From Litchfieldia alkalitelluris (GTDB lineage Bacteria; Bacillota; Bacilli; Bacillales; Salisediminibacteriaceae), in the NCBI RefSeq assembly GCF_002153425.1, contig NZ_KZ119600.1, positions 4,671,608 to 4,735,607 of the forward strand: a stretch of DNA of 64,000 nucleotides. Direction: 5' to 3'. This document shows, piece after piece, positions 1 through 64,000 of this stretch. The notes under the pieces are model-generated. The model saw only the letters and a program-made list of their open reading frames with translations. It was not told the origin of the DNA and did no database searches. The position numbers and the translations under genes were made by a program. Each line of letters begins with the position of its first letter. Positions within the stretch are counted from its first letter, which is position 1.

Positions 1-208
1 CCTTGCTCTATTCGACAGTTTTGCGTTTTCATACATCAAATCTGTCGGTATTCCTTGCTCTATTCGACAGTTTTGCGTTTTCATACATCAAATCTGTCGG
101 TATTCCTTGCTCTATTCGACAGTTTTGCGGTATCATACATCAAAACTGTCGGTATTCCTTGCTCTATTCGACAGTTTTGCGTTTTCATACATCAAATCTG
201 TCGGTATT
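1..208 (+). repeat. 52-bp palindromic tandem array 1a (about 4 units)
   Basis: Four head-to-tail 52-bp units. Each contains CGACAGTTTTG and, after a loop of about 13 nt, CAAATCTGTCG, so each can fold into a hairpin with one T-T mismatch; one unit has CAAAACTGTCG instead. The array runs off the left edge of the window. Short open frames through it are by-products of a repeat free of stops, not genes. Confidence 0.9.
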
Positions 209-514
209 CTGGTATGAGTTTGGGGATTCCAAGATTCTCATACCTGATCAAGGGCTAATCTGGTATGAGATTAGGAATTTCTTGATTCTCATACCGGATC
301 AAGGGCCGATCTGGTATGAGATTGGGGATTCCAAGATTCTCATACCTGATCAAGGACCGATCTGGTATGAGATTAGGGATTTCTTGATTCTCATACCTGA
401 TCAAGGACCGATCTGGTATGAGAATAAGGTTTTATTAAATCTCATACCTGATCAAGGGTCAATCAGGTATGAGATTGAGGAATTGATGAATCTCATACCC
501 GATCACGGTGTTCA
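209..514 (+). repeat. 51-bp palindromic tandem array 1b (about 6 units)
   Basis: Directly abutting array 1a are about six units of 51 bp with a different sequence. Each has GGTATGAGA and TCTCATACC as inverted arms, and the units are joined by a GATCAAGG-type linker. The middle of the unit varies (two alternating versions, then two divergent ones) while the arms are kept. The stem is unrelated to that of array 1a although the period is nearly the same. Confidence 0.88.
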
Positions 515-590
515 GTCCCCATTCCAAGAAAATGGAGACTCAACTCGAGTTTTCCAAAGAGTTCAGTCCCCATTCCACAATCATGAGCAT
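515..590. repeat. Short direct repeat, GTTCAGTCCCCATTCCA twice
   Basis: GTTCAGTCCCCATTCCA occurs near 511 and again near 561, about 50 bp apart, with an internal GAGACTCAACTCGAG segment between them. It looks like a decayed third type of unit continuing arrays 1a and 1b. I see no gene between here and the aspartate kinase stop. Confidence 0.5.
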
Positions 591-607
591 CAAGTGATTT
601 AATTAGA

Positions 608-1960
608 TTAATTAAAATAAATGCTATATAAGCTTTGTACGGCTAAATCTACATGTTTACCCTCTACCCCAAACATCATGCTCACTTCAGATGATCCTTG
701 GTTGATCATTTTAATATTTACACCTGTCTCGGCAAAAGCAGCTGTCGCCTTTGATGCTACGCCTACTGCCTGCGCCATACCTTCACCAACAACCATGACA
801 AGAGCAAGGTTTCTTTCAATGTTTACATCATCGACCTCTAGCTCTTTCCTAATCCTTTCAATGACTCTTTCCTCTTTACCATTAACCAACTGGTGCTCGC
901 GGATAATGATGGACATGGTGTCAATTCCCGAAGGCGTGTGTTCATAGGATATATGCTCATCCTCGAGAATTTCTAATAGATGCCTTCCAAAGCCAATTTC
1001 TCTGTTCATTAAGTATTTAGTAAGGTTAATGCTGCAGAAGCCTTTGTCACTAGCGATACCTACTACAGGTTGCTCTGCTGGCTGACGCTCTGCCACGATT
1101 CTAGTACCTGGCGCTTCAGGACGGTTTGTATTTTTTACAACAACAGGGACCTTCTTTTTAAAAACAGGTTCCAGTGCTTCGTCATGGAAGACTGAAAAGC
1201 CAGCATAAGCTAATTCTCTCATTTCTCTATAAGTGAGCTCCGTGATCTCCCGCGGATTGGAAACGAGATTTGGATTCACACTGTAAATCGAGTCTACATC
1301 TGTGAAATTCTCGTACTCCTCTGCCCCAATGCCTGCTGCCAAAATCGCACCAGTAATATCAGAGCCCCCTCGTGGAAATGTTACAATATCTCCTTGGTGG
1401 GAGTACCCAAAGAACCCTGGTACTACGAGAACGCCATCTCGATTTTTGAGTTCAGCTATTTTTTCATAAGACTCTTGTAAGATTCTCGCATTTCCCGGTT
1501 GAGCTGTTACGAAAAGTCCCGCTTCCTTCGGCGAAACATAATGAGCTTTTTCCCCTCGGCCATTTAAGTATGCAGCCATCAGCTTCGCATTATTATCTTC
1601 CCCGCTAGCCTTTAAAGCATCCATCAATCTTTCCTCGTCATCCTTATATGCATTGATTAGAGTGAGTAAAGAATCTTTAATGTCCTCTATCAAGCCTTCC
1701 TGTGAAAAATCTAGTCCCGTAATAATTTCCTCGTAACGGTCCAATACAACGCTTAAAGCCTCTTCTACTCCATCTTCCTTCAAAACACAACTTGTTAAGT
1801 TAATTAAGAGGTCAGTCATCTTTACATCTTGCTCGTGTCTTTTCCCCGGTGCAGACACTACGACAACTTTTCGATCCTTATCTGACAAAATAATGTTTGC
1901 TACCTTTTTAAATTGTGTTGCATTTGCTAAAGAGCTTCCTCCGAACTTTACAACTTTCAT
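608..1960 (-). CDS. thrD: Aspartate kinase (monofunctional, class III type)
   Basis: Phosphorylates L-aspartate, the first step toward lysine, threonine, methionine and diaminopimelate; cytosolic. The N-terminus has the amino-acid-kinase signature VVKFGGSSLA (residues 3-12), the middle has the substrate loop around FPRGGSDITGA, and the C-terminal third has two ACT-type regulatory segments (including GVNIKMINQGSSEVSMM). The length of 450 aa fits B. subtilis YclM/ThrD (about 454 aa) rather than the shorter LysC or DapG. The start is preceded by an AGAAGGG ribosome binding site. The gene stands alone, with no lysine riboswitch visible in the short upstream region. The symbol is by similarity to YclM/ThrD; the effector amino acid cannot be told from sequence. 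Confidence 0.93.
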   Translation of the reverse strand: MKVVKFGGSSLANATQFKKVANIILSDKDRKVVVVSAPGKRHEQDVKMTDLLINLTSCVLKEDGVEEALSVVLDRYEEIITGLDFSQEGLIEDIKDSLLTLINAYKDDEERLMDALKASGEDNNAKLMAAYLNGRGEKAHYVSPKEAGLFVTAQPGNARILQESYEKIAELKNRDGVLVVPGFFGYSHQGDIVTFPRGGSDITGAILAAGIGAEEYENFTDVDSIYSVNPNLVSNPREITELTYREMRELAYAGFSVFHDEALEPVFKKKVPVVVKNTNRPEAPGTRIVAERQPAEQPVVGIASDKGFCSINLTKYLMNREIGFGRHLLEILEDEHISYEHTPSGIDTMSIIIREHQLVNGKEERVIERIRKELEVDDVNIERNLALVMVVGEGMAQAVGVASKATAAFAETGVNIKMINQGSSEVSMMFGVEGKHVDLAVQSLYSIYFN

Positions 1961-2155
1961 ATCAGTACCCTTCTTTCTCTAACTGTTTCCACACAGTGTA
2001 CATTTGTTTGCATTAGTATACTAAAATGTACTCCAATTGTCATTTTAATTTTTTCCAATAAGGGCGTGCTGATTCATATGTTTGGTAAAGAGGTGATCTT
2101 TGATATCAATTTAATAATAGTTAATACAAAGTGAGTAAGTTCGCACTGGATATTT

Positions 2156-2260
2156 ATGTTAAAATTTGAGGTGAGGGAATATTCAGATGTTATTAGTGCC
2201 CTTAGGGAAGTTTTGCAGCTATTAGAAGTTGGGAGGCCTTTTGTTGGAAGAGTTGTTTGA
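2156..2260 (+). CDS. Possible 34-residue peptide overlapping the next gene's start
   Basis: An ATG frame of 34 codons plus stop. It encodes an amphipathic helix-like stretch (SDVISALREVLQLLEVG) and ends inside the kinase gene that follows. Composition looks protein-like, but no good ribosome binding site precedes the ATG. It could be a translated leader that couples to the kinase, the tail of a decayed gene, or chance. Confidence 0.2.
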   Translation: MLKFEVREYSDVISALREVLQLLEVGRPFVGRVV

Positions 2261-2825
2261 TAAGAATTCTAACTTTGAAAAAGGTAAGATATTCATTCTT
2301 GGGATTGACGGATTAAGCCGTTCTGGAAAAACTACATTTGTTAAGAAACTTATAAATCACCTCAGTGAAATTGATATTCCAATCTGCATTTTTCATATCG
2401 ATGATTATATTGTGGAGAAGAAAAGGCGTTACAACACTGAATATGAACAGTGGTATGAGTACTATCATTTACAATGGGACGTCGAATATTTAAAAGAAAA
2501 CTTGTTTATGAAGCTAAATAAATCTAGTGAGATAAATTTATATAAATATAATTACAGCACTGATCAACAGGAGTTACAGGTGGTGAAAATACCTAAAACC
2601 TGTTTCATTATAATTGAAGGGGTTTTTATTCAAAGGGGTGAATGGAGGGACTTCTTTGATTATATAATTTATTTAGATTGCTCTAGAGAAAAAAGGTTTT
2701 GTCGTGAAAGTGCCGACACTCAAAGCAACATTGAAAAATTTAAAAATAGGTACTGGAAAGCAGAAGATTATTACGAAAAGGTCGTAAAGCCAAAGCAACA
2801 AGCTAATTTAGTTATAGAGAATTGA
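2244..2825 (+). CDS. P-loop kinase, uridine-kinase-like
   Basis: A small NTP-dependent kinase of the uridine kinase/phosphoribulokinase superfamily; substrate unknown. A Walker A motif, GLSRSGKTT, lies near the N-terminus, followed by FHIDDYI with the Asp-Asp pair typical of the family and a Walker-B-like FIIIEGVF segment. About 193 aa, normal for a single-domain kinase. An upstream TTG at 2229 is possible, but GGGAGG at 2231-2236 places the likely start at TTG 2244 (spacing 7). The start is inferred from that spacing only. No operon partner suggests a substrate; the lipoprotein gene follows after 36 bp and may be co-transcribed. Confidence 0.7.
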   Translation: MEELFDKNSNFEKGKIFILGIDGLSRSGKTTFVKKLINHLSEIDIPICIFHIDDYIVEKKRRYNTEYEQWYEYYHLQWDVEYLKENLFMKLNKSSEINLYKYNYSTDQQELQVVKIPKTCFIIIEGVFIQRGEWRDFFDYIIYLDCSREKRFCRESADTQSNIEKFKNRYWKAEDYYEKVVKPKQQANLVIEN

Positions 2826-2861
2826 CATTAAATAGGGCTTGTGGATAGTTAGGGGGATATT

Positions 2862-3416
2862 ATGAGGACTTCACTCAAAATTTTACTATTACTTTTCATT
2901 TTTTCCATATCAACAGCTTGTTCAAGTGATGATGCTGCAGAAGATCATATTATAGCAATCAAAGATGATGATGTAGTAGCTGTTGTGAAAGGGAAAGAAA
3001 TTACATTAAAAGATATTCGTTCATTGTACTTTGTAGAAGATGAAGATATACCGATAATGGTGGAAAAGTTTGTACAAGAAGAAATCATGGTATTAGAAGC
3101 AAAAAGTATTGGAATTGATGTATCTGAAGATCTTGAATGGAGTATGGAATTAGTATTCCCACTTGGTAACAGTGGTAATAATGAGGAGTTTTTTGAAATT
3201 CAGGCAGATTATTTAAATATTACTGTTGAAGAGTATTACGATCAATACTTTAAGGAAAAAATTGAACGAGATGCTTATGTAAACCAATTAATTAACGAGA
3301 GACTAGATTTTTCAAATTATGATATTGATGATTCAGATTTAATAGAAAAAGAAATTTACGACTTTATTGCTAGTCTATTAGAGGAATATGAAGCGGATAT
3401 AGAGATACTACTATAG
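2862..3416 (+). CDS. Lipoprotein with SurA-N-like helical domain
   Basis: A secreted protein predicted to be membrane-anchored. The N-terminus is a type II signal peptide with hydrophobic core LLLLFIFSIS and lipobox STAC, giving a lipidated cysteine near residue 20. The mature part begins with an acidic spacer, then VVAVVKGKEITLKDIRS and a helical segment resembling the N-terminal chaperone half of SurA/PrsA-type foldases. No PPIase domain follows, so if related it is a chaperone-like fragment of the family. Length 184 aa; strongly acidic. The ribosome binding site AGGGGG precedes the ATG. Function is not established. Confidence 0.6.
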   Translation: MRTSLKILLLLFIFSISTACSSDDAAEDHIIAIKDDDVVAVVKGKEITLKDIRSLYFVEDEDIPIMVEKFVQEEIMVLEAKSIGIDVSEDLEWSMELVFPLGNSGNNEEFFEIQADYLNITVEEYYDQYFKEKIERDAYVNQLINERLDFSNYDIDDSDLIEKEIYDFIASLLEEYEADIEILL

Positions 3417-3508
3417 CAAAATTGCTATGTTATGTTAAGCAGCCCACACTGAGAATAGTTTGAACTATAGATGATATTGATATTTAACATCTGAGAGGAA
3501 CGAAGTAA

Positions 3509-4246
3509 ATGTCAAAGGAAATGTTTGTGAAAATAAATAGTGAATATAAACTATATGCAAATTTTTTGGGAGAAAATCACGACGGAAAGCCAACAATTAT
3601 AATGGACGCTGGTTATGGAGATGATTCGAAAGCTTGGGGTTCAGTAATTGAGGATATTTCAAAGCTTTCTAACGTACTCATTTATGATAGAGCTGGACTA
3701 GGGAAAAGTGAATCAAGTTCAAAGCCTAGAACTAGCTTTGAGATGGTACAAGATTTGAAGACGCTACTAATTGAGGCTAAGATTCATCCGCCCTACATAT
3801 TAGTGGGTCATTCATTTGGTGGAGTTAATATGCGAATTTTTGCAACTGAATATCAAAAAGATGTTAAAGGTCTCGTCTTGATTGATTCTACACCAGAAGA
3901 TTACAGAAAAAGATTTCTCCCGACCATGCCGCAAGATTTTCAACAAGCATACAACAAGCAATTCACCTCTGAATGTAATTATGATGATTTTATGGAAAGT
4001 TTGAAGCAGTTAAAAGAAACAAAAATAGAATTAAATATACCTCTTATTGTTCTTTCAGCAGGCAGCAAAACTCATTATTCACAGGAATCACAAAAGCTAT
4101 GGAATGAAATGCAGAGAGAGATTCTTGAAATATCATCTGAAGGAGAATTGGTTATTGCAGAAAACAGTACCCATTATATACAAAATGACCAACCGGAAGT
4201 GGTTATCAGTGCAATTAAAAGCTTAATTGATAGTGTTGATGATTAG
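3509..4246 (+). CDS. Alpha/beta hydrolase
   Basis: A cytosolic alpha/beta-hydrolase-fold enzyme of unknown substrate. Visible landmarks: MDAGYGDDSKAW (the position of the HG-type oxyanion region), YDRAGLGKSES, the nucleophile elbow GHSFGG (Ser near residue 100), LVLIDSTPED, and a late His in STHYIQNDQPEVV as the expected catalytic histidine. The 245 aa length is normal for a lid-less or small-lid member. The ATG is preceded by GAGG. The gene is flanked by unrelated accessory genes with no clear operon. Confidence 0.8.
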   Translation: MSKEMFVKINSEYKLYANFLGENHDGKPTIIMDAGYGDDSKAWGSVIEDISKLSNVLIYDRAGLGKSESSSKPRTSFEMVQDLKTLLIEAKIHPPYILVGHSFGGVNMRIFATEYQKDVKGLVLIDSTPEDYRKRFLPTMPQDFQQAYNKQFTSECNYDDFMESLKQLKETKIELNIPLIVLSAGSKTHYSQESQKLWNEMQREILEISSEGELVIAENSTHYIQNDQPEVVISAIKSLIDSVDD

Positions 4247-4349
4247 GTTGCGTGAGTTTCACTTCAATGAGGATTTCAGAAACAGGTTAGGATTAACAGT
4301 GTTTATATTTTGAAGTTCTTGTTTTGAATAGGAAAAGGTGGAAGATCAC

Positions 4350-4859
4350 ATGCATAATAATAAGTTTGATGAATTTATAAAAATAGCTAAAAAGCTCAAT
4401 GGGATCAATATAGTTCCATTGTTAATGGGTTCAGTTGGTTTAGAGCTAGTTACAGGGAAGAGTTGGAATGCCCAAGACTTAGATATTCATGTGCCAGGTG
4501 ATAAGAGAGGATGGGAAGTACCACCGGAACTATCTATATTTAACTGGAATGAAATAATGCAACTTATGGATTCGATGGGATATAGCCTGATAGATTTACA
4601 TGAGCACGAGTTTTTCAAGGAAGGCTTATTTTCAGTTGAATTTGGTATTATTGATACTTTGCCAGACTTTGCGGGAGTACAATTAGAGGATCTAGAATTA
4701 CACCGAAAGGGAGAAGTAGAGTATTATCTGCCAAATCCTGAGCAATATCTAGCTGTTTACAAGTCTTCATCAGTTGATAGTTATCGAGCCAATAAGAACA
4801 ATAACAAAGACTTACTTAAAATAGATTTCTTAAAAAATATGATCGCGAGTAACATGTAA
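4350..4859 (+). CDS. Nucleotidyltransferase-fold-like protein
   Basis: Contains MGSVGLELVTGKSW followed by DLDIHV. This GS-x(n)-DxD arrangement is that of minimal nucleotidyltransferases and of AbiEii-like proteins, where the two aspartates bind metal. The rest (about 169 aa) is not recognised. A GTG at 4338 is in frame, but AAAGGTGGA at 4334-4342 is spaced correctly for ATG 4350, so I take that start. It could be an aminoglycoside-nucleotidyltransferase-like enzyme or an orphan toxin-family protein; no antitoxin-like neighbour is seen. Confidence 0.5.
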   Translation: MHNNKFDEFIKIAKKLNGINIVPLLMGSVGLELVTGKSWNAQDLDIHVPGDKRGWEVPPELSIFNWNEIMQLMDSMGYSLIDLHEHEFFKEGLFSVEFGIIDTLPDFAGVQLEDLELHRKGEVEYYLPNPEQYLAVYKSSSVDSYRANKNNNKDLLKIDFLKNMIASNM

Positions 4860-4888
4860 AGGCACGGAAATCTCCGTGTCTTTTTTAT
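4858..4888 (+). terminator. Intrinsic terminator after the nucleotidyltransferase-like gene
   Basis: Stem GGCACGGA / TCCGTGTC with a short loop, followed directly by TTTTTTATT. It sits just behind the stop codon of the upstream gene. Confidence 0.8.
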
Positions 4889-4982
4889 TGATTGTTTTTC
4901 CATATCTAATATAACTCACTTTGCAATTTACTTTTCCCTTCCCTAATATGATAGGTAGGATTATTAACAGGAGGGGTATGCG

Positions 4983-5903
4983 ATGAAAATCACTTTTCTC
5001 GGGACAGGTTCAGGAGTCCCAGCCAAGCATAGAAACGTTTCATCTTTCGCATTACAATTAATGAACAAAACGGGATCCATCTGGTTATTCGATTGTGGAG
5101 AAGCAACACAGCACCAAATTTTACATACCCCAATAAAAACACGAAGAATTGAAAAAATATTCATTACTCATCTCCACGGAGATCACATCTATGGCTTGCC
5201 AGGTTTATTGGGAAGCCGATCTTTCCAAGGCGCAGAAGAACCATTAACCGTGTATGGTCCACGTGGAATTGAGGAATTCATCCAAACCTCATTAAACGTT
5301 AGCCAGACTTGTTTGAAGTATCCATTAGAAATCAAAGAGCTGCGTGCTGGGGACATTCTGATGAATGACGAGGAGTGGTGTGTACGCTGCGAACAGCTTG
5401 AGCATGGCATACCATCCTTTGGGTTCAGACTCGAACAAAAGGATACACCAGGTCCACTACTTATTGAAAAAGTGAAGGAAGCAGCCATTCCCACTGGGCC
5501 CCACCTCAAACTTCTTAAAGAAGGAAAAGACATTACGCTAGAGGATGGTAGAGTGATCCGTGGCAAGGATTTTGTTGGTCCCCCTAAGCCTGGGATGATA
5601 ATCGCCGTTTTAGGAGATACGAGATTTTCGGAAAAATCTATTCAGTTCTGTATCGGTGCCGACCTAATTATCCATGAAGCCACCTTTAGAAAAATGGACG
5701 AGCAGCTCGCCAACGATTATTTCCATTCCACCACTGTGCAAGCTGCTGAAGTGGCTCTGAAGGCAGATGCGAAGATGCTAATCCTCAACCACATTAGCTC
5801 AAGATACCAATCACCTGATATAGAAGAACTCCTTCATGAAGCAAGGGAGATCTTTCCAAATACTTTCATTGCAGAGGACTTTAGTACTTTTAATATAGGT
5901 TGA
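4983..5903 (+). CDS. rnz: Ribonuclease Z
   Basis: The tRNA 3'-processing endonuclease, a metallo-beta-lactamase-fold zinc enzyme that cleaves after the discriminator base of CCA-less precursors. Signatures: N-terminal [17 protein letters not shown], the zinc motif [15 protein letters not shown] (HxHxDH, near residue 60), an exosite-like insertion containing [12 protein letters not shown], then LGDTRF and later LNHISSRY. The 306 aa length matches bacterial RNase Z (about 307). AGGAGGGG lies 7-8 nt before the ATG. A 33-unit palindromic array begins about 30 bp after the stop with no separate terminator in between. Confidence 0.96.
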
Positions 5904-5925
5904 TGAAAATTAGTGATTAGTAAAT

Positions 5926-7640
5926 TAGTAACGACAGTTTTGATCCTTCAAAACAAAAAACTGTCGATTAGAACATGGATTATCGGCAGTTTTGATCCTC
6001 GATAACGCAAATCTGTCGATTAGACCATGGATTATCGGCAGTTTTGATCCTCGATAACGGAAAGCTGTCGATTAGACCATGGATTATCGACAGTTTTGAT
6101 TCTCCAAAACAAAAAACTGTCGATTAGAACATGGATTATCGGCAGTTTTGATTCTCCCAAACGAAAATCTGTCGATTACAGCATGGATTATCGGCAGTTT
6201 TGATCCTCGATAACGGAAAGCTGTCGATTAGACCATGGATTATCGGCAGTTTTGATCCTCGATAACGGAAAGCTGTCGATTAGACCATGGATTATCGGCA
6301 GTTTTGATCCTCGATAACGGAAAGCTGTCGATTAGACCATGGATTATCGGCAGTTTTGATCCTCGATAACGGAAAGCTGTCGATTAGACCATGGATTATC
6401 GGCAGTTTTGATCCTCGATAACGGAAAGCTGTCGATTAGACCATGGATTATCGGCAGTTTTGATCCTCGATAACGGAAAGCTGTCGATTAGACCATGGAT
6501 TATCGGCAGTTTTGATCCTCGATAACGGAAAGCTGTCGATTAGACCATGGATTATCGGCAGTTTTGATCCTCGATAACGGAAAGCTGTCGATTAGACCAT
6601 GGATTATCGGCAGTTTTGATCCTCGATAACGGAAAGCTGTCGATTAGACCATGGATTATCGGCAGTTTTGATCCTCGATAACGGAAAGCTGTCGATTAGA
6701 CCATGGATTATCGGCAGTTTTGATCCTCGATAACGGAAAGCTGTCGATTAGACCATGGATTATCGGCAGTTTTGATCCTCGATAACGGAAAGCTGTCGAT
6801 TAGACCATGGATTATCGGCAGTTTTGATCCTCGATAACGGAAAGCTGTCGATTAGACCATGGATTATCGGCAGTTTTGATCCTCGATAACGGAAAGCTGT
6901 CGATTAGACCATGGATTATCGGCAGTTTTGATCCTCGATAACGGAAAGCTGTCGATTAGACCATGGATTATCGGCAGTTTTGATCCTCGATAACGGAAAG
7001 CTGTCGATTAGACCATGGATTATCGGCAGTTTTGATCCTCGATAACGGAAAGCTGTCGATTAGACCATGGATTATCGGCAGTTTTGATCCTCGATAACGG
7101 AAAGCTGTCGATTAGACCATGGATTATCGGCAGTTTTGATCCTCGATAACGGAAAGCTGTCGATTAGACCATGGATTATCGGCAGTTTTGATCCTCGATA
7201 ACGGAAAGCTGTCGATTAGACCATGGATTATCGGCAGTTTTGATCCTCGATAACGGAAAGCTGTCGATTAGACCATGGATTATCGGCAGTTTTGATCCTC
7301 GATAACGGAAAGCTGTCGATTAGACCATGGATTATCGGCAGTTTTGATCCTCGATAACGGAAAGCTGTCGATTAGACCATGGATTATCGGCAGTTTTGAT
7401 CCTCGATAACGGAAAGCTGTCGATTAGACCATGGATTATCGGCAGTTTTGATCCTCGATAACGGAAAGCTGTCGATTAGACCATGGATTATCGGCAGTTT
7501 TGATCCTCCAAAACGAAAATCTGTCGATTACAGCATGGATTATCGGCAGTTTTGATTCTCCAAAACGAAAATCTGTCGATTACAGCATGGATTATCGACA
7601 GTTTTGTTCCTCGATAACGCAAATCTGTCGATTAGACACA
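5926..7640 (+). repeat. 52-bp palindromic tandem array 2 (33 units, 25 identical in a row)
   Basis: Using the GATCCT/GATTCT element as phase mark, units recur exactly every 52 bp from 5942 to 7606, giving 33 units. Units 6 to 30 (phase marks 6202 to 7450) look identical to each other. The four before and three after are variants, with perfect 10-bp arms such as CGACAGTTTT / AAAACTGTCG at 5931. The amplified unit has CGGCAGTTTT / AAAGCTGTCG, which still pairs in RNA through two G-U wobbles. No spacers and no cas genes are present. Confidence 0.97.
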
Positions 7641-7745
7641 CGCAATAACGACATTACTAGTTCTTCTTGCTTCGGTTTTGTCGTTAAAACACTCAAACTA
7701 ACAACTTTATTAGATTAGTTGCTATAAAATCCCCCAGCAAACATA

Positions 7746-7792
7746 AAAAAGCTGATCTAAGGATAGGAAAGCATCACACCTCAGATCAGCCG
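7746..7792 (-). terminator. Terminator of the RDD-protein gene
   Basis: Inverted repeat GCTGATCT ... AGATCAGC. On the minus strand it is followed by a run of Ts (AAAAAA on the plus strand at 7746), placed downstream of the minus-strand RDD gene. The rest of 7641-7917 shows no gene. Confidence 0.6.
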
Positions 7793-7917
7793 TCAGCCTT
7801 TAGCTGTCACCCATCAAGCACCAGCCAAAACACATATCAATATCAAAACCCCATCAACCAATTACCCTACCAACCAATTATCCCATCAAAAATCCCTTCT
7901 TCAACAAACCGCGCCTT

Positions 7918-8718
7918 CTATAAATCGTATTCCCACTCTTCCCTCATTCTCAAATAAAGAGCTAACAGAGTGTTTTCCAACTCTTCAATACTTTTCCCTT
8001 CATACACAAGACCGATTTTTTCAAAAAGGACCTTAGCCATCTTATTGGTAAATTCCCATCTTTCCCCAGTAGGTAGCTGACAAAAGCGATCACTATATAC
8101 TTTCAGAAGCTTCCATTCCTTTGAACCGAGTGATTTGATCGCCCATTCGTCCACTGCAATGTCATCTTTAGTTATTCCTCTGCGAGCGATCTCTAGATCT
8201 AGTTTGGATTCCTTCTTCACCTTCTGTTTACCACGCTCGTGCACGACTAATGTGCCCGCTACAACGTCACCAAGTCGTTTATGGTCTGGGTGGAAAAAAA
8301 TCATTAAAATCCCTAACAAATAGGAGGTTGGCAATGAATCTATGAGTCTCATGAAATTACGAATGAAACTCGATAATAGGGTGATGCTATGTCCATTGTC
8401 TTGGATTACTCTTATTTTCAGCACCTTTTTTCCGACTGTTCTGCCACCTGTATAATATTCTAAAACTAAGAAGTAACCAACATTAATAAGAAAAATAAGT
8501 ATAATTGCAATTGCTATAGGTACAGCTGGTGGTGCACCGATCATGAGGCTTTCTAGAGCCGCCATGGAAGCAAATGCAAGTAATAATACAATAATGCTCA
8601 AGACAATCATGATCACTTGATCAATCATGAAAGCTAAGGCTCTGCTGCCTAACCCTGCAGGTTGAAACTGCAAAGATACATATTCAGGTGTTTTAATCGA
8701 AATATTCTTATCTTGCAT
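7918..8718 (-). CDS. RDD-family membrane protein
   Basis: An integral membrane protein with an N-terminal RDD domain (about residues 15-160): PAGLGSRALAFMIDQ, two hydrophobic helices (IMIVLSIIVLLLAFASM and AIAIILIFLINVGYFLVL), then TGGRTVGKKVLKIRVI and a third membrane pass. A soluble C-terminal part of about 100 aa follows (DDIAVDEWAIKSLGSKEW onward). RDD proteins often accompany MoxR-DUF58-SpoIIM clusters, as here. It is divergent from the SpoIIM-like gene, sharing a 140-bp intergenic region. The GAGGTG ribosome binding site supports the start. Biochemical role unknown. Confidence 0.85.
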   Translation of the reverse strand: MQDKNISIKTPEYVSLQFQPAGLGSRALAFMIDQVIMIVLSIIVLLLAFASMAALESLMIGAPPAVPIAIAIILIFLINVGYFLVLEYYTGGRTVGKKVLKIRVIQDNGHSITLLSSFIRNFMRLIDSLPTSYLLGILMIFFHPDHKRLGDVVAGTLVVHERGKQKVKKESKLDLEIARRGITKDDIAVDEWAIKSLGSKEWKLLKVYSDRFCQLPTGERWEFTNKMAKVLFEKIGLVYEGKSIEELENTLLALYLRMREEWEYDL

Positions 8719-8857
8719 TTATTTGCACCTCAGTTATTGGATAATATTTACTACAGTGGTAGTATAATAGTATCACAGACTTATATAATAATTAATATAT
8801 GTAACGACTTCACCACAAAGCACAAACATACCAATCTTAATTGAAGGAGGACTATTA

Positions 8858-9841
8858 GTGAACGTTAGTCAATTTGTTAAGAACCATCGCGAAGATTGGA
8901 ATCAATTAGAAGACTATATCTCCACGCTACATAAAAGAAAAACCAACTTAAGTGGTGAAGATATTGATACATTCCATAAGCTTTATTTAAAAACAGCGCA
9001 ACATTTATCTTACAGTCAAACTCATTTTAAAGAAGAAGATGTGACTGCATATTTAAACGGACTTGTTGCTAAAGCGCATAACCTTTTATATAAAGATCAA
9101 ACGACTAGTATGAAACAAATGAGATACTTCTTTAGTACAAAATTCATTGGGTTGCTTGGTGCCCAATGGAAGTTTTCCGTCACGGCCATGCTCTTGTTCA
9201 TTCTCGGTGGCGTTGGAGGATTTATATCCGTCATGATAGATCCACTTCATTTATATTCTGTTGTACCTGCTGAAATGGCACAAGGCGTGGTGGATCCTGA
9301 ACAGCTTGGAGCAAATCACGACATGATTGATGCCTCTCTTATGTCCACGAGTATTATGACCAATAATATACAAGTAGCTATCTTGGCTTTTGCTGGAGGA
9401 GTAACCTTTGGCCTGTTAACCGTCTATATACTCATTTTCAATGGACTATTAGTAGGTGCCTTAGCAGCCCTTTTCTGGCACTATGACATGACATATGAAT
9501 TTTGGGCATATATTGTTCCCCATGGCATGATAGAACTTGTTGCGATTTTTATTGCTGGAGGAGCAGGCTTGCTAATGGGATATAAGCTATTCGTACCTGG
9601 ATCATATTCAAGAGTTTACCAATTAAAGGAATATGGAAAGCGGTCCGTACAATTACTTTTAGGTACAATACCGCTCTTCATCATTGCAGGTGTCATTGAA
9701 GGATTTATTACCCCTGCTTCCATCTCCCTTGAAGCAAAATATATTGTAGCTATTTTAACCGTCGTTGGCCTGATCCTTTATATTGCCTTAGGATATGCCT
9801 TTTTGAAAAAAAATCAGATAAAGGAAAATATCGATTTTTGA
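8858..9841 (+). CDS. Stage II sporulation protein M (SpoIIM) family membrane protein
   Basis: A multi-pass membrane protein of 327 aa with a cytosolic N-terminal helical region (residues 1-100) and about five to six hydrophobic segments (AVLAFAGGVTFGLLTVYIL-type helices around 180-200, LVAIFIAGGAGLLMGYKLF near 235, IIAGVIEGFITPASIS near 280). The pattern GxxxHGxxE (IVPHGMIELVAIF) is characteristic of the SpoIIM/DUF95 family. It is longer than the classical sporulation SpoIIM (about 215 aa), so it is the paralogous cluster-associated type, not necessarily a sporulation gene. The GTG start follows AAGGAGG. Confidence 0.85.
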   Translation: MNVSQFVKNHREDWNQLEDYISTLHKRKTNLSGEDIDTFHKLYLKTAQHLSYSQTHFKEEDVTAYLNGLVAKAHNLLYKDQTTSMKQMRYFFSTKFIGLLGAQWKFSVTAMLLFILGGVGGFISVMIDPLHLYSVVPAEMAQGVVDPEQLGANHDMIDASLMSTSIMTNNIQVAILAFAGGVTFGLLTVYILIFNGLLVGALAALFWHYDMTYEFWAYIVPHGMIELVAIFIAGGAGLLMGYKLFVPGSYSRVYQLKEYGKRSVQLLLGTIPLFIIAGVIEGFITPASISLEAKYIVAILTVVGLILYIALGYAFLKKNQIKENIDF

Positions 9842-9844
9842 ATC

Positions 9845-9985
9845 ATGTGATTTTTTGTGAAAGGTACGAGACTCCTGCGGGATGGAAGGCAAGGGTGAGA
9901 CCCCACAGCTGCGAAGCAGCGAGGAGGCTCACCAGCCGCCCGCGGAAAGCGAGTACCTGTAACAAAAAATCAACACCAAATATAG
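9845..9985 (+). repeat. Bacillus-type interspersed GC-rich repeat, copy A
   Basis: Contains the core seen in other copies here: GGTACGAGACTCCTGCGGGA, AAGGCAAGGGTGAGACC, an inner hairpin GCTGCGAAGCAGC, then CAGCCGCCCGCGGAAAGCGA and GTACCTGT. The ends TTTTTTGTGAAAGGTAC and GTACCTGTAACAAAAAATC are inverted. It is much more GC-rich than its surroundings and non-coding. Confidence 0.85.
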
Positions 9986-10011
9986 TTAAAATAACCTTTT
10001 AAAAAGAGAAG

Positions 10012-11370
10012 CTACAGTAAACCTCGATTCATAGTATCGATATAGTGGGAAACTGCTGTGCTAGCAAGCTTCTCTCCTTTGGCCTCCAGCATATGGAGGC
10101 CTTGCTTTTGCCACCTATTTTTTTCCCGCATGATAAAAAGCAGTTGTTGCTGTGCAATGCTTTTCACCATTGCTGAACGAACTTCATCAGGAGCGCTCTT
10201 CACTTTCTCCCTCAACATTTCGTCTTCGATACCTATCATTAAAAACATATGTCGCTTTCTCAATCGTTGCAAATAGGCAAGTGTACTATCCTCATATAAG
10301 AATGTTTGAATATCACTAAATAATAGTAGTAAGCTCCGTTTGTTTTGTACGGATTGCAAATAATTTAATACTGCTCCATAGTTTGACTCAACTGGATCCA
10401 CTTGCAGGTGATAGATAGCCTGCAGGATTGTTTGAAGATGGTCCATTCCTTTTGCAGGAGGGACATACACTTTCACTTCTTTCGAAAAAGCAACGACTGA
10501 TACGTAGTCTCCATTTTTCAAGGCAGCTGCCGTGACCGTTAATGCCGCTTCTAGCGCCTTTTCCAGTCGGTTACTCTCTTTTAGTTCTGCCCCCATCATA
10601 CGTCCACAATCTACTAAAATCGTAATATACTTCCCACGCTCTGGTTCATATTCATTTGTCATTACTTCCTGTAGCTTTGCCGTTTGCCGCCAATTAATTT
10701 TTCTTGGGTCATCACCAACGACATAGTTACGGACCTTCGCAAATTCGCCGACTCCACTATTTTGTTTGCGAATTTTTACACCTTCATGTAATAAATACTG
10801 CTGTGCATTTTTTAAGTAATCCTTTACAGAGCTTAGATCGGGAATAACCTTTACCGTTTCTTCTAAATGGAATGAAGTTTGCTTTTCCCACAAACCAAAT
10901 CCACTGCTGTAACGGAAATACAACTTATTAATCTCATACTTACCTCGAACAGGCGCTTTTGTTTCATAAGTAGCCTCTTCTTGAGACATAGCTTTCGCAG
11001 CACCTATGAAAGGGAAGGGCCTCATAAATGACTGTGGGATACCATCTATAAATCTATAATTCATAGAATGATCCGAGTCATTTTTTACGACTACCTTTAC
11101 GTCATACGCCAGTCCCCGTTCCAGCTCACTAGGTATGATTCTCTCTACATGAAGATCCTTCCTTTTAGGTATATAGGCTAGATCTATGAGACTTACTAGG
11201 AAAACAACCACATTTATAATGAAAATAAACGTCCATGATACACCTAGAAAGGCAGTAATGAAGAGAAATCCGGAAAATGCTAACATGAACAATACTAGCT
11301 TTTTTGTTGGAATGATCCCCCTATCTCGGAACAGGAACCGCTCCCACCAACTCATTGATGATTTGGTCAA
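10012..11370 (-). CDS. DUF58 domain protein
   Basis: A membrane-anchored protein with two N-terminal helices (LVLFMLAFSGFLFITAFLG and FIFIINVVVFLVSLIDLAY), a beta-rich middle, and a DUF58/vWA-like domain. The family signature is GEFAKVRNYVVGDDPRKINW followed by TAKL...TNEYEPERG and ILVDCGRMM. DUF58 proteins are partners of MoxR ATPases. The start codon is TTG at 11370, supported by GGAGGGGG six nt upstream, which lies inside the 3' end of the MoxR gene; this 50-bp overlap implies translational coupling. The role is probably in assembly or stress-related envelope functions, by analogy only. Confidence 0.88.
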   Translation of the reverse strand: MTKSSMSWWERFLFRDRGIIPTKKLVLFMLAFSGFLFITAFLGVSWTFIFIINVVVFLVSLIDLAYIPKRKDLHVERIIPSELERGLAYDVKVVVKNDSDHSMNYRFIDGIPQSFMRPFPFIGAAKAMSQEEATYETKAPVRGKYEINKLYFRYSSGFGLWEKQTSFHLEETVKVIPDLSSVKDYLKNAQQYLLHEGVKIRKQNSGVGEFAKVRNYVVGDDPRKINWRQTAKLQEVMTNEYEPERGKYITILVDCGRMMGAELKESNRLEKALEAALTVTAAALKNGDYVSVVAFSKEVKVYVPPAKGMDHLQTILQAIYHLQVDPVESNYGAVLNYLQSVQNKRSLLLLFSDIQTFLYEDSTLAYLQRLRKRHMFLMIGIEDEMLREKVKSAPDEVRSAMVKSIAQQQLLFIMREKNRWQKQGLHMLEAKGEKLASTAVSHYIDTMNRGLL

Positions 11371-12253
11371 CAGTCGCCCCCTCCAATTCCATATGTGGAG
11401 ATAATTGTATTCTGTGTCTTAACGCAGGCTTAGCTACCACTTTTATATCATCTGGAGTCACATAATCTCTACCATCTAAATATGCCCATGACTTTGCTGC
11501 TTTCCCAATTGAAATGGCTGCCCTTGTACTTGCACCATAACGAATCGACTCGTTTTCCCGCGTTTTTCTCACAATGCTCATAGTATAGTTTAGAATATCA
11601 TCGCTTACGTTTACGGCTTCAATATCGTTTCTAATCTCTAGAAAGGTATCTAAATCAACGACTGCCTCTTCGTCATTACTTCCAACAGCCATCGTGTTCT
11701 CCAATACTTGCTTCAATACATTTTGCTCTTCCTCAAAAGTTGGAAATTCAATATCCAATTTAAATAGGAAACGGTCCTGCTGTGCTTCAGGTAAAGGGTA
11801 TGTTCCTTCAAATTCAATTGGATTCTGTGTTGCGACAACGAAAAATACATCGTCTAACTTGTATGTTTCCCCTTGAATAGTCACCTGCTTTTCTTCCATT
11901 GCCTCTAGTAGCGCTGCTTGCGTTTTAGCAGGCGTACGATTAATTTCATCAGCCAATAATATGTTTGTAAAAATTGGACCCTGTATTGTTTCAAATGTAC
12001 TATCTTTCATGTTGAATATTTTACTTCCAGTAATATCACTTGGAAGAAGGTCTGGCGTAAACTGTATTCGGTTGAAAGTCCCCCCAATAAGTGTAGCTAA
12101 AGTTCGTACCATTTGTGTTTTCCCAGTACCTGGTACACCTTCGAGAAGTACATGGCCCCCAGATAATACGGCAGCAAGTAATAATTTTAAGTTCGTGCTT
12201 TGTCCTAATATTTTTTCTTCATAGCTTGATAACAAGGATGTAATTTGATTCAC
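11321..12253 (-). CDS. MoxR-family AAA+ ATPase
   Basis: A chaperone-like ATPase. Walker A GVPGTGKTQ, Walker B and following LLADEINRTPAKTQAALLEAMEE, sensor region FFVVATQNPIEFEGTYPLPEAQQDRF (MoxR hallmark) and a C-terminal lid helix domain are all visible. In-frame codons run up to an ATG at 12298, but AGGGGTGGAAGAAG precedes GTG at 12253, which overlaps the upstream stop as GTGA. That coupling makes GTG 12253 the better start, giving about 310 aa, normal for MoxR. Sits between DUF4350 and DUF58 genes; likely acts on or with the DUF58 protein. Confidence 0.92.
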   Translation of the reverse strand: MNQITSLLSSYEEKILGQSTNLKLLLAAVLSGGHVLLEGVPGTGKTQMVRTLATLIGGTFNRIQFTPDLLPSDITGSKIFNMKDSTFETIQGPIFTNILLADEINRTPAKTQAALLEAMEEKQVTIQGETYKLDDVFFVVATQNPIEFEGTYPLPEAQQDRFLFKLDIEFPTFEEEQNVLKQVLENTMAVGSNDEEAVVDLDTFLEIRNDIEAVNVSDDILNYTMSIVRKTRENESIRYGASTRAAISIGKAAKSWAYLDGRDYVTPDDIKVVAKPALRHRIQLSPHMELEGATVDQIINELVGAVPVPR

Positions 12254-13380
12254 CCTTCTTCCACCCCTTTCCTTAACTGTTCCAATTTTTTCGACCATAA
12301 TAAGTATTCTTGTTTACTAATGCTTTCCTTCCTCAACACATTTTCTAGACCTATTAAGAAAGGTTCAATTTCACTTTTTGGCACGGTGGTCCATTTTCTT
12401 TCTAGCTGTTCTTTCATATCTAGCCACTCTGTATGCGTTGGAATTCTCCAGTGCTCTTGAAGCAACATTTTTATATATTGAGCTTGCGTGTTCAAGGAGT
12501 CTGTTAAACCCTTTTCTCTTAATCTTAAATACCAAGCAGCTAAAGCAGTAATTCTCTCATCACTAAATCTTACAGTCTCTTCCCTTGCTTGTAAGATAGG
12601 GCCAAATCTTTTTCCACGGTACCACAGCCATAATAAGGTTACAAATGCGCCCTGTAACAACAACACTAAAAAGCTTTTTGGATATAGTGTTGTAATGGAT
12701 GGTGTTGCTCCATGAATGTACTCATCAAAGATGATTTGTCCCCCATCCTCTAATCCTGTACTTAATAGTTCTAGGATAAGTGGGACATGGTCATAATCTA
12801 ATATCACATCATTCATTAGCCATTCCGGAGTGTTCGAAATGATCAGACTCCCGTCACCAAGGGGGCGCTTTACTGCTATCGCACCATATTCATCTTGTAA
12901 CAAAACTTCATCTTCTGCTTCTAATTGAATCCTAACATCTGAATAAAGTGTCGCCTGATACTGTGAACCGTCTATTGATTCTAATTCGGCCTCTTCTTGA
13001 CTCAGACCACTATATTCAACTTTTACATCAAACATCCCCACAGGATTATTACTAAAAAGCAATATCGTATTCCCTGCATTAATATAGTCCATATAGCTAG
13101 CCATTTCCTGTTCAGGTGGAACAAAAAATGGTTCAACCATTAGTAAAAGATCACTTTCCCCTTGCAATAAGAATGGTTCATTCTCCCATCTAGTCACATT
13201 TCCATACTCGTTTTCTAAATATGTATAGATAGCCTTTGTTCCACTTTGGGAAGGAGACTGTGAGACATATGCCGGGTACTCCTGGGGCTGGTTTGAATGA
13301 CTGATATAGTTACCTAGTATGAATAATAGAAGGATAAGGACCCATATCCAAGTCCATCTATTGATCAATTTTCCCTTCAA
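12250..13380 (-). CDS. DUF4350 membrane protein
   Basis: 376 aa with an N-terminal membrane anchor (WTWIWVLILLLFILGNYI), an extracytoplasmic domain carrying the DUF4350 pattern (QSPSQSGTKAIYTYLENEYG, then LLLMVEPFFVPPEQE and a GNTILLFSNN loop), a second membrane helix near residue 235 (FLVLLLQGAFVTLLWLWY) and a cytosolic helical tail. DUF4350 resembles a degenerate glutamine-amidotransferase-like fold; no catalytic role is claimed. It belongs to the MoxR operon and its stop overlaps the MoxR start. Confidence 0.85.
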   Translation of the reverse strand: MKGKLINRWTWIWVLILLLFILGNYISHSNQPQEYPAYVSQSPSQSGTKAIYTYLENEYGNVTRWENEPFLLQGESDLLLMVEPFFVPPEQEMASYMDYINAGNTILLFSNNPVGMFDVKVEYSGLSQEEAELESIDGSQYQATLYSDVRIQLEAEDEVLLQDEYGAIAVKRPLGDGSLIISNTPEWLMNDVILDYDHVPLILELLSTGLEDGGQIIFDEYIHGATPSITTLYPKSFLVLLLQGAFVTLLWLWYRGKRFGPILQAREETVRFSDERITALAAWYLRLREKGLTDSLNTQAQYIKMLLQEHWRIPTHTEWLDMKEQLERKWTTVPKSEIEPFLIGLENVLRKESISKQEYLLWSKKLEQLRKGVEEG

Positions 13381-13391
13381 AGCCTTCCCCC

Positions 13392-14045
13392 CTATTTAAT
13401 TTCAACTTTCTTCCTATTTATTTCTAACCATTGAACCGCCTGTGATTGGTAGGACATGTATTCCTCTTTTGATATTTGTCTCTCCCCATATGTGATTTGA
13501 TCAAAAATAAGGACAAACTCATAGAAAAACTCTGCACTATCTTCGTTTACTTTTCTTAGTTCCTCATAGTACTCCCAATTTGTTTTCCAAATCCTTGCTT
13601 CAAGCCAATTTATATCATGAAAATACAACAAAAGGGCTAAAAACAAGTGCCTTGCCGCTTGTGAATAATCTCCGAGCTCCTCCTGCTTTTTCGATTCACT
13701 CAAATGCATGTCAAACGACCAGTTCTTTTCTTTTCTATTTTGAAGTGGTTTATTGTCACGGTATAACCTTTTCCGATTAAGTGTCCGCACTGTGAAAAAT
13801 AAAACCACACCAAGAATAAGAATAATAGCTATTATAATCAAAATAAATATGATGCTAGATACCGTTGTTGACGTTTGGATAGCAGGGAATAGTCTCGCTA
13901 GCTGCTCCATGACCCATGTTTGAACAGTATCTATTAATCTCGTTAAAAAACCTCTTGTATCCTCATAATATATTTGATATTCCCTTTGATTGAGGATTTC
14001 CTCGAGCTGTCTTCTTGCTTCTTCAGGTTCGCCCAATGCTTTCAC
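13392..14045 (-). CDS. DUF4129 protein
   Basis: 217 aa with one central membrane helix (IIFILIIIAIILILGVVLFF) and a C-terminal DUF4129 domain: AARHLFLALLLYFHDINWLE, then WKTNWEYYEEL. In many genomes DUF4129 is the C-terminal domain of transglutaminase-like partners of MoxR/DUF58. Here it is stand-alone and no transglutaminase is encoded nearby. GTG start with AAAGGCAGGTG upstream, 11 bp ahead of the DUF4350 gene. First gene of the four-gene block unless transcription continues through the repeats upstream. Confidence 0.82.
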   Translation of the reverse strand: MKALGEPEEARRQLEEILNQREYQIYYEDTRGFLTRLIDTVQTWVMEQLARLFPAIQTSTTVSSIIFILIIIAIILILGVVLFFTVRTLNRKRLYRDNKPLQNRKEKNWSFDMHLSESKKQEELGDYSQAARHLFLALLLYFHDINWLEARIWKTNWEYYEELRKVNEDSAEFFYEFVLIFDQITYGERQISKEEYMSYQSQAVQWLEINRKKVEIK

Positions 14046-14159
14046 CTGCCTTTCAATCTCGATCTTTACAAAAAATATTTTTTTCTGCTATTTCATAATA
14101 TTAAATTGACTCGATTTGTATTTAGGTGATGACTAAATATGAGCATAATCAATACAAGG

Positions 14160-14286
14160 GTTGATGAGACCTGCGCAAACTCCCTTTCCTCGGGCGGCTG
14201 GTAAGGCGCTTCGAGCTTCGCTGTGCAGGGTCTTACCTCTGCCTTTGATCCCGAAGGAGTCTCCCTTGCTCCGGTCTCATCAACTT
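14160..14286 (-). repeat. Interspersed GC-rich repeat, copy C
   Basis: Ends are inverted (TTGATGAGACC at left, GGTCTCATCAA at right). The inside carries CGGGCGGCTGGTAAGGCGC, the inner hairpin CGAGCTTCGCTGTGCAGGGTC and CCTTTGATCCCGAAGGAGTC, recognisable as the same family as copies A, B and D but with different terminal sequences. Confidence 0.8.
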
Positions 14287-14325
14287 CCTTAAAGATAGGA
14301 CATTACCAAATTTGAATTATTTTTT

Positions 14326-14585
14326 GGCTCTGTTAAACTTAGATGTTGATTTTTTGTTACAGGTACTCGCTTTCCGCGGGCGGCTGGTAAGCCTCCTCGA
14401 TGCTTTGCATCTGCGGGGTCTTACCCCTGCCTTTAATCCCGCAGGAACGAGCATAAACATCACGAGTATGCTGCGAGTTGTCTCGACGGATACGCTACGA
14501 AGCATTTGCTCGTAGAGGAAGAGACAGGTGTACCTTCCACAAAAAATCAAAAGTGGTAAATTCAACATTATCCTTTAACAGAATT
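14326..14585 (-). mobile_element. MITE-like element, copy B
   Basis: Terminal inverted repeats GGCTCTGTTAAA (14326) and TTTAACAGA (14574-14582), with subterminal TGTTGATTTTTTG / CAAAAAATCAA, enclose the GC-rich repeat core in reverse orientation plus an extra hairpin segment (GAGCATAAACATCACGAG ... TTTGCTCGTAGAGG). Non-coding; it would need a transposase in trans. Together with copy C it fills the gap between the DUF4129 gene and the upstream membrane-protein gene. Confidence 0.75.
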
Positions 14586-14591
14586 GTTTTT

Positions 14592-15512
14592 TTAAAGCTT
14601 TGTTTGCTCGTTATTGTAATCATCTAGTAGTTCTTTCAAATCATCCGCTTCATGCCGTGCCTTTAAATCTGTATACATAACAGAGAATCCTACGGAAAAT
14701 ATCATCGTAGTAAATATTAATACGAGATTACTAATGAGGAGAAACAACACACTATACCCCAGGATAACTCCAAATGAAAGTTCCACAGCAGTTGAAATGA
14801 AGCCGATAATCACATAAAAAATAATGTACAATCCGAACGACGCCCATGTTCTTCCCTTAGATAAGTTCCAACTTCTCCCTAAACCTGGTGAAACTTTGTC
14901 TAATACAACGGAACCTATATAAAAACTCCAGCGGGTAGTCAACAGTCCAAGACCTAATATGACACCAAAGAACATGATAAAAATCAAAAGGACACCGAAA
15001 ATAGGGTGAATCGCGACACCAATAACACCTGAAAATCCTGCTGCAAAAACTGTGGCCAGGATAAGCCCAAAAAGGATGAGAAAGAACAATAGATTACTTA
15101 ATAATAGGGGCCAAAAGCGAGAGAACGCACTTTTAATTACGCCACCAACCGTATATTCTTCTCCTTTTCTAATATGATTTACAGCAAATAGGATTGCAGC
15201 ATGGGCAACAGGATAGAGGAGTAACATTAGAAAAGCCATAATGACAATCCAAATATCTGCTGCCGTTGTAGATATAGCACTTCCTGCATCTTCAAATCCT
15301 GTTAATAGTCTCTCAAACCAATTGGAACCACTACCCGTTTGACGGAAAAAACTCATCCCTAATGATAGATTAATAATGGCGTCCAATATGTAAATTGGGG
15401 CAATAAGAAGGAAATAAATCTTCATAAAGTTTACAAAGTGACTCTTGCTTAGTTTAAAAGTCACATCCAAAATTTCGCCAAAATATTTTGGACGATTTAA
15501 CATGTTATTCAT
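14592..15512 (-). CDS. Multi-pass membrane protein (glycerophosphodiesterase-membrane-domain-like)
   Basis: About 306 aa with six or so hydrophobic helices (for example FMKIYFLLIAPIYILDAIINL, IWIVIMAFLMLLLYPVAHAAI, LLLSNLLFFLILFGLILATVF). The LSKGRTWASFGLYIIFYVI segment near the C-terminus is typical of the membrane domain family found beside MoxR/DUF58 genes. An in-frame ATG lies further upstream at 15557, but GGAGGTG five nt before ATG 15512 marks the likely start. Probably the original first gene of the MoxR cluster, now separated by two inserted repeats. No enzymatic motif is seen. Confidence 0.7.
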   Translation of the reverse strand: MNNMLNRPKYFGEILDVTFKLSKSHFVNFMKIYFLLIAPIYILDAIINLSLGMSFFRQTGSGSNWFERLLTGFEDAGSAISTTAADIWIVIMAFLMLLLYPVAHAAILFAVNHIRKGEEYTVGGVIKSAFSRFWPLLLSNLLFFLILFGLILATVFAAGFSGVIGVAIHPIFGVLLIFIMFFGVILGLGLLTTRWSFYIGSVVLDKVSPGLGRSWNLSKGRTWASFGLYIIFYVIIGFISTAVELSFGVILGYSVLFLLISNLVLIFTTMIFSVGFSVMYTDLKARHEADDLKELLDDYNNEQTKL

Positions 15513-15667
15513 CTGAGCACCTCCGCATTTTTTACGCATGATATGTATACTGAACATTTTAACATTTATTAGGAATTTTTTGACTAATTAAGATCAATTC
15601 CCACAAACTTAATTTTTATTTATTGAAAAAGCAAGATTGGATACAATAGTTGGATGGACTTTTGAAC

Positions 15668-15697
15668 TTGAAAGTGCTGCCTTATCATTTATATGCT
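15668..15697 (+). promoter_or_regulatory. Candidate sigma-A promoter for the flippase gene
   Basis: TTGAAA (15668-15673), 18-nt spacer, TATGCT (15692-15697), about 45 bp before the start codon. Both boxes are imperfect. Confidence 0.4.
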
Positions 15698-15743
15698 AAA
15701 ATACATACAGTAATTAAACTTTAATACGCTAGGAGAAATGATC

Positions 15744-17375
15744 TTGGATAAGAACTTACTTAGGGGTACTGCTATTCTTACTGCAAGTATTTTCATCTCA
15801 AAAATTCTGGGTATCATATACATTTTCCCATTTCAGGCGATGGTAGGGTTAGAAGGACTTGCACTTTATACTTATGGATACAACCCGTATACCATTTTCC
15901 TTAGTTTATCAACACTTGGAATTCCAATCGCTATATCGAAATTCATATCAAAATATAATGCTTTAGAGGACCATCAAACTGTGCAACGGCTTTTCCGATC
16001 AGGAATAATAGTCATGTCTATTACAGGCTTAGTAGCATTTTCACTCTTGTTTTTCCTGGCCGAGCCAATTGCCCGTCAATTCTTAAACACAGATGATTTA
16101 GGGAGTAACTCCATTTCAGATGCGGTATTTACCATTCGAATGGTGAGCACTGCATTACTGATTATTCCAATCATGGCTTCCATTCGAGGATATTTCCAAG
16201 GCTTTGGAATGATGGGACCTACTGCGATCTCTCAAGTCATTGAACAGCTAGTCCGCATCGTTTTCATATTAGTACTATCTTTTTTAATTCTAGAAGTTTG
16301 GAATGGAGAAATTAGTAGTGCTGTCGGCGTGGCCATGTTCGGAGCATTTGTAGGTGCTGCTGGCGCGTTAATCGTTCTTATTTTATATTATGTAAAAAAT
16401 AAAGATAGCCTCATAAAAATGAATGAGACTGCACCAGCTAAAGAAAAAATACCTTTGAAAAAAATGTATAAGGAGCTCCTTTCCTATGCATTGCCAATAT
16501 CCTTTGTGGGACTCGCCATTCCACTTTATCAATGGATCGATTTAACTTCATTTAATAGTGCCATGACCCAGGTTGGATATGCCATGGAGGAGGCTGAAAT
16601 GTACCTTGGTGCCTTTACACAAGCAGTGCACAAGCTCATTTTAATTCCTGTATCCATTGCAACAGCCATGTCGTTAACGATCATACCAACTGTCACAAAA
16701 GCATTTACAACAAAAGATTACGACACGCTTCAAAAGCAAATTACGCAGACATTTCAAATAATATTATTCTTTGCCCTACCAGCTTCTGCTGGGCTAATCT
16801 TACTGTCTGACTCTGCATATGGATCTTTATATTCCCTTTCTGATATTCAAATTGGGGGAGAATTACTAAGATATTATGCACCAGTCGCCATTCTGTTTTC
16901 CCTCTTTGCAGTATGTACTTCCTTACTGCAAGGGATCGACCGCCAGAAGTTTTCTGTGATTGCATTATTTGTAGGTCTCTTATTCAAATACTTGTTTAAT
17001 ACGCCTTTTATTACATGGTTCGGTCCAATTGGTGCTGTCCTAGCGACAGGAGTAGGTTACAGTCTCTCGTTGGGCATCATTCTATGGACAATTGGAAAGT
17101 ATGGTCCATACAACTACAAATTTATTTTAAAACGCCTTTTATTGATAGGGATGTTTACGGCAATCATGGGGATTGTTGTTATATTGATTCGCAATGGCTT
17201 AGGTATCTTCTTACCACTTGAAACAAAGGTGAATGCTTTTACCATTCTGATTGTATCAACCACAGCTGGTCTTGCCGCATACATGTTTTTGACCATCCGA
17301 TCAGGTCTAGCAGGTCAAATATTAGGACAGCGATTTAACTTTTTGAAAAAAAAGAAGCAGCGCGCAACACAATAA
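15744..17375 (+). CDS. MurJ/YtgP-family lipid II flippase (MOP exporter)
   Basis: Polytopic membrane protein (about 543 aa, 14 predicted helices) of the MVF/oligosaccharide-flippase family. It begins LRGTAILTASIFISKILGIIY, the conserved first helix of YtgP/SpoVB-like proteins, and contains RGYFQGFGMMGPTAISQVIEQ, the family's signature loop. B. subtilis YtgP (a MurJ) is 544 aa. It likely flips lipid-linked peptidoglycan precursors. AGGAG at 15731-15735 is too close to ATG 15738 (2 nt) but well placed for TTG 15744. SpoVB-type paralogues cannot be excluded by eye. Confidence 0.85.
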   Translation: MDKNLLRGTAILTASIFISKILGIIYIFPFQAMVGLEGLALYTYGYNPYTIFLSLSTLGIPIAISKFISKYNALEDHQTVQRLFRSGIIVMSITGLVAFSLLFFLAEPIARQFLNTDDLGSNSISDAVFTIRMVSTALLIIPIMASIRGYFQGFGMMGPTAISQVIEQLVRIVFILVLSFLILEVWNGEISSAVGVAMFGAFVGAAGALIVLILYYVKNKDSLIKMNETAPAKEKIPLKKMYKELLSYALPISFVGLAIPLYQWIDLTSFNSAMTQVGYAMEEAEMYLGAFTQAVHKLILIPVSIATAMSLTIIPTVTKAFTTKDYDTLQKQITQTFQIILFFALPASAGLILLSDSAYGSLYSLSDIQIGGELLRYYAPVAILFSLFAVCTSLLQGIDRQKFSVIALFVGLLFKYLFNTPFITWFGPIGAVLATGVGYSLSLGIILWTIGKYGPYNYKFILKRLLLIGMFTAIMGIVVILIRNGLGIFLPLETKVNAFTILIVSTTAGLAAYMFLTIRSGLAGQILGQRFNFLKKKKQRATQ

Positions 17376-17409
17376 GTCGTTTTCTCTTAGGTAGTGAACT
17401 AAAAACTAA

Positions 17410-17462
17410 ACAGAAAACGAATCTAATTCACTACAGAATTTGTCTCGTTTTTAATTTTAAAA
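17410..17462 (+). terminator. Possible terminator after the flippase gene
   Basis: AAAACGA and TCGTTTT arms with an interrupted stem and a following TTTTTAATTTT. The stem is imperfect, so this is tentative. Confidence 0.4.
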
Positions 17463-17591
17463 AACACATCAATTTTTCTTTTACCTTTACTTAATCTTAT
17501 GTATTATTAGTTACGTGAAGCTGCTTTTAAAGTCTAATATAATAGACTTCTAACTAAGGGTGAATTTTAATGAATAAAAGGGAGAGATTTT

Positions 17592-18125
17592 TTGAGTAAT
17601 AAGAAGGAACTTTCAATTAAAGGAACGGTAAGATTAGAAGACTTTACAAAATATAATGATTATCATTCTAAAAAAACTACCAATGCCTATTTTTTCTTAT
17701 TCTTCTTTTGTTATTGGGCAATTTTGCTCCTACTAGAGCTGTTAATGCAGGATAATTTTTTGTTTTATATTCCTAAGTGGGTTCTAGCATTGATTATGTC
17801 CCTAATAACCATTTATAGTGTTAAGAAAAGCATTAAAAAGCGAGCGATTAAAGAGTATGAAAGTGACCAACGTATTAAAAATGAAATCAGTTATACGTTT
17901 AGTAACGAGGGGATCAATCAACATGCAGGATTATCAAACAACTTTTATGAATGGCGTGAAATTTACTTAGCAAAGGAACATGAAAAGATGTTTCTTTTGT
18001 ACACATCAAAACATAAGGCGATCATTTTACCGAAACGTTTCTTTGAATTAAATGATGATATGGATTTATTTAAGATGATTGTCTCTAATAATATAGTAGA
18101 GTCAAGTAAAATGAAGCTTAAATGA
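17592..18125 (+). CDS. YcxB-like membrane protein
   Basis: 177 aa. Two adjacent hydrophobic helices (AYFFLFFFCYWAILLLLELL and WVLALIMSLITIYSV) are followed by a basic stretch and a C-terminal YcxB-type domain (SYTFSNEGINQHAGLSNNFYEWREI, then LLYTSKHKAIILPKRFF), a PH-like fold in characterised relatives. TTG start with GGGAGAG upstream. Function unknown. Confidence 0.72.
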   Translation: MSNKKELSIKGTVRLEDFTKYNDYHSKKTTNAYFFLFFFCYWAILLLLELLMQDNFLFYIPKWVLALIMSLITIYSVKKSIKKRAIKEYESDQRIKNEISYTFSNEGINQHAGLSNNFYEWREIYLAKEHEKMFLLYTSKHKAIILPKRFFELNDDMDLFKMIVSNNIVESSKMKLK

Positions 18126-18157
18126 TGTTCTTCCACAAAAGGGGAGCTTTAGACAGA

Positions 18158-18190
18158 TTATGAGTTGCGATGATGCAGCTCATTTTTATA
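18158..18190 (+). terminator. Terminator after the YcxB-like gene
   Basis: ATGAGTTGC - GATGAT - GCAGCTCAT hairpin (one internal mismatch) followed by TTTTTATA. Confidence 0.65.
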
Positions 18191-18403
18191 TACCTAGAAT
18201 TGGAAAACGGTGGTATAATAATGAATGTAATTTTTCAAATATTCGAAAAACAAGAACCTAATTGACTAACAGGGAAAAATGAAGAGCTAATTTAGATCCA
18301 GCAAATATTATCAAAAATTTTATTTTTGGGATTTGGAATGAAATAAAATTAGAGTTCATGCATTTATATATTAGGAGAATGGTGTAATAGAGGAGGAGTT
18401 CTT

Positions 18404-18814
18404 ATGGAAAAAGGTAATATTACGGGAATTGCAACGACTATGGTAGTCAAGGATGTAAAAGAATCCGTTGAGTTTTACAAAAAACTTGGGTTCAAACATG
18501 AAGTCATTGGCTCTAATCCAGCACATCACCATGTTCATAGAGACAAACTTACAATTATTTTTCACCCAACTAATAAAGAAGAGGAAATTCGTCCTGGTAC
18601 ATCATATGTGGACAGTGAATTATATTACTTTGATATTTATTGTTACGTGGACGGATTAGATTTACTAGTAAATGAGATTAAATCCAACGGAATAGAGATT
18701 GTCCGTGGTCCTAATTATTCTGAACATTGGAGTGAGATAACCATAAAGGATATAAACGGATATTGTATAGCATTTGGAGGCGGAATAGCAGACAGACAAT
18801 TACTAAAATTTTGA
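18404..18814 (+). CDS. VOC-family (glyoxalase/bleomycin-resistance-like) protein
   Basis: A single vicinal-oxygen-chelate domain pair in 136 aa: TTMVVKDVKESVEFYKKLGF at the N-terminus and, in the second half, LVNEIKSNGIEIVRGPNY followed by TIKDINGYCIAFGG. Such small dimeric proteins range from glyoxalases to antibiotic-binding proteins; the ligand cannot be inferred. AGGAGGAG lies 7 nt before the ATG. The stop codon is immediately followed by (or formed at) the left end of MITE-like copy D. Confidence 0.8.
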   Translation: MEKGNITGIATTMVVKDVKESVEFYKKLGFKHEVIGSNPAHHHVHRDKLTIIFHPTNKEEEIRPGTSYVDSELYYFDIYCYVDGLDLLVNEIKSNGIEIVRGPNYSEHWSEITIKDINGYCIAFGGGIADRQLLKF

Positions 18815-18992
18815 CTCTGTTAAAGGATAATGTTGATTTTTGAACATTATTGATTTGTGTGAAAGGTACGAGACTCCAGCCGGATTAAAGGCAAGGGTAA
18901 GACCTCGCAGATGCAAAGCATCGTGGAGCCTTACAGCCGCCCGCGGAAAGCGAGTATCTGTAAAAAAATCAACATCAAAGTTTAACAGAGCC
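18813..18992 (+). mobile_element. MITE-like element, copy D
   Basis: Terminal inverted repeats GACTCTGTTAAA (18813) and TTTAACAGAGCC (18981-18992), with subterminal ATGTTGATTTTT / AAAAAAATCAACAT, enclose the same GC-rich core as copy A (GGTACGAGACTCC ... CAGCCGCCCGCGGAAAGCGA). 180 bp, non-coding. No clear target duplication is visible. Confidence 0.78.
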
Positions 18993-19017
18993 TATTGAAA
19001 AAGAAGGAGAGAACGAC

Positions 19018-19701
19018 ATGAAAAAAGTCATAATAGGAACTATTTTTGTGTCGGTGATGACTTTATTATCTGTGAGTATATATTATTCGTTTTTTTCTTG
19101 GGTTAGGTATAATAATAAACCGCAATTCGTTCCTGATTTCTATTTTTGGGGTATTGTGTTGTTTTTTATAGTAGTAACCTTTTTATTTGGTAAATACGTT
19201 TTGAAAATCAAAAAAAGTACTTCGGTAGTTACTGCTGTATTGCTTGCGACATCTATTATTTATGCAGATTCGAAAATAGACGACGAGTATGGACATATAT
19301 TCAATGATTATTATCAGTATTATCCAAATGAAAGTTTATTGAGTTTCGGAAAATATACAGAAATAGAAGGTAATTTTTTTACTATTATTCGAACGTTAAA
19401 TGCTGATGGCATTTCTGTGGAAAAAATCAGCGGGAACAATGGAGACCAACAACTAGGTAAGCAAAAAATTTACTTGGTAGATGGTGAATATTACATTGTT
19501 TTTGATTGGGAAGAACTAGTGGTAACGGAAACGGCAAATAAAAAGGAAATATCTGTTATTCTAGAAGAACAAGTAGGTGAAGAAATTTTATCGATAATAA
19601 AAATGCAAGGTAATTTTCTAACAGCTAGGTTGGGAACGGGTCAAATAAAAAATTACTCGCTTAGAGTAAAAAATAATCAGATTGAATTGAATCCAATCTA
19701 A
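19018..19701 (+). CDS. Membrane protein of unknown function
   Basis: 227 aa with three N-terminal hydrophobic helices (VIIGTIFVSVMTLLSVSIYYSF, FYFWGIVLFFIVVTFLF, VVTAVLLATSIIYA), then a soluble domain of about 140 aa rich in beta-prone segments and charged residues. I do not recognise a family. AGAAGGAGAG lies just ahead of the ATG, placed immediately after MITE copy D. The next small gene starts 45 bp downstream with its own ribosome binding site. Confidence 0.65.
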   Translation: MKKVIIGTIFVSVMTLLSVSIYYSFFSWVRYNNKPQFVPDFYFWGIVLFFIVVTFLFGKYVLKIKKSTSVVTAVLLATSIIYADSKIDDEYGHIFNDYYQYYPNESLLSFGKYTEIEGNFFTIIRTLNADGISVEKISGNNGDQQLGKQKIYLVDGEYYIVFDWEELVVTETANKKEISVILEEQVGEEILSIIKMQGNFLTARLGTGQIKNYSLRVKNNQIELNPI

Positions 19702-19745
19702 AAAAGGCAATACATAAGTGACCTAAAACGAGGAGTCGTTGCTGT

Positions 19746-20036
19746 GTGTCAATAAAAATGGAGTTTCATCTTGAGTCTGCACGTGCTGAGAAAAATTACG
19801 AAGCGACAATGGTATTGAATGAACTTGTTTCCGATGAAACCAGATCAATAAGAAGAGGAGAAGAATTCATTCTTTCATTATTGGAAAAAGAACTAGAGGA
19901 AATTTCGAACGCACTTTGGGAGTTATTAAAAAATGCCAGCATCGAAGAAACAAAGAAAAATGTCAATGAACTTTGCGATGAAATCGACAAATTGAATAAT
20001 GCAGTAAAAAGATTTTCGGCGCTTTTATTGGATTGA
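19746..20036 (+). CDS. Small helical protein, unknown
   Basis: 96 aa, GTG start after GAGGAG. The sequence is highly charged and predicted helical, with heptad-like leucines (FILSLLEKELEEISNALWELL and VNELCDEIDKLNNAVKRF), suggesting a coiled coil. No family recognised. It is followed after one base by a second short frame (20038), so the pair may be two small co-translated genes or one gene split by a frameshift. Confidence 0.5.
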   Translation: MSIKMEFHLESARAEKNYEATMVLNELVSDETRSIRRGEEFILSLLEKELEEISNALWELLKNASIEETKKNVNELCDEIDKLNNAVKRFSALLLD

Positions 20037-20037
20037 T

Positions 20038-20211
20038 TTGTTTTATAAAACATTTACCAAAGATATTTCCATGGAAGCGAAGGAACGGTTAGCTACAACG
20101 CCTACACGTGTAAGTAAATATAAAGGTGTTCCTCCGCATTTTGCAGAAAATGTTCATTTTTATGAACTTGTTTTTCGTACAATAACAAAGGCTAAAAAAC
20201 GAATAGAATAG
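20038..20211 (+). CDS. Short ORF of 57 codons after the helical protein
   Basis: TTG frame reading LFYKTFTKDISMEAKERLATT and ending ELVFRTITKAKKRIE. The amino-acid composition and GVPPHFAENVHFYEL segment look genuinely coding. No obvious independent ribosome binding site, and the frame differs from the preceding gene, ending only one base upstream. Either translationally coupled or the 3' part of a frameshifted gene; ATG 20071 is an alternative start. Confidence 0.4.
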   Translation: MFYKTFTKDISMEAKERLATTPTRVSKYKGVPPHFAENVHFYELVFRTITKAKKRIE

Positions 20212-20256
20212 GCTAGGACATTGAACTGCTTTTGTCCTAGCCTCTTATTTATAGTT

Positions 20257-21870
20257 TTAGCCTACGTACTTTTCGAGTGTTTTACGTACTGCACCTGGGC
20301 CCGCAAGCATTTCGTAGAACATGCCTTCAATTTTTTCACCCAAGCCGATTTCGTAAAGGTTCACTCCACCGAAAATAGACTCTCTAGATAAGATATCTTT
20401 CACGTTCGAACTTGTATCTCCTAGTTTTACCCCTTCTAAAGAAGCTTGTAAAGTCTCAAGTAATGGGTCTGGGCTCAATGTGAATTCATTTCCTTCATCG
20501 TCCACACCTAGAAGATATCGGCACCAAGTGGCAATCGCCAATGGAATCGCAGTTAATGATTCTGGGTTTAAATCTTCACGCTTCACATAAGATTTAATTG
20601 TCTCCCCGAAACGGATTCCTACTTTTTGTGAAGTGTCAGTAGCAATTCGCTGTGGTGCATCTGGAATGTATGGGTTAGCAAAGCGCTCGTTTACTACTTC
20701 GTCTAAAAATTCTTTCGGGTTAATAATACCTGGATCAACTACTACCTCAAGACCCTCATCATAACCGATTTTTTCAACGAGTTTCTTTAAGGTTGGGTCC
20801 TTCATCTCATCTGCTATCAGCGTGTATCCAAGTAGGCAACCAGATACTGCCAGAGCAGTGTGAAGTGGGTTTAGACAAGTTGTTACTTTCATTGTTTCAA
20901 TGTTATTAACAGTGTCTCTATCTGTAAAAATGATTCCTGCTTTATCTAGAGCTGGTTTTCCATTTGTAAACTTGTCCTCAATAACGAGGTATTCACTCAC
21001 CTCAGCGTTTACAAACGGTGCTGTATATGTGTTTTTAGAAGTAACGATGACTTCCATATCCTCAATGCCTAGTTCTTCCAAGGATTTTTTGACCGTCTCA
21101 GAAGGGCGAGGTGTGATTTTATCAATCATAGATAATGGGAAAGTAATCTTACTTTCATCCTCTAGATATGAAACAAAGCCTTCTTCAACAAATCCTTGTT
21201 TCTGCCATTCCTTCGCCATTGTTAACACGGATTTTTTAAGGATATCTCCATTATGTGAACAGTTATCCATGCTCACAAATGTCATTGGATATTGTCCTTT
21301 TTTATATCTGCGATAAGCGAGACCTGTCACAACACTCATGGCATGAATTGGACTTTCTGGTCCATTTTCAATATCCTTTTCTACGATTCCTAAGTATTTG
21401 CCTGTTGGGTCTGTTAAAGAATACCCTTTTTCAGTAATTGTAAAGCTTGCCATTTGAAGACTAGGATTTTCAAAGATCTCTACTAGGCGATTAACATGTG
21501 CTGGACGGTTTTGGTCAGCTGTAATCCCTTCTACAATACTGTTTACTACCGTTTTTTCAAATTCGCCATTCGCTTTCATTGTAACTAGCAATGTTAAATT
21601 ATCATAAGGCTCATACACCTTGTCAATCATTTCAAAATCAAAAGTTTCAGCAGCAACGATACCAGTGTTAGCATGTTTTTCATTCAGTAACTTTTGATGT
21701 GCATTTGCTACGAACCCCCTAAAGATATTACCAGCACCAAAATGTACCCATTCAGGGTTTTCCTTTGTATTTTGTTGAACTTCTTCTACATTAAACTGTG
21801 GTAGCTCAACCCCTGCTTTTTCCCAAGCAGCTGTATCTTTGGTTATGCCTTCTTTCGTTAAACGTAACAT
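20257..21870 (-). CDS. Mannitol dehydrogenase family protein (fructuronate/tagaturonate reductase-like)
   Basis: An NAD(P)-dependent polyol or hexuronate dehydrogenase, about 537 aa. Landmarks: WVHFGAGNIFRGFVANAHQKLL (nucleotide-binding N-terminus of the family), FVSMDNCSHNGDILKKSVL (family signature with the S-x-D-N-x-x-x-N-G motif), and a C-terminal helical domain with CLNPLHTALAVSGCLLG. Longer than E. coli UxuB (486 aa). In this neighbourhood, with GH115 and GH120 enzymes, a role reducing fructuronate from glucuronate is attractive but not proven; arabinitol or mannitol dehydrogenase activity is possible. AGAAAGG spaced 9 nt selects ATG 21870 over TTG 21879. Confidence 0.8.
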   Translation of the reverse strand: MLRLTKEGITKDTAAWEKAGVELPQFNVEEVQQNTKENPEWVHFGAGNIFRGFVANAHQKLLNEKHANTGIVAAETFDFEMIDKVYEPYDNLTLLVTMKANGEFEKTVVNSIVEGITADQNRPAHVNRLVEIFENPSLQMASFTITEKGYSLTDPTGKYLGIVEKDIENGPESPIHAMSVVTGLAYRRYKKGQYPMTFVSMDNCSHNGDILKKSVLTMAKEWQKQGFVEEGFVSYLEDESKITFPLSMIDKITPRPSETVKKSLEELGIEDMEVIVTSKNTYTAPFVNAEVSEYLVIEDKFTNGKPALDKAGIIFTDRDTVNNIETMKVTTCLNPLHTALAVSGCLLGYTLIADEMKDPTLKKLVEKIGYDEGLEVVVDPGIINPKEFLDEVVNERFANPYIPDAPQRIATDTSQKVGIRFGETIKSYVKREDLNPESLTAIPLAIATWCRYLLGVDDEGNEFTLSPDPLLETLQASLEGVKLGDTSSNVKDILSRESIFGGVNLYEIGLGEKIEGMFYEMLAGPGAVRKTLEKYVG

Positions 21871-21921
21871 AGTTTCCAACCTTTCTTCTCAAACTAATTT
21901 CATACATTTCTGTACGATTTA

Positions 21922-21935
21922 ATTAACCGTTTACA
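21922..21935 (-). promoter_or_regulatory. Candidate cre (CcpA) site upstream of the mannitol-dehydrogenase-family gene
   Basis: On the minus strand TGTAAACGGTTAAT, compared with consensus TGWAANCGNTNWCA: matches except the last two positions. Located about 50 bp upstream of the start codon. Confidence 0.45.
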
Positions 21936-22199
21936 TCCTTATATTATATCTTAAAAAAGCATATAACGGAAAAAAATATTGTAACTGTTTTAACAAGTCC
22001 CTCAATTCAAATCATGTTGCGGATCTGTTGTTGAGAATATGAAAAGTCAATTGAGAAATGAAAATACTTAGAATATATGTTTTTTTCTTTGTAAAACAGG
22101 CAACAATGGTAACAGCAAACAATTCAAACGTTATTAAGTGGCTAAAATACTCTAAATTCAATGTAAACCTTTTCACATTAGCGACACAATTCGTTTCTC

Positions 22200-22228
22200 T
22201 TGACAAAGAATCGACACTATACGATAAT
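22200..22228 (+). promoter_or_regulatory. Sigma-A promoter of ahpCF
   Basis: TTGACA (22200-22205), 17-nt spacer, GATAAT (22223-22228). Near-consensus spacing and boxes, about 100 bp before the ahpC start. Confidence 0.8.
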
Positions 22229-22238
22229 GAGTATCGAA

Positions 22239-22253
22239 TTAGAATTATTATCA
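22239..22253 (+). promoter_or_regulatory. Candidate PerR box
   Basis: TTAGAATTATTATCA compared with the PerR consensus TTATAATNATTATAA: 12 of 14 defined positions agree. It starts 10 nt after the -10 box, covering the expected transcript start, an appropriate place for peroxide-inducible repression of ahpCF. Confidence 0.65.
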
Positions 22254-22328
22254 TAAATAACTTTTCAGTTTTTGCTTATACTGAAAAGGTATTTCATAAA
22301 AGAACATTATTTTAGGAGGAGTTTTATT

Positions 22329-22892
22329 ATGTCAATCATTGGTACTGAAGTACAACCATTCAAAGCACAAGCATTCAAAAATGGAGAGTTTATCGAGGTT
22401 TCTGAAGAAAGCTTTAAAGGTCAATGGAGCGTTCTTTGCTTCTATCCTGCTGACTTCACTTTCGTATGTCCTACAGAACTTGAAGATCTACAAAATGAGT
22501 ATGCAACTTTAAAAGAGCTTGGTGTAGAAGTTTACTCTGCATCTACTGATACTCATTTCACACATAAAGGCTGGCACGACAGCTCAGAAACAATTGGAAA
22601 AATTACTTATGCAATGATCGGTGACCCATCACAAACACTAACACGTAACTTCGATGTTTTAGATGAAGAGTCTGGTCTTGCTGATCGCGGTACATTCATT
22701 ATCGATCCAGATGGTGTAGTACAAGCTGCTGAAATTAATGCAGGAGGCATTGGCCGTGATGCAAGTACATTAGTAAACAAAATTAAAGCTGCACAATATG
22801 TACGTAACAATCCAGGTGAAGTTTGCCCAGCTAAATGGGAAGAAGGCGGAGAAACACTTAAGCCAAGCCTAGATCTAGTAGGTAAAATCTAA
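22329..22892 (+). CDS. ahpC: Peroxiredoxin AhpC (alkyl hydroperoxide reductase subunit C)
   Basis: Typical 2-Cys peroxiredoxin that reduces hydrogen peroxide and organic hydroperoxides. The peroxidatic cysteine is in [12 protein letters not shown] (near residue 47) and the resolving cysteine in GEVCPAKW (near residue 166). 187 aa, exactly the usual length, when started at the ATG preceded by AGGAGGAG; an in-frame upstream extension to 22272 is not conserved-looking. Operon with ahpF 12 bp downstream. Regulation is expected through PerR (site in the leader). Confidence 0.97.
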
Positions 22893-22904
22893 GGAGTGCG
22901 TTAA

Positions 22905-24461
22905 ATGGTACTTGATAAAGAGATAAAAGCACAATTGGATCAATACTTGCAACTTATGGAAGGGGAAATCCTTCTTAAAGTAAGTGTTGGTGAAGATAAA
23001 GTTTCACAAGACATGCTTGAGCTTGTGAATGAGCTTGCTTCCATGTCTTCAAAAATTTCTTTTGAGAAAGCAAATCTCGAGAGAACACCTAGCTTTAGCG
23101 TAAATCGTATTGGGGAAGATACTGGTGTAACTTTCGCTGGAATTCCTTTAGGACACGAATTTACATCACTAGTTTTGGCACTTTTACAAGTAAGTGGTAG
23201 ACCTCCAAAAGTGGAGCAAAGTGTGATCGATCAGATTAAAAGCATTGAAGGCAACTACCATTTTGAATCGTATATCAGCTTAAGCTGTCATAACTGTCCA
23301 GACGTTGTACAAGCTCTGAACTTAATGAGTGTTGTGAACCCTGGCATTTCCCATACGATGATTGATGGTGGTGCATTTAAAGAGGAAGTCGAAGCTAAAG
23401 ACGTGATGGCTGTTCCAACTGTGTTTTTAAACGGAGAGCCGTTTAGTAGTGGAAGAAAAACTCTTGAAGAAATCTTAGCTGAAATTTCTGGTGGAGCAGA
23501 TGCATCAGAGCTTTCTGAAAAGGATCCATTCGATGTTTTAGTAGTAGGAGGTGGTCCTGCTGGTGCCAGTGCAGCAATTTATGCAGCACGTAAAGGGATC
23601 AGAACAGGGATTGTCGCTGAACGCTTCGGTGGCCAAATTATGGACACTTTAAGCATCGAAAACTTTATTAGCCAAAAGTACACTGAAGGTCCTAAGTTAG
23701 CTGCAAGCCTTGAAGAGCATGTAAAAGAGTATGATATTGATGTCATGAATCTTCAACGTGCTAAGCGTCTTGAGAAAAAGGATTATGTTGAAATTGAACT
23801 TGAAAACGGCGCTTTGCTAAAAAGTAAGAGTGTCATTATCTCAACAGGTGCTCGCTGGCGTAATGTCGGTGTTCCTGGTGAACAAGAGTTCAAAAATAAA
23901 GGTGTAGCATACTGCCCACACTGTGATGGTCCTTTATTCGAAGGAAGAGATGTTGCAGTAATTGGTGGCGGTAACTCTGGTATTGAAGCTGCTATTGATC
24001 TGGCAGGAATTGTGAATCACGTAACAGTGCTTGAGTTCATGCCTGAATTGAAGGCTGATGAAGTCCTTCAAGATCGTTTATACAGCTTACCAAACGTTAC
24101 TGTCGTTAAAAATGCACAAACAAAAGAAATCACAGGCGATGACAAAGTAAACGGTATTACTTACATCGATCGTGAAACAAAAGAGGAACACCATGTTAAA
24201 CTAGCTGGTGTATTCGTTCAAATTGGTCTAGTACCAAATACTGAATGGTTAGACGGTGTAATCGAGCGTAACCGCTTCGGTGAAATTGTAGTTGATTCCC
24301 ACGGTGCGACAGATGTTCCTGGAGTATTCGCTGCTGGAGACTGTACAAATAGTGCATATAAACAAATCATTATTTCTATGGGATCTGGAGCTACAGCTTC
24401 ACTAGGTGCATTCGACTATCTCATTCGCCACACAACAGAAGAAACAGTAGCTGCGAAATAG
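22905..24461 (+). CDS. ahpF: Alkyl hydroperoxide reductase subunit F
   Basis: NADH-dependent flavoprotein disulfide reductase that recycles AhpC. The N-terminal double thioredoxin-like domain (about residues 1-200) carries the CxxC SLSCHNCPDVV. The thioredoxin-reductase-like part has FAD motif VVGGGPAGASAAIYAARKG (near 215), active-site YCPHCDGPLF and NAD motif VIGGGNSGIEAAIDLAG. C-terminal FAD segment GVFAAGDCTN. 518 aa, the usual size. AAGGAG ahead of the ATG; transcribed with ahpC. Confidence 0.97.
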   Translation: MVLDKEIKAQLDQYLQLMEGEILLKVSVGEDKVSQDMLELVNELASMSSKISFEKANLERTPSFSVNRIGEDTGVTFAGIPLGHEFTSLVLALLQVSGRPPKVEQSVIDQIKSIEGNYHFESYISLSCHNCPDVVQALNLMSVVNPGISHTMIDGGAFKEEVEAKDVMAVPTVFLNGEPFSSGRKTLEEILAEISGGADASELSEKDPFDVLVVGGGPAGASAAIYAARKGIRTGIVAERFGGQIMDTLSIENFISQKYTEGPKLAASLEEHVKEYDIDVMNLQRAKRLEKKDYVEIELENGALLKSKSVIISTGARWRNVGVPGEQEFKNKGVAYCPHCDGPLFEGRDVAVIGGGNSGIEAAIDLAGIVNHVTVLEFMPELKADEVLQDRLYSLPNVTVVKNAQTKEITGDDKVNGITYIDRETKEEHHVKLAGVFVQIGLVPNTEWLDGVIERNRFGEIVVDSHGATDVPGVFAAGDCTNSAYKQIIISMGSGATASLGAFDYLIRHTTEETVAAK

Positions 24462-24510
24462 GCATAGCAATAGCATGTGAAAAGCATAGGCATGGCGACT
24501 TGCATAATAT

Positions 24511-24553
24511 TCAGCACAAAACCGGGGAAGGATTCTCGGTTTTGTGTTTTTTT
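24511..24553 (+). terminator. Intrinsic terminator of ahpCF
   Basis: Perfect 10-bp stem CACAAAACCG / CGGTTTTGTG with a 12-nt loop, followed by TTTTTTT. Confidence 0.92.
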
Positions 24554-24683
24554 GTTTGGGGTATTTTTTAGTGGTGTTGCTGTATGAAGTGGTGTTTTGT
24601 AAAAAAGCTAATATTTGTTTTGTTTTAAAAGCTCTCATTTTTTTAAAACTCGTGGATAAGGTAATTAAAACTTGTTTTTGTTC

Positions 24684-25515
24684 GAACCCGCTTTATCGAC
24701 CGTTTGCTCTGCTTAAACTTCTAAACTGTCGGTATCAACTCCCTTTATCGACCGTTTGCTCTGCTTAAACTTCTAAACTGTCGGTATGAACCTGCTTTAT
24801 CGACCGTTTGCTTTGATAAAACTTCTAAACGGTCGGTATCAACTCCCTTTATCGACCGTTTGCTCCGCCCAAACTTCTAAACGGTCGGTATGAACCCTCT
24901 TTATCGACTGTTTGCTCTGCTTAAGCTTCTAAACGGTCGGTATGAACCTGCTTTATCGACCGTTTACTTTGATAAAACTTCTAAACGGTCGGTATGAATC
25001 TGCTTTATCGACCGTTTGCTTTGACAAAACTTCTAAACTGTCGGTATAAACCCCCTTTATCGACCGTTTGATCTGATAAAACTTCTAATCTGCCGGTATG
25101 AACCTGCTTTATCGACCGTTTGCTCCGCCCAAACTTAAAAACGGTCGGTATGATCCCACTTTATCGACCGTTTGCTCTGCTTAAACTTCTAAACTGTCGG
25201 TATGAACCCACTTTATCGACTGTTTTATCCGCTCAAAATTAAAAATAGTCGGTATGAACCCACTTTATCGACCGTTTTCTCTGACAAAACTTCTAAACTG
25301 TCGGTATGAACTCGCTTTATCGACTGTTTTCTCTGCCCAAAATTAAAAACGGTCGGTATCAACCCCCTTTATCGACCGTTTACTTTGACAAAACTTCTAA
25401 ACGGTCAGTATCAACTCCCTTTATCGACCGTTTGCTTTGACAAAACTCCTAAACTGTCGGTATGAACCCTCTTTATCGACCGTTTTCTCCGCCCAAACTT
25501 AAAAACAGTCGTTAT
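24684..25515 (+). repeat. 52-bp palindromic tandem array 3 (about 16 units)
   Basis: CTTTATCGAC recurs every 52 bp from 24691 onward. Units have CGACCGTTT (or CGACTGTTT) and AAACTGTCGG / AAACGGTCGG arms around an AT-rich loop; several are perfect inverted repeats (CGACCGTTT with AAACGGTCG). Units are heterogeneous, unlike array 2. The UAUCGAC/GUCGGUA extension pairs through one G-U. Located between the ahpCF terminator and rluF; the remaining 25516-25734 stretch shows no gene. Confidence 0.93.
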
Positions 25516-25734
25516 TACCATGCTTCAAACAGTTTTTTACATAAAGGGGACTAGTTCTTGTTCATCGTAGCTTTCAAGCTTGCCCATTCTACAAATCAAA
25601 TCAAAAATCAAATACGCGTACTAACAGCGCCTATTGTAAGCTGTAAGATGGACCACAGCGCAGTTAGATTTTGAATCCACCAAAAAATTCATGTAGTATA
25701 TAGTTACCATAAAAGAACTAAGGATAGTGATCAT

Positions 25735-26442
25735 ATGCGAATTAATAAATTTATTAGCTCATCAGGGAAAACTTCACGTCGTGGTGCAGACAAATTAATA
25801 GAAGAAGGAAAAGTTACCATTAATGGGAAACGCGCTGAAATTGGGAGTCAGGTTGAACCTGGGGATGAAGTATATGTGAATGGGGAACTTATACGAGTAG
25901 CAAGGGATCTTGTCTATATCGCATTAAATAAACCAGTTGGCATTACAAGTACAACGGAAAAGAAAGTAAAAGGAAATGTCGTTGATTTGGTGAACCACCC
26001 ACAGAGAATCTTTCATATTGGCCGGCTTGATAAGGATTCTGATGGCTTGATACTTATGACGAATGATGGGGACATCGTTAATGAAATATTGCGTGCAGAA
26101 AATAAGCATGAAAAGGAATACATCGTTACTGTAGACAAGCCTGTGACGGCTGAATTCCTTAAGGGAATGTCACAAGGCGTTGAAATACTAGGAACAAAAA
26201 CCCTTCCATGTGAAGTAGAAAAGCTATCTAAATACGTATTTAAAATTATTTTAAGACAAGGATTAAACCGACAAATTCGCCGAATGTGTGCTGTGTTCGA
26301 CTATCAAGTACTTCGCTTACAAAGAACTCGGATTATGAATATTCATTTAGGAAATCTTGCTCCAGGACAATGGAGAGATTTAACAAAGAAGGAACGCAAT
26401 CAATTATTTAAGGACCTTAATTACGAACCAAAGGCTTGGTAA
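25735..26442 (+). CDS. rluF: Pseudouridine synthase, RluF type
   Basis: Modifies a uridine in 23S rRNA. The N-terminal S4 RNA-binding domain (residues 1-60: [20 protein letters not shown]) is followed by the RsuA/RluB/RluF-family catalytic domain with [20 protein letters not shown], where the Asp of GRLD is the catalytic nucleophile, and [13 protein letters not shown] near the C-terminus. The [16 protein letters not shown] wording and EKEYIVTV are RluF-like (E. coli U2604) rather than RluB-like. 235 aa. AAGGA lies ahead of ATG. Confidence 0.88.
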
Positions 26443-26497
26443 CTTAGTCCACATCATCACAGGGCGCGTGCAACATCTTATTCTTCTACTTAACAAA

Positions 26498-26704
26498 TTA
26501 ACTGTATAGCTTGTTTAATAAAGCCTTTAATTCTTTTAAAAATAAGAGTATCAATACGAATATCATAAGAATAATACTCAAAAAGTAAGGTACGTTAACC
26601 ATTGTATCAGCACGAACAGTTCCGAATTTCCCTGGTGGGGTGCTCACCCCTCCCATGTTTGGAACATAATTAGCTATTGCAAGATGGACCATTCCAAATA
26701 ACAA
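26498..26704 (-). CDS. Small membrane protein, start uncertain
   Basis: 68 aa with two hydrophobic segments (the N-terminal MLFGMVHLAIANYV and VPYFLSIILMIFVLILLFL). The frame stays open for another 11 codons upstream with more membrane-like residues (GEWWISIL), but no ATG/GTG/TTG is found there before a stop. The TTG at 26704 with GGTGG about 9 nt ahead is the only start I can support; the gene may be 5'-truncated. No family recognised. The next 120 bp upstream hold nothing else clear. Confidence 0.5.
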   Translation of the reverse strand: MLFGMVHLAIANYVPNMGGVSTPPGKFGTVRADTMVNVPYFLSIILMIFVLILLFLKELKALLNKLYS

Positions 26705-26824
26705 TATAGAAATCCACCACTCGCCCCTAAAAAAGTCAGTTTATTCTGTTTATTTATAGTGTTTAGTTTAACATAAAAACCCATTCACTTCTCTCACGGG
26801 ATAAAATCCACACCAAAATACACT

Positions 26825-27709
26825 TTACTTCACTATAATTTCTACAAATTTGGTTGATGCAGGAGATAGGGGGACAGTTTTCAAGTAGCAGACACCTATG
26901 TGCCTTTCTGGTATTGCTTCGAGCAATGGCACTTCATACACTAATCCATTGTTTAAATAATCCTGGGAGAATTCTTTGATCACACATGCGATTCCTAAAT
27001 TAATTTTTGCAAACTCTAGTAGTAAGTCATAGGAACCTATTTCAAACTCTGGAGAAAGTTTAATGCCTTTCGTTAAGAGGAAGTCCTCTACATACCTTCT
27101 TGAATTGGAATTAGGCTCAAGAAAAATTAATGGCATTTTCATCAATTCTTGAAAACTCACTGGCTTGGATAGAATCCGCTTATATTTTTCCCCACAAACA
27201 AACACATCGTGGACTGCTCTGCTTGGAATTACTTCCAACGCTTGATCCATGACCGGTAAATTACATACTGCGATATCCACTTCACCAGACTTTAATAAGG
27301 CACATAACTCTATCGTAGTTCCATTAACAATTTTAAATTTAATATTTGGATAGTTTTTATAAAACTTTTCTAAAAAAGGTAGTAGAAAGTACTTAGAAAT
27401 AGTGTCACCAACACCAATTTTTAACTCACCAGTAGTTAAATTCTTAAATTCCAATATCTTCTCTTCCCCTGTGCTGAGTAAATTAATGGCCGAGTGAACA
27501 TACTCATACAGAAGACTGCCTTCATCCGTTAAGGTTACCCCTTTAGGAGTTCGGTTAAATAGTCGTGTATCTAGTTCTTTTTCTAGCTGCATAATGGCTT
27601 GACTTACAGCTGGCTGAGTCATGTAAAGACTTTTTGCTGCTTTAGAAAAACTTTGATTTTTTTCTACTGTCAAAAATATTCTATACAAATCAAGTTTGCT
27701 AATCATCAT
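26825..27709 (-). CDS. LysR-family transcriptional regulator
   Basis: 294 aa. N-terminal winged helix-turn-helix (SKLDLYRIFLTVEKNQSFSKAAKSLYMTQPAVSQAIMQLEKEL region, residues 1-60) and a C-terminal periplasmic-binding-like effector domain beginning GELKIGVGDTISKYFLLPFL. AAGGAG spaced 7 nt before ATGATG selects 27709 rather than the in-frame ATG at 27733. Divergent from the CofE-like ligase gene with a 124-bp shared region containing a perfect 9-bp-arm palindrome, so it probably controls that gene; the co-inducer is unknown. Confidence 0.93.
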   Translation of the reverse strand: MMISKLDLYRIFLTVEKNQSFSKAAKSLYMTQPAVSQAIMQLEKELDTRLFNRTPKGVTLTDEGSLLYEYVHSAINLLSTGEEKILEFKNLTTGELKIGVGDTISKYFLLPFLEKFYKNYPNIKFKIVNGTTIELCALLKSGEVDIAVCNLPVMDQALEVIPSRAVHDVFVCGEKYKRILSKPVSFQELMKMPLIFLEPNSNSRRYVEDFLLTKGIKLSPEFEIGSYDLLLEFAKINLGIACVIKEFSQDYLNNGLVYEVPLLEAIPERHIGVCYLKTVPLSPASTKFVEIIVK

Positions 27710-27786
27710 ATAATTACTCCTTATATCTATCATTACTTATATTAATTTTACTTATATTTATGGCCTGTTGTATAGTTAAAATATCA

Positions 27787-27814
27787 TATAATAACTTTGC
27801 AAAAACAAAGTTAT
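27787..27814 (+). promoter_or_regulatory. Promoter element plus perfect palindrome between LysR and CofE-like genes
   Basis: TATAAT at 27787-27792 (no convincing -35) overlaps the palindrome ATAACTTTG - CAAAAA - CAAAGTTAT (27791-27814). It could be the LysR-protein operator or a leader hairpin just ahead of the AAGGAG ribosome binding site. Confidence 0.5.
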
Positions 27815-27833
27815 ACATTAAGGAGCGATTTTA

Positions 27834-29024
27834 GTGGAAAGAGTCGTTGGAACTGTTGTTAGAGGTTTACGTACCCCAATTATTAATAAGGGAGATCAAA
27901 TAGAAGATATCGTTGTTGATAGTGTGTTAAAGGCTTCTGAAGTAGAAGGCTTCAACATTCAAGACAAAGATATCGTTACAATTACAGAATCAGTCGTTGC
28001 TCGTGCACAAGGTAATTATGCGACAGTCGATCATATTGCGAAAGATGTTCAATCAAAATTTGGTGAAGATACAGTTGGCGTTATTTTTCCAATCTTAAGT
28101 CGTAATCGTTTTTCCGTATTACTTCGCGGTATTGCTAAGGGTGCGAAAAAGGTTGTTATCATGCTAAGCTATCCTTCCGATGAAGTTGGTAACCACCTTG
28201 TGGACCTTGACCTTCTTGATGAAAAAGGTGTGAATCCTTGGACAGATGTTTTAACAGAAGCACAGTTTAGGGAGCATTTTGGATACAATAAGCACACTTT
28301 TACAGGTGTAGACTATATTGATTTTTACAAAGGCATTGTGGAAGAGGTTGGAGTAGAGTGTGAAGTTATTTTCTCTAATCACCCGAAGTCTATTCTTGAG
28401 TATACGAAGCAAGTTCTTGCTTGTGATATCCATACGAGAGCGCGAACAAAAAGGATATTAGAGGCGAATGGTGCAGAAAAAGTTTATACCTTAGACGATA
28501 TTTTATCCAGTTCCATTGACGGTAGTGGGTTTAATGAAGAGTATGGCCTTCTCGGTTCAAATAAATCAACGGAAGAAACAGTAAAGTTGTTTCCTAACAA
28601 TTGCCAGCCTATCGTTGATGCCATTCAGGAAAAGCTTAAAGGGAAAACTGGTAAAAATGTAGAAGTGATGGTTTATGGTGATGGTGCCTTTAAGGATCCA
28701 GTAGGGAAGATTTGGGAGTTAGCAGATCCAGTAGTTTCTCCAGCATACACAAAAGGTCTTGAAGGAACGCCTAATGAAGTAAAACTTAAGTATCTTGCTG
28801 ATAATAACTTTGCTGATTTAAAAGGGGAAGAGTTACAAAAGGCTATTTCAAACTATATTGAAAATAAGGACGAGGATCTTGTGGGAGCTATGGAAGCGCA
28901 AGGAACAACTCCAAGAAAACTAACTGATCTAATCGGATCCCTTTCTGACTTAACCTCTGGTAGTGGAGATAAAGGAACACCAGTCATTTATATTCAAGGC
29001 TATTTCGATAATTATACGAAATAG
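27834..29024 (+). CDS. Coenzyme F420:L-glutamate ligase (CofE)-like protein
   Basis: 396 aa. The N-terminal part has the CofE/FbiB ligase pattern: VRGLRTPIINKGDQIEDIV, DKDIVTITESVVARAQGN (ExVVAxxxG metal/GTP-site region), and later MVYGDGAFKDPVGKIWELADP. It lacks the nitroreductase fusion of FbiB. No other F420 biosynthesis genes are in the window and Bacillus-type organisms are not known to make F420, so the substrate is probably another gamma-glutamyl acceptor; the reaction class (amide-forming, GTP-dependent ligase) is inferred from family only. GTG start after AAGGAGCG. Divergent LysR regulator. Confidence 0.82.
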   Translation: MERVVGTVVRGLRTPIINKGDQIEDIVVDSVLKASEVEGFNIQDKDIVTITESVVARAQGNYATVDHIAKDVQSKFGEDTVGVIFPILSRNRFSVLLRGIAKGAKKVVIMLSYPSDEVGNHLVDLDLLDEKGVNPWTDVLTEAQFREHFGYNKHTFTGVDYIDFYKGIVEEVGVECEVIFSNHPKSILEYTKQVLACDIHTRARTKRILEANGAEKVYTLDDILSSSIDGSGFNEEYGLLGSNKSTEETVKLFPNNCQPIVDAIQEKLKGKTGKNVEVMVYGDGAFKDPVGKIWELADPVVSPAYTKGLEGTPNEVKLKYLADNNFADLKGEELQKAISNYIENKDEDLVGAMEAQGTTPRKLTDLIGSLSDLTSGSGDKGTPVIYIQGYFDNYTK

Positions 29025-29033
29025 AAATTCGGA

Positions 29034-29096
29034 CGAAAAAACTCACTCAGTGACTCGAAGTTTATGAACTTCCTACTGAGTGAGTTTTTATTTTTT
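29034..29096 (+). terminator. Bidirectional intrinsic terminator
   Basis: AAAAACTCACTCAGT and ACTGAGTGAGTTTTT form a long perfect stem, with T-runs on both sides. It separates the CofE-like gene (plus) and the GH115 gene (minus), which converge here. Confidence 0.93.
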
Positions 29097-29102
29097 GTAA
29101 AA

Positions 29103-32006
29103 TTATTTTCCTACATAATATGTTTCTGTTGGGCCAAGGTAACTATCAGCAGGTTTCTTGCCTTCAGGATAAATTACGAGTTTTTCTAAAACAAAGCCTG
29201 GGCTCACTGCATAGATTCTTAATGTATTTAAGCCTTCTTTGCAATTTATTTTACTAGTATGTGTGCGAATGTTATCAAGAACGCCTACTTCCCAATACTC
29301 CCCGTCGACACGATATCCTTCAGGAAGTGTATTCACGATGTTAACATCTTCCTCATTTACTTGGAGGCCACAGAAAATTTTATTTTCTTTCGTCACTGGG
29401 TTAGATGGTTGCATATAGAAATCAACCTCATAAGTACCAGCTTTTTGTACGACGAATTGATATTCAACGTAAGGTGCATCTTCACCGACAGTAAAAAATT
29501 CTGTTGTTGGGAATGCTTTTACGGCAGATAATGTTTTCCCATATCCCTCAAGTACTTCAAACCTACTCACATTAGTATTATTCCCTGATGCTTCTTGTTT
29601 TGACGCAAAGTGCTCGGCTTCAATGGAAATATATCCATTTGTATCAACAAAGGTCATTTCAGAAAGACCACTTACGTCCACTGGCTTGGCATTTACGATA
29701 ATCGTGACTTTACCAACTGGTGTTTCCACTTCAATACTGCCTTCTGTTTCTCCATTCATGGCACTGCGGTCAACCTTTAATTGAATAACTTCCTCTGCTT
29801 TTTCCAACCCATCTAGGCTACCACTCGTTTTCGAACATGTAAGCCATGGCTGATTGCTTGTGATCTTATAATCAGCTTCAAGGTCACTGATGCTTGAAAT
29901 TGTAAATGACGCTTCCTCAACATTTGGCTGTAAAAAGTCATCTAGGAATAGCTTATTTTTGTGCCATGGGCTACCTTCACTTTTTTGCTCCGTTCCATCA
30001 ATCGTAACGACCAACCTTGGCTTATTAGCTGGCATCACGTTCATTAGAATTGGATTCTGACATTCGTCTTCGTTCCAATGAACAAAACCGATATGCTCTG
30101 AAAGTCCCATTCCATACCATTTACCATCTTCTATCGTATGATAATGATCGACTAACTCCCTATCTCTGATCAGACACTCTTTCATTTGTTCAGTAAGTTT
30201 GTTAGCTTCCATTTTGCCAAGCTTAGCAGCATAATGGTTTTTTCCAGCTAATAACCAAAGCTTTTGTAGATTGAGATTTCCGACAGCTGGATAATAAACT
30301 AAGGCAAAGTACTCTGGTAAGTTTTCAGTGGCAACACTGTTATATAACTCATCTGCTGTATTTAAAAGGTTGTCAATTTGCTTTAACAAATTGTCTGTTT
30401 CTTTATAATTTACTGGGTGATATACATTTACATTCATATGCTCTGGTCTACGACTATGGGCGATCTTTGTATAACCATTTATGAGGTCAAACATTTTCTC
30501 CATATCACCTTCTTGGAACACGGCGCCAAATTGCTTTTTAATCCATTGCTTCGTATAATCATCTGTTTTGTTTAAAGCATTCGTACCCCATTTTTCAAAA
30601 TCATAAGCTAAATCTAGGAAATAAGATAATGGGAATTCCTGCGTTGCAACATCACCAACGTTAACGATCCAGAGGTCTCTAACACCGAAATCGTAAGCCT
30701 GACTCATTTGCTCCCAAACCTTTGGAAGGTAAGAGCTATTTACCCATTCATAAGAGATTGGCCCACCATGATAATCAAAGTGATAATACATACCATAACC
30801 ACCTGAATGATTACGCATTTCTTTAGTTGGAAGTGTGCGTAGGTTTCCATGGTTATCATCACAGAGCATAAGGATAACATCTTCTAGCTCTTCGGAATTC
30901 ATGAGCCCTTCCGTATTCTCATCTCCGTAAAAAAATGGTTCCACCTCTTTATATAAAGCAAGCATTCTTGGCACTTCTGAAAGGTTAGAATTTACATTTT
31001 CTTCGATCAACTTGTTTTGTGTCTGCAATACTTCACGCAATAGTTGGATATTATCCGCAAGTGTAGCGTCTTTCCCCATAATGGACGTGTCTTGTTCTCC
31101 ACGCATACCGACAGTAATCACATTCTCGAACTTACCACCGCGCTTCAGACCATCTTCCCAAAACTTTGTAATTCCTTCTTTATTAGAGATGAAGTTCCAA
31201 GCATCTCCGTATTTAGAATCTTCTCCGCGTAAATAACGGTACTCCTCACCATAGCGTAAGCAAGGCTCGTGGTGAGAAGCTCCCATAACTACACCATACT
31301 CATCTGCTAGCTCAGCATTCCCTAAGCCTGGTCCCTCGTCAAAAAATCGAGCTGACCACATAGCAGGCCACATGTAATTACCTTTCATTCTAAGAAGCAA
31401 CTCAAAAATATGCTCATACATTTGCGCATTAAAGCCACCGAACCTCTTCATCGTCCAGTTTCCAAATGCTGGCCACTCATCATTGATAAAGAAACCACGG
31501 TAGCGTACAGATGGCTCTTTAGAAACATATTTCATGTCTCCACTTAAGGAAAAGGATTCCCTTCGTTGTGGCTTCACGCCTGCCCAATCCACCAAAGGAG
31601 ATACATTAAGTAGCTCTGATAAGTGGAATAGACCGTATATTGTTCCACGCTTATCGCTTCCTGCAATGACAAGTGCTTGCTCTACACCTTCAAATGGACT
31701 TTCAACCACTTGGAATAAAAATACTTCTCTTTTCCCTTTAATTTCAGAGAGGTCAATTAGTTTTTTCTCATCAAGCTCCTGAAGTATCGGACTTTGACCA
31801 ACTGTCCCATATAAAACTGCTGTTTTTCCTAGGTTATTTCTGTTAGTTGTAGATGCTGGTGCATGTCCGAAAACCAACTCAAGGTCATGCATCACTTTTT
31901 TGGCAATTTTATTTACACCGCTGAAGGCTTCCTTCTCTTGAAAAAATAAGGAACCTGTCGTTGATGAATTTTTTAACAACGTTTGATTTATTACGTATTC
32001 TAACAA
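29103..32006 (-). CDS. Glycoside hydrolase family 115 (xylan alpha-1,2-glucuronidase)
   Basis: 967 aa. GH115 enzymes release (4-O-methyl)glucuronic acid from internal or terminal xylose of glucuronoxylan. Signatures: AGSDKRGTIYGLFHLSELL, SVRYRGFFINDEWPAFGNW (family hallmark), GNYMWPAMWSARFFDEG, VVMGASHHEPCLR and GMRGEQDTSIM in the catalytic part. The C-terminal beta domain (from about residue 690) includes ISIEAEHFASKQEA, a carbohydrate-binding-like module. No signal peptide, so it acts on imported oligosaccharides. TTG start with AAAGGATG seven nt upstream. A cre-like site lies about 170 bp upstream. Confidence 0.93.
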   Translation of the reverse strand: MLEYVINQTLLKNSSTTGSLFFQEKEAFSGVNKIAKKVMHDLELVFGHAPASTTNRNNLGKTAVLYGTVGQSPILQELDEKKLIDLSEIKGKREVFLFQVVESPFEGVEQALVIAGSDKRGTIYGLFHLSELLNVSPLVDWAGVKPQRRESFSLSGDMKYVSKEPSVRYRGFFINDEWPAFGNWTMKRFGGFNAQMYEHIFELLLRMKGNYMWPAMWSARFFDEGPGLGNAELADEYGVVMGASHHEPCLRYGEEYRYLRGEDSKYGDAWNFISNKEGITKFWEDGLKRGGKFENVITVGMRGEQDTSIMGKDATLADNIQLLREVLQTQNKLIEENVNSNLSEVPRMLALYKEVEPFFYGDENTEGLMNSEELEDVILMLCDDNHGNLRTLPTKEMRNHSGGYGMYYHFDYHGGPISYEWVNSSYLPKVWEQMSQAYDFGVRDLWIVNVGDVATQEFPLSYFLDLAYDFEKWGTNALNKTDDYTKQWIKKQFGAVFQEGDMEKMFDLINGYTKIAHSRRPEHMNVNVYHPVNYKETDNLLKQIDNLLNTADELYNSVATENLPEYFALVYYPAVGNLNLQKLWLLAGKNHYAAKLGKMEANKLTEQMKECLIRDRELVDHYHTIEDGKWYGMGLSEHIGFVHWNEDECQNPILMNVMPANKPRLVVTIDGTEQKSEGSPWHKNKLFLDDFLQPNVEEASFTISSISDLEADYKITSNQPWLTCSKTSGSLDGLEKAEEVIQLKVDRSAMNGETEGSIEVETPVGKVTIIVNAKPVDVSGLSEMTFVDTNGYISIEAEHFASKQEASGNNTNVSRFEVLEGYGKTLSAVKAFPTTEFFTVGEDAPYVEYQFVVQKAGTYEVDFYMQPSNPVTKENKIFCGLQVNEEDVNIVNTLPEGYRVDGEYWEVGVLDNIRTHTSKINCKEGLNTLRIYAVSPGFVLEKLVIYPEGKKPADSYLGPTETYYVGK

Positions 32007-32174
32007 AACAAAACATCCTTTCTCATTGAAGATTTGATTAACATTGAATTATTATTACGCTCATTTATGTACCCTGTATTTCTTTTATGACTTATCTATT
32101 TCTTAGTGTGTCCATTTTCAGAAATCTATTTAAACACGACAACTACAGAGGAGACAGACGAGTTTAAAAAATAA

Positions 32175-32188
32175 TGAAAACGTTGTTA
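32175..32188 (-). promoter_or_regulatory. Candidate cre (CcpA) site upstream of GH115
   Basis: TGAAAACGTTGTTA compared with TGWAANCGNTNWCA: one mismatch (position 13). It lies between the GH115 start and array 4. Confidence 0.5.
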
Positions 32189-32236
32189 ATGTAATCTGTG
32201 TTAAATAGCAAAGTTGTAAATGGGTTGGTATTGGTG

Positions 32237-32955
32237 GCTCTTATCGACAGATTGCTGTGTTCTAGCTTCAAATCTGTCGGTATTGCTGGCTCTTATCGAC
32301 AGATTTGCGTTTTCTAGCTTCAATTCTGTCGGTATTGGTGGCTCTTATCGACAGATTTACGTGTTCTAGCTTCAAATCTGTCGGTATTCCTCTTCCTTAT
32401 CGACAGATTTGCGTGTTCTAGCTTCAAATCTGTCGGTATTCCTGGCTCTTATCGACAGATTTGCGTCTCCAAACTTCAAATCTGTCGGTATTCCTGGCTC
32501 TTTTCGACAGATTTGCGTCTCCAAACTTCAAATCTGTCGGTATTCCTCTTCCTTATCGACAGATTTGCGTCTCCAAACTTCGAATCTGTCGGTATTACTG
32601 GCTCTTTTCGACAGATTTGCGTTTTCTAGCTTCAAATCTGTCGGTATTCCTTGTTCTTATTGACAGTTTTCCATTTTCAAGCTTCAAATCTACCGGTATT
32701 CCTTGTTCTTATTGACAGTTTTCCGTTTTCTAGCTTCGAATTTGTCGGTATTGCTGGCTCTTATTGACAGATTTGCGTTTTCAAACTTCAAATCTGTCGG
32801 TATCCATTGCTCTTATCGGCAGATTTGCGTGTTCGAGCTTCAAATCTGTCGGTATACAAACCTCTTATCGACAGATTTACGTGTTCTAGCTTCAAATCTG
32901 TCGGTATTCATACCTCTTATCGATAAATTTCCGCCTTCAAGCATCTATCATTAAC
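32237..32955 (+). repeat. 52-bp palindromic tandem array 4 (14 units)
   Basis: TTATCGACAG recurs at exact 52-bp steps from 32241 to 32917. Typical units have perfect 11-bp arms CGACAGATTTG / CAAATCTGTCG, extended outward by UAU/GUA with one G-U. Linker (GTATTGCTGGCTC, GTATTCCTCTTCC and others) and loop vary between units. The rest of the interval to nagB (32956-33264) contains only the hairpin listed separately. Confidence 0.95.
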
Positions 32956-33209
32956 TGAAAGCATAGATACACACGATATCTATGCTAACGAAAGGAACCT
33001 AGTTCGTCAACCAATCGTAATGTCAGCTCAGCCCTATAATCCTCTAAATAAGACTATGAAATCCACTTGGGGTAGATTTTTCATATTAAACTAGCACTAT
33101 TTCATATTTTTACTTTTAGTTTGAGCTGATAAGCAACACAAATATGGAAAAAAGGCATATTCAAACTGGCATTATTTCTTTTTCTATTCATCTTCAAACA
33201 AATAGAGAG

Positions 33210-33241
33210 GCATAGGAATATGTTTGATATCCTATGCCTGA
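33210..33241 (-). terminator. Possible terminator of the nan/nag operon
   Basis: GGCATAGGA / TCCTATGCC perfect 9-bp stem with a 12-nt loop, 24 bp after the nagB stop. The T-run on the minus strand is weak (TCTCTATTTG). Confidence 0.5.
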
Positions 33242-33264
33242 ACCTTATATACTTCACCTTTTAT

Positions 33265-33999
33265 TCATTTTGAATTTAGTGCCACGAATGCTGATTTATC
33301 AGCAATTATTGTAACATTTGGGTGTTTTTTTAACATAGACGCAGGAAAATCTTCCGAGATATTACCATTTATTAATCTAGCTAACGGCTCTGCTTTATTT
33401 TCACCTGAAACAAGCAAAAGGATTTTTTTAGAATGCATAATCGTGGTTAAGCCCATTGTTATCGCTTTCTGGGGAACTTCATCCATAGAGGTGAAAAAAC
33501 GAGCATTTGCTTTTCGAGTAGTGTCGTCTAACTCTACAACATGAGTACTACTGGAAAAAGGAGTCCCAGGTTCATTAAAACCTATATGGCCGTTCAATCC
33601 CAATCCAAGTACCTGTACATCTATGTATCCAGCTTCTTTAATACTTTTTTCGTAGTTTTCACACTCTTTTTCTAAGTGTTGGACCGTTCCATTTGGAATA
33701 TTTACATTCTCCATATTTATATCAAGATGTTTAAAAAGTTTTTCTTTCATATAATAATGATAACTTTGAGGATTACCTTTACCTAAACCGACGTATTCAT
33801 CAAGGTTAAAAGTTGTAACATCTTTAAACGAAAAGACATGATTATTATATTGATGGATCAACTCTTGATATAGCCCTTCAGGAGTAGATCCAGTGGCTAA
33901 TCCTAGTACAGGGCTTTTCTTATGTTTAATTGTATTAATAATAATTGTGCTAGCAGTTTGGCTCATTTCACTATAATTTTCTACTTTTCTTATTTCCAA
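33265..33999 (-). CDS. nagB: Glucosamine-6-phosphate deaminase
   Basis: Converts glucosamine-6-phosphate to fructose-6-phosphate and ammonia, the exit step of sialic acid and GlcNAc catabolism. Family motifs: LGLATGSTPEGLYQEL, FNLDEYVGL, LGLGLNGHIGFNEPG (with the catalytic His/Glu region). 244 aa, the Bacillus size. The start is TTG with AAAGGAGG upstream, overlapping the end of nagA by 10 bp, so translation is probably coupled. Last gene of the nan operon. Confidence 0.97.
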   Translation of the reverse strand: MEIRKVENYSEMSQTASTIIINTIKHKKSPVLGLATGSTPEGLYQELIHQYNNHVFSFKDVTTFNLDEYVGLGKGNPQSYHYYMKEKLFKHLDINMENVNIPNGTVQHLEKECENYEKSIKEAGYIDVQVLGLGLNGHIGFNEPGTPFSSSTHVVELDDTTRKANARFFTSMDEVPQKAITMGLTTIMHSKKILLLVSGENKAEPLARLINGNISEDFPASMLKKHPNVTIIADKSAFVALNSK

Positions 34000-35174
34000 C
34001 TTGATCCTCCTTTATAGGCAATTTCGCCTCTACAAATGGTATAAAAGATATTAAAATCATGGTCAACAAGTAAAAGATCAGCATCTTTACCAACAGCTAT
34101 ACTTCCTTTTTTATGAAAAATATTGAGTTGTTTCGCAATATTTACAGAAGTCATTTTAATAACATCCTCAAATGTAACTTTATTTATTTTTAGCATCAAT
34201 TTAACAGCATCAATCATCCTTAAAACACTACCTGCAAGGATGCCATTTTCTAAAACGGCTCGCTCTTTTGAAACTTTCACCAACTGTCCTCCAAGCTCAT
34301 AGTCTCCGGGGGAAAGTCCTTTAGCACGCATAGAATCTGTTATTAAAATCAATCTATCGCTACCTATATTATGAAAAACTAAATCTAGCATTTCCTTTGA
34401 AACATGTATTCCATCAGCAATAATCTCTGCTCTTAATTCCTTCATTTTAAAGGCAGCACCCACAGCACCAATATCACGATGATGGATACTAGTCATGGCA
34501 TTACACAAGTGAGTTAATTGCCGGACACCACGTGACACGGCAAGCTTCATATCATCATAATTAATATTTGTGTGACCTGCCGATATATTTAAGGACGACT
34601 TATGCAAAGCAGTTAAAAATGAACCATCTACGTCAAGTTCAGGTGCAACAGTAATCGTCTTTATTTTATTTCCCGACACGCCTTGCCATCTGTTGAATAG
34701 TTTCAAATCTGGTTTGATTATATACTGTTTCGGTTGAGCGCCTGCTTTTTCTTTTTCCACAAATGGTCCTTCCAAATGAATTCCTAACATTTCAGCATGC
34801 TTCCTTTTATTCTCATACCATTTTAGGTTGGTTAATGCTTTATCAAGATTCTTTGTAGATTGTGTAATCGTTGTTGCTAAAAAACTTGTGGTGCCTTCAC
34901 TTGGTAGTACTCCTGCAATAGTATCAATAGATTGTGGGGTGGCATCCATTACATCAGCACCATTTGCCCCATGAATATGACCGTCAATAAATCCTGGTAC
35001 AGCACATAAACCCTTTCCATCCAACAACTTCACATGACCAGGTATTAAAGAAGGTGTATCAACGTATACCTTTTCAATCTTTCCTCGGTTCAAAAATAGA
35101 GTACCACCTTTTATTATTCCTTTTTCCGTATAAATATCTAAATTGGTTACTAACAACGATTGTTGAGGTTCCAT
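33990..35174 (-). CDS. nagA: N-acetylglucosamine-6-phosphate deacetylase
   Basis: Deacetylates GlcNAc-6-phosphate to glucosamine-6-phosphate. Amidohydrolase fold: VPGFIDGHIHGANGADVMD (metal site), HLEGPFVEKEKAGAQ (metal-binding Glu), SAGHTNINYDD, THLCNAMTSIHHR and LITDSMRAKG (catalytic Asp). About 394 aa. A TTG at 35180 is too close to the ribosome binding site AAAGG; ATG 35174 is better spaced. Between rpiR and nagB in the nan operon. Confidence 0.96.
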   Translation of the reverse strand: MEPQQSLLVTNLDIYTEKGIIKGGTLFLNRGKIEKVYVDTPSLIPGHVKLLDGKGLCAVPGFIDGHIHGANGADVMDATPQSIDTIAGVLPSEGTTSFLATTITQSTKNLDKALTNLKWYENKRKHAEMLGIHLEGPFVEKEKAGAQPKQYIIKPDLKLFNRWQGVSGNKIKTITVAPELDVDGSFLTALHKSSLNISAGHTNINYDDMKLAVSRGVRQLTHLCNAMTSIHHRDIGAVGAAFKMKELRAEIIADGIHVSKEMLDLVFHNIGSDRLILITDSMRAKGLSPGDYELGGQLVKVSKERAVLENGILAGSVLRMIDAVKLMLKINKVTFEDVIKMTSVNIAKQLNIFHKKGSIAVGKDADLLLVDHDFNIFYTICRGEIAYKGGSSWK

Positions 35175-35213
35175 TTTCAAAAACCTTTCTGCCTATAATT
35201 TAGACAAAACATA

Positions 35214-36053
35214 TTAATAAAGCTTACTGGCTATGTTATCACTAACATCTCTCTTAATTTTCTCTGCTTTATCGTAATTTTTAATAGTTAGCCCCGTGCA
35301 TATAAGATCAATTAAAAACAACTGTGTCACTTTAGATACTAATGATCCGCTATCTAAAGGGTTTTCCTTTGCTGAAGATAGTAACACGTAATCTGAATAC
35401 TTCGTTAGGGGTGACTTCACATAATTCGTTAAGGCAACTACACTTGCATTTTTCTCTTTGGCATATGCAACACTATCAACGACATCTTTAGTACTTCCTG
35501 TTAAGCTTATTGCAATAACAACTGTTTTTTCATTCATAGATGCCGTACGCATAGTTTGAAAATGGGGGTCTGTTATGACACTAACCTGCTTACCAATACG
35601 CATTAACCTTGTTTGCATATCTAATGCGGCGATACCAGAAGACCCTATTCCAAATAAAACAACATCACTTGAACCTTCAATTAAATCTACACATTGTTGT
35701 AAAATATCCATATCAACAATGTCGTAAGAGTCCTCAATCGCTTGAACCATATTTTTTTTAATTTTTTCCATATATGTTTCGTCATTGTCATTACTGCCTT
35801 GAACTGTTACCTCTTGCGCAAACAAGAATTTAAAGTCTTGAAATCCTTTAAATCCTAATTTACGAAAAAATCGTAAAACGGTTGCTTCTGCAACACCACT
35901 TGCTTCTGATAATTCAGTTAATGAATGGTATAACACTTGCTGATTGTTTGTTTGAATATAATCGTAAATTTTATTTTCTGATTTCGTAAAATTAGGTTTA
36001 TACTGTTCCATAGTAATTGATGGTTTCACTAGATTGTTTTGATTACTTACCAT
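35214..36053 (-). CDS. MurR/RpiR-family regulator of sialic acid genes
   Basis: 279 aa. N-terminal HTH_6 domain (ENKIYDYIQTNNQQVLYHSL to ATVLRFFRKLGFKGFQDFK) and a C-terminal SIS sugar-phosphate-binding domain (DVVLFGIGSSGIAALDMQTRL, TVVIAISLTGSTKDVVDSV). In Gram-positive nan clusters, RpiR-type NanR proteins respond to sialic-acid pathway intermediates, so this is the likely regulator of the two promoters upstream of nanE and siaP. GGGGAGGAG precedes the ATG; 19 bp downstream of nanK. Confidence 0.9.
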   Translation of the reverse strand: MVSNQNNLVKPSITMEQYKPNFTKSENKIYDYIQTNNQQVLYHSLTELSEASGVAEATVLRFFRKLGFKGFQDFKFLFAQEVTVQGSNDNDETYMEKIKKNMVQAIEDSYDIVDMDILQQCVDLIEGSSDVVLFGIGSSGIAALDMQTRLMRIGKQVSVITDPHFQTMRTASMNEKTVVIAISLTGSTKDVVDSVAYAKEKNASVVALTNYVKSPLTKYSDYVLLSSAKENPLDSGSLVSKVTQLFLIDLICTGLTIKNYDKAEKIKRDVSDNIASKLY

Positions 36054-36071
36054 ACGATAAATCTCCTCCCC

Positions 36072-36971
36072 TTACTTACTGGAAATAAAATGTTTAGTAG
36101 CTCCTAGTAAATTGGCTTTATTAGCATTATATGCTAATTTTATATATAATTTTCTTTTATGATTAGGCATAATTTTTTCATATAAAGACTCTTGAATGGC
36201 TTTTAACAAAAAATCACCTTGTGAAGATACTCCCCCGCCAATAATAATTGTATCTATATTTATTAAATGTACAACGGATGCAAGTCCTGTTGTAATATCA
36301 TTAATCCAATGATTGAAAATTTCTATACCTAATTTATTTCCATCTCGAGTAATTTGAAAGAATTCCTTTAGCCCATATTTCTTATCCATTTTTTCAGATA
36401 TGAGAAATTCAAGTGCCTTACTCGATGCATACTGCTCGAAGCAACCTAATTTACCACACGCACATTTTTTTCCGCCAGGATATAATGTAAGGTGACCAAT
36501 TTCCCCAGCAGCATAAGAGGAGCCTCTATATAAACTACCATTTAGATACAAAGCACCACCAATACCTGTTCCAATTGTTACACATAAAAAATCACTTAGA
36601 CCTTGGGCATTCCCTTTCCAAGATTCTCCGATTGCAGCACAGTTTACATCATTTTCTGCTCTGACAGATAGACCTGTATGCTTTTGTATTTCTTCTATTA
36701 AATTAATCCCAGTAAATCCAGGTATATTGTCATTAGCATAAATTACCAGTCCCTTATTAGTGTTAATCTGTCCTGCACTACTAACTGAAATACCCTTTAT
36801 ATTCCATTTACCCTTTAATTGTATCGCTTTTTCAATTACTTTGTTAACTACATACCTTCCTCCCATTATGGCATTCGTAGGATAAGAATCTTCCTCTAAT
36901 ATTTCTCCCAAAGAACTTACAATTCCATATTTAACAGATGTTCCACCAATATCAAAAGCTGCAATCAACAT
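36072..36971 (-). CDS. nanK: ROK-family kinase, likely N-acetylmannosamine kinase
   Basis: Phosphorylates N-acetylmannosamine from the NanA reaction. ROK features: ATP motif AAFDIGGTSVKYGIV, GTGIGGALYLNGSLYRG, and the zinc-binding GHLTLYPGGKKCACGKLGC. 299 aa. ROK kinases and repressors are alike, but no HTH is present, and the position inside the nan operon supports NanK over glucokinase. AGAGGTG ahead of the ATG. Confidence 0.88.
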   Translation of the reverse strand: MLIAAFDIGGTSVKYGIVSSLGEILEEDSYPTNAIMGGRYVVNKVIEKAIQLKGKWNIKGISVSSAGQINTNKGLVIYANDNIPGFTGINLIEEIQKHTGLSVRAENDVNCAAIGESWKGNAQGLSDFLCVTIGTGIGGALYLNGSLYRGSSYAAGEIGHLTLYPGGKKCACGKLGCFEQYASSKALEFLISEKMDKKYGLKEFFQITRDGNKLGIEIFNHWINDITTGLASVVHLINIDTIIIGGGVSSQGDFLLKAIQESLYEKIMPNHKRKLYIKLAYNANKANLLGATKHFISSK

Positions 36972-37036
36972 TCAAATACACCTCTATAAGAAAAATTGAA
37001 AAGAAAAACCTACACTTAGGTTTTTCTCTCCATTGA

Positions 37037-38317
37037 TTACGGACTAAACAAATTCGGTAAAAATAGCACAAACTGTGGAAACACTGTGATGATAAGCAAT
37101 GTTATAATTAGTGGTATTAAAAATGGTATAACACCTCTTGTAATAACATGCGTTGGTATGTTTCCTGTTTTTGACACGACAAACAATGCCATACCCATTG
37201 GGGGAGTTAATATTCCAACCATTAAATTCAAGATAACAATAATACCAAAATGTATTGGGTCAATTCCTGCAACTAAAATAACAGGTACAAGCATTGGTAC
37301 TAATAAAATAAGTAGTGCTAATGATTCTATGAACATACCAAGTAAAATTAGCATAACATTAATTAATAGTAGTAATATTATTGGATTCTCTGTTACTGAT
37401 AGGAAAAAGTTAGAAATTGATATTGCAATACGTTCATGAGCTATCATTTGTCCAAAAAATTCTACTGCCATAATCATTAATACGGCTACACCCGTCAATT
37501 TTAAGGAATTTACCACATTTTCATAAAATTTTCTAAATGTAAGCTCCTTATATATGAAGAACCCAAGAAACATGGCATAAACAGTTGCAACCACGGCAGC
37601 CTCAGTAGGTGTAAACATTCCCGAAAATATCCCCCCTATGATTAACAAAGGGGTTAAAAGTGCCCAAAATGCCCGTTTAAAATGATAAAAACGTTGTTTA
37701 ATTGTTGCCTTTTCCTCCTTAGGAAATCCTCTTTTCTTAGCAAATGAATAAGCAACTATCATTAAACTTACAGACATAATTATCCCAGGAATTACTCCCG
37801 CTAGAAATAATTTTGCAATTGATTGATCTGATACTACACCATAAATGATTAGGGGAATGCTTGGTGGAATAATAGGTCCGATGATTGCAGAGGCTGCTGT
37901 GAGACCACCAGAGTAATCATCGTCATACTTTCCATCACGCATTGATTTAATTTCCAATTGTCCAAGTCCACCCGCATCCGCTAAGGCAGATCCAGACATC
38001 CCCGAGAACATCAAACTAGCCATAATATTTACGTGACCTAACCCTCCAGTGTAATGACCAACTAAGGATTTGGCAAAACTGAAAATTCTTTCTGTAATTC
38101 CTGAAGAATTCATTAAAGATCCTGTTAAAATAAAGAATGGTACAGCAAGTAATGAAAAAGTATCAATACTATCAACCAGCTTGGCACCTGTAAAGAATAC
38201 TAAACTCCAATCATTAGTGACAAAATAGAGGAAAGTTGCAACTAGTAGTGTAAATCCAACTGGCATACCTAATAACAGTAGTATTATCCAAATAAGGAGA
38301 ATGAAAAAGACATCCAA
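37037..38317 (-). CDS. siaM: TRAP transporter large permease (DctM type), sialic acid
   Basis: 426 aa, about 12 hydrophobic helices; the ion-coupled translocation subunit. Family features: FAKSLVGHYTGGLGHVNIMASLMFSGMSGSALADAGG near residue 95 and LTPPMGMALFVVS near 375. Start TTG lies directly after the stop of the small permease gene, with GGGGGATGGAG as ribosome binding site, so translation is coupled. Substrate assigned from the operon. Confidence 0.92.
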   Translation of the reverse strand: MDVFFILLIWIILLLLGMPVGFTLLVATFLYFVTNDWSLVFFTGAKLVDSIDTFSLLAVPFFILTGSLMNSSGITERIFSFAKSLVGHYTGGLGHVNIMASLMFSGMSGSALADAGGLGQLEIKSMRDGKYDDDYSGGLTAASAIIGPIIPPSIPLIIYGVVSDQSIAKLFLAGVIPGIIMSVSLMIVAYSFAKKRGFPKEEKATIKQRFYHFKRAFWALLTPLLIIGGIFSGMFTPTEAAVVATVYAMFLGFFIYKELTFRKFYENVVNSLKLTGVAVLMIMAVEFFGQMIAHERIAISISNFFLSVTENPIILLLLINVMLILLGMFIESLALLILLVPMLVPVILVAGIDPIHFGIIVILNLMVGILTPPMGMALFVVSKTGNIPTHVITRGVIPFLIPLIITLLIITVFPQFVLFLPNLFSP

Positions 38318-38794
38318 TTACTCCATCCCCCTTTTCTGTCTAAACTCTTTAACATTTCTTTCAATTAATCTATATAGCATTAGAAGTGATAATACTGGTA
38401 GTGCTACGTACATATAACCATAGGAAAAATTAAGTGATACAATCTCTACTGGAAGTTTTCTCATTGTCATAATGTATCCAAGATATATTAGTAAAATAAG
38501 AACTATTCCCATGGTTATCTGAAATATATAGTGTAGGATAGTACGAATTTTTACAGGTAACTTATCAAAGAAATATTCAATTCTAACATGCCCATCATTT
38601 TTTATCTCCAAGGAAACGGCAAGATAGGCTACATATACAAACAAGAATCTTGCTAATTGTTCGGACCATATTATTGGATCATTCAGTACTTTTCTTGAAA
38701 AAATCTGAAAGACTAGTACAATTAACATTACTATAAACAATGATCCCCCAATAATTTCCTCTAGTTTATTAAACAATTTTCCCATTCTATTCAC
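38318..38794 (-). CDS. siaQ: TRAP transporter small permease (DctQ type)
   Basis: 158 aa with four hydrophobic helices (GGSLFIVMLIVLVFQIFSRKVL, FLFVYVAYLAVSLEI, ITMGIVLILLIYLGYIM, YVALPVLSLLMLYRLI). SEQLARFLFVYVAYLA is typical of DctQ proteins. Scaffold subunit that pairs with SiaM. Immediately follows siaP (16-bp gap). Confidence 0.92.
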   Translation of the reverse strand: MNRMGKLFNKLEEIIGGSLFIVMLIVLVFQIFSRKVLNDPIIWSEQLARFLFVYVAYLAVSLEIKNDGHVRIEYFFDKLPVKIRTILHYIFQITMGIVLILLIYLGYIMTMRKLPVEIVSLNFSYGYMYVALPVLSLLMLYRLIERNVKEFRQKRGME

Positions 38795-38810
38795 CTAAAT
38801 TTGTATTAGA

Positions 38811-39812
38811 TTATCTAGCATCGGCAATTTGTTGTAGATATGCTTCGCCGTCTCCCTCAATGTCTTCCAAGTATTTAGGATAAGCCTTTGATACTGCTTC
38901 CCTAAATTCTTCAAGGTTAGGTTCTGTCACCGTCACACCTTCAGACTTAAATTTATCTACTAAGCTAGCTTCTTCTTCTATAAATAGTTTAGTATGCTCT
39001 TCTGCTGCTTTTTGGATTCCATCCTCAAGAATTTTTTGTAAGTCTTCAGGAAGTGATTCAAACTTTGCATTATTAACAACATAGTTTGCATCATTTACTA
39101 CGTGATTAGTTAGAGCTAAGTAATCTTGTACTTCGTAAAACTTTTGTGCGTCAATTGTTGATAGAGGATTCTCTTGTCCATCGACTGAATTTGTTTGTAG
39201 TGCTAAGTAAACTTCTGTAAAGGCCATTGGAGTTGGGGAGGCACCACTATATTCAGCATAATCGAGTAATGTATCAGCCTCTGGAACTCTTAATTTCAGT
39301 CTCTCCATATCTTGTAGTGATTCAATTGGACGGTTAGAAGTGGTTTGACGAGTTCCATTGTAAGCTGTCTCCGCTATCATCCAATTGTAATCCGCTTTTA
39401 ATTCTTCATGAAGCTCTTTACCGAAATCAGTTTCATAGATTGCACGTCTAAGATGGTCCATATCATCAACAATGTATGGTAATCCGTATAAGGAGGCCCT
39501 TGGAACCCAGATTCCGAAACGGCCTGTCTCGGCAAGAGTGATGTCCAGTGCTTCTTCCCTAACTTGTTCAAGCATTGCCCGATCATCACCTAGTTGAGAA
39601 TCAGCATAAATATTTATTATTAATCTTCCTCCACTTTCCTCTTCCACATAATTTGCAAGAACTTCTGCGGCTTTATATTCGTTTTGCGCAGTACCTGCAA
39701 CCATACCAAACTTGAGTTCATAACTCTCTTCAGTTGAAGCAGATTCATCGTTGGAACAAGCTACCAATGTTAAAAGCAAGACAATTAAACTTATCAATAG
39801 TTTTTTCATCAT
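38811..39812 (-). CDS. siaP: TRAP transporter substrate-binding lipoprotein
   Basis: 333 aa. Type II signal peptide (LISLIVLLLTLVACSND; lipobox LVAC), so it is anchored to the outer face of the membrane. DctP-family body: LKFGMVAGTAQNEYKAAEVL, LKLRVPEADTLLDY (the Arg of this motif binds the ligand carboxylate in TRAP binding proteins) and QTNSVDGQENPLS. Proposed ligand N-acetylneuraminate because nanA/nanE/nanK flank it. GGGAGAGG before ATGATG. Own promoter, operator-like site and cre-like site upstream. Confidence 0.92.
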   Translation of the reverse strand: MMKKLLISLIVLLLTLVACSNDESASTEESYELKFGMVAGTAQNEYKAAEVLANYVEEESGGRLIINIYADSQLGDDRAMLEQVREEALDITLAETGRFGIWVPRASLYGLPYIVDDMDHLRRAIYETDFGKELHEELKADYNWMIAETAYNGTRQTTSNRPIESLQDMERLKLRVPEADTLLDYAEYSGASPTPMAFTEVYLALQTNSVDGQENPLSTIDAQKFYEVQDYLALTNHVVNDANYVVNNAKFESLPEDLQKILEDGIQKAAEEHTKLFIEEEASLVDKFKSEGVTVTEPNLEEFREAVSKAYPKYLEDIEGDGEAYLQQIADAR

Positions 39813-39837
39813 CAGTTCCTCTCCCTTAAAATAATTT

Positions 39838-39851
39838 TCAAAACGCTTTCA
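39838..39851 (-). promoter_or_regulatory. Candidate cre (CcpA) site in the siaP leader
   Basis: Minus strand TGAAAGCGTTTTGA compared with TGWAANCGNTNWCA: one mismatch. Positioned just downstream of the -10 box, a classical roadblock/repression position. Confidence 0.6.
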
Positions 39852-39859
39852 TTGTTTGA

Positions 39860-39889
39860 ATAGTATCATTAGTGATAATAAACTGTCAA
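39860..39889 (-). promoter_or_regulatory. siaP promoter with overlapping operator-like palindrome
   Basis: Minus strand TTGACA (39889-39884), 18-nt spacer, TACTAT (39865-39860). The palindromes TGATAATAAACTGTCA (39873-39888) and TATCATTAGTGATA (39864-39877) overlap it. The first closely resembles the site at the nanE promoter, so both are candidate RpiR-protein operators. Confidence 0.65.
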
Positions 39890-39933
39890 TATTTAATTTT
39901 AAAATGATTGTTTATTGTCATCATTGATAATCT

Positions 39934-40803
39934 TCACTGTAAATATCTTTTTCCTATAGTATTGGCTACCTCTAGTTTTTCCGTTGCTAGTGGTTTCATT
40001 GGCTTCCTGCATACCCCTGCATCCACTCCTTTAGATTGTAAAATTTGCTTTATTGTTTGATATAATCCATTTTCTAAAACCTCAGAAATAAGATCATTCG
40101 TAACCTTTTGTATGGCAAGTGCCTCTTGTAACTGACCTTTCTGTACAAAGTCAAATATCTGTTTTGCCCGTTGACCATTAATATTAAATGTACTTCCAAT
40201 TGCCCCATCCACGTTTAAAACACTAGCAGAAAGGAGCATTTCATCAAAACCTGAGTAAATGAGTTTATCTGGGAATGTATGTCTTATTCTTTCTAGCAAA
40301 TAGAAATCTGGAGCTGTAAATTTCACGCCAATAACTTTACTATTATTAAATAATTCTGCAAACTGATCCAAATTCATATGAACCCCAGTTAAAGCTGGTA
40401 TGGAGTATATTATTAATTGATTATCTACTTCTTTTAAAATAGTGTCATAATAATCTTTTATTTCTTCAAAATTAAACTTATAATAAAATGGTGTAACTGC
40501 AGAAATTGCATTATATCCCATGCCCGTTACAAATTTCCCCAAATCTATAGCCTCATCTATATTTAGTGAACCTATTTGAGCAATAAGCGGCACTTCTCCA
40601 CCAACTTCGTCATAAACAGTTTCAAAAATTTGTTTCTTCTGTTCAGTTGAGATTAAAAAGTTTTCACCTGTGCTCCCATTTACATACAGGCCATCTACTT
40701 TACATACGTCCAGATTATAGCGAATAATTTCTCGTAGTCCTTTTTCATTAACATTACCCCTTTCGTCAAAGGAACACATAAGCGCTGAAAATATACCTTT
40801 CAT
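39934..40803 (-). CDS. nanA: N-acetylneuraminate lyase
   Basis: Splits N-acetylneuraminate to N-acetylmannosamine and pyruvate; TIM-barrel class I aldolase. YVNGSTGENFLIS is the carboxylate-binding GSTGE motif, IIYSIPALTGVHM holds the catalytic Tyr, and VIGVKFTAPDFYLLERI the Schiff-base Lys. 289 aa, within the usual 288-305 range. AAAGGGG precedes the ATG; follows nanE by 22 bp. Confidence 0.97.
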   Translation of the reverse strand: MKGIFSALMCSFDERGNVNEKGLREIIRYNLDVCKVDGLYVNGSTGENFLISTEQKKQIFETVYDEVGGEVPLIAQIGSLNIDEAIDLGKFVTGMGYNAISAVTPFYYKFNFEEIKDYYDTILKEVDNQLIIYSIPALTGVHMNLDQFAELFNNSKVIGVKFTAPDFYLLERIRHTFPDKLIYSGFDEMLLSASVLNVDGAIGSTFNINGQRAKQIFDFVQKGQLQEALAIQKVTNDLISEVLENGLYQTIKQILQSKGVDAGVCRKPMKPLATEKLEVANTIGKRYLQ

Positions 40804-40825
40804 AATAAATAACCCCTTTCAAAAA

Positions 40826-41527
40826 TTAATCTTTCTTACCCAACACCTTTTCATTATCTTTTATTGCATGTACAAACTTTTCCGTTATTGACTTGGGCCG
40901 TGTTATGGCACTACCAACAACGACAGCATGAGCACCTAACTCGAGGGCCTTTTTAGCCTTTTCAGGTGTATCAAAGTTCCCTTCTGCAATAACAGGAATA
41001 GAGATGTGGTCTACCATTTGTTTTAGAATTTCTAAAGGTTCTAATTCCTTCGAATAACTGGTATATCCAGATAAAGTTGGTGCAACCACATCTACACCGG
41101 CTTCTTCAGCACCAATTGCCTCTTCTAATGTGGAGACATCTGCCATAAAGAACTGCTTTGGATACTTTCTTTTTACTTCATAAAAGAATTCGGGAAATAG
41201 TTTTCCATTTGGTCGTATTTGTTTAGTCGCATCCAATGCAATAATGTCTACTCCTTCTTGATGGAGTTCGTCAACCTCTTTCATTGATGGTGTTATAAAC
41301 ACATTGTTGTTTACATATTGCTTTTTAATTATGCCAATAATCGGAAGGTCTACTTCTTTTTTTATAGCCTGTATATCCTCAACCGTATTGGCACGAATTC
41401 CAGATGCGCCACCTAGTTTAGCCGCTAAAGCCATCCTGCCCATAATATATGGATCATGTAGTGGTTCATCTGCTAACGCCTGACAGGAAACGATTAGTTT
41501 CTTATTGATTTTATCTAATACGTTCAT
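40826..41527 (-). CDS. nanE: N-acetylmannosamine-6-phosphate 2-epimerase
   Basis: Epimerises ManNAc-6-phosphate to GlcNAc-6-phosphate, linking NanK to NagA. Motifs: [20 protein letters not shown] (N-terminal signature), [28 protein letters not shown] and [17 protein letters not shown] with the phosphate-binding [13 protein letters not shown] at the end. 233 aa. First gene of the nan operon. AAGGAG before ATG. Confidence 0.97.
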
Positions 41528-41590
41528 CCTTACACTCCTTACATTTTGACAATCACAAGAACTGGGAAACTTTGAAAACTATTTAAATTA

Positions 41591-41619
41591 ACTATACTTT
41601 TATGACAACTAACTGTCAA
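41591..41619 (-). promoter_or_regulatory. nanE promoter with operator-like palindrome
   Basis: Minus strand TTGACA (41619-41614), 17-nt spacer, TATAGT (41596-41591). TGACA-ACTAAC-TGTCA (41603-41618) is a perfect 5-bp-arm inverted repeat overlapping the -35 box. The stretch ACTGTCAATATTTAATTTTA is shared with the siaP promoter. The remainder of the 41528-41871 gap holds only the terminator listed next. Confidence 0.7.
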
Positions 41620-41763
41620 TATTTAATTTTATTTTGATTTATAATTATCATAACTGGTGTTTTTCTGAGCGAGATGAATGAATTCCGCTAGTCACTGGGT
41701 GTGGGAGCTAAACCATATTCCTGGTGATGAAAGGATGTATAAAATCATTCCTTTTAACAAAAG

Positions 41764-41808
41764 AAAAACACCTTGGGCTTTATTAACAGGCCCAATAGGT
41801 GCTTTTCA
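41764..41808 (-). terminator. Terminator of the GH120 gene
   Basis: AAGCACCTATTGGGC ... GCCCAAGGTG on the minus strand (imperfect stem) followed by TTTTTC. Lies 65-110 bp beyond the minus-strand GH120 stop. Confidence 0.65.
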
Positions 41809-41871
41809 TTTATTACCTCCCATTCCAGCATGAGATTTTTGCACACTGGTTGGCAGGCTAAGTCTATTTAT

Positions 41872-43794
41872 TTATCCCCAAACTTTAATGTGGTTGCTGC
41901 CTTTTTTCAACTGACTAATTGGTCCTAAGACAGTGTTACCTTGTTTTTGGTTGCCCAATAGATCAGTATCAATGATGACTTTACTTCCATCTGGGTTTTC
42001 AAAGTCTGCATCTACAATTCGAACTCGTTCTAACGTATCTGTAGAATGAACCTCTCCTTGTAATGTTTCAAAATCCTCTGGAAGGTCGATGGATAAGTAT
42101 ACTTCGTTGCCTTCTTCAATGATGCGAATATTTGGATTGAACTCGTCAGAAACGATATTTTCTTTTTCCCTCTCAAATTGTACTGCACCATTAAAGTAAG
42201 CATTTTTATTAATATAAACAGGCTGTTCTACTTTATTGAATACGTCATGATCCCCATCTTCTTGGTGCACCGTCTCAATATACTCTTCAAGAGACGTCGT
42301 ATATCCATTAAAATGTGAAGTCCCTACACGATCAAGCCCTTCATCACCTATGAATATATTATTGTAAAAACGATCATCACCGCCATATACTGGAGCGAAT
42401 CCTGCCACTTCTGTACTGTGTGGTTCATGGTAAGGCGTTGCACGATCTAGCATTTTTAAATGCACCATTTTTCCACGAATGATGTTATTGATGTATGCGC
42501 CACCCTGTGCATGATTATCAAAAGCATAATCGGCAGTAAGAATATTGTGATCAACAATATGTGGGCCGCTAGTTACTTCGATAAATAAGTCCCTATTATT
42601 TCGGTAATAAATATTTCGGCTGACCCTTGTACCTTGAACTTGCCAATCTAGCCAAGTCCCTAGGGAGCAATCATGGATTCGATTGTCGTAAATTTGTACA
42701 TCAATTGCTGCATGTAGCTTAATGCCAGCTATCTCATGTCCGTAAAACTCACGCTTTAATGCAATATTATAAATATGGTTATTATAAATTTCACTGAAAA
42801 CACAGCCTAAGTGTCCAACAATACCGTTTTGTCCGCAATCATAAATCGTATTATTACGTATGATATGTGAGCCAATTTTTTCTTTACTCCATCCAACTTG
42901 TTTCGCCTTAAATACTGATTCCAGCTGATATTGATAACCAGGCTTATCTTTGCGAATTGTACGGAAGTTGTGTCCTGTTGATCCTTCCTTCCCGATACTG
43001 ATTGCGCTACATTTGGAGTCATGGATAATGTTATCCTCAATGATCCACCCTTTACTCCAATGTGCACCAATTAAACCAGGTTGGTCTGCTGTAGGAGGCG
43101 TCCAAGGAGTTGCAGCTTGCGCCATTTCAAAGCCCCTAACAGTAATATAGTTGATCCCTGTTTTTTCAGGATAAAAACAGCTCTTACGCACATTAATTTC
43201 TACTAATTCTTCATTCGGATCATAGTCATGGAAATTAGCAAAGATGGTTGTGTTTTCTTCATCTACTTCTGTAAACCAGACATATTTCGTCTGTTCTGGA
43301 TCATGACTTGGAACGACTGTCCTCGTCCAATGGTCTAACACTTCCGTTACTATTTCAGGGTTTACTAATTGTTCATACGTTTCTTTTTCATAAAAGGACT
43401 TTCCATTTAAATAAACATCACCTAAATGTCTTCCAGGATTGTATACGACCCAGTCACCGAAGATCTCTTCCTTGTATGGATTATACTCACCAAAGAATTC
43501 GTTAGGTAATACGGTTTTCCAAATGCTTCCCTCAACTTTTTCCCAGCTTTGGATACGCTCGGAACCTTTAATAATTACCTTTTCTCCCTCAGCTGCTTGA
43601 TAAGTGATCCTTCTATGGTCACTTATTCCCCCAAACTTAGGTTTTACCCATTCACGATATTCACCTTCATGGACAATAACTGTATCACCTGCAGCCGCAA
43701 CCTCTGCCGCTTGACTGATTGTTAAAAATGGGGCCTCTTTCGTTCCCTTCCCCTGAGTTGATCCTTGCTTTGATACGAAGTATGTATGAGCCAT
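41872..43794 (-). CDS. Glycoside hydrolase family 120 beta-xylosidase
   Basis: 640 aa, right-handed parallel beta-helix. It closely resembles what I know of Thermoanaerobacterium XylC, the GH120 founder: EGEYREWVKPKFGGISDHRR, FGEYNPYKEEIFGDW, TPPTADQPGLIGAHWSKGW, EFYGHEIAGIKLHAAIDVQI. The XylC catalytic pair (nucleophile Asp382, acid/base Glu405) corresponds here to Asp383 in TWLDWQVQG and Glu406 in DLFIEVTSG, with identical spacing of 23. No signal peptide: acts on imported xylo-oligosaccharides. GGGAGG before ATG. Divergent from an AraC-type regulator. Confidence 0.9.
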   Translation of the reverse strand: MAHTYFVSKQGSTQGKGTKEAPFLTISQAAEVAAAGDTVIVHEGEYREWVKPKFGGISDHRRITYQAAEGEKVIIKGSERIQSWEKVEGSIWKTVLPNEFFGEYNPYKEEIFGDWVVYNPGRHLGDVYLNGKSFYEKETYEQLVNPEIVTEVLDHWTRTVVPSHDPEQTKYVWFTEVDEENTTIFANFHDYDPNEELVEINVRKSCFYPEKTGINYITVRGFEMAQAATPWTPPTADQPGLIGAHWSKGWIIEDNIIHDSKCSAISIGKEGSTGHNFRTIRKDKPGYQYQLESVFKAKQVGWSKEKIGSHIIRNNTIYDCGQNGIVGHLGCVFSEIYNNHIYNIALKREFYGHEIAGIKLHAAIDVQIYDNRIHDCSLGTWLDWQVQGTRVSRNIYYRNNRDLFIEVTSGPHIVDHNILTADYAFDNHAQGGAYINNIIRGKMVHLKMLDRATPYHEPHSTEVAGFAPVYGGDDRFYNNIFIGDEGLDRVGTSHFNGYTTSLEEYIETVHQEDGDHDVFNKVEQPVYINKNAYFNGAVQFEREKENIVSDEFNPNIRIIEEGNEVYLSIDLPEDFETLQGEVHSTDTLERVRIVDADFENPDGSKVIIDTDLLGNQKQGNTVLGPISQLKKGSNHIKVWG

Positions 43795-43825
43795 TCTATT
43801 ACCTCCCTGAGTTTAAACTATATCT

Positions 43826-43850
43826 ATTATAGGGTTTTAAAACGCTTTCT
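43826..43850 (-). promoter_or_regulatory. GH120 promoter region with weak cre-like site
   Basis: Minus-strand TATAAT (43831-43826), with AGAAAGCGTTTTAA (43850-43837) just upstream; the latter matches the cre consensus except at both outer positions. It would sit between the -35 and -10 elements. Confidence 0.4.
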
Positions 43851-43913
43851 TTCTATACGAAATATAGTATAATTTAGGACAATATTAGTGTTTTAAGATA
43901 GGAGGCGTGCGAA

Positions 43914-44669
43914 TTGTTTTTCTTTGAACACCATGGCGTTGATGAAAAGGAGTCTTTTCTTTTTTCACACTTAACAGATTATTCCTTCCCGCTACATTTT
44001 CATCGTGCTTACGAGTTTATTTATGTCATTGATGGGGAATTGTCCGTTTCCATTGATAAAAATGAATATACCCTCCGAAAAAATGATGCTGCTTTTATTT
44101 TTCCGAACCAAATTCATGAATTTAAAACGATAGATCACTCCAAGATTACTATCGTTATATTCTCACCGGAATTAGTCGGACACTTTTATATGAATTATAA
44201 AGGTGTTGTACCTGAAAATAATGTTTTTTCAATGGCCGCGTTCCCAGACTTGGACTTGTTCAACTCAATTTATAAAAAGAAGAGCTTCTTATACGATTTA
44301 TGTAGTAGGTTAGAAAGCAGTACTCCGTTCGTTCCAGTCGAAAAATCTACGAGAATGAGAGTTTTATATAAGATTCTTCTTTATGTTGACGAGAATTATA
44401 TGAATGATTGCACGTTAAAAACGGTAGCTCAAAGCCTCCAATATGATTACGCATATTTGTCCAAACTATTTTTCCAGACAACCAATATGACGTTCACTGA
44501 TTACTTGAATCGTTATCGTATCTTACAAGCCTGTTATCGTTTAAAAAATAATCAAGAATCTATTTATGAAGTGGCTCTTAACTGTGGATACACCAATCTT
44601 AGATCTTTCAATCGTAATTTTAGAAGAATTATGAATCAGTCTCCTCGGGAGTATAGGGAAGTGGTGTAG
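43914..44669 (+). CDS. AraC-family transcriptional regulator
   Basis: 251 aa. N-terminal cupin-like sensor (YSFPLHFHRAYEFIYVIDGEL, FIFPNQIHEF) and a C-terminal double helix-turn-helix (CTLKTVAQSLQYDYAYLSKLF, then SIYEVALNCGYTNLRSFNRNFRR). TTG start 8 nt after GGAGG. It faces the GH120 beta-xylosidase gene across a 119-bp intergenic region and is its likely activator, with a xylose- or xylobiose-type inducer as the guess. Confidence 0.92.
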   Translation: MFFFEHHGVDEKESFLFSHLTDYSFPLHFHRAYEFIYVIDGELSVSIDKNEYTLRKNDAAFIFPNQIHEFKTIDHSKITIVIFSPELVGHFYMNYKGVVPENNVFSMAAFPDLDLFNSIYKKKSFLYDLCSRLESSTPFVPVEKSTRMRVLYKILLYVDENYMNDCTLKTVAQSLQYDYAYLSKLFFQTTNMTFTDYLNRYRILQACYRLKNNQESIYEVALNCGYTNLRSFNRNFRRIMNQSPREYREVV

Positions 44670-44744
44670 GGGTTGGGGTTCGGAATGGAGGTGGGGGTAG
44701 TGTTAGGGCTGATGCTGGGTGGGGGGGTGATGCTGAGCATGCTT
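44666..44744 (+). other. G-rich tract with G-quadruplex potential
   Basis: Directly after the araC-type stop, the plus strand has runs GGGG, GGGG, GGGGG, GGG, GGG and GGGGGGG within about 75 nt, in a genome that is otherwise AT-rich. It is followed by a CTGAGCATGCTTAG palindrome. No reading frame of note. Confidence 0.6.
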
Positions 44745-44895
44745 AGTGCTGGTGCTTATTAATAGTATTTTTTCGACGTTATTTACATTTTGAAAAACTT
44801 ATGCGTTCAATAAAGTTAACAGTTTATTCACATTTTGAGAAGGAGAACTTGAGAAACTTCTATAATATATATAGAGATAAGAAAGGGAGTGACAT

Positions 44896-45804
44896 ATGTT
44901 ATTGAAAGAAAGAACTGAATCAGATGAATTGCTCATCATGCGTTACTTAAATAGGCGAATGAAGCTTGATGAGAAGGAAAAGTTTCGCTATATGAATCTT
45001 GAAAAAGGCTATGAAGGTGAGGTGAAATTTGATGAACTACTGGAAAATCTTCAAGAAGAAAGGTTTGTTATTAATGATTTGCTACTAGAGTTAAACAACT
45101 CCTATTTTCAAATTGATACATTGATTATTTCACAAGGAATCATTCACCTAATTGATATTAAGAATTTTGAAGGTGATTGTTACTTGGAATCGGACAAGCT
45201 TTTCTCCGTAAAAACCGGCTGGGAATATAAAAATCCCATAAATCAGTTAAAAAGAAGTGAAACACTCTTCTCTCAATTGCTAAAAAAACTAAAATATACT
45301 TATCTCATTAAATCCTCCGTTGTCTTCATCAATCCCGAATTCACCTTATACCAAGCTTCAATGGACCAACCTATAATACTTCCATCTCAAGTCAATCGCT
45401 TTATTAAAGAATTAAATAACACACCTTCCAAACTAAATTATAGTGACAAAGAACTCGCACAAAAATTAATCTCGTTACACCAGCCAAAGAATCCTTTCCA
45501 CCGTCTACCTAACTTTAGTTATGAGCAACTTCAAAAGGGTGTTTATTGTAATCATTGTTTTTCCTTTCTTATGTTAATTAAAAATCATAGTTTTGTATGT
45601 AAAAACTGCGGTAATCATGAAAAAATAAAAAAGGTAATTTTGCGTCACACAAAGGAATATCAGCTGCTGTTTCCAGATCGTAAAATTACAACAAACAATA
45701 TATTTGAATGGTGTAATGTAGAGTTAAACCAATCGACTGTTTATAGGGTATTAAAAGAGAACTATACTGCTTTTGGAAAGAAAAAAAATACGTATTATGA
45801 ATAA
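44896..45804 (+). CDS. NERD-domain protein with C-terminal zinc ribbon
   Basis: 302 aa. The nuclease-related domain lies at about residues 37-150 (YEGEVKFDELLENL, then FQIDTLIISQGIIHLIDIKNFEG, with the D-x(n)-D-x-K-like pattern DIKNFEG). Near residue 215 there are two Cys pairs (YCNHCFSF and VCKNCGNH) that would form a zinc ribbon, then a helical tail. NERD proteins are predicted nucleases; this one may bind DNA or RNA. AAAGGGAG ahead of ATG. Neighbouring restriction-modification genes make a DNA-related role plausible. Confidence 0.85.
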   Translation: MLLKERTESDELLIMRYLNRRMKLDEKEKFRYMNLEKGYEGEVKFDELLENLQEERFVINDLLLELNNSYFQIDTLIISQGIIHLIDIKNFEGDCYLESDKLFSVKTGWEYKNPINQLKRSETLFSQLLKKLKYTYLIKSSVVFINPEFTLYQASMDQPIILPSQVNRFIKELNNTPSKLNYSDKELAQKLISLHQPKNPFHRLPNFSYEQLQKGVYCNHCFSFLMLIKNHSFVCKNCGNHEKIKKVILRHTKEYQLLFPDRKITTNNIFEWCNVELNQSTVYRVLKENYTAFGKKKNTYYE

Positions 45805-45948
45805 GTGATTTATGATTTAGTCAATCTGATTTGGGTGCGCGTGCAGGTGTCGTTGCTTTCTTCTTCGTTCATTAGTGTTGCTAATAATGGCTTTTAAAGA
45901 GTGTTTTCTGTGTTAGATTCTAGAAACTAGCTATATTGGTTTTGCATT

Positions 45949-45993
45949 AGACAGTTTTCAGTTTAGCTTGCTGAAAACTGTCTTTATTTTTTT
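45949..45993 (+). terminator. Intrinsic terminator of the NERD gene, related to array units
   Basis: Perfect 13-bp stem AGACAGTTTTCAG / CTGAAAACTGTCT, 9-nt loop, then TTATTTTTTT. The stem carries the same GACAGTTTT / AAAACTGTC motif as the 52-bp units that start immediately after it. Confidence 0.92.
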
Positions 45994-46738
45994 GCTCTTA
46001 TCGACAGTTTTTCGTCTTCTTGCTTCAAATCTGTCGGTATCCTCTGCTCTTATCGACAGTTTTTCATTTCCTTGCTTCAAATCTGCCGGTATTCTTTGCT
46101 CTTATCGACAGTTTTTCAGTTCCTAGCTTCAATTCTGTCGGTATTCTTTGCTCTTATCGACAGATTTCTGATTTCAAACTTCAAATCTGTCGGTATTCAT
46201 ACCTCTTATCGACAGATTTCTGATTTCAAACTTCAAATCTGTCGGTATTCATACCTCTTATCGACAGTTTTGCATTTTCAAACTTCAAATCTGACGGTAT
46301 CCTCTCCTCTTATCGACAGTTTTTCGTTTTCAAACTTCAAATCTGTCGGTATTCTCTGCTCTTATCGACAGATTTCTGATTTCAAACTTCAAATCTGTCG
46401 GTATTCTCTGCTCTTATCGACAGATTTCTGATTTCAAACTTCAAATCTGTCGGTATTCTTTGCTCTTATCGACAGATTTCTGATTTCAAACTTCAAATCT
46501 GTCGGTATTCATACCTCTTATCGACAGTTTTGCATTTTCAAACTTCAAATCTGACGGTATCCTCTCCTCTTATCGACAGTTTTTCGTTTTCAAACTTCAA
46601 ATCTGTCGGTATTCTCTGCTCTTATCGACAGATTTCTGATTTCAAACTTCAAATCTGTCGGTATTCATACCTCTTATCGACAGTTTTGCATTTTCAAACT
46701 TCAAATCTGCCGGTATTCATACCTCTGATTTACACATT
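45994..46738 (+). repeat. 52-bp palindromic tandem array 5 (14 units)
   Basis: TTATCGACAG recurs every 52 bp from 45998 to 46674. Arms are CGACAGATTT / AAATCTGTCG or CGACAGTTTT with AAATCTGTCG. Blocks of several units are repeated as a set: the sequence from about 46200 to 46400 recurs from about 46510 to 46690, showing segmental duplication within the array. Lies between the convergent NERD and restriction genes. Confidence 0.95.
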
Positions 46739-46754
46739 TATACAATAAAGTAAA

Positions 46755-46785
46755 AGGGTTCCTCATTTTATTATGAGGAACCCAA
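46755..46785 (-). terminator. Terminator of the FokI-like gene
   Basis: GGGTTCCTCAT / ATGAGGAACCC perfect 11-bp stem with a 6-nt loop; on the minus strand it is followed by TTTTAC. About 90 bp after the nuclease stop. The stretch 46786-46872 is pyrimidine-rich on the plus strand and holds nothing else. Confidence 0.8.
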
Positions 46786-46872
46786 AATACCAAACTTCCA
46801 ACTTTCCAACTCACTAACCCACCAACCAACCGCCTATTCCCCCCCACTCCACTGCAGCCAGCAAAAAGCCAA

Positions 46873-48630
46873 TCAAAAAACTATTTCATCATTATTGAAT
46901 TTAGCAGCAACATCTTCTAATGTTATACTGCCGTCTTTAATTTTTTCTCCACCCAACAACAATTGCTCCACGCTCAAGACTGCGCCTTTACGCTTAGTTA
47001 GGTTACTTACACGTGTCAATTGCTTTTTGGTGTCACCCTTAAAATAGCCACTTACGAATAAAAACTTAAAGTCCGAAATAGAACTAGGATAAACCTTCCA
47101 CCATTCGTTAGGGTTTATGATAGCATCACGCTTATTGTTTTCATCTACATATCGTTGCATCTCATCTGCCTGGGAGATTGGTAAACTATAACCGTCTTTG
47201 TAAGCCTTCGTATCTAATATTATTCCATGATCTGCTCCTAAACCTTTCGTATAGAGAGCACCATCTGGTTTACGACTCCCCCCAAGGTGCTTTCCATGAT
47301 AGCCATACACTTCTTTAAAAAACTCGACTACCTTAAATTCCAGCAAACGATTTTGCTTGGAATCCTGTGCAATCTCTATTAACTCAATATATTCATGTGG
47401 CACATGTTTTAGCTTATGACGTAATTCGGCTTTCTTTTTCTCCATCTCACCTTTAACTAATCGTTCAGTCACGCCAAATTCAGGGATTTCAAATGGATGA
47501 ATAGTATCTTGGAGTTGAAAACCTTTCTTCGTCAAACTAATAAAAATACCAGAATTAATGAATCCTTTAACATCGTTCTCAATTGTTTCTTCCAACTCTT
47601 CAAAACCTAGTTCCTTTAATTTGCTTTGCATTTGAGCAGCTGTTATTGCTGAAGAACTTTTCATTAACAATGATAGTGTGTATGCACGCCTTGTCCTTAC
47701 GTAGACTCTATCATTAATGTTGGTAGCTAACATTTCCCAGTGTACACGCTTTGGTACTCGTACATGTTTACTTTTACCTTTTGCTCTCCTTAATACATCA
47801 AGACCTTCTTTTGTAATTTTAAACGCATGAGAGATATGCTCTTTTCTTGCAGAGCCTCCCACAGTTGAAACATCAAAGCTTTTGCGAGCTTGTGAAACGA
47901 GCCCCATCTTAGCTAGCCAGCCGGCAATCATTCGCGCATATTTATCTGCAGAACCTTCCCAGTCAGCACGAATTGAGTTTTTAGCTGAAGGTGGTGATGA
48001 AGGTGCATTGGCTAATGCATCTAAAAACAAGTTCTGTGGTAATGAAGTGAAACCACTTTCTCCACTAAAACCTAATTGCTTACCTAAATCAAATTTAGTT
48101 AAATGCTCGCCGTTTTCAAGCAATGTCAAAATTCGGATTGCAGGTGGATATGATGACAACGCATCAACAAGAATCCTTTTTTCAGTCTCTGAATCATCCT
48201 CAGACTGAGAATATTCCAAACCTATATCTGTAAGAGTGAATGAATCTGATGCCGAATCATATTCAAGAAAACCTAATGCATGTGCCCAGCGAACAAAACC
48301 ATCTGAAGACCAGTTATCAATATACCCTTTTTTATTCCCTTGGTCTTGAATTGCTGCTTGAATAATAGCATCACAAGGTGCGTTAGCTCGGACAGATGTA
48401 CCAGTACCAACTAACTCTTTATAGGAGTATTTCAATTCTGATCGGTTCATAGCACTAGATAAAGTATGAAGTACTTCTTTGTTTTTCACTAGATTAGGAA
48501 TTTTTATATCCTTAACCTCTTTATATACGTTTGCGTTTTTATCGAAAACTTGGACGGTACGTTTTAAATTCTCAAATTTTCCAGGATTCTGTATCCAACC
48601 AAATGTACGAATCACTCGTCTTGCCGCCAT
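46873..48630 (-). CDS. FokI-like type IIS restriction endonuclease
   Basis: 585 aa from ATG 48630 (GAGGTG upstream; FokI about 583). Recognition part: RTFGWIQNPGKFENLKR, YKELVGTGTSVRANAPCDAI, DNWSSDGFVRWAHALGF and NLFLDALANA, all strongly FokI-like. Cleavage domain: KHLGGSRKPDGALYTKG with the PD-(D/E)XK residues Asp, then Asp-Thr-Lys 17 residues later (FokI D450, D467, K469), and QADEMQRYVDEN carrying the FokI dimer-interface Asp and Arg (D483, R487) at the same relative positions. FokI cuts GGATG 9/13 nt away; conservation of the recognition domain makes GGATG likely here. The isoschizomer StsI (10/14) cannot be excluded. Downstream of its methyltransferase, as in the FokI system. Confidence 0.95.
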   Translation of the reverse strand: MAARRVIRTFGWIQNPGKFENLKRTVQVFDKNANVYKEVKDIKIPNLVKNKEVLHTLSSAMNRSELKYSYKELVGTGTSVRANAPCDAIIQAAIQDQGNKKGYIDNWSSDGFVRWAHALGFLEYDSASDSFTLTDIGLEYSQSEDDSETEKRILVDALSSYPPAIRILTLLENGEHLTKFDLGKQLGFSGESGFTSLPQNLFLDALANAPSSPPSAKNSIRADWEGSADKYARMIAGWLAKMGLVSQARKSFDVSTVGGSARKEHISHAFKITKEGLDVLRRAKGKSKHVRVPKRVHWEMLATNINDRVYVRTRRAYTLSLLMKSSSAITAAQMQSKLKELGFEELEETIENDVKGFINSGIFISLTKKGFQLQDTIHPFEIPEFGVTERLVKGEMEKKKAELRHKLKHVPHEYIELIEIAQDSKQNRLLEFKVVEFFKEVYGYHGKHLGGSRKPDGALYTKGLGADHGIILDTKAYKDGYSLPISQADEMQRYVDENNKRDAIINPNEWWKVYPSSISDFKFLFVSGYFKGDTKKQLTRVSNLTKRKGAVLSVEQLLLGGEKIKDGSITLEDVAAKFNNDEIVF

Positions 48631-48805
48631 ATAAATCACCTCTTCTTTATCAGGCTACCCTGAGTATAGATTTTGTTGTTTACTCCAACAAATAGAACTA
48701 ATAAAGTAATTTCATGCCCTATGGTGCCGATTAAATAAGCATGGAAGGACCTGTTATTTTTTAAATATTAACACATCATGTTTGAAAAAATCCGACTGAC
48801 TTAGG

Positions 48806-50896
48806 TCAATCGGAATAGTTCGTAATAAGGACTTCTTCACTTTCTCCTCGAGTCGTATTATGACTAGAGTTAGCATAATCATAATTTAGATAGTTGATAT
48901 GGTATTTTTTCGCCCATTCCAATAAAATGTGGTTTGTTTGTCCCTTGTGTTTCAGCACATTTGATAAGGCAAACCGGACTCCATTACCGTTTAAATCATC
49001 TAGTATTTGTAAAAGCTTGTACTCTTGGTCTTCATTCCAATCTTTAAAACCTCGATTGCCATCGTTATATGAGCCCGTTGTAATTAAGTAAGGGGGGTCA
49101 CAATATACGAAGTCACCTTTACTTAAATGATTATAATGAAATAAATCAAACTCTTCTGTTGAGAATTCAATGTTTTTACTATGAAGTGCTTCAATAAACC
49201 TTACTAATTTTAACTCGAGAGCTGGGGAAAACTGACTACGATTCCGCCCAAATGGGTTGTTATATTCTTGATTATTATTAAATCTAAATTGGTAATTAAA
49301 TGAGTAGCAAATTAAAGTATATAAGTCTAAAGGGTGCTTCGTTTGATTATAGTAATCTCGAAACTTCTTAAATCCTTCTTCATTTTCTTTTGAGAGATTG
49401 TACTCCTGTATCCTTTTGTGGATATGCTCTAAAACCTCATCAACGCGAAGACTTGCCATTTCTTTCAGGACACCAATTACAAAAGTATTAATATCATTTG
49501 CGATAATGCTATTTGCTTTTACATTAATGCCAACATTTAGGCCGCCTGCAAATAGGTCAACGAAAGTGTTTATATCCTCAGGAAATAAAGGGATTATTTG
49601 CTTTAAAAGCTTGTACTTCCCTCCAATATAATTTAGAGGACTTTTAATATATTCCTGTGCAGGGTATTTAGCTACCCTAACTGGAGGTCTCGGCAATGTT
49701 GCAACATTAGTAGTTGCTGAACCCGCGTCCACTTTAATTCCATTCATGCTAAATAGATCTAACTCTGTGTAGGATAATTCCGTCTGCTCAGAATGAATTT
49801 CCTCATTAGTATTGGCAGCACCTTCATTTTGATAAGCAGTTTCAAAAGCTCTATTACTTCTTACTAAAGGAATATCTTTCTGAATATAGAAAAGTAATTC
49901 ATTAAGGTTTGATTCCTCTTGTTTATGTTTACTCTTGTACTTTCGATATGGTATTTTGGCTAATTTATAGGTATCAGCTACACCGTGTTTCTTTAGTACT
50001 TGTTCGATGTCATCAACTGACATAAGGCCTTCCGTACTATAACTTACAATGATATGGCGAAATTTAGCTTTTTCAATAAGATCACTAAATACACCTAAGA
50101 CGTCTCTTTTTGAGCAGTATGCTGACTTGGCGTGTTCGTATGGTCGCAACCCTGTTTTTCCATAAATCTCTGGGTAATCATACCGCGCTATCGTTTCAAG
50201 TAAATGGTAATTAGAGATATATTGTCTGCTATTATATGGCGTATCAATATAAAGGACATCACCACGTACTCGCTCTATCACATCATTTGCATCTTCATTA
50301 AAACTTTTATTTGTGTAATAATTATCAGTCACTTCTAGTCGCTGTAGCTTTAGGTTACTTAAGGCTCTTTTATCCCAGTGCTTCAAGTAAGCTCCATAAG
50401 TCCCAGAAATGTTCGAGATAAATGGTATTGCTTCAATAAGTGTTGCTAAAATGTAAGCAAACTCTTTCTCATTGATTAAATTACTTTCTTTCCAACTATT
50501 AATTTGCTGACGAATGAAATCAATTCTACTAGCGTTTTCTACAGAAAAATACATTCGTTCACAACCATTATATGGTGAATAATGATGTGTAATAAAATAA
50601 TCTGGTTTAATCGTAATCTCTGCTGTTTCTAAATATTCTAGTGGGTCTGATATCCCATTCTGCTTTAGTTTTGAAAACTTAGGGATTTGGTTATTTTCAA
50701 TACGGGCTTTTTGTAGAATATAAGAGAAATATAAACTATCATTAGAATATATACAGTAGTCTTTTTTAAAATATTCCGCTACAGTACCTGTTCCAGAAAA
50801 CATGTCCATAAATACAGTAGGTGAATCCGTAATGTTTTCACTAATAAAGCTTTCTATGTTTGATAATAAATTTACCTTACTACCTATAAATCTCAT
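48806..50896 (-). CDS. FokI-type fused double adenine-N6 DNA methyltransferase
   Basis: 696 aa with two complete D12-class methyltransferase domains, one per strand of an asymmetric site. Domain 1: RFIGSKVNLL (motif X), MDMFSGTGTVA (motif I, residues 30-40), VLYIDTPYNSRQY (motif IV DTPY, 218-221). Domain 2: LNYIGGKYKLLKQI, FVDLFAGGLNVG (motif I, about 446-455), FVYCDPPYLIT (DPPY, 600-603). M.FokI (647 aa) has the same DTPY/DPPY layout; the extra length is mostly in the linker (about residues 345-415). Transcribed ahead of the nuclease gene. Two GGATG sites lie at its ribosome binding site. Confidence 0.94.
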   Translation of the reverse strand: MRFIGSKVNLLSNIESFISENITDSPTVFMDMFSGTGTVAEYFKKDYCIYSNDSLYFSYILQKARIENNQIPKFSKLKQNGISDPLEYLETAEITIKPDYFITHHYSPYNGCERMYFSVENASRIDFIRQQINSWKESNLINEKEFAYILATLIEAIPFISNISGTYGAYLKHWDKRALSNLKLQRLEVTDNYYTNKSFNEDANDVIERVRGDVLYIDTPYNSRQYISNYHLLETIARYDYPEIYGKTGLRPYEHAKSAYCSKRDVLGVFSDLIEKAKFRHIIVSYSTEGLMSVDDIEQVLKKHGVADTYKLAKIPYRKYKSKHKQEESNLNELLFYIQKDIPLVRSNRAFETAYQNEGAANTNEEIHSEQTELSYTELDLFSMNGIKVDAGSATTNVATLPRPPVRVAKYPAQEYIKSPLNYIGGKYKLLKQIIPLFPEDINTFVDLFAGGLNVGINVKANSIIANDINTFVIGVLKEMASLRVDEVLEHIHKRIQEYNLSKENEEGFKKFRDYYNQTKHPLDLYTLICYSFNYQFRFNNNQEYNNPFGRNRSQFSPALELKLVRFIEALHSKNIEFSTEEFDLFHYNHLSKGDFVYCDPPYLITTGSYNDGNRGFKDWNEDQEYKLLQILDDLNGNGVRFALSNVLKHKGQTNHILLEWAKKYHINYLNYDYANSSHNTTRGESEEVLITNYSD

Positions 50897-50903
50897 TTTT
50901 TCA

Positions 50904-50918
50904 CATCCTATAACATCC
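50904..50918 (-). promoter_or_regulatory. Paired GGATG sites at the methyltransferase ribosome binding site
   Basis: CATCC on the plus strand at 50904-50908 and 50914-50918 (GGATG on the coding strand), exactly 10 bp apart. The proximal one, AGGATGTG, is also the only Shine-Dalgarno-like sequence before the methyltransferase ATG. Confidence 0.6.
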
Positions 50919-50961
50919 TTATTACATTTTGCTTTATCACAATATAAAATGCAAGGATTTT

Positions 50962-50977
50962 CTATAAAGTTTTATAG
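50962..50977. promoter_or_regulatory. Perfect 16-bp palindrome between the divergent genes
   Basis: CTATAAA-GT-TTTATAG in the 130-bp region between the methyltransferase and the PD-(D/E)XK gene. A possible operator or overlapping -10 regions; no controller (C) protein gene is seen nearby. Confidence 0.4.
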
Positions 50978-51026
50978 TAGGAATAATTTGTAGGATATCG
51001 TTTCTTAAATTAAAGGGGGGTATCAG

Positions 51027-51569
51027 TTGCGAATACAGCAAGTATATCAATTAACTGAGGATTTAATAGAAGAAGCTAGACAGTACGCGGAATTATCTAA
51101 GGAGTTTACTTCGAACCGCCATGATTTTCATGAAGGCGGGTTAATTAATAAAAAGAAGAAAATGTACGAAGGTAAACTAGGAGAAAAGATATTTAAAATG
51201 TTTTTGTTGGAAAACAAAATAAACTTTGAAGAGGATAAAAGTAGTCATGAAGAAGCTGATTATTATGATTTCCTCTTACCTAATGGCTATAAAATTGATG
51301 TAAAAACACGTACTAAAGATTTTCATATACGTACATTAGAGTTAGTAGAACAATTTCAACAAAAACCTAAGGAAATATATGTATCAGTAAGACTATTTGA
51401 TAATTTGAGTACCGGCAGTATTATTGGCTGGGTCTCAAACAATGATATTCTTAGGATAAACAGGATAGAGAACCATGGTTATTTAGATAACTATACTATT
51501 TATGATAGAGAGCTTAGAGATATGAAGCAACTTTGGGACTTATGTCTAGTAAACTATAAAAGCAATTGA
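51027..51569 (+). CDS. Stand-alone PD-(D/E)XK nuclease-like protein
   Basis: 180 aa, TTG start after AAAGGGGGG. An N-terminal helical region is followed by EGKLGEKIFKMFLLENKI (Glu near 49/53), then YYDFLLPNGYKIDVKTRTK, giving Asp81 and Asp91-x-Lys93: the spacing and beta-strand context of the PD-(D/E)XK active site. The C-terminal part (EIYVSVRLF, then IIGWVSNNDIL) completes a compact nuclease-like fold. It faces the FokI-type methyltransferase gene. It may be a phage-type or accessory restriction nuclease. I do not recognise a named family. Confidence 0.65.
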   Translation: MRIQQVYQLTEDLIEEARQYAELSKEFTSNRHDFHEGGLINKKKKMYEGKLGEKIFKMFLLENKINFEEDKSSHEEADYYDFLLPNGYKIDVKTRTKDFHIRTLELVEQFQQKPKEIYVSVRLFDNLSTGSIIGWVSNNDILRINRIENHGYLDNYTIYDRELRDMKQLWDLCLVNYKSN

Positions 51570-51590
51570 CTTTTAAAAAGGTATGCTGCT

Positions 51591-51623
51591 CCCCCAGCAC
51601 GATGAAATTTCACCGTGCTGGGG
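51591..51623 (+). repeat. GC-rich hairpin repeat, copy 1
   Basis: CCCCAGCACG / CGTGCTGGGG perfect 10-bp arms around a 12-nt loop, just after the PD-(D/E)XK gene. It resembles the longer hairpins at 55525 and 56347 and may also end transcription, although no T-run follows. Confidence 0.6.
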
Positions 51624-51714
51624 ATTAGGAACTTTAAATCTAAGTTTGGAGTCACAAGAATGGCTAATGGAAACTGTGATGAGACTGTCAGTCGTCTCCT
51701 TTACTCATTAAGGA

Positions 51715-51759
51715 TTGACATCTAAAATTAACTATCATAATATGAATATATGTTCATAT
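51715..51759 (+). promoter_or_regulatory. Promoter with SmtB/ArsR-like operator ahead of the CzcO-like gene
   Basis: TTGACA (51715-51720), 17-nt spacer, TAATAT (51738-51743). The imperfect palindrome ATATGAATATATGTTCATAT (51740-51759, 18 of 20 symmetric) covers the -10 box and the expected start. TGAA-N6-TTCA is the type of site used by SmtB/CzrA metal sensors. Confidence 0.6.
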
Positions 51760-51781
51760 ATTAGCTTTTGGAGGGGATATA

Positions 51782-52825
51782 GTGAAATACGATATCGTTG
51801 TCATCGGAGCTGGCCAAGCTGGACTATCAATGGGATATTATTTAAAGCAAACCGATTTCTCATTTTTAATTATTGATAAAAATGATGAAATAGGTGAAGT
51901 ATGGTCAAATAGATATGATTCTCTAAAACTATTTACACCGAATGCTTATAATAACTTACCAGGTTTAGATATTGGAAATAACTTAGACGCGTATCCTACA
52001 AAAGATGATATAGCATATTATTTAAAAAGATATGTTCAGCATTTCTCATTACCTGTTCAATTGAGTACTGAAGTTTTATCTGTATGTCCGAATGAAATTG
52101 GCTTTAAAATAGTTACGGACCAGGGTGAATTAGAGGCAAAGAATATTGTTGTAGCTACAGGTCCATTTCAAAGTCCCTTTATACCTGATTTTGCTAATGA
52201 GTTGTCAAAAGATGTTTTACAACTACACTCATCACAATATAAAAATTCTAACCAGCTAATAGACGGTCCAGTTTTAGTAGTGGGCGGTGGAAATTCTGGT
52301 GCGCAAATTGCTGTGGAATTAGCTGAAGAACGAGAAGTTTATTTATCAGTTGGTCAAAAGATTAGATACTTACCTCAAAATCTTTTTAGTAAAAGTATTT
52401 TTTCATGGTTTGATAAATTAGGTATTTTATCTGTTGATGCCGAATCGAAATTAGGTCAATTTATTAAAAAAAAGCCTGATCCAATTTTTGGATATGAATT
52501 AAAGTCTCTAATCAAGAATGGGAAAGTGATGGTTAGACCAAGAACGAGGTCAGCAAATAACACAAACATTGAGTTTGAAGATGGAAATCATTTGAAAGTG
52601 ACTAACATTATATGGTCAACAGGCTTTCATGCCGACTATTCTTGGTTAAAAATTGATGATCTCTTTCATGAGAAAGGAATTCCAAAGCACCAAAGGGGGA
52701 TTACTGACATAAGAGGACTTTACTTCTTAGGATTGCCTTGGCAGTATAGAAGAGGTTCCGCATTATTACAAGGTGTTGGTTATGATGCGAAATATATATT
52801 TCAACATTTAATAAAGCATTATTAA
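51782..52825 (+). CDS. FAD-dependent oxidoreductase, CzcO-like
   Basis: 347 aa flavoprotein monooxygenase-like. FAD motif VVIGAGQAGLSMGYYL at the N-terminus, SNRYDSLKLFTPNAYNNLPG, NADP motif VLVVGGGNSGAQIAVELAE near residue 165, and IIWSTGFHADYSWL near the C-terminus. Resembles CzcO, a flavoprotein often linked to CzcD metal efflux in Firmicutes; reaction unknown. GTG start after GGAGGGG. The operator-like palindrome ahead of it would fit metal-responsive control, but neither the sensor nor a transporter is in the window. Confidence 0.82.
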   Translation: MKYDIVVIGAGQAGLSMGYYLKQTDFSFLIIDKNDEIGEVWSNRYDSLKLFTPNAYNNLPGLDIGNNLDAYPTKDDIAYYLKRYVQHFSLPVQLSTEVLSVCPNEIGFKIVTDQGELEAKNIVVATGPFQSPFIPDFANELSKDVLQLHSSQYKNSNQLIDGPVLVVGGGNSGAQIAVELAEEREVYLSVGQKIRYLPQNLFSKSIFSWFDKLGILSVDAESKLGQFIKKKPDPIFGYELKSLIKNGKVMVRPRTRSANNTNIEFEDGNHLKVTNIIWSTGFHADYSWLKIDDLFHEKGIPKHQRGITDIRGLYFLGLPWQYRRGSALLQGVGYDAKYIFQHLIKHY

Positions 52826-53131
52826 ATATTTCAATGATAAATAACAGTATCGCATGTTATAGAAGATTACTATTTAACCTTTTACAAACATATATCAATT
52901 CTTTACTATCATTTGATACTGGCGTTGTAAATAAATTTAATGTTTATCAAATAAAAATTTACCATATATACTGGTTTTATATGTTGCGCAGTATAGTTAA
53001 ATATGAAAAGACGATCACTTTGATTGTAATCGCCTTAAATGGTTATTGATCTGCAGTATGTTTGTAGCACATTTTAAATGAATTACTTTTCTTCATGCAC
53101 TTTATTCGTAGCTCAATCAGAAATATTGAAC
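52826..53131. other. Intergenic region, little content
   Basis: AT-rich gap between two convergent genes. The only structure I see is a weak hairpin, ACGATCAC ... GTAATCG, near 53011-53036. The 71-codon open frame here has no ribosome binding site or coding-like composition. Confidence 0.5.
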
Positions 53132-53995
53132 TTATTTTTCTACAAAAAACATAGAAATAGCGCCTAAACCCACATGGGTCCCAACCGATACTCCCATTTG
53201 CATAATATATATGTCTCCTGAAAATTCAGTTTCTAATTGAATTCTCGCTTTTAGGTTTTCGGCAACTTTAATATCTGATGTATATCCTATAATAATAAAG
53301 TCTGTCATCTCTTTGTTGTTTCTCTTCATAAACTCCTGTGTATAATGCTTTAGAACTCTTTTCAATCCCCGCTCCTTGCCAACTATGGCTCCTTTCCCAT
53401 CCTTCATAGACATAATTGGCTTCAGCATGAGGATCTTACCAATAAAGGCACTTGCATTAGTAAGCCTGCCGCTCTTTATTAGATGGTCTAAATCATCTAC
53501 AGATAGGAAATGTTTGATTTTTTTCTTATACTTTTCATTAAAAGCGACTATTTCATCAAACGTTGCTCCCTGTTCCCTCATCATCGCACTTTTTAAAACT
53601 AGCCAACCACTTCCATGGCTCATACACTTTGAATCAACTACATGTATCTTAACGTTTGATTCTGGACTTTCCTCATAAAAATAATCCTTAGCTAGTATTG
53701 CTGAATGATATGAACCGCTCGTACCACTAGACATACAAATACATAAAATTTCCTTAATACCATCTTCAACAGCCTCATTGATTATTTTCAAATACTCGGC
53801 TGGGCTTGGCATACCTGTGGTCGGAAACTCAGCCAGTGCTTCCATCATTCCATAGAAATCATCTGGTTGGATATCGATCCTGTCTTTATATGTTTTACCG
53901 TCTATATTTATGGTTAGAGGTGCTAAGCTGATATCGTACTTTTCCAGCACTTCATCAGACAAATCACATGTTGAATCAGCCATAATTTTTATCAT
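53132..53995 (-). CDS. DegV-family fatty-acid-binding protein
   Basis: 287 aa. The family binds fatty acids and, as FakB, hands them to the FakA kinase for phosphorylation. N-terminal IKIMADSTCDLSDEVL, then GMPSPAEYLKIINE (fatty-acid-binding TSxPS-like region), SSGTSGSYHSA, and C-terminal VSVGTHVGLGAISMFFVEK with the conserved GPG/GAI-type loop. TTGGAGG precedes the ATG. No FakA gene nearby. Confidence 0.92.
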   Translation of the reverse strand: MIKIMADSTCDLSDEVLEKYDISLAPLTINIDGKTYKDRIDIQPDDFYGMMEALAEFPTTGMPSPAEYLKIINEAVEDGIKEILCICMSSGTSGSYHSAILAKDYFYEESPESNVKIHVVDSKCMSHGSGWLVLKSAMMREQGATFDEIVAFNEKYKKKIKHFLSVDDLDHLIKSGRLTNASAFIGKILMLKPIMSMKDGKGAIVGKERGLKRVLKHYTQEFMKRNNKEMTDFIIIGYTSDIKVAENLKARIQLETEFSGDIYIMQMGVSVGTHVGLGAISMFFVEK

Positions 53996-54260
53996 GTATA
54001 AACCTCCAAGAATATATTGATTTATTTAATGATCACTTCTATTCGAGATAAATCTCCTTGTGGATGTTTATGAGGCAAAAAATTAAGTATAGGAATGAAA
54101 AGTATATTTCCAATGTCTTAACTATATTCTTATATATAAAGGGGTAATGAGCTTAACTATAAAATCAATTACTGTTTGTTTTATTGTTGTCATAAACTAA
54201 ATTATTAATCGATTTTTCTAACTAGCTCTTGTATCTTCTTGTAAAGGTGATGATGTTCGC
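53996..54260. other. Intergenic region without visible feature
   Basis: AT-rich sequence upstream of the minus-strand degV-type gene. No gene, repeat or convincing promoter was picked out. Confidence 0.5.
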
Positions 54261-54299
54261 TAAAAAAAGACCTACAGTCCAATTGACTGAAGGTCTTTC
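54261..54299 (-). terminator. Terminator of the LLM oxidoreductase gene
   Basis: GAAAGACCTTCAGTC - AATT - GGACTGTAGGTCTTT on the minus strand (one mismatch), running into TTTTTTT. Confidence 0.88.
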
Positions 54300-54337
54300 A
54301 CTAATGATCGAAGTTGCAGCGGATTTCTTCCCTGACA

Positions 54338-55348
54338 TTATTTCCCCACTATTTCTGCCAATAGTTGGTGGGAATGGAGGCGTGCTTTGTGATCATAGAC
54401 CATTGTACTCACCATGATCTCATCTGCCTTCGTCTCATCTAAAAAGGACTGTAACTTTTTCTTTACATTGGTTGGATTTCCAATGATCGTAGAGCCTAGT
54501 TGTTTATCTAAAACTGCCTTTTCATAAGGACTCATCATCTCATCCAAATCCTTTACTGGTGGTTGTAACTGTGTTGGTGTGTTTCTCATCATGTTTAGAA
54601 AGCTTTGTTTGATCGAAGATGCTAGGAATTCTGCTTCCTCATCTGTATCTGCCACAATAACATTTACTGCTACCATGGCGTAAGGCTCTTTATACTCCTC
54701 CGACGGCTGAAAGTTCTCGTAATACAATGCCAGAGCTGGTAATGTGTTTTCAGGAGAAAAATGACTGGCAAAAGCAAACGGCCTCCCAAGTTGTGCCGAT
54801 AATCGGGCACTAAAACCACTAGAACCTAATAACCAAATAGGGACATTTGCTCCTTCCCCAGGGATGGCTCGTACTGCTGCAGAACCTTCAAAATAGGCTT
54901 GCAACTGTTCTAATTGTTCTGGGAAATCATCACCATTGGTATAGTTTGCCCCACGAAGGGCATGGGCTGTACGTTGATCAGTTCCAGGTGCTCGCCCTAA
55001 TCCTAAATCAATTCGACCTGGGAACATAGCTTCGAGTGTTCCAAATTGCTCGGCGATAATGAGTGGAGAATGGTTAGGAAGCATAATTCCCCCGGATCCT
55101 ACACGAATAGTAGAAGTATGTGCTGCTATATGGCCAATCACTACGGATGTTGCTGAGCTAGCTATACCAGGCATATTATGATGCTCCGCTAACCAGTACC
55201 GCTTAAAGCCCAGTTTTTCTGTTAACTGAGCTAACTCTATTGAATGCTGGAACGATTGACTAGGCGTCCCCCCTTGTATGATTGATGCAAGGTCAAGGAT
55301 GGAAAAGGATATTTCGTTAATTAATTTTTTCGGTCTAGTTATTAGCAT
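54338..55348 (-). CDS. LLM-class flavin-dependent oxidoreductase
   Basis: 336 aa luciferase-like monooxygenase of the group that includes B. subtilis YvbT/YceB-type proteins. Motifs: FSILDLASIIQGGTPSQSF at the N-terminus, KRYWLAEHHNMPGIASSAT, IRVGSGGIMLPNHSPL (flavin/phosphate region), DLGLGRAPGTD and IGNPTNVKKKLQSF near the end. Substrate unknown. No operon partner. Confidence 0.9.
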   Translation of the reverse strand: MLITRPKKLINEISFSILDLASIIQGGTPSQSFQHSIELAQLTEKLGFKRYWLAEHHNMPGIASSATSVVIGHIAAHTSTIRVGSGGIMLPNHSPLIIAEQFGTLEAMFPGRIDLGLGRAPGTDQRTAHALRGANYTNGDDFPEQLEQLQAYFEGSAAVRAIPGEGANVPIWLLGSSGFSARLSAQLGRPFAFASHFSPENTLPALALYYENFQPSEEYKEPYAMVAVNVIVADTDEEAEFLASSIKQSFLNMMRNTPTQLQPPVKDLDEMMSPYEKAVLDKQLGSTIIGNPTNVKKKLQSFLDETKADEIMVSTMVYDHKARLHSHQLLAEIVGK

Positions 55349-55524
55349 GGAATATCCACTTCTTTCTTTTTTATATACTAGTTGGAGGTGGACTCAATGT
55401 GCTTGATTAGTATCTTTTTATGCACTCTCCTCCATACAAAAGGTTAATACATATTAGTTCGTTATTATCATAACAGGATGAATTGATGATTTAAAATGAG
55501 GTGACTTACGTTCGTAAATGATTC

Positions 55525-55566
55525 CTGCCCCCCCCTGTGCAATAATACTTTATTGTACTGGGGGCA
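55525..55566. repeat. GC-rich hairpin repeat, copy 2
   Basis: CTGCCCCCCCCTGTGCAATAA and TTATTGTACTGGGGGCAG form a long hairpin in the 305-bp gap between two minus-strand genes. Related to copies 1 and 3. Apart from this and the terminator at 55609, the gap holds nothing visible. Confidence 0.7.
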
Positions 55567-55608
55567 GACGCTTTAATCAGTGGCTAGAAACACCTTAAAT
55601 ACAAAGCG

Positions 55609-55646
55609 CAAAGGACTCCCTCATTAAATGACGGGAGTCCTTTAAT
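55609..55646 (-). terminator. Terminator after the small membrane-protein gene
   Basis: AAAGGACTCCC / GGGAGTCCTTT perfect 11-bp stem just after the stop of the membrane-protein gene; symmetric, so it can act in both directions. Confidence 0.7.
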
Positions 55647-55653
55647 TCCATTA

Positions 55654-56055
55654 TTAAAATAAACTTACAAGAAAAAGAGATACAATAAACACACCTAAAA
55701 ACACAACCGAATAAACCTTATTAACGATTGTTTGCTCTTTTTCCATAGTGGATTTATACTCCAACCACCCATCTATCAACTCCATAACAAGCAAAACAAA
55801 AAACGGTATTAGAAAAATGAATGGCGATAAATACCCTCCAGAGATAACAAAATATAATATGCAAGTGATGATAAAAATCAGTATTTTAATTACTAACCCC
55901 AAGTCTTCATTTTCTCTAAAAAAACGAATGTTCTGAAATTGAATTCTTTCTTTTTCATATTCCTTATCATACCTCGCTTGATAATGAAGCCTAGCTAAGT
56001 ATGCCATAGCAATCGAAATAATAAGCAATACTGGCATAGCCTGGTGAGATAACAT
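55654..56055 (-). CDS. Small membrane protein, DUF4181-like
   Basis: 133 aa with four hydrophobic helices (AMPVLLIISIAMAYLARLH, LVIKILIFIITCILYFVIS, PFIFLIPFFVLLVMELIDGW, VYSVVFLGVFIVSLFLV) and a charged QNIRFFRENEDLG loop. The ELIDGWLEYKSTMEKEQ segment resembles DUF4181 proteins. TAAGGAGG five nt before ATG 56055 selects this start over upstream in-frame ATGs. Function unknown. Confidence 0.65.
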   Translation of the reverse strand: MLSHQAMPVLLIISIAMAYLARLHYQARYDKEYEKERIQFQNIRFFRENEDLGLVIKILIFIITCILYFVISGGYLSPFIFLIPFFVLLVMELIDGWLEYKSTMEKEQTIVNKVYSVVFLGVFIVSLFLVSLF

Positions 56056-56323
56056 GATATCCTCCTTACAGTTTTTCCACATCAAATATCACATTCAAGT
56101 GGATTTTTCTCGCTTATTAATACCAGTTGGGGAATGCATCGTAAGTTTTTTTTCAAAAAATCATTTATTCCTTTATCCTTAGCCTTTTCCAGTTACCCCA
56201 ACACTTCTTTCTAAACATGATCTGCCTTAATTTTAACACACATTTTTTAACAATATTAAATAACGATTCCGCACCACTATACTTACTTAGTGGCACTTTA
56301 ATCCTCCTCTTTTATCTCCATTC

Positions 56324-56402
56324 CCGAGAAACAGCTCGCGCATGACAAAGTGCCTGACCCCCGGTACTGTAAAGTATTACAGCACTGGGGGTCAGGCACT
56401 TT
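56324..56402. repeat. GC-rich hairpin repeat, copy 3, with adjoining 17-bp duplication
   Basis: AAAGTGCCTGACCCCC ... GGGGGTCAGGCACTTT (56347-56402) with arms of about 26 nt and three mismatches, a very stable hairpin. At 56324-56340 it is preceded by CCGAGAAACAGCTCGCG, identical to the 3' end of the mocR-like gene at 57315-57331. The rest of the 56056-56470 gap is AT-rich with no gene. Confidence 0.75.
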
Positions 56403-56470
56403 AATCCATAATTTCACCATAAAAAAGTGCTAAGAAATATCTCTCAGCTACTTACATTATCTATATAACC

Positions 56471-56932
56471 TTAACAAAAACTTTCTATTTGGTCTTCCGT
56501 AATCCCTTTTATTAATCTCAGTTCACTAATCAAAAATTGTTGTGCGTCATCAAACAATTTTTTCTCACTTGAATTAAGTGCTTTCTCATTCTGCATACGC
56601 TTTAGGTCACGTACCACTTCCGCACCTTCTTGCATTTTGCCCGTTTTAATTTTGTCCGAGTTCACCTTATACCTTTGTTTCCATGGAAGTAATTTATCTG
56701 TCTCGCATTGATGGAAAATGTGTATGATGTTTTTTAATGCAACAATGTCAGTAACTTGGCGTATATTTGAACTCAATATCTTACCTTTAGGAATCATAAC
56801 TTGCATATTACTGTTCAGCATTTTAATTACAAAATACTGTTGCTTTTTCCTTAAAATTTCCTTTTCTTCTATGTCTATAATAGTACCTGCCCCGTGCATT
56901 GGATAAACAATGTTATCGCCAATTTGAAACAA
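56471..56932 (-). CDS. CarD-family transcriptional regulator
   Basis: 153 aa. The RNA-polymerase-interacting CarD/CdnL/TRCF domain is N-terminal: FQIGDNIVYPMHGAGTIIDIEEKEI with QYFVIKMLNSNMQVMIPKGKI; the C-terminal half is helical (QRYKVNSDKIKTGKMQEGAEVVRDL, then SSEKKLFDDAQQFLISEL). GGAGGTG six nt upstream supports TTG 56932, which also gives the family's usual MFQIGD beginning; the ATG at 56974 is therefore not used. A good promoter lies about 70 bp upstream. Confidence 0.92.
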   Translation of the reverse strand: MFQIGDNIVYPMHGAGTIIDIEEKEILRKKQQYFVIKMLNSNMQVMIPKGKILSSNIRQVTDIVALKNIIHIFHQCETDKLLPWKQRYKVNSDKIKTGKMQEGAEVVRDLKRMQNEKALNSSEKKLFDDAQQFLISELRLIKGITEDQIESFC

Positions 56933-57000
56933 AGAACCCACCTCCATATGTGGTAACCTTATTAAGCATAACATAGGTACAGTTTTTTATCAAATTTTTA

Positions 57001-57030
57001 ATAATATCACAAAAATACATGGGTAGTCAA
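57001..57030 (-). promoter_or_regulatory. Promoter of the carD-type gene
   Basis: Minus-strand TTGACT (57030-57025), 18-nt spacer, TATTAT (57006-57001). The rest of the 56933-57309 gap contains only a half copy of the GGGTCAGGCACTTT repeat (about 57284-57308). Confidence 0.65.
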
Positions 57031-57309
57031 CTACTTTTTTTACACAGAATTCTATTAAAACTAATAAAAACCTCCCTGCATTTGGGGTTTGAGGATGGTT
57101 AATGTAACCAAACTTAACATAACTAAGTATGAGTGTTCCGTATTTTTGTATTTTTTCTTAAGAAAAATAAATATAAGTTTAAGAACTTTCATTCACAAAG
57201 GCACCTTGAATGAGGACTCATGTTGCACAGTATAAAGTAAACTAAATAATAAATAAAGCGCTTATCTATGTTACAAGATAGCTCCAGTACCGCGGGTCAG
57301 GCACTTTAT

Positions 57310-58706
57310 TTATTCCGAGAAACAGCTCGCGAGCAATTTGATTCCATTTTCAATTTCTTCAATTGATAAACCACCAAAACCCAACATGATATAGGAATTA
57401 GCCTCAGGGGGTGGTTGAAGCCAAAACTGTGATGGGGAATAAACGTTGACTCCTCTCTTGAGACTCTTTTCAATAAGCTCTATGGCTGTTATACCTTTTA
57501 GTTTTAATAAAATGTGTAGGCCAGACTTTTCCCCTACGATTGTTACATGAGTGCCCATATAGCGTTCAATACTCATTAGCAAAGTCTGGTGATTTCTTTG
57601 GTACACCTTTCGCATTCTTCTAATATGCTTTTCGAATTCTCCCGATTGCATAAACAAAGCGATGGCCCGCTGAATAATTGGAGAGACAGATTGGTTATAA
57701 GGAACGAACTTTCGTGAATAGTGATCCATTAAAGACGGTGGAAGTACAATATAACTTAGCCGAACGGACGGAAGGAATGATTTAGAAAATGTACCTAAAT
57801 AAATCACCTTTTCCCCTTCATCTAGAGATTTGAGTGAAGGAATGGGCTGACCCTGGTAGCGAAACTCCCCGTCATAATCATCCTCGATAATATATCCTCC
57901 CGTTTGATATGCCCAATTTAACATTTGCATTCTTTTTGAAATAGAAAGAACCATGCCAAGTGGAAATTGGTGAGAGGGCGTGACAAATAGGGCAGATGCC
58001 TCACTCTTTTGAAGATGTTCCATTGACAAGCCGTCCTTTTCAAGCGGTATCGGCTCAATGTAGCATCCCTGATCTTTAAGAACCGATCGCACACCGGTAT
58101 ATCCTGGATCCTCCATTGCTAAGGTCTTTCCCCTGAGATCTAAAAGTTGGCAGATTAGTCCAGTGGAGGCTTGGGTTCCAGCAGTAATTATGATTTGCTC
58201 TGGTGCAGATCTCACACCTCTCGATTGCAGTAAATAGTTTGAAATCTCCTGTCTTAGTGCCTGTTCACCCATTTTACCCCCATACTGAAATAACCAGTTA
58301 CCCTCTTGATCAACTGCCTCTGTCAGACATTTCTTCCACTGTTTTATAGGGAATTTCTCAATATTAACATTCCCATACTCGAAATCAACCAGAGACTTAC
58401 TCGCGGTTTACATTCCAATCTTGTAGAATGCTCCTTCGCGATCGGATGCAATAAAGGTTTCTCAATTTCAGCTACCCACATGCCACTTCTAGGTACACTA
58501 TCGAGATAGCCTTCTGATTGTAACTGCTGATAGGCTGCCTCAACCGTGTTCCGGCTGACCTTTAAATGAAGCGTTAGCTGTCGAATAGATGGCATCTTCA
58601 TTCCTGGTGAAAGCCTACTTTCCTCTATTTCCTTCTTAATCCAATTGTACAACTGACTGTACAATGGTTCTTTTGATTCCTTTTGTAAAAATGGCGTCAA
58701 TTCCAC
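57310..58706 (-). pseudogene. MocR-family (GntR/aminotransferase) regulator, frameshifted
   Basis: The N-terminal GntR winged-helix part (PLYSQLYNWIKKEIEESRLS, MPSIRQLTLHLKVSRNTVEAAYQ) reads in one frame to about 58400. The aminotransferase-like part reads in another (VDFEYGNVNIEKFPIKQW onward, EDPGYTG, IIEDDYDGEF and the PLP-lysine region LGTFSKSFLPSVRLSYI). The two join at a one-base shift between about 58390 and 58413. GTG 58706 after AGAGGAGGG is the likely start. Intact it would be a full-length MocR/PdxR-like regulator (about 465 aa). Either a recent pseudogene or a sequencing error. Confidence 0.85.
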
Positions 58707-58814
58707 ACTCAACCCTCCTCTGTCCCCATTAAACTTTTTAATTCTGTCACTTTTCATATGTACAGTTATTAATTAAAATCATTTTATCATTAAAAAAGGA
58801 GTGGGGATTGGAAA

Positions 58815-59360
58815 ATGAATAAAATGCGCCAAAGCAAATTAGAATGTACGGATGATAATCGAATTGAGCAGTTTTTAAGCACGGCAAAGATAGGGTATCT
58901 TGGATTAACAGATGGGGAGGTTCCTTATGTCGTTCCTTTGAATTTTGTCATGCTGAATGGGGCGGTATATTTTCATGGAGCTGCACAAGGAAGAAAGGTA
59001 AATTTGATTGGCTCCAATCCCAACTGTTGTTTTACAGTATCTGAAGAATATGGAACGATGGTAAGTCCTATACCAGCGAAGGTAGATACTGCTTATTTTA
59101 GTGTGATGCTATTTGGAGTACTTGAAGCGGTAACGGATTTAAATGAAGCAACAGCTGCCATGCAAGCTTTAATCGATAAGCATGTGCCAGGCTACTATCA
59201 TAACAGCCTATCACAAGCTCATGTTGAGAAATACCGCTCCTCATTAGGGAGTCACACACTGGTTTATAGACTAGTCCCCACCTTACGAACAGCAAAAGAG
59301 AATCCATTGAATCCCCAATTGGCCTTTTACTCAGGGAGGAAAGTGGATATAGATTTATAA
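58815..59360 (+). CDS. Pyridoxamine 5'-phosphate oxidase family (flavin-nucleotide-binding) protein
   Basis: 181 aa split-barrel flavoprotein of the NimA/PNPOx-like group: ARIEQFLSTAKIGYLGLTDG-type N-terminus, VPYVVPLNFVMLNGAVYFHGAAQGRK (FMN phosphate-binding region), VSEEYGTM, and SVMLFGVLEAVTD. Not a true PdxH by length and motif. Divergent from the MocR-type regulator, a common pairing, so it is the probable regulatory target. GGAG precedes ATG. Confidence 0.88.
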   Translation: MNKMRQSKLECTDDNRIEQFLSTAKIGYLGLTDGEVPYVVPLNFVMLNGAVYFHGAAQGRKVNLIGSNPNCCFTVSEEYGTMVSPIPAKVDTAYFSVMLFGVLEAVTDLNEATAAMQALIDKHVPGYYHNSLSQAHVEKYRSSLGSHTLVYRLVPTLRTAKENPLNPQLAFYSGRKVDIDL

Positions 59361-59390
59361 GAATCTTTTTGGTTATATCCGAGGAAAGAA

Positions 59391-59427
59391 AAAAGGGGCT
59401 AATGTTAAACAAAACATTAGCTCCTTT
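59391..59427. terminator. Bidirectional terminator between convergent genes
   Basis: GGGGCTAATGTT / AACATTAGCTCC stem with a short loop; on the minus strand it runs into CCCCTTTTTTC, terminating rlmH, and on the plus strand into TTTACG. Confidence 0.85.
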
Positions 59428-59445
59428 ACGTAAAAAAATATTATT

Positions 59446-59925
59446 TTACTTATGATAAGGTTCTCCCCGATTAATCCTAAACGCGCGGTATACCTGTTCC
59501 ACTAGTATCAACCTTATTAGTTGGTGTGGGAATGTCATATCTGAAAAGGACAGGTGCTGGTTGGCCCGCTTCAGGACTTCATCACTCAAGCCTACTGATC
59601 CCCCGATAATAAATGCAACTTTACTTTTTCCATAAGTGGCTAATTGATCTAGTTCCTTTGCTAGTCTCTCGGAACTCCATTTTTTACCGTCAATAGCTAG
59701 GGCAATGACGTGTGTATCCGTTCCAATTTTGCTTAGTATTCTTTCCCCTTCTTTTTCCTTAACAATATGTATGTCTGCTTCACTCATATTTTCTGGTGCT
59801 TTTTCATCTGCAACCTCAACTATTTGTATATTGGCATAGGATGATAAGCGCTTCCTATATTCATCAATTCCTTGTTTTAAATATTTCTCCTTCAGTTTTC
59901 CGACGGTAATAATTGAAATATTCAC
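59446..59925 (-). CDS. rlmH: 23S rRNA (pseudouridine-1915-N3)-methyltransferase
   Basis: SPOUT-class methyltransferase acting on helix 69 of the assembled 70S ribosome. [25 protein letters not shown] at the N-terminus, then [19 protein letters not shown] (SAM-binding knot) and [22 protein letters not shown] with the C-terminal REPYHK. GTG start with AGGAGGGGG 7 nt upstream gives 159 aa, the standard length; the ATG at 59958 is an upstream in-frame codon. Its place beyond htrC and the CXXH/CXXC gene matches the B. subtilis origin region. Confidence 0.97.
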
Positions 59926-59948
59926 AGGTTTTCCCCCTCCTAACACAT

Positions 59949-60265
59949 TTATCCACATAAGTTATCCACATATCAACAGATTTACAGGGAGTTATCCACT
60001 GTTTTAATAATATATTTTGCTTTATTTTCACAGAATGAGCATTTTGTTATAACATCTGCTGAGTTTTCTTGAACAACATCCATTTCAGGCGGCATACCTG
60101 ACTCATCAACCGTTTCATCAAGGGCTATATCTACATGTTCATGACAGCTGTAATACATATCTGTTGTCCTCCTAATTATCGAAAATCTATTATCTTTATT
60201 TATTCCACAATCATTATTCCATTATCATTACGAACATTTTTTATATCATCCACAAGTTATCCACA
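59949..60265. promoter_or_regulatory. Cluster of DnaA-box-like sequences
   Basis: Perfect TTATCCACA at 59949-59957, 59962-59970 and 60257-60265, and TTATCCACT at 59992-60000. The first two are 13 bp apart in the same orientation. They flank and overlap the small CXXH/CXXC gene. Confidence 0.6.
59982..60158 (-). CDS. CXXH/CXXC motif protein (YyzF-like)
   Basis: 58 aa, found by reading the sequence between rlmH and htrC. MYYSCHEHVDIALDE carries CxEH, and TKCSFCENKAKYIIK a CxxC pair that with the N-terminal Cys/His probably binds zinc. TIGR-type name CXXH/CXXC; B. subtilis YyzF is at the same place. TAGGAGG lies ahead of ATG. Function unknown. Confidence 0.9.
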   Translation of the reverse strand: MYYSCHEHVDIALDETVDESGMPPEMDVVQENSADVITKCSFCENKAKYIIKTVDNSL

Positions 60266-60311
60266 GGAAATTGTTGCGCACCTCCCATAACTTTATCATG
60301 AACCTCTACAA

Positions 60312-60346
60312 TCAAAAAACAGGAGTGCTATTCTTTAGCACTCCTG
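60312..60346 (-). terminator. Terminator of the wal operon/htrC
   Basis: CAGGAGTGCTA / TAGCACTCCTG perfect 11-bp stem, then TTTTTTG on the minus strand, directly behind the htrC stop. Confidence 0.93.
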
Positions 60347-60359
60347 CCCTTTTATTCTC

Positions 60360-61598
60360 TTAGAATATTTGCATATCTAAAGTAAGTTCCACAACATCCT
60401 TTTCTCCGTTTCGATAGAAAACTACTTCTACTGTATCACCAATACTCATGTGATTATATAAAACTCGGCGTAAGTCATGTGTATCCTTGATATCACGTCC
60501 ATCCATTTCTACGATAATATCTCCTTCTTGAAGACCAGCTTTATGTGCTGGAGATTCTGGCTCCACTCCTTCAAGATAAACCCCACCTGTTACTTCCTCA
60601 GGTAAGCCTAACGTATCTTGCCAGTGGTAGCTTGGAATCTCATTTAATGAACGGATCATAACACCCATTTGTGGACGTCGTACTTCACCATACTGCTCAA
60701 TATCTTCGATTACTGGCATTGTTATAGCTGCAGGGATCGCAAAGCCAATCCCTTCCACTGAATGCTCGGCGATTTTCATAGAGTTAATACCAATAACCTC
60801 GCCTTTTATATTTAATAATGCGCCACCACTATTTCCAGGGTTGATTGCTGCATCAGTTTGTAATACTTCTGCATTCCAATCTGGTTGACCATTTCTCGTT
60901 AAGTCTACAGGAATACTTCTTTCCACAGCACTGATGATTCCCAAAGTAACAGAACCTTCAAAAGATAATGGGTTACCTATAGCTATGGCTGGTTCTCCTG
61001 GCCTTAATGACTCAGAATCTCCAAACTCTGCAACGACAGAAACATGTTCTGAATCGATTGTTAAAACGGCTAAGTCTGTTAAAACATCTTCGCCAATAAG
61101 CTCTGCTGGGACACGGGAACCATTACTTAATGTAACATCGATTTGATTCGCTTGATCAATCACGTGTTGATTCGTTACTACAAAGGCACGATCACCTTCA
61201 ATTTTATAAATGACACCGGAGCCCACACCTTCACCACCGCCACTAGATCCAAATAGACCACTGCCAGTTCGGCGCTCATTGACAACGCCAACAACTGCTT
61301 CGGATACTCTATCAACTGCTTCGATTATCTCGGAAGTCATATTTAAATTTACCGTATTGGTTGTGGCAGTAACAGCTTCACTTTCAACCTCTCCATCTCC
61401 AATGATGGTTTCCGCTTCTTGTGAACCTTTTGGCACTACTTCGTAGGGAAGCACACCTTGGTTTGCTAATATAGGAATAGTAAAGACAACAAGTAGTGCA
61501 CCCATCATAGCACTTACAAATGAATACAAAACTGATCGTTTACTTGATTTTCTTTGCTCTTGTCTAGATGTTTGATAATGACCATCATAATAACCCAT
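60360..61598 (-). CDS. htrC: Membrane-anchored serine protease HtrC (S1C, PDZ)
   Basis: HtrA-family envelope protease. Short cytosolic N-terminus, membrane helix near residue 30 (VLYSFVSAMMGALLVVFTIPI), trypsin-like domain with the triad His in VVTNQHVIDQ, Asp in LTDLAVLTID, Ser in NPGNSGGALL, then a PDZ domain (GVYLEGVEPESPAHKAGLQEGDIIVEMDG). 412 aa from ATG 61598, chosen because GAGGAGGG is 7 nt before it; the upstream ATG 61619 overlaps that site. Named for B. subtilis HtrC (YyxA), which sits at the same place. Confidence 0.92.
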   Translation of the reverse strand: MGYYDGHYQTSRQEQRKSSKRSVLYSFVSAMMGALLVVFTIPILANQGVLPYEVVPKGSQEAETIIGDGEVESEAVTATTNTVNLNMTSEIIEAVDRVSEAVVGVVNERRTGSGLFGSSGGGEGVGSGVIYKIEGDRAFVVTNQHVIDQANQIDVTLSNGSRVPAELIGEDVLTDLAVLTIDSEHVSVVAEFGDSESLRPGEPAIAIGNPLSFEGSVTLGIISAVERSIPVDLTRNGQPDWNAEVLQTDAAINPGNSGGALLNIKGEVIGINSMKIAEHSVEGIGFAIPAAITMPVIEDIEQYGEVRRPQMGVMIRSLNEIPSYHWQDTLGLPEEVTGGVYLEGVEPESPAHKAGLQEGDIIVEMDGRDIKDTHDLRRVLYNHMSIGDTVEVVFYRNGEKDVVELTLDMQIF

Positions 61599-61797
61599 TG
61601 TGAAACCCTCCTCTTTCATTTTCCTTTCTTTATTTGAGAAAAGTTATGTGTGAATGTGGAACTCCGTCAACTATATTTTATAAAACTATGAATGTTTTCG
61701 TCTATTAGTTCCCAATATTTTTGATAATTTTCCACACATACACACATGAATAAGGATTCCCTAAAAAATGGGGAATTAAACAAGCATTAATCAGGGG

Positions 61798-62592
61798 TTA
61801 CACCCCAACTAATGCCGTTGGTATTAATGGATCTGTATCAAATAGTTTGACCTGTTTTCCAATTTCATATCCTTTTTCTTCTAATGTTTGGTGAACGGTC
61901 ATTCTCGCTAAGTCCTTCATATTATTATCTAAACTTAAATGGGCGAGATAAATGTTAGCAGGACTATCTGTTAGTATATCAGCCAAGGCTAAGCCTGCAT
62001 CAACATTGGAAACGTGACCTTCGTCCCCAAGAATCCTCCGCTTCACGCTCCACGGGTATTTACCCATCCGAAGCATATCCATGTCGTGATTCGATTCAAA
62101 TATGAATGTGTTGGCCTCCTTAGTAACTCCCTTGATTCTCTCACTGACATAGCCCGTATCTGTAATAACAGCAAGCTTTCTGTCACCATGTGCAAAAGTG
62201 AAAAACATTGGTTCTGCAGCATCATGGGAAACACCAAATGATTCCACTTCCATATTACCAAAGGATTTTGTTTTCCCTGTTTCAAAATGAAATCTCTGTT
62301 CAATAGGAATTGTACCAAGTGAGCTTTGCATAGCCTTCCACGTTTTTTCATTTGCATAGATTGGTAGATTATAACGCCTTGCTAATATCCCTACGCCTTT
62401 AATATGATCACTATGCTCATGAGTGACTAGAATTCCATTTAAGTCTTTAGGGTTAATGTTTATTTTTTCAAAACATTGCTCTATTTTTTTCCCACTTAAG
62501 CCAGCATCAATTAATAGGCGCTGATTATCTGATTCAACATATATGGCATTACCAGTACTTCCGCTGGCTAAAACACTAAACCTTAAGCTCAT
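61798..62592 (-). CDS. walJ: Metallo-beta-lactamase-fold protein WalJ (YycJ)
   Basis: 264 aa MBL-fold hydrolase, with [17 protein letters not shown] at the N-terminus and the metal motif [11 protein letters not shown] (residues about 56-66), followed by [14 protein letters not shown]. In Bacillus and relatives YycJ is a DNA 5'-3' exonuclease-like protein involved in mismatch repair and belongs to the wal operon. GGAGTG precedes ATG. Confidence 0.95.
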
Positions 62593-62609
62593 TCTTGATT
62601 CACTCCAAT

Positions 62610-63401
62610 TTATTGATTCATGGGGTGTATTTCCCCTTCAATTGCACTAACATAATAAAACGACTCATTGACCTTAACTCTCCACATTGGCGTAAATACT
62701 CGGAACTCCAAATCATATGAAGCTTGAAGAGGGTTATAGTAGCCTAATTGTGCTTGGTCAAGCGTCGTATTAGCAGGAATATGATTCGCCTCAAATAAAA
62801 TCTCAACCACTTTCATAGGTGACAAAAATTCCTGCTCTCTTCCCTGTGTATTAATATCCATATATTCCTGACTGTAGCTTTCGATTTCTAGATCTATGTT
62901 CAAATATAGCTTCAAGTGATAAGGACCATCAACAAAATTATCAATAGGTCTCCCTTCAAAGGTTTGATGTAACCCAACCTCATAAGTCTCCTCATCAAAT
63001 TTAGTAAATTGATATTCATCTCCATACAGAACATGTTGTTGTACAAAAGTTTCTACTGCAGCCGGTATACTAGCATCAACTAATCTATATGGAGAATCTA
63101 AAGTTGAGTAGATTGTTTTTCCATCATTTAGTACATCAATCTCTTGGTTGTCAAATTGCTCAACTAAGTTTTCCTCATTAAAGACACGGATTGAACCAGT
63201 AATTGGTGACCCAAGCTTTGTTTCCTCCGTGCTCCTTATTTCCACTGTTATTTCATTTTCATCTAAATCTTCCTGAAGTGTTACATGCCTTAATAAATTC
63301 ACATTCCTTTCACTACGTTTTTCTGATAACTGATATCCGAGAAAAAGGTTTAACAATAAAAAAGTAATTATAAAAATTGATTTTGTTTTACTCCAGTCCA
63401 A
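62610..63401 (-). CDS. walI: WalI (YycI), regulator of the WalK kinase
   Basis: 263 aa, single N-terminal membrane helix ([18 protein letters not shown]) and an extracytoplasmic YycH/YycI-type domain. With WalH it restrains the WalK sensor kinase in B. subtilis. [12 protein letters not shown] is the family N-terminus. The start overlaps the walH stop by 14 bp. Confidence 0.93.
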
Positions 63402-64000
63402 TTATACCACCCTCACTAACGCGGGCAATCCGCTTCCAACTTCCTCTGTCTTTTACAAACCATGCAGGTTCAAATGTAATCACAGATGGACTCTTATTCA
63501 TGTAAAACCCGATCCTAATATCTTCAATAGCCTCTAGAGCAATGGTATCACTCTCGTCAATTAACTCCATAATCCGATCATATGAGAAGAGGGTAAAATT
63601 TAATGGTATTGGCTCATTTTCCCGTTCCACAAGTTGGTTTAAAGGTCTGATATACTCTGTAATTTGATTACCTGTTCGAGTTAGAGATACCGTAAAATAT
63701 TGTTCCCTGTTAATATTTGAAGCTAACACTGGGACTCCTTTAACACTCATTCGGAACTGAACATGATCATTTTGATCATACATATATAAGTGGTTCCAAC
63801 TATCAAGCTGGTACTCTCCAGTCCACCCTGCATGGCTATTAATGAAGTCTATACTATCTGTCACCACATGACCTTCAGGTGTTGTTAATGGCCTGTCGTT
63901 TGTAGGGTGGTTGTATTTTAAGATATTTTTATTTTCCTCAACACTCATAAATCGACTTCCATCGATATAAATTTCATCATTTCCCTGGAAATAGTGTTTT
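63388..64000 (-). CDS. walH: WalH (YycH), C-terminal part; gene runs off the window
   Basis: About 203 residues of the C-terminal half of YycH (full length around 450 aa). The frame is open through position 64000 (YFQGNDEIYIDGSRF precedes the internal ATG at 63948), so the true start is outside. It contains DHVQFRMSVKGVPVLAS and ISIGFYMNK-like strands of the extracytoplasmic domain. Member of the WalRK cell-wall homeostasis operon. Confidence 0.9.
   Translation of the reverse strand, partial: KHYFQGNDEIYIDGSRFMSVEENKNILKYNHPTNDRPLTTPEGHVVTDSIDFINSHAGWTGEYQLDSWNHLYMYDQNDHVQFRMSVKGVPVLASNINREQYFTVSLTRTGNQITEYIRPLNQLVERENEPIPLNFTLFSYDRIMELIDESDTIALEAIEDIRIGFYMNKSPSVITFEPAWFVKDRGSWKRIARVSEGGIIGLE

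Follow-up and report, generated by a model that had tools for sequence, protein, structure and literature searches.

The FokI system belongs to Planomicrobium okeanokoites IFO 12536 (locus L010, NZ_QQRS01000010.1). Its endonuclease has 579 amino acids, and both zinc-finger nucleases and TALENs are built on the FokI cleavage domain. For this reason a natural isospecific relative with a partly different dimer face would have a practical use. BtsCI and BseGI recognise GGATGNN, according to PMC6097692. R.BspD6I, in the passages of PMC8533099 and PMC6261011 that concern it, is made of a FokI-like large subunit, which is a nickase, and a small nuclease gene located downstream; the small catalytic subunit was deposited in the PDB as 2p14 (PMC6261011).

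We have analysed a window of 64,000 nucleotides, the whole stretch of DNA presented here, to which all coordinates refer. It contains an endonuclease gene (R) and a methyltransferase gene (M); the two very probably make up a Type IIS restriction-modification system with the same specificity as FokI. This reading draws on homology, on intact frames, on the conservation of the catalytic and dimer residues and on the avoidance of GGATG in 384 kb sampled from the host genome. A pair of the FokI kind is already known; the novel lead is a neighbouring gene, which we call N180.

The endonuclease and methyltransferase genes

R is a FokI-type Type IIS restriction endonuclease encoded on the minus strand (46,873–48,630), as determined from its open reading frame, phmmer, Pfam and an alignment of residues. 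The open frame spans 46,873–48,639. An ATG at 48,630, preceded by gaagaggtga, gives a protein of 585 aa, 6 residues longer than FokI; a GTG at 48,639 is a second possible start. In the phmmer comparison with FokI (1fok) residues 10–588 of the query align with FokI 2–576 (E 6e-264), and the identity over the whole length is 67–68%. The alignment has a three-residue insertion in D2 and a one-residue insertion in D3, and the linker ahead of the cleavage domain is ungapped. All four Pfam domains (FokI_D1, FokI_dom_2, FokI_D3 and FokI_cleav_dom) exceed their curated cut-offs, so that the recognition and cleavage domains proposed in the preliminary description are indeed present. Its catalytic residues are also found as described there: D456, D473 and K475, with a 17-residue spacing of the two Asp, together with the QADEMQR segment. 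We take these three residues to correspond to D450, D467 and K469 of FokI. The dimer residues D483 and R487 (FokI numbering) are retained as well. Among eleven positions of the dimer face the changes from FokI are E490 to D, N496 to D, H537 to N and I538 to L.

M lies upstream of R and in the same direction (48,806–50,896, minus strand), with a gap of 175 bp; this is the co-directional arrangement with a fused double adenine methyltransferase that had been reported before. It is a D12-class enzyme of the M.FokI type with 696 aa, recognised by its open frame, two MethyltransfD12 stretches and its match to M.FokI. The N-terminal domain (residues 1–345; 49,862–50,896, minus strand) is 69% identical to M.FokI and carries the motif IV DTPY, in contrast with DPPY in M.FokI. 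This difference counts against isospecificity, but DTPY is found in 20 of the 73 loci examined. The C-terminal domain is Dam-like (48,809–49,666, minus strand), with motif IV DPPY and 73% identity. Judged from these sequences, the match of R to FokI combined with the architecture of M is not due to chance.

M ends with a terminator-like hairpin (48,791–48,814, minus strand) which overlaps the stop codon, so that M and R may be transcribed separately. Another hairpin of this kind is found 3' of R (46,756–46,783, minus strand). Promoter patterns show no excess: 18 were observed, compared with 19.1 in shuffled sequences. We also compared the region with eight other genomes of the same genus in search of an empty site, but orthologous flanks were not found in them. 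There, the DegV-like gene of the flank is matched only distantly (at most 34%), and matches to the gene on the left flank are weak throughout.

To find relatives of R we scanned 84,980 species genomes by pattern and obtained 62 FokI-type loci. Only two of them are closer to R than FokI (67%), at 85% and 78%, while the remaining 59 have an identity of 53% or lower; close homologues are few in this collection, as it had been stated in the preliminary description. No match to R was found in the phage collection searched. Residues were counted in an alignment with 61 rows: 55 of the 62 scan loci, four plasmid loci, L096 and the window. Short rows (L007, L053, L055, L058, L063, L064, L067, L068) and the copies L001 and L002 were omitted; in L053, L055, L058, L063, L064 and L067 the match to R is fragmented. 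The catalytic D, D and K are present in all 61 rows, D483 and R487 in 60 rows each.

Avoidance of GGATG in the host genome

Recognition of GGATG or a close variant had previously been proposed from the resemblance to FokI. Word statistics in the host sample now give GGATG independent weight. GGATG is found 491 times, with 670.7 expected (ratio 0.73), and it is the lowest of the 512 5-mers in the Markov calculation (z -6.9). In the two halves of the sample, taken without the window, it ranks 2 and 6. The ratio is 0.97–1.06 in four genomes of the same genus where no FokI-type R was found. Codon shuffling gives a similar picture: 0.73 in the host (z -7.7) and 0.99–1.14 in the same four controls. 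The rank of GGATG by codon shuffling is only 20 of 512, which counts against isospecificity; after division by the controls it is 6 of 512, and the words below it are CGCCG and four words which contain CCGG. This avoidance of the exact word, absent in the controls, indirectly supports GGATG as the specificity of R. The specificity of an enzyme with an asymmetric Type IIS site would thus be readable from a host sample by sequence alone.

A changed or relaxed specificity of R, for example with one base of GGATG degenerate, has to be considered on account of the residues that contact the bases. We take these to be Q12, N13, R79, W105, N217, E220, K225 and R228 of FokI. Seven of the eight are the same in R, but N217 is replaced by Ala. 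This position varies over the family (T in 20 rows, S in 18, A in 15, N in 4 and Q in 4), so a residue other than Asn is found in 57 of the 61 rows anyway. It is also GGATG exactly which is depleted: its 15 single-base variants all have ratios of 0.90–1.18 in the host sample. We consider such a change very improbable.

There is an equally slight chance of a silent or dead system, with a depletion that is due to base composition or to another, perhaps lost, GGATG system. Avoidance of a word can occur in genomes where the system is not present, as a trace of lost ones, according to PMC4687349. On the other hand the reading frames of R, M and N180 are all intact and the catalytic residues are retained. 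No second gene of the M.FokI type was found in the host, whose only match of this type is M itself, and the controls of the same genus show no depletion by codon shuffling.

We also considered avoidance of GGATG as a general mark of hosts of FokI-type systems, and rejected it because three other hosts do not have it: unlike the host studied here, those of FokI, Peribacillus acanthi and Bacillus sp. cl95 have ratios of 0.96–0.98.

The isospecific system that we favour should work as it does in FokI, from which the methylation, the cutting and its distance are taken. M would methylate one adenine per strand of GGATG/CATCC, each half acting on one strand. Unmethylated GGATG would be bound by R through D1–D2; the cleavage domain would then be released and pair with that of a second R. 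The cut would fall at a fixed distance downstream, likely 9/13, since the linker is ungapped with respect to FokI.

A nuclease gene beside the methyltransferase

N180 is divergent from M (51,027–51,569, plus strand) and is a candidate third gene of the system. It lies outside the span of the preliminary description, where it was missed. It encodes a protein of 180 aa with a PD-(D/E)XK nuclease fold and starts with TTG, preceded by aaaggggggt. Residues E53, D78, D81, D91 and K93 are invariant in the 17 sequences aligned. The predicted structure has a pLDDT of 86.5 and a pTM of 0.84, and fold comparison of the model gives structural matches to PD-(D/E)XK enzymes. With its core fold and an E..D..D-x-K active site, the protein as modelled belongs to this superfamily. 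Within it, N180 may have a closer tie to the homing endonuclease I-Ssp6803I in particular. The window protein has no match in Pfam, NCBIfam or PADLOC, only matches with E 0.11 and 0.18 in PHROGs, and none among PDB sequences at E up to 10. Its homologue in Streptococcus phage Javan105 has a weak PADLOC match to PDC-S01 (E 0.0017, 15 bits).

N180 adjoins this system, and homologues of it adjoin that of Bacillus sp. cl95 and occur near FokI itself. In viral loci N180 is found in 8 of the 16 which have M at 42% identity or more and in none of the 49 at 40% or less, a count in which the query rows lean to N180-linked loci. We tentatively propose, at somewhat less than an even chance, that GGATG-type systems, including the original FokI strain, have an overlooked third gene: N180 would be a second, swappable effector working with M.FokI-type methyltransferases, beside FokI or the unrelated endonuclease J57. 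To a similar degree, a little short of even, N180 might instead play no part in restriction and be carried along as an unrelated gene, or be a selfish nuclease of the homing type that simply resides in defence islands and phages. Against such a passenger, N180 and the R or M gene have overlapping frames in three loci (L071, L085, L091), and N180 is found repeatedly with one type of methyltransferase, with two unrelated endonucleases and in several gene orders. The tree of N180 neither rejects (p-AU 0.415) nor establishes a single clade of the copies linked to restriction-modification.

As a third gene, N180 would most likely be an accessory nuclease of phage origin which travels with GGATG-type systems, acting beside R and not replacing it. 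It would be optional, because the closest relative lacks it. A plain site-specific second endonuclease is not favoured, because there are phage copies of N180 whose contigs yielded no methyltransferase of this kind. No N180-like gene is described for a FokI-type system in the titles and initial parts of abstracts that we searched, which mostly lie outside subscription journals.

Comparison with related systems

R.BspD6I resembles the locus in the window by having a FokI-like large protein and a second, small nuclease gene. It differs in that R retains the FokI dimer residues and N180 has no PDB sequence match. The size of N180 and its FokI-like partner raise the idea of a small subunit of the BspD6I type, but we find no support for it; 2p14 is not among the best 50 matches listed in either fold comparison.

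The J57-type systems of Javan105 and its relatives share with the window M.FokI-type D12 and Dam-like methyltransferases, as well as N180. Their endonuclease is unlike the FokI type: it has 463 aa and corresponds to REase_II in PADLOC (PDLC03445). It has no match in Pfam, hence no FokI domain, and none in the PDB. One may guess that BtsCI and BseGI are relatives of these systems.

Peribacillus acanthi L28 has the closest system, with the same order of M and R and identities of 85% for R and 92% for each half of M. N180 was not found in its genome; a HARE-HTH gene lies downstream of R instead. In the grouping of the genome collection this species and the host belong to the same order, but to different families, which is what bears here on the Bacillaceae origin given in the preliminary description. 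In Bacillus sp. cl95 both R (78%) and N180 (67%) are similar to those of the window, but the two methyltransferases are separate genes (53–56%), and a third one of the N6/N4 type adjoins them.

The FokI system has in common with the window the domains and residues of R, the fused M and its position upstream of R. It differs by the small insertions in D2 and D3, by the residues N217 and DPPY, and by the absence of GGATG avoidance in its host. The FokI strain also has an N180 homologue nearby, with 67% identity, located downstream of R with one ORF in between and not divergent beside M. Should N180 be a functional member, a restriction system in very wide use would have a component that has so far escaped examination.

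The restriction endonuclease and its methyltransferase

We will start with the endonuclease (R, 46873–48630), which occupies a minus-strand open frame at 46873–48639; the ATG at 48630 is preceded by a good ribosome site and gives a protein of 585 aa. The preliminary description had taken it for a nuclease of the FokI type. This is confirmed by an end-to-end alignment with FokI (E 6e-264, 68% identity) and by four Pfam domains: FokI_D1, FokI_dom_2, FokI_D3 and FokI_cleav_dom. Relative to FokI there is a 3-residue insertion in recognition subdomain D2 and a 1-residue insertion in D3; the linker to the cleavage domain is ungapped.

The residues were counted in an alignment of 61 full-length R proteins, with eight short rows and two copies omitted. 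The catalytic Asp, Asp and Lys, which had been recognized in the window protein, are invariant throughout, and FokI D483 and R487 are each conserved in 60 proteins. Eight positions, 13 and 217 among them, are those which we take to contact bases in the published FokI–DNA complex. Seven of them are kept in the window protein, and N217 is replaced by Ala. Asn is found at position 217 in just 4 of the 61 proteins. Position 13 is Asn in 29, including the window protein and FokI, and Asp in 32; because of this split the wider FokI-type family may hold a second specificity. At eleven positions of the dimer face the window protein was compared with FokI, and it is unlike FokI at four of them: 490 (D), 496 (D), 537 (N) and 538 (L).

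The methyltransferase (M, 48806–50896, minus strand, 696 aa) has two D12 adenine methyltransferase domains in Pfam. It lies upstream of R and is co-directional with it, so that the arrangement initially proposed, a nuclease downstream of a fused double adenine methyltransferase, holds. As reference we have used the genome record of Planomicrobium okeanokoites IFO 12536, which encodes FokI itself: identity with its M gene is 64% over the whole and 69% and 73% by halves. Motif IV in the N half is DTPY in the window and DPPY in M.FokI; in 73 loci there are 20 with DTPY and 52 with DPPY, one being unread. In the C half both proteins have DPPY. A terminator-like hairpin lies across the end of M, in view of which the two genes may have separate transcripts.

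Downstream of R there is a NERD-domain protein (44896–45804, Pfam), possibly in the same defence island. The window also has tandem arrays in positions 1–209, 208–505, 5935–7637, 24684–25515, 32227–32930 and 45991–46718, in which units of 52 (51) bp are repeated up to 33 times; the units are not alike between arrays. Five consensus units were folded: in four the hairpin beats those of shuffled sequences (z −2.3 to −5.0), in one it does not (z 0.1). The stems of those four are CGACAG..CTGTCG-like.

Distribution of the endonuclease

We scanned 84,980 species genomes with a pattern and confirmed the finds by tblastn; a FokI-type R is encoded at 62 loci. By record title they belong to Clostridia, Poribacteria, Pasteurella, Haemophilus, lactobacilli and others. 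Identity with the window protein is 85% in Peribacillus acanthi, 78% in Bacillus sp. cl95, 67% in FokI and at most 53% in the remaining 59. The value for Bacillus sp. cl95 is found despite a different organization (L009, 10043–12815): each M.FokI-type half has its own gene, and an N6/N4-type methyltransferase gene adjoins the two. Among 100 genomes of relatives, host included, only P. acanthi also has an R. Thirteen plasmid records match, every one below 60%, and phage records gave no match. Close homologues are thus few in the collections searched, as had been claimed. In Staphylococcus plasmids (L007, 1544–2470, and others) a FokI-like frame of about 309 aa stops ahead of the cleavage domain and adjoins an IS6-family element.

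Avoidance of GGATG in the host genome

The host sample contains 16 stretches of 20 kb and the window, 384 kb in all. Of the 512 5-mers in it, GGATG/CATCC is depleted most strongly, with 491 occurrences versus 670.7 expected from a maximal-order Markov model (ratio 0.73, z −6.9). With the window left out, the two halves of the sample yield 0.71 (rank 2) and 0.76 (rank 6). Four genomes of the same genus without a FokI-type R, sampled at 320 kb each, have ratios of 1.055, 0.967, 1.035 and 1.050. Bootstrapping over stretches puts the host at 0.68–0.82 and the controls, all four intervals taken together, at 0.93–1.13; these ratios come from non-overlapping word counts and read about 0.02 above the main ones. 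A synonymous-codon shuffle within genes gives 0.73 (z −7.7) for the host and 0.99 to 1.14 for the controls. One point against is that by this measure GGATG takes only 20th place among the 512 words of the host, the four lowest being CCGG words; when host is divided by controls it is 6th, behind the four CCGG words and CGCCG.

In the host all 15 words that differ from GGATG by a single base stay at 0.90 or above, which argues against a relaxed site. The proposed recognition of GGATG is therefore supported as far as it is testable. The only match to M in the host is the window gene itself. We read the avoidance as the probable mark of an active system with exactly this specificity, long resident in the lineage. 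A second point against is that avoidance is absent in the P. acanthi, cl95 and FokI hosts (0.959, 0.982 and 0.966; codon shuffle 1.23, 1.12 and 1.22). According to PMC4687349, hosts avoid roughly half of the orthodox Type II sites, asymmetric ones among them, and do so more often where the system has been resident for long; this pattern agrees both with avoidance in our host and with its absence in the other three.

The four CCGG words have codon-shuffle ratios of 0.37–0.46 in the host and 0.31–0.37 relative to controls. Their avoidance suggests a CCGG-specific system, present or past.

A companion nuclease and the comparison with FokI

Divergent from M there is an ORF for a 180-aa protein with a PD-(D/E)XK nuclease fold (N180, 51027–51569, plus strand). 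It has no match in Pfam, NCBIfam or PADLOC and nothing below E 0.1 in PHROGs. Among the 62 FokI-type loci it is present only in the FokI strain (L010), 1.2 kb past R, and in Bacillus sp. cl95 (L009), 0.3 kb past R, each with 67% identity; a distant copy could be missed, since 16 of the loci span less than 9 kb. Genome-wide searches of P. acanthi and A. paradoxus did not find it, and none of five FokI-type plasmid loci has it. In overlapping genome sets, 199 relatives and 398 genomes of the class have it only in the host, and 398 genomes of the phylum add two remote matches (55 and 32 bits versus 285). Within the cellular genomes covered, N180 is rare. Two Lactiplantibacillus plasmids (L072 and L073, both 5941–6261) have a remote relative, 34% identical over half its length and with 51–52 bits by profile, beside LlaJI family restriction-modification genes.

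Viral contigs were scanned for N180, which was found at 27 loci, many being copies. Five of these contigs also have an M.FokI-type half: L096, together with a FokI-type R, and L080, L085, L086 and L091, with an unrelated 463-aa Type II endonuclease (J57) instead. In L100, which is cut off by the contig end, J57 stands with a fragment of N180. Phage record L071 combines J57 and N180 with the two methyltransferase halves. The other N180 contigs show no M.FokI-type half, FokI-type R or J57. N180 starts on the J57 stop (ATGA) in L071 and L085 and on the M stop (ATGA) in L091, where J57 starts 11 bases ahead of the N180 end.

Scanning with the N half of M gave 65 viral loci. N180 is found at 8 of 16 with at least 42% identity versus 0 of 49 with at most 40% (Fisher p 2.5e-6). 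This test is biased: 8 of the 10 query rows came from N180-linked loci, some contigs were first met via N180, and part of the loci depend on one another. The J57 scan gave 8 loci, 7 with N180, 5 of its 7 query rows being N180-linked; the R scan gave four contigs, one with N180. Psychrobacter and Bartonella plasmids with J57 and M.FokI-type methyltransferases lack N180, both by annotation and by its profile. N180 thus turns up repeatedly as a companion, but as an optional one.

J57 (L071, 6613–8001) and its relatives (L080, L085, L086, L091, L102–L104) are repeatedly paired with M.FokI-type methyltransferases; it is possibly a candidate for the BtsCI/BseGI kind (GGATG). Remote J57-like proteins (107–225 bits) adjoin more distant D12 methyltransferases without N180 in L301–L305, L308, L309, L312 and L313.

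The system is real, and its first reading is correct as far as could be tested. The restriction-modification pair belongs to the known FokI type, of the GGATG kind. Two points are new: the specificity as read from this host's genome, and the companion nuclease N180, which also lies near FokI in the FokI strain.
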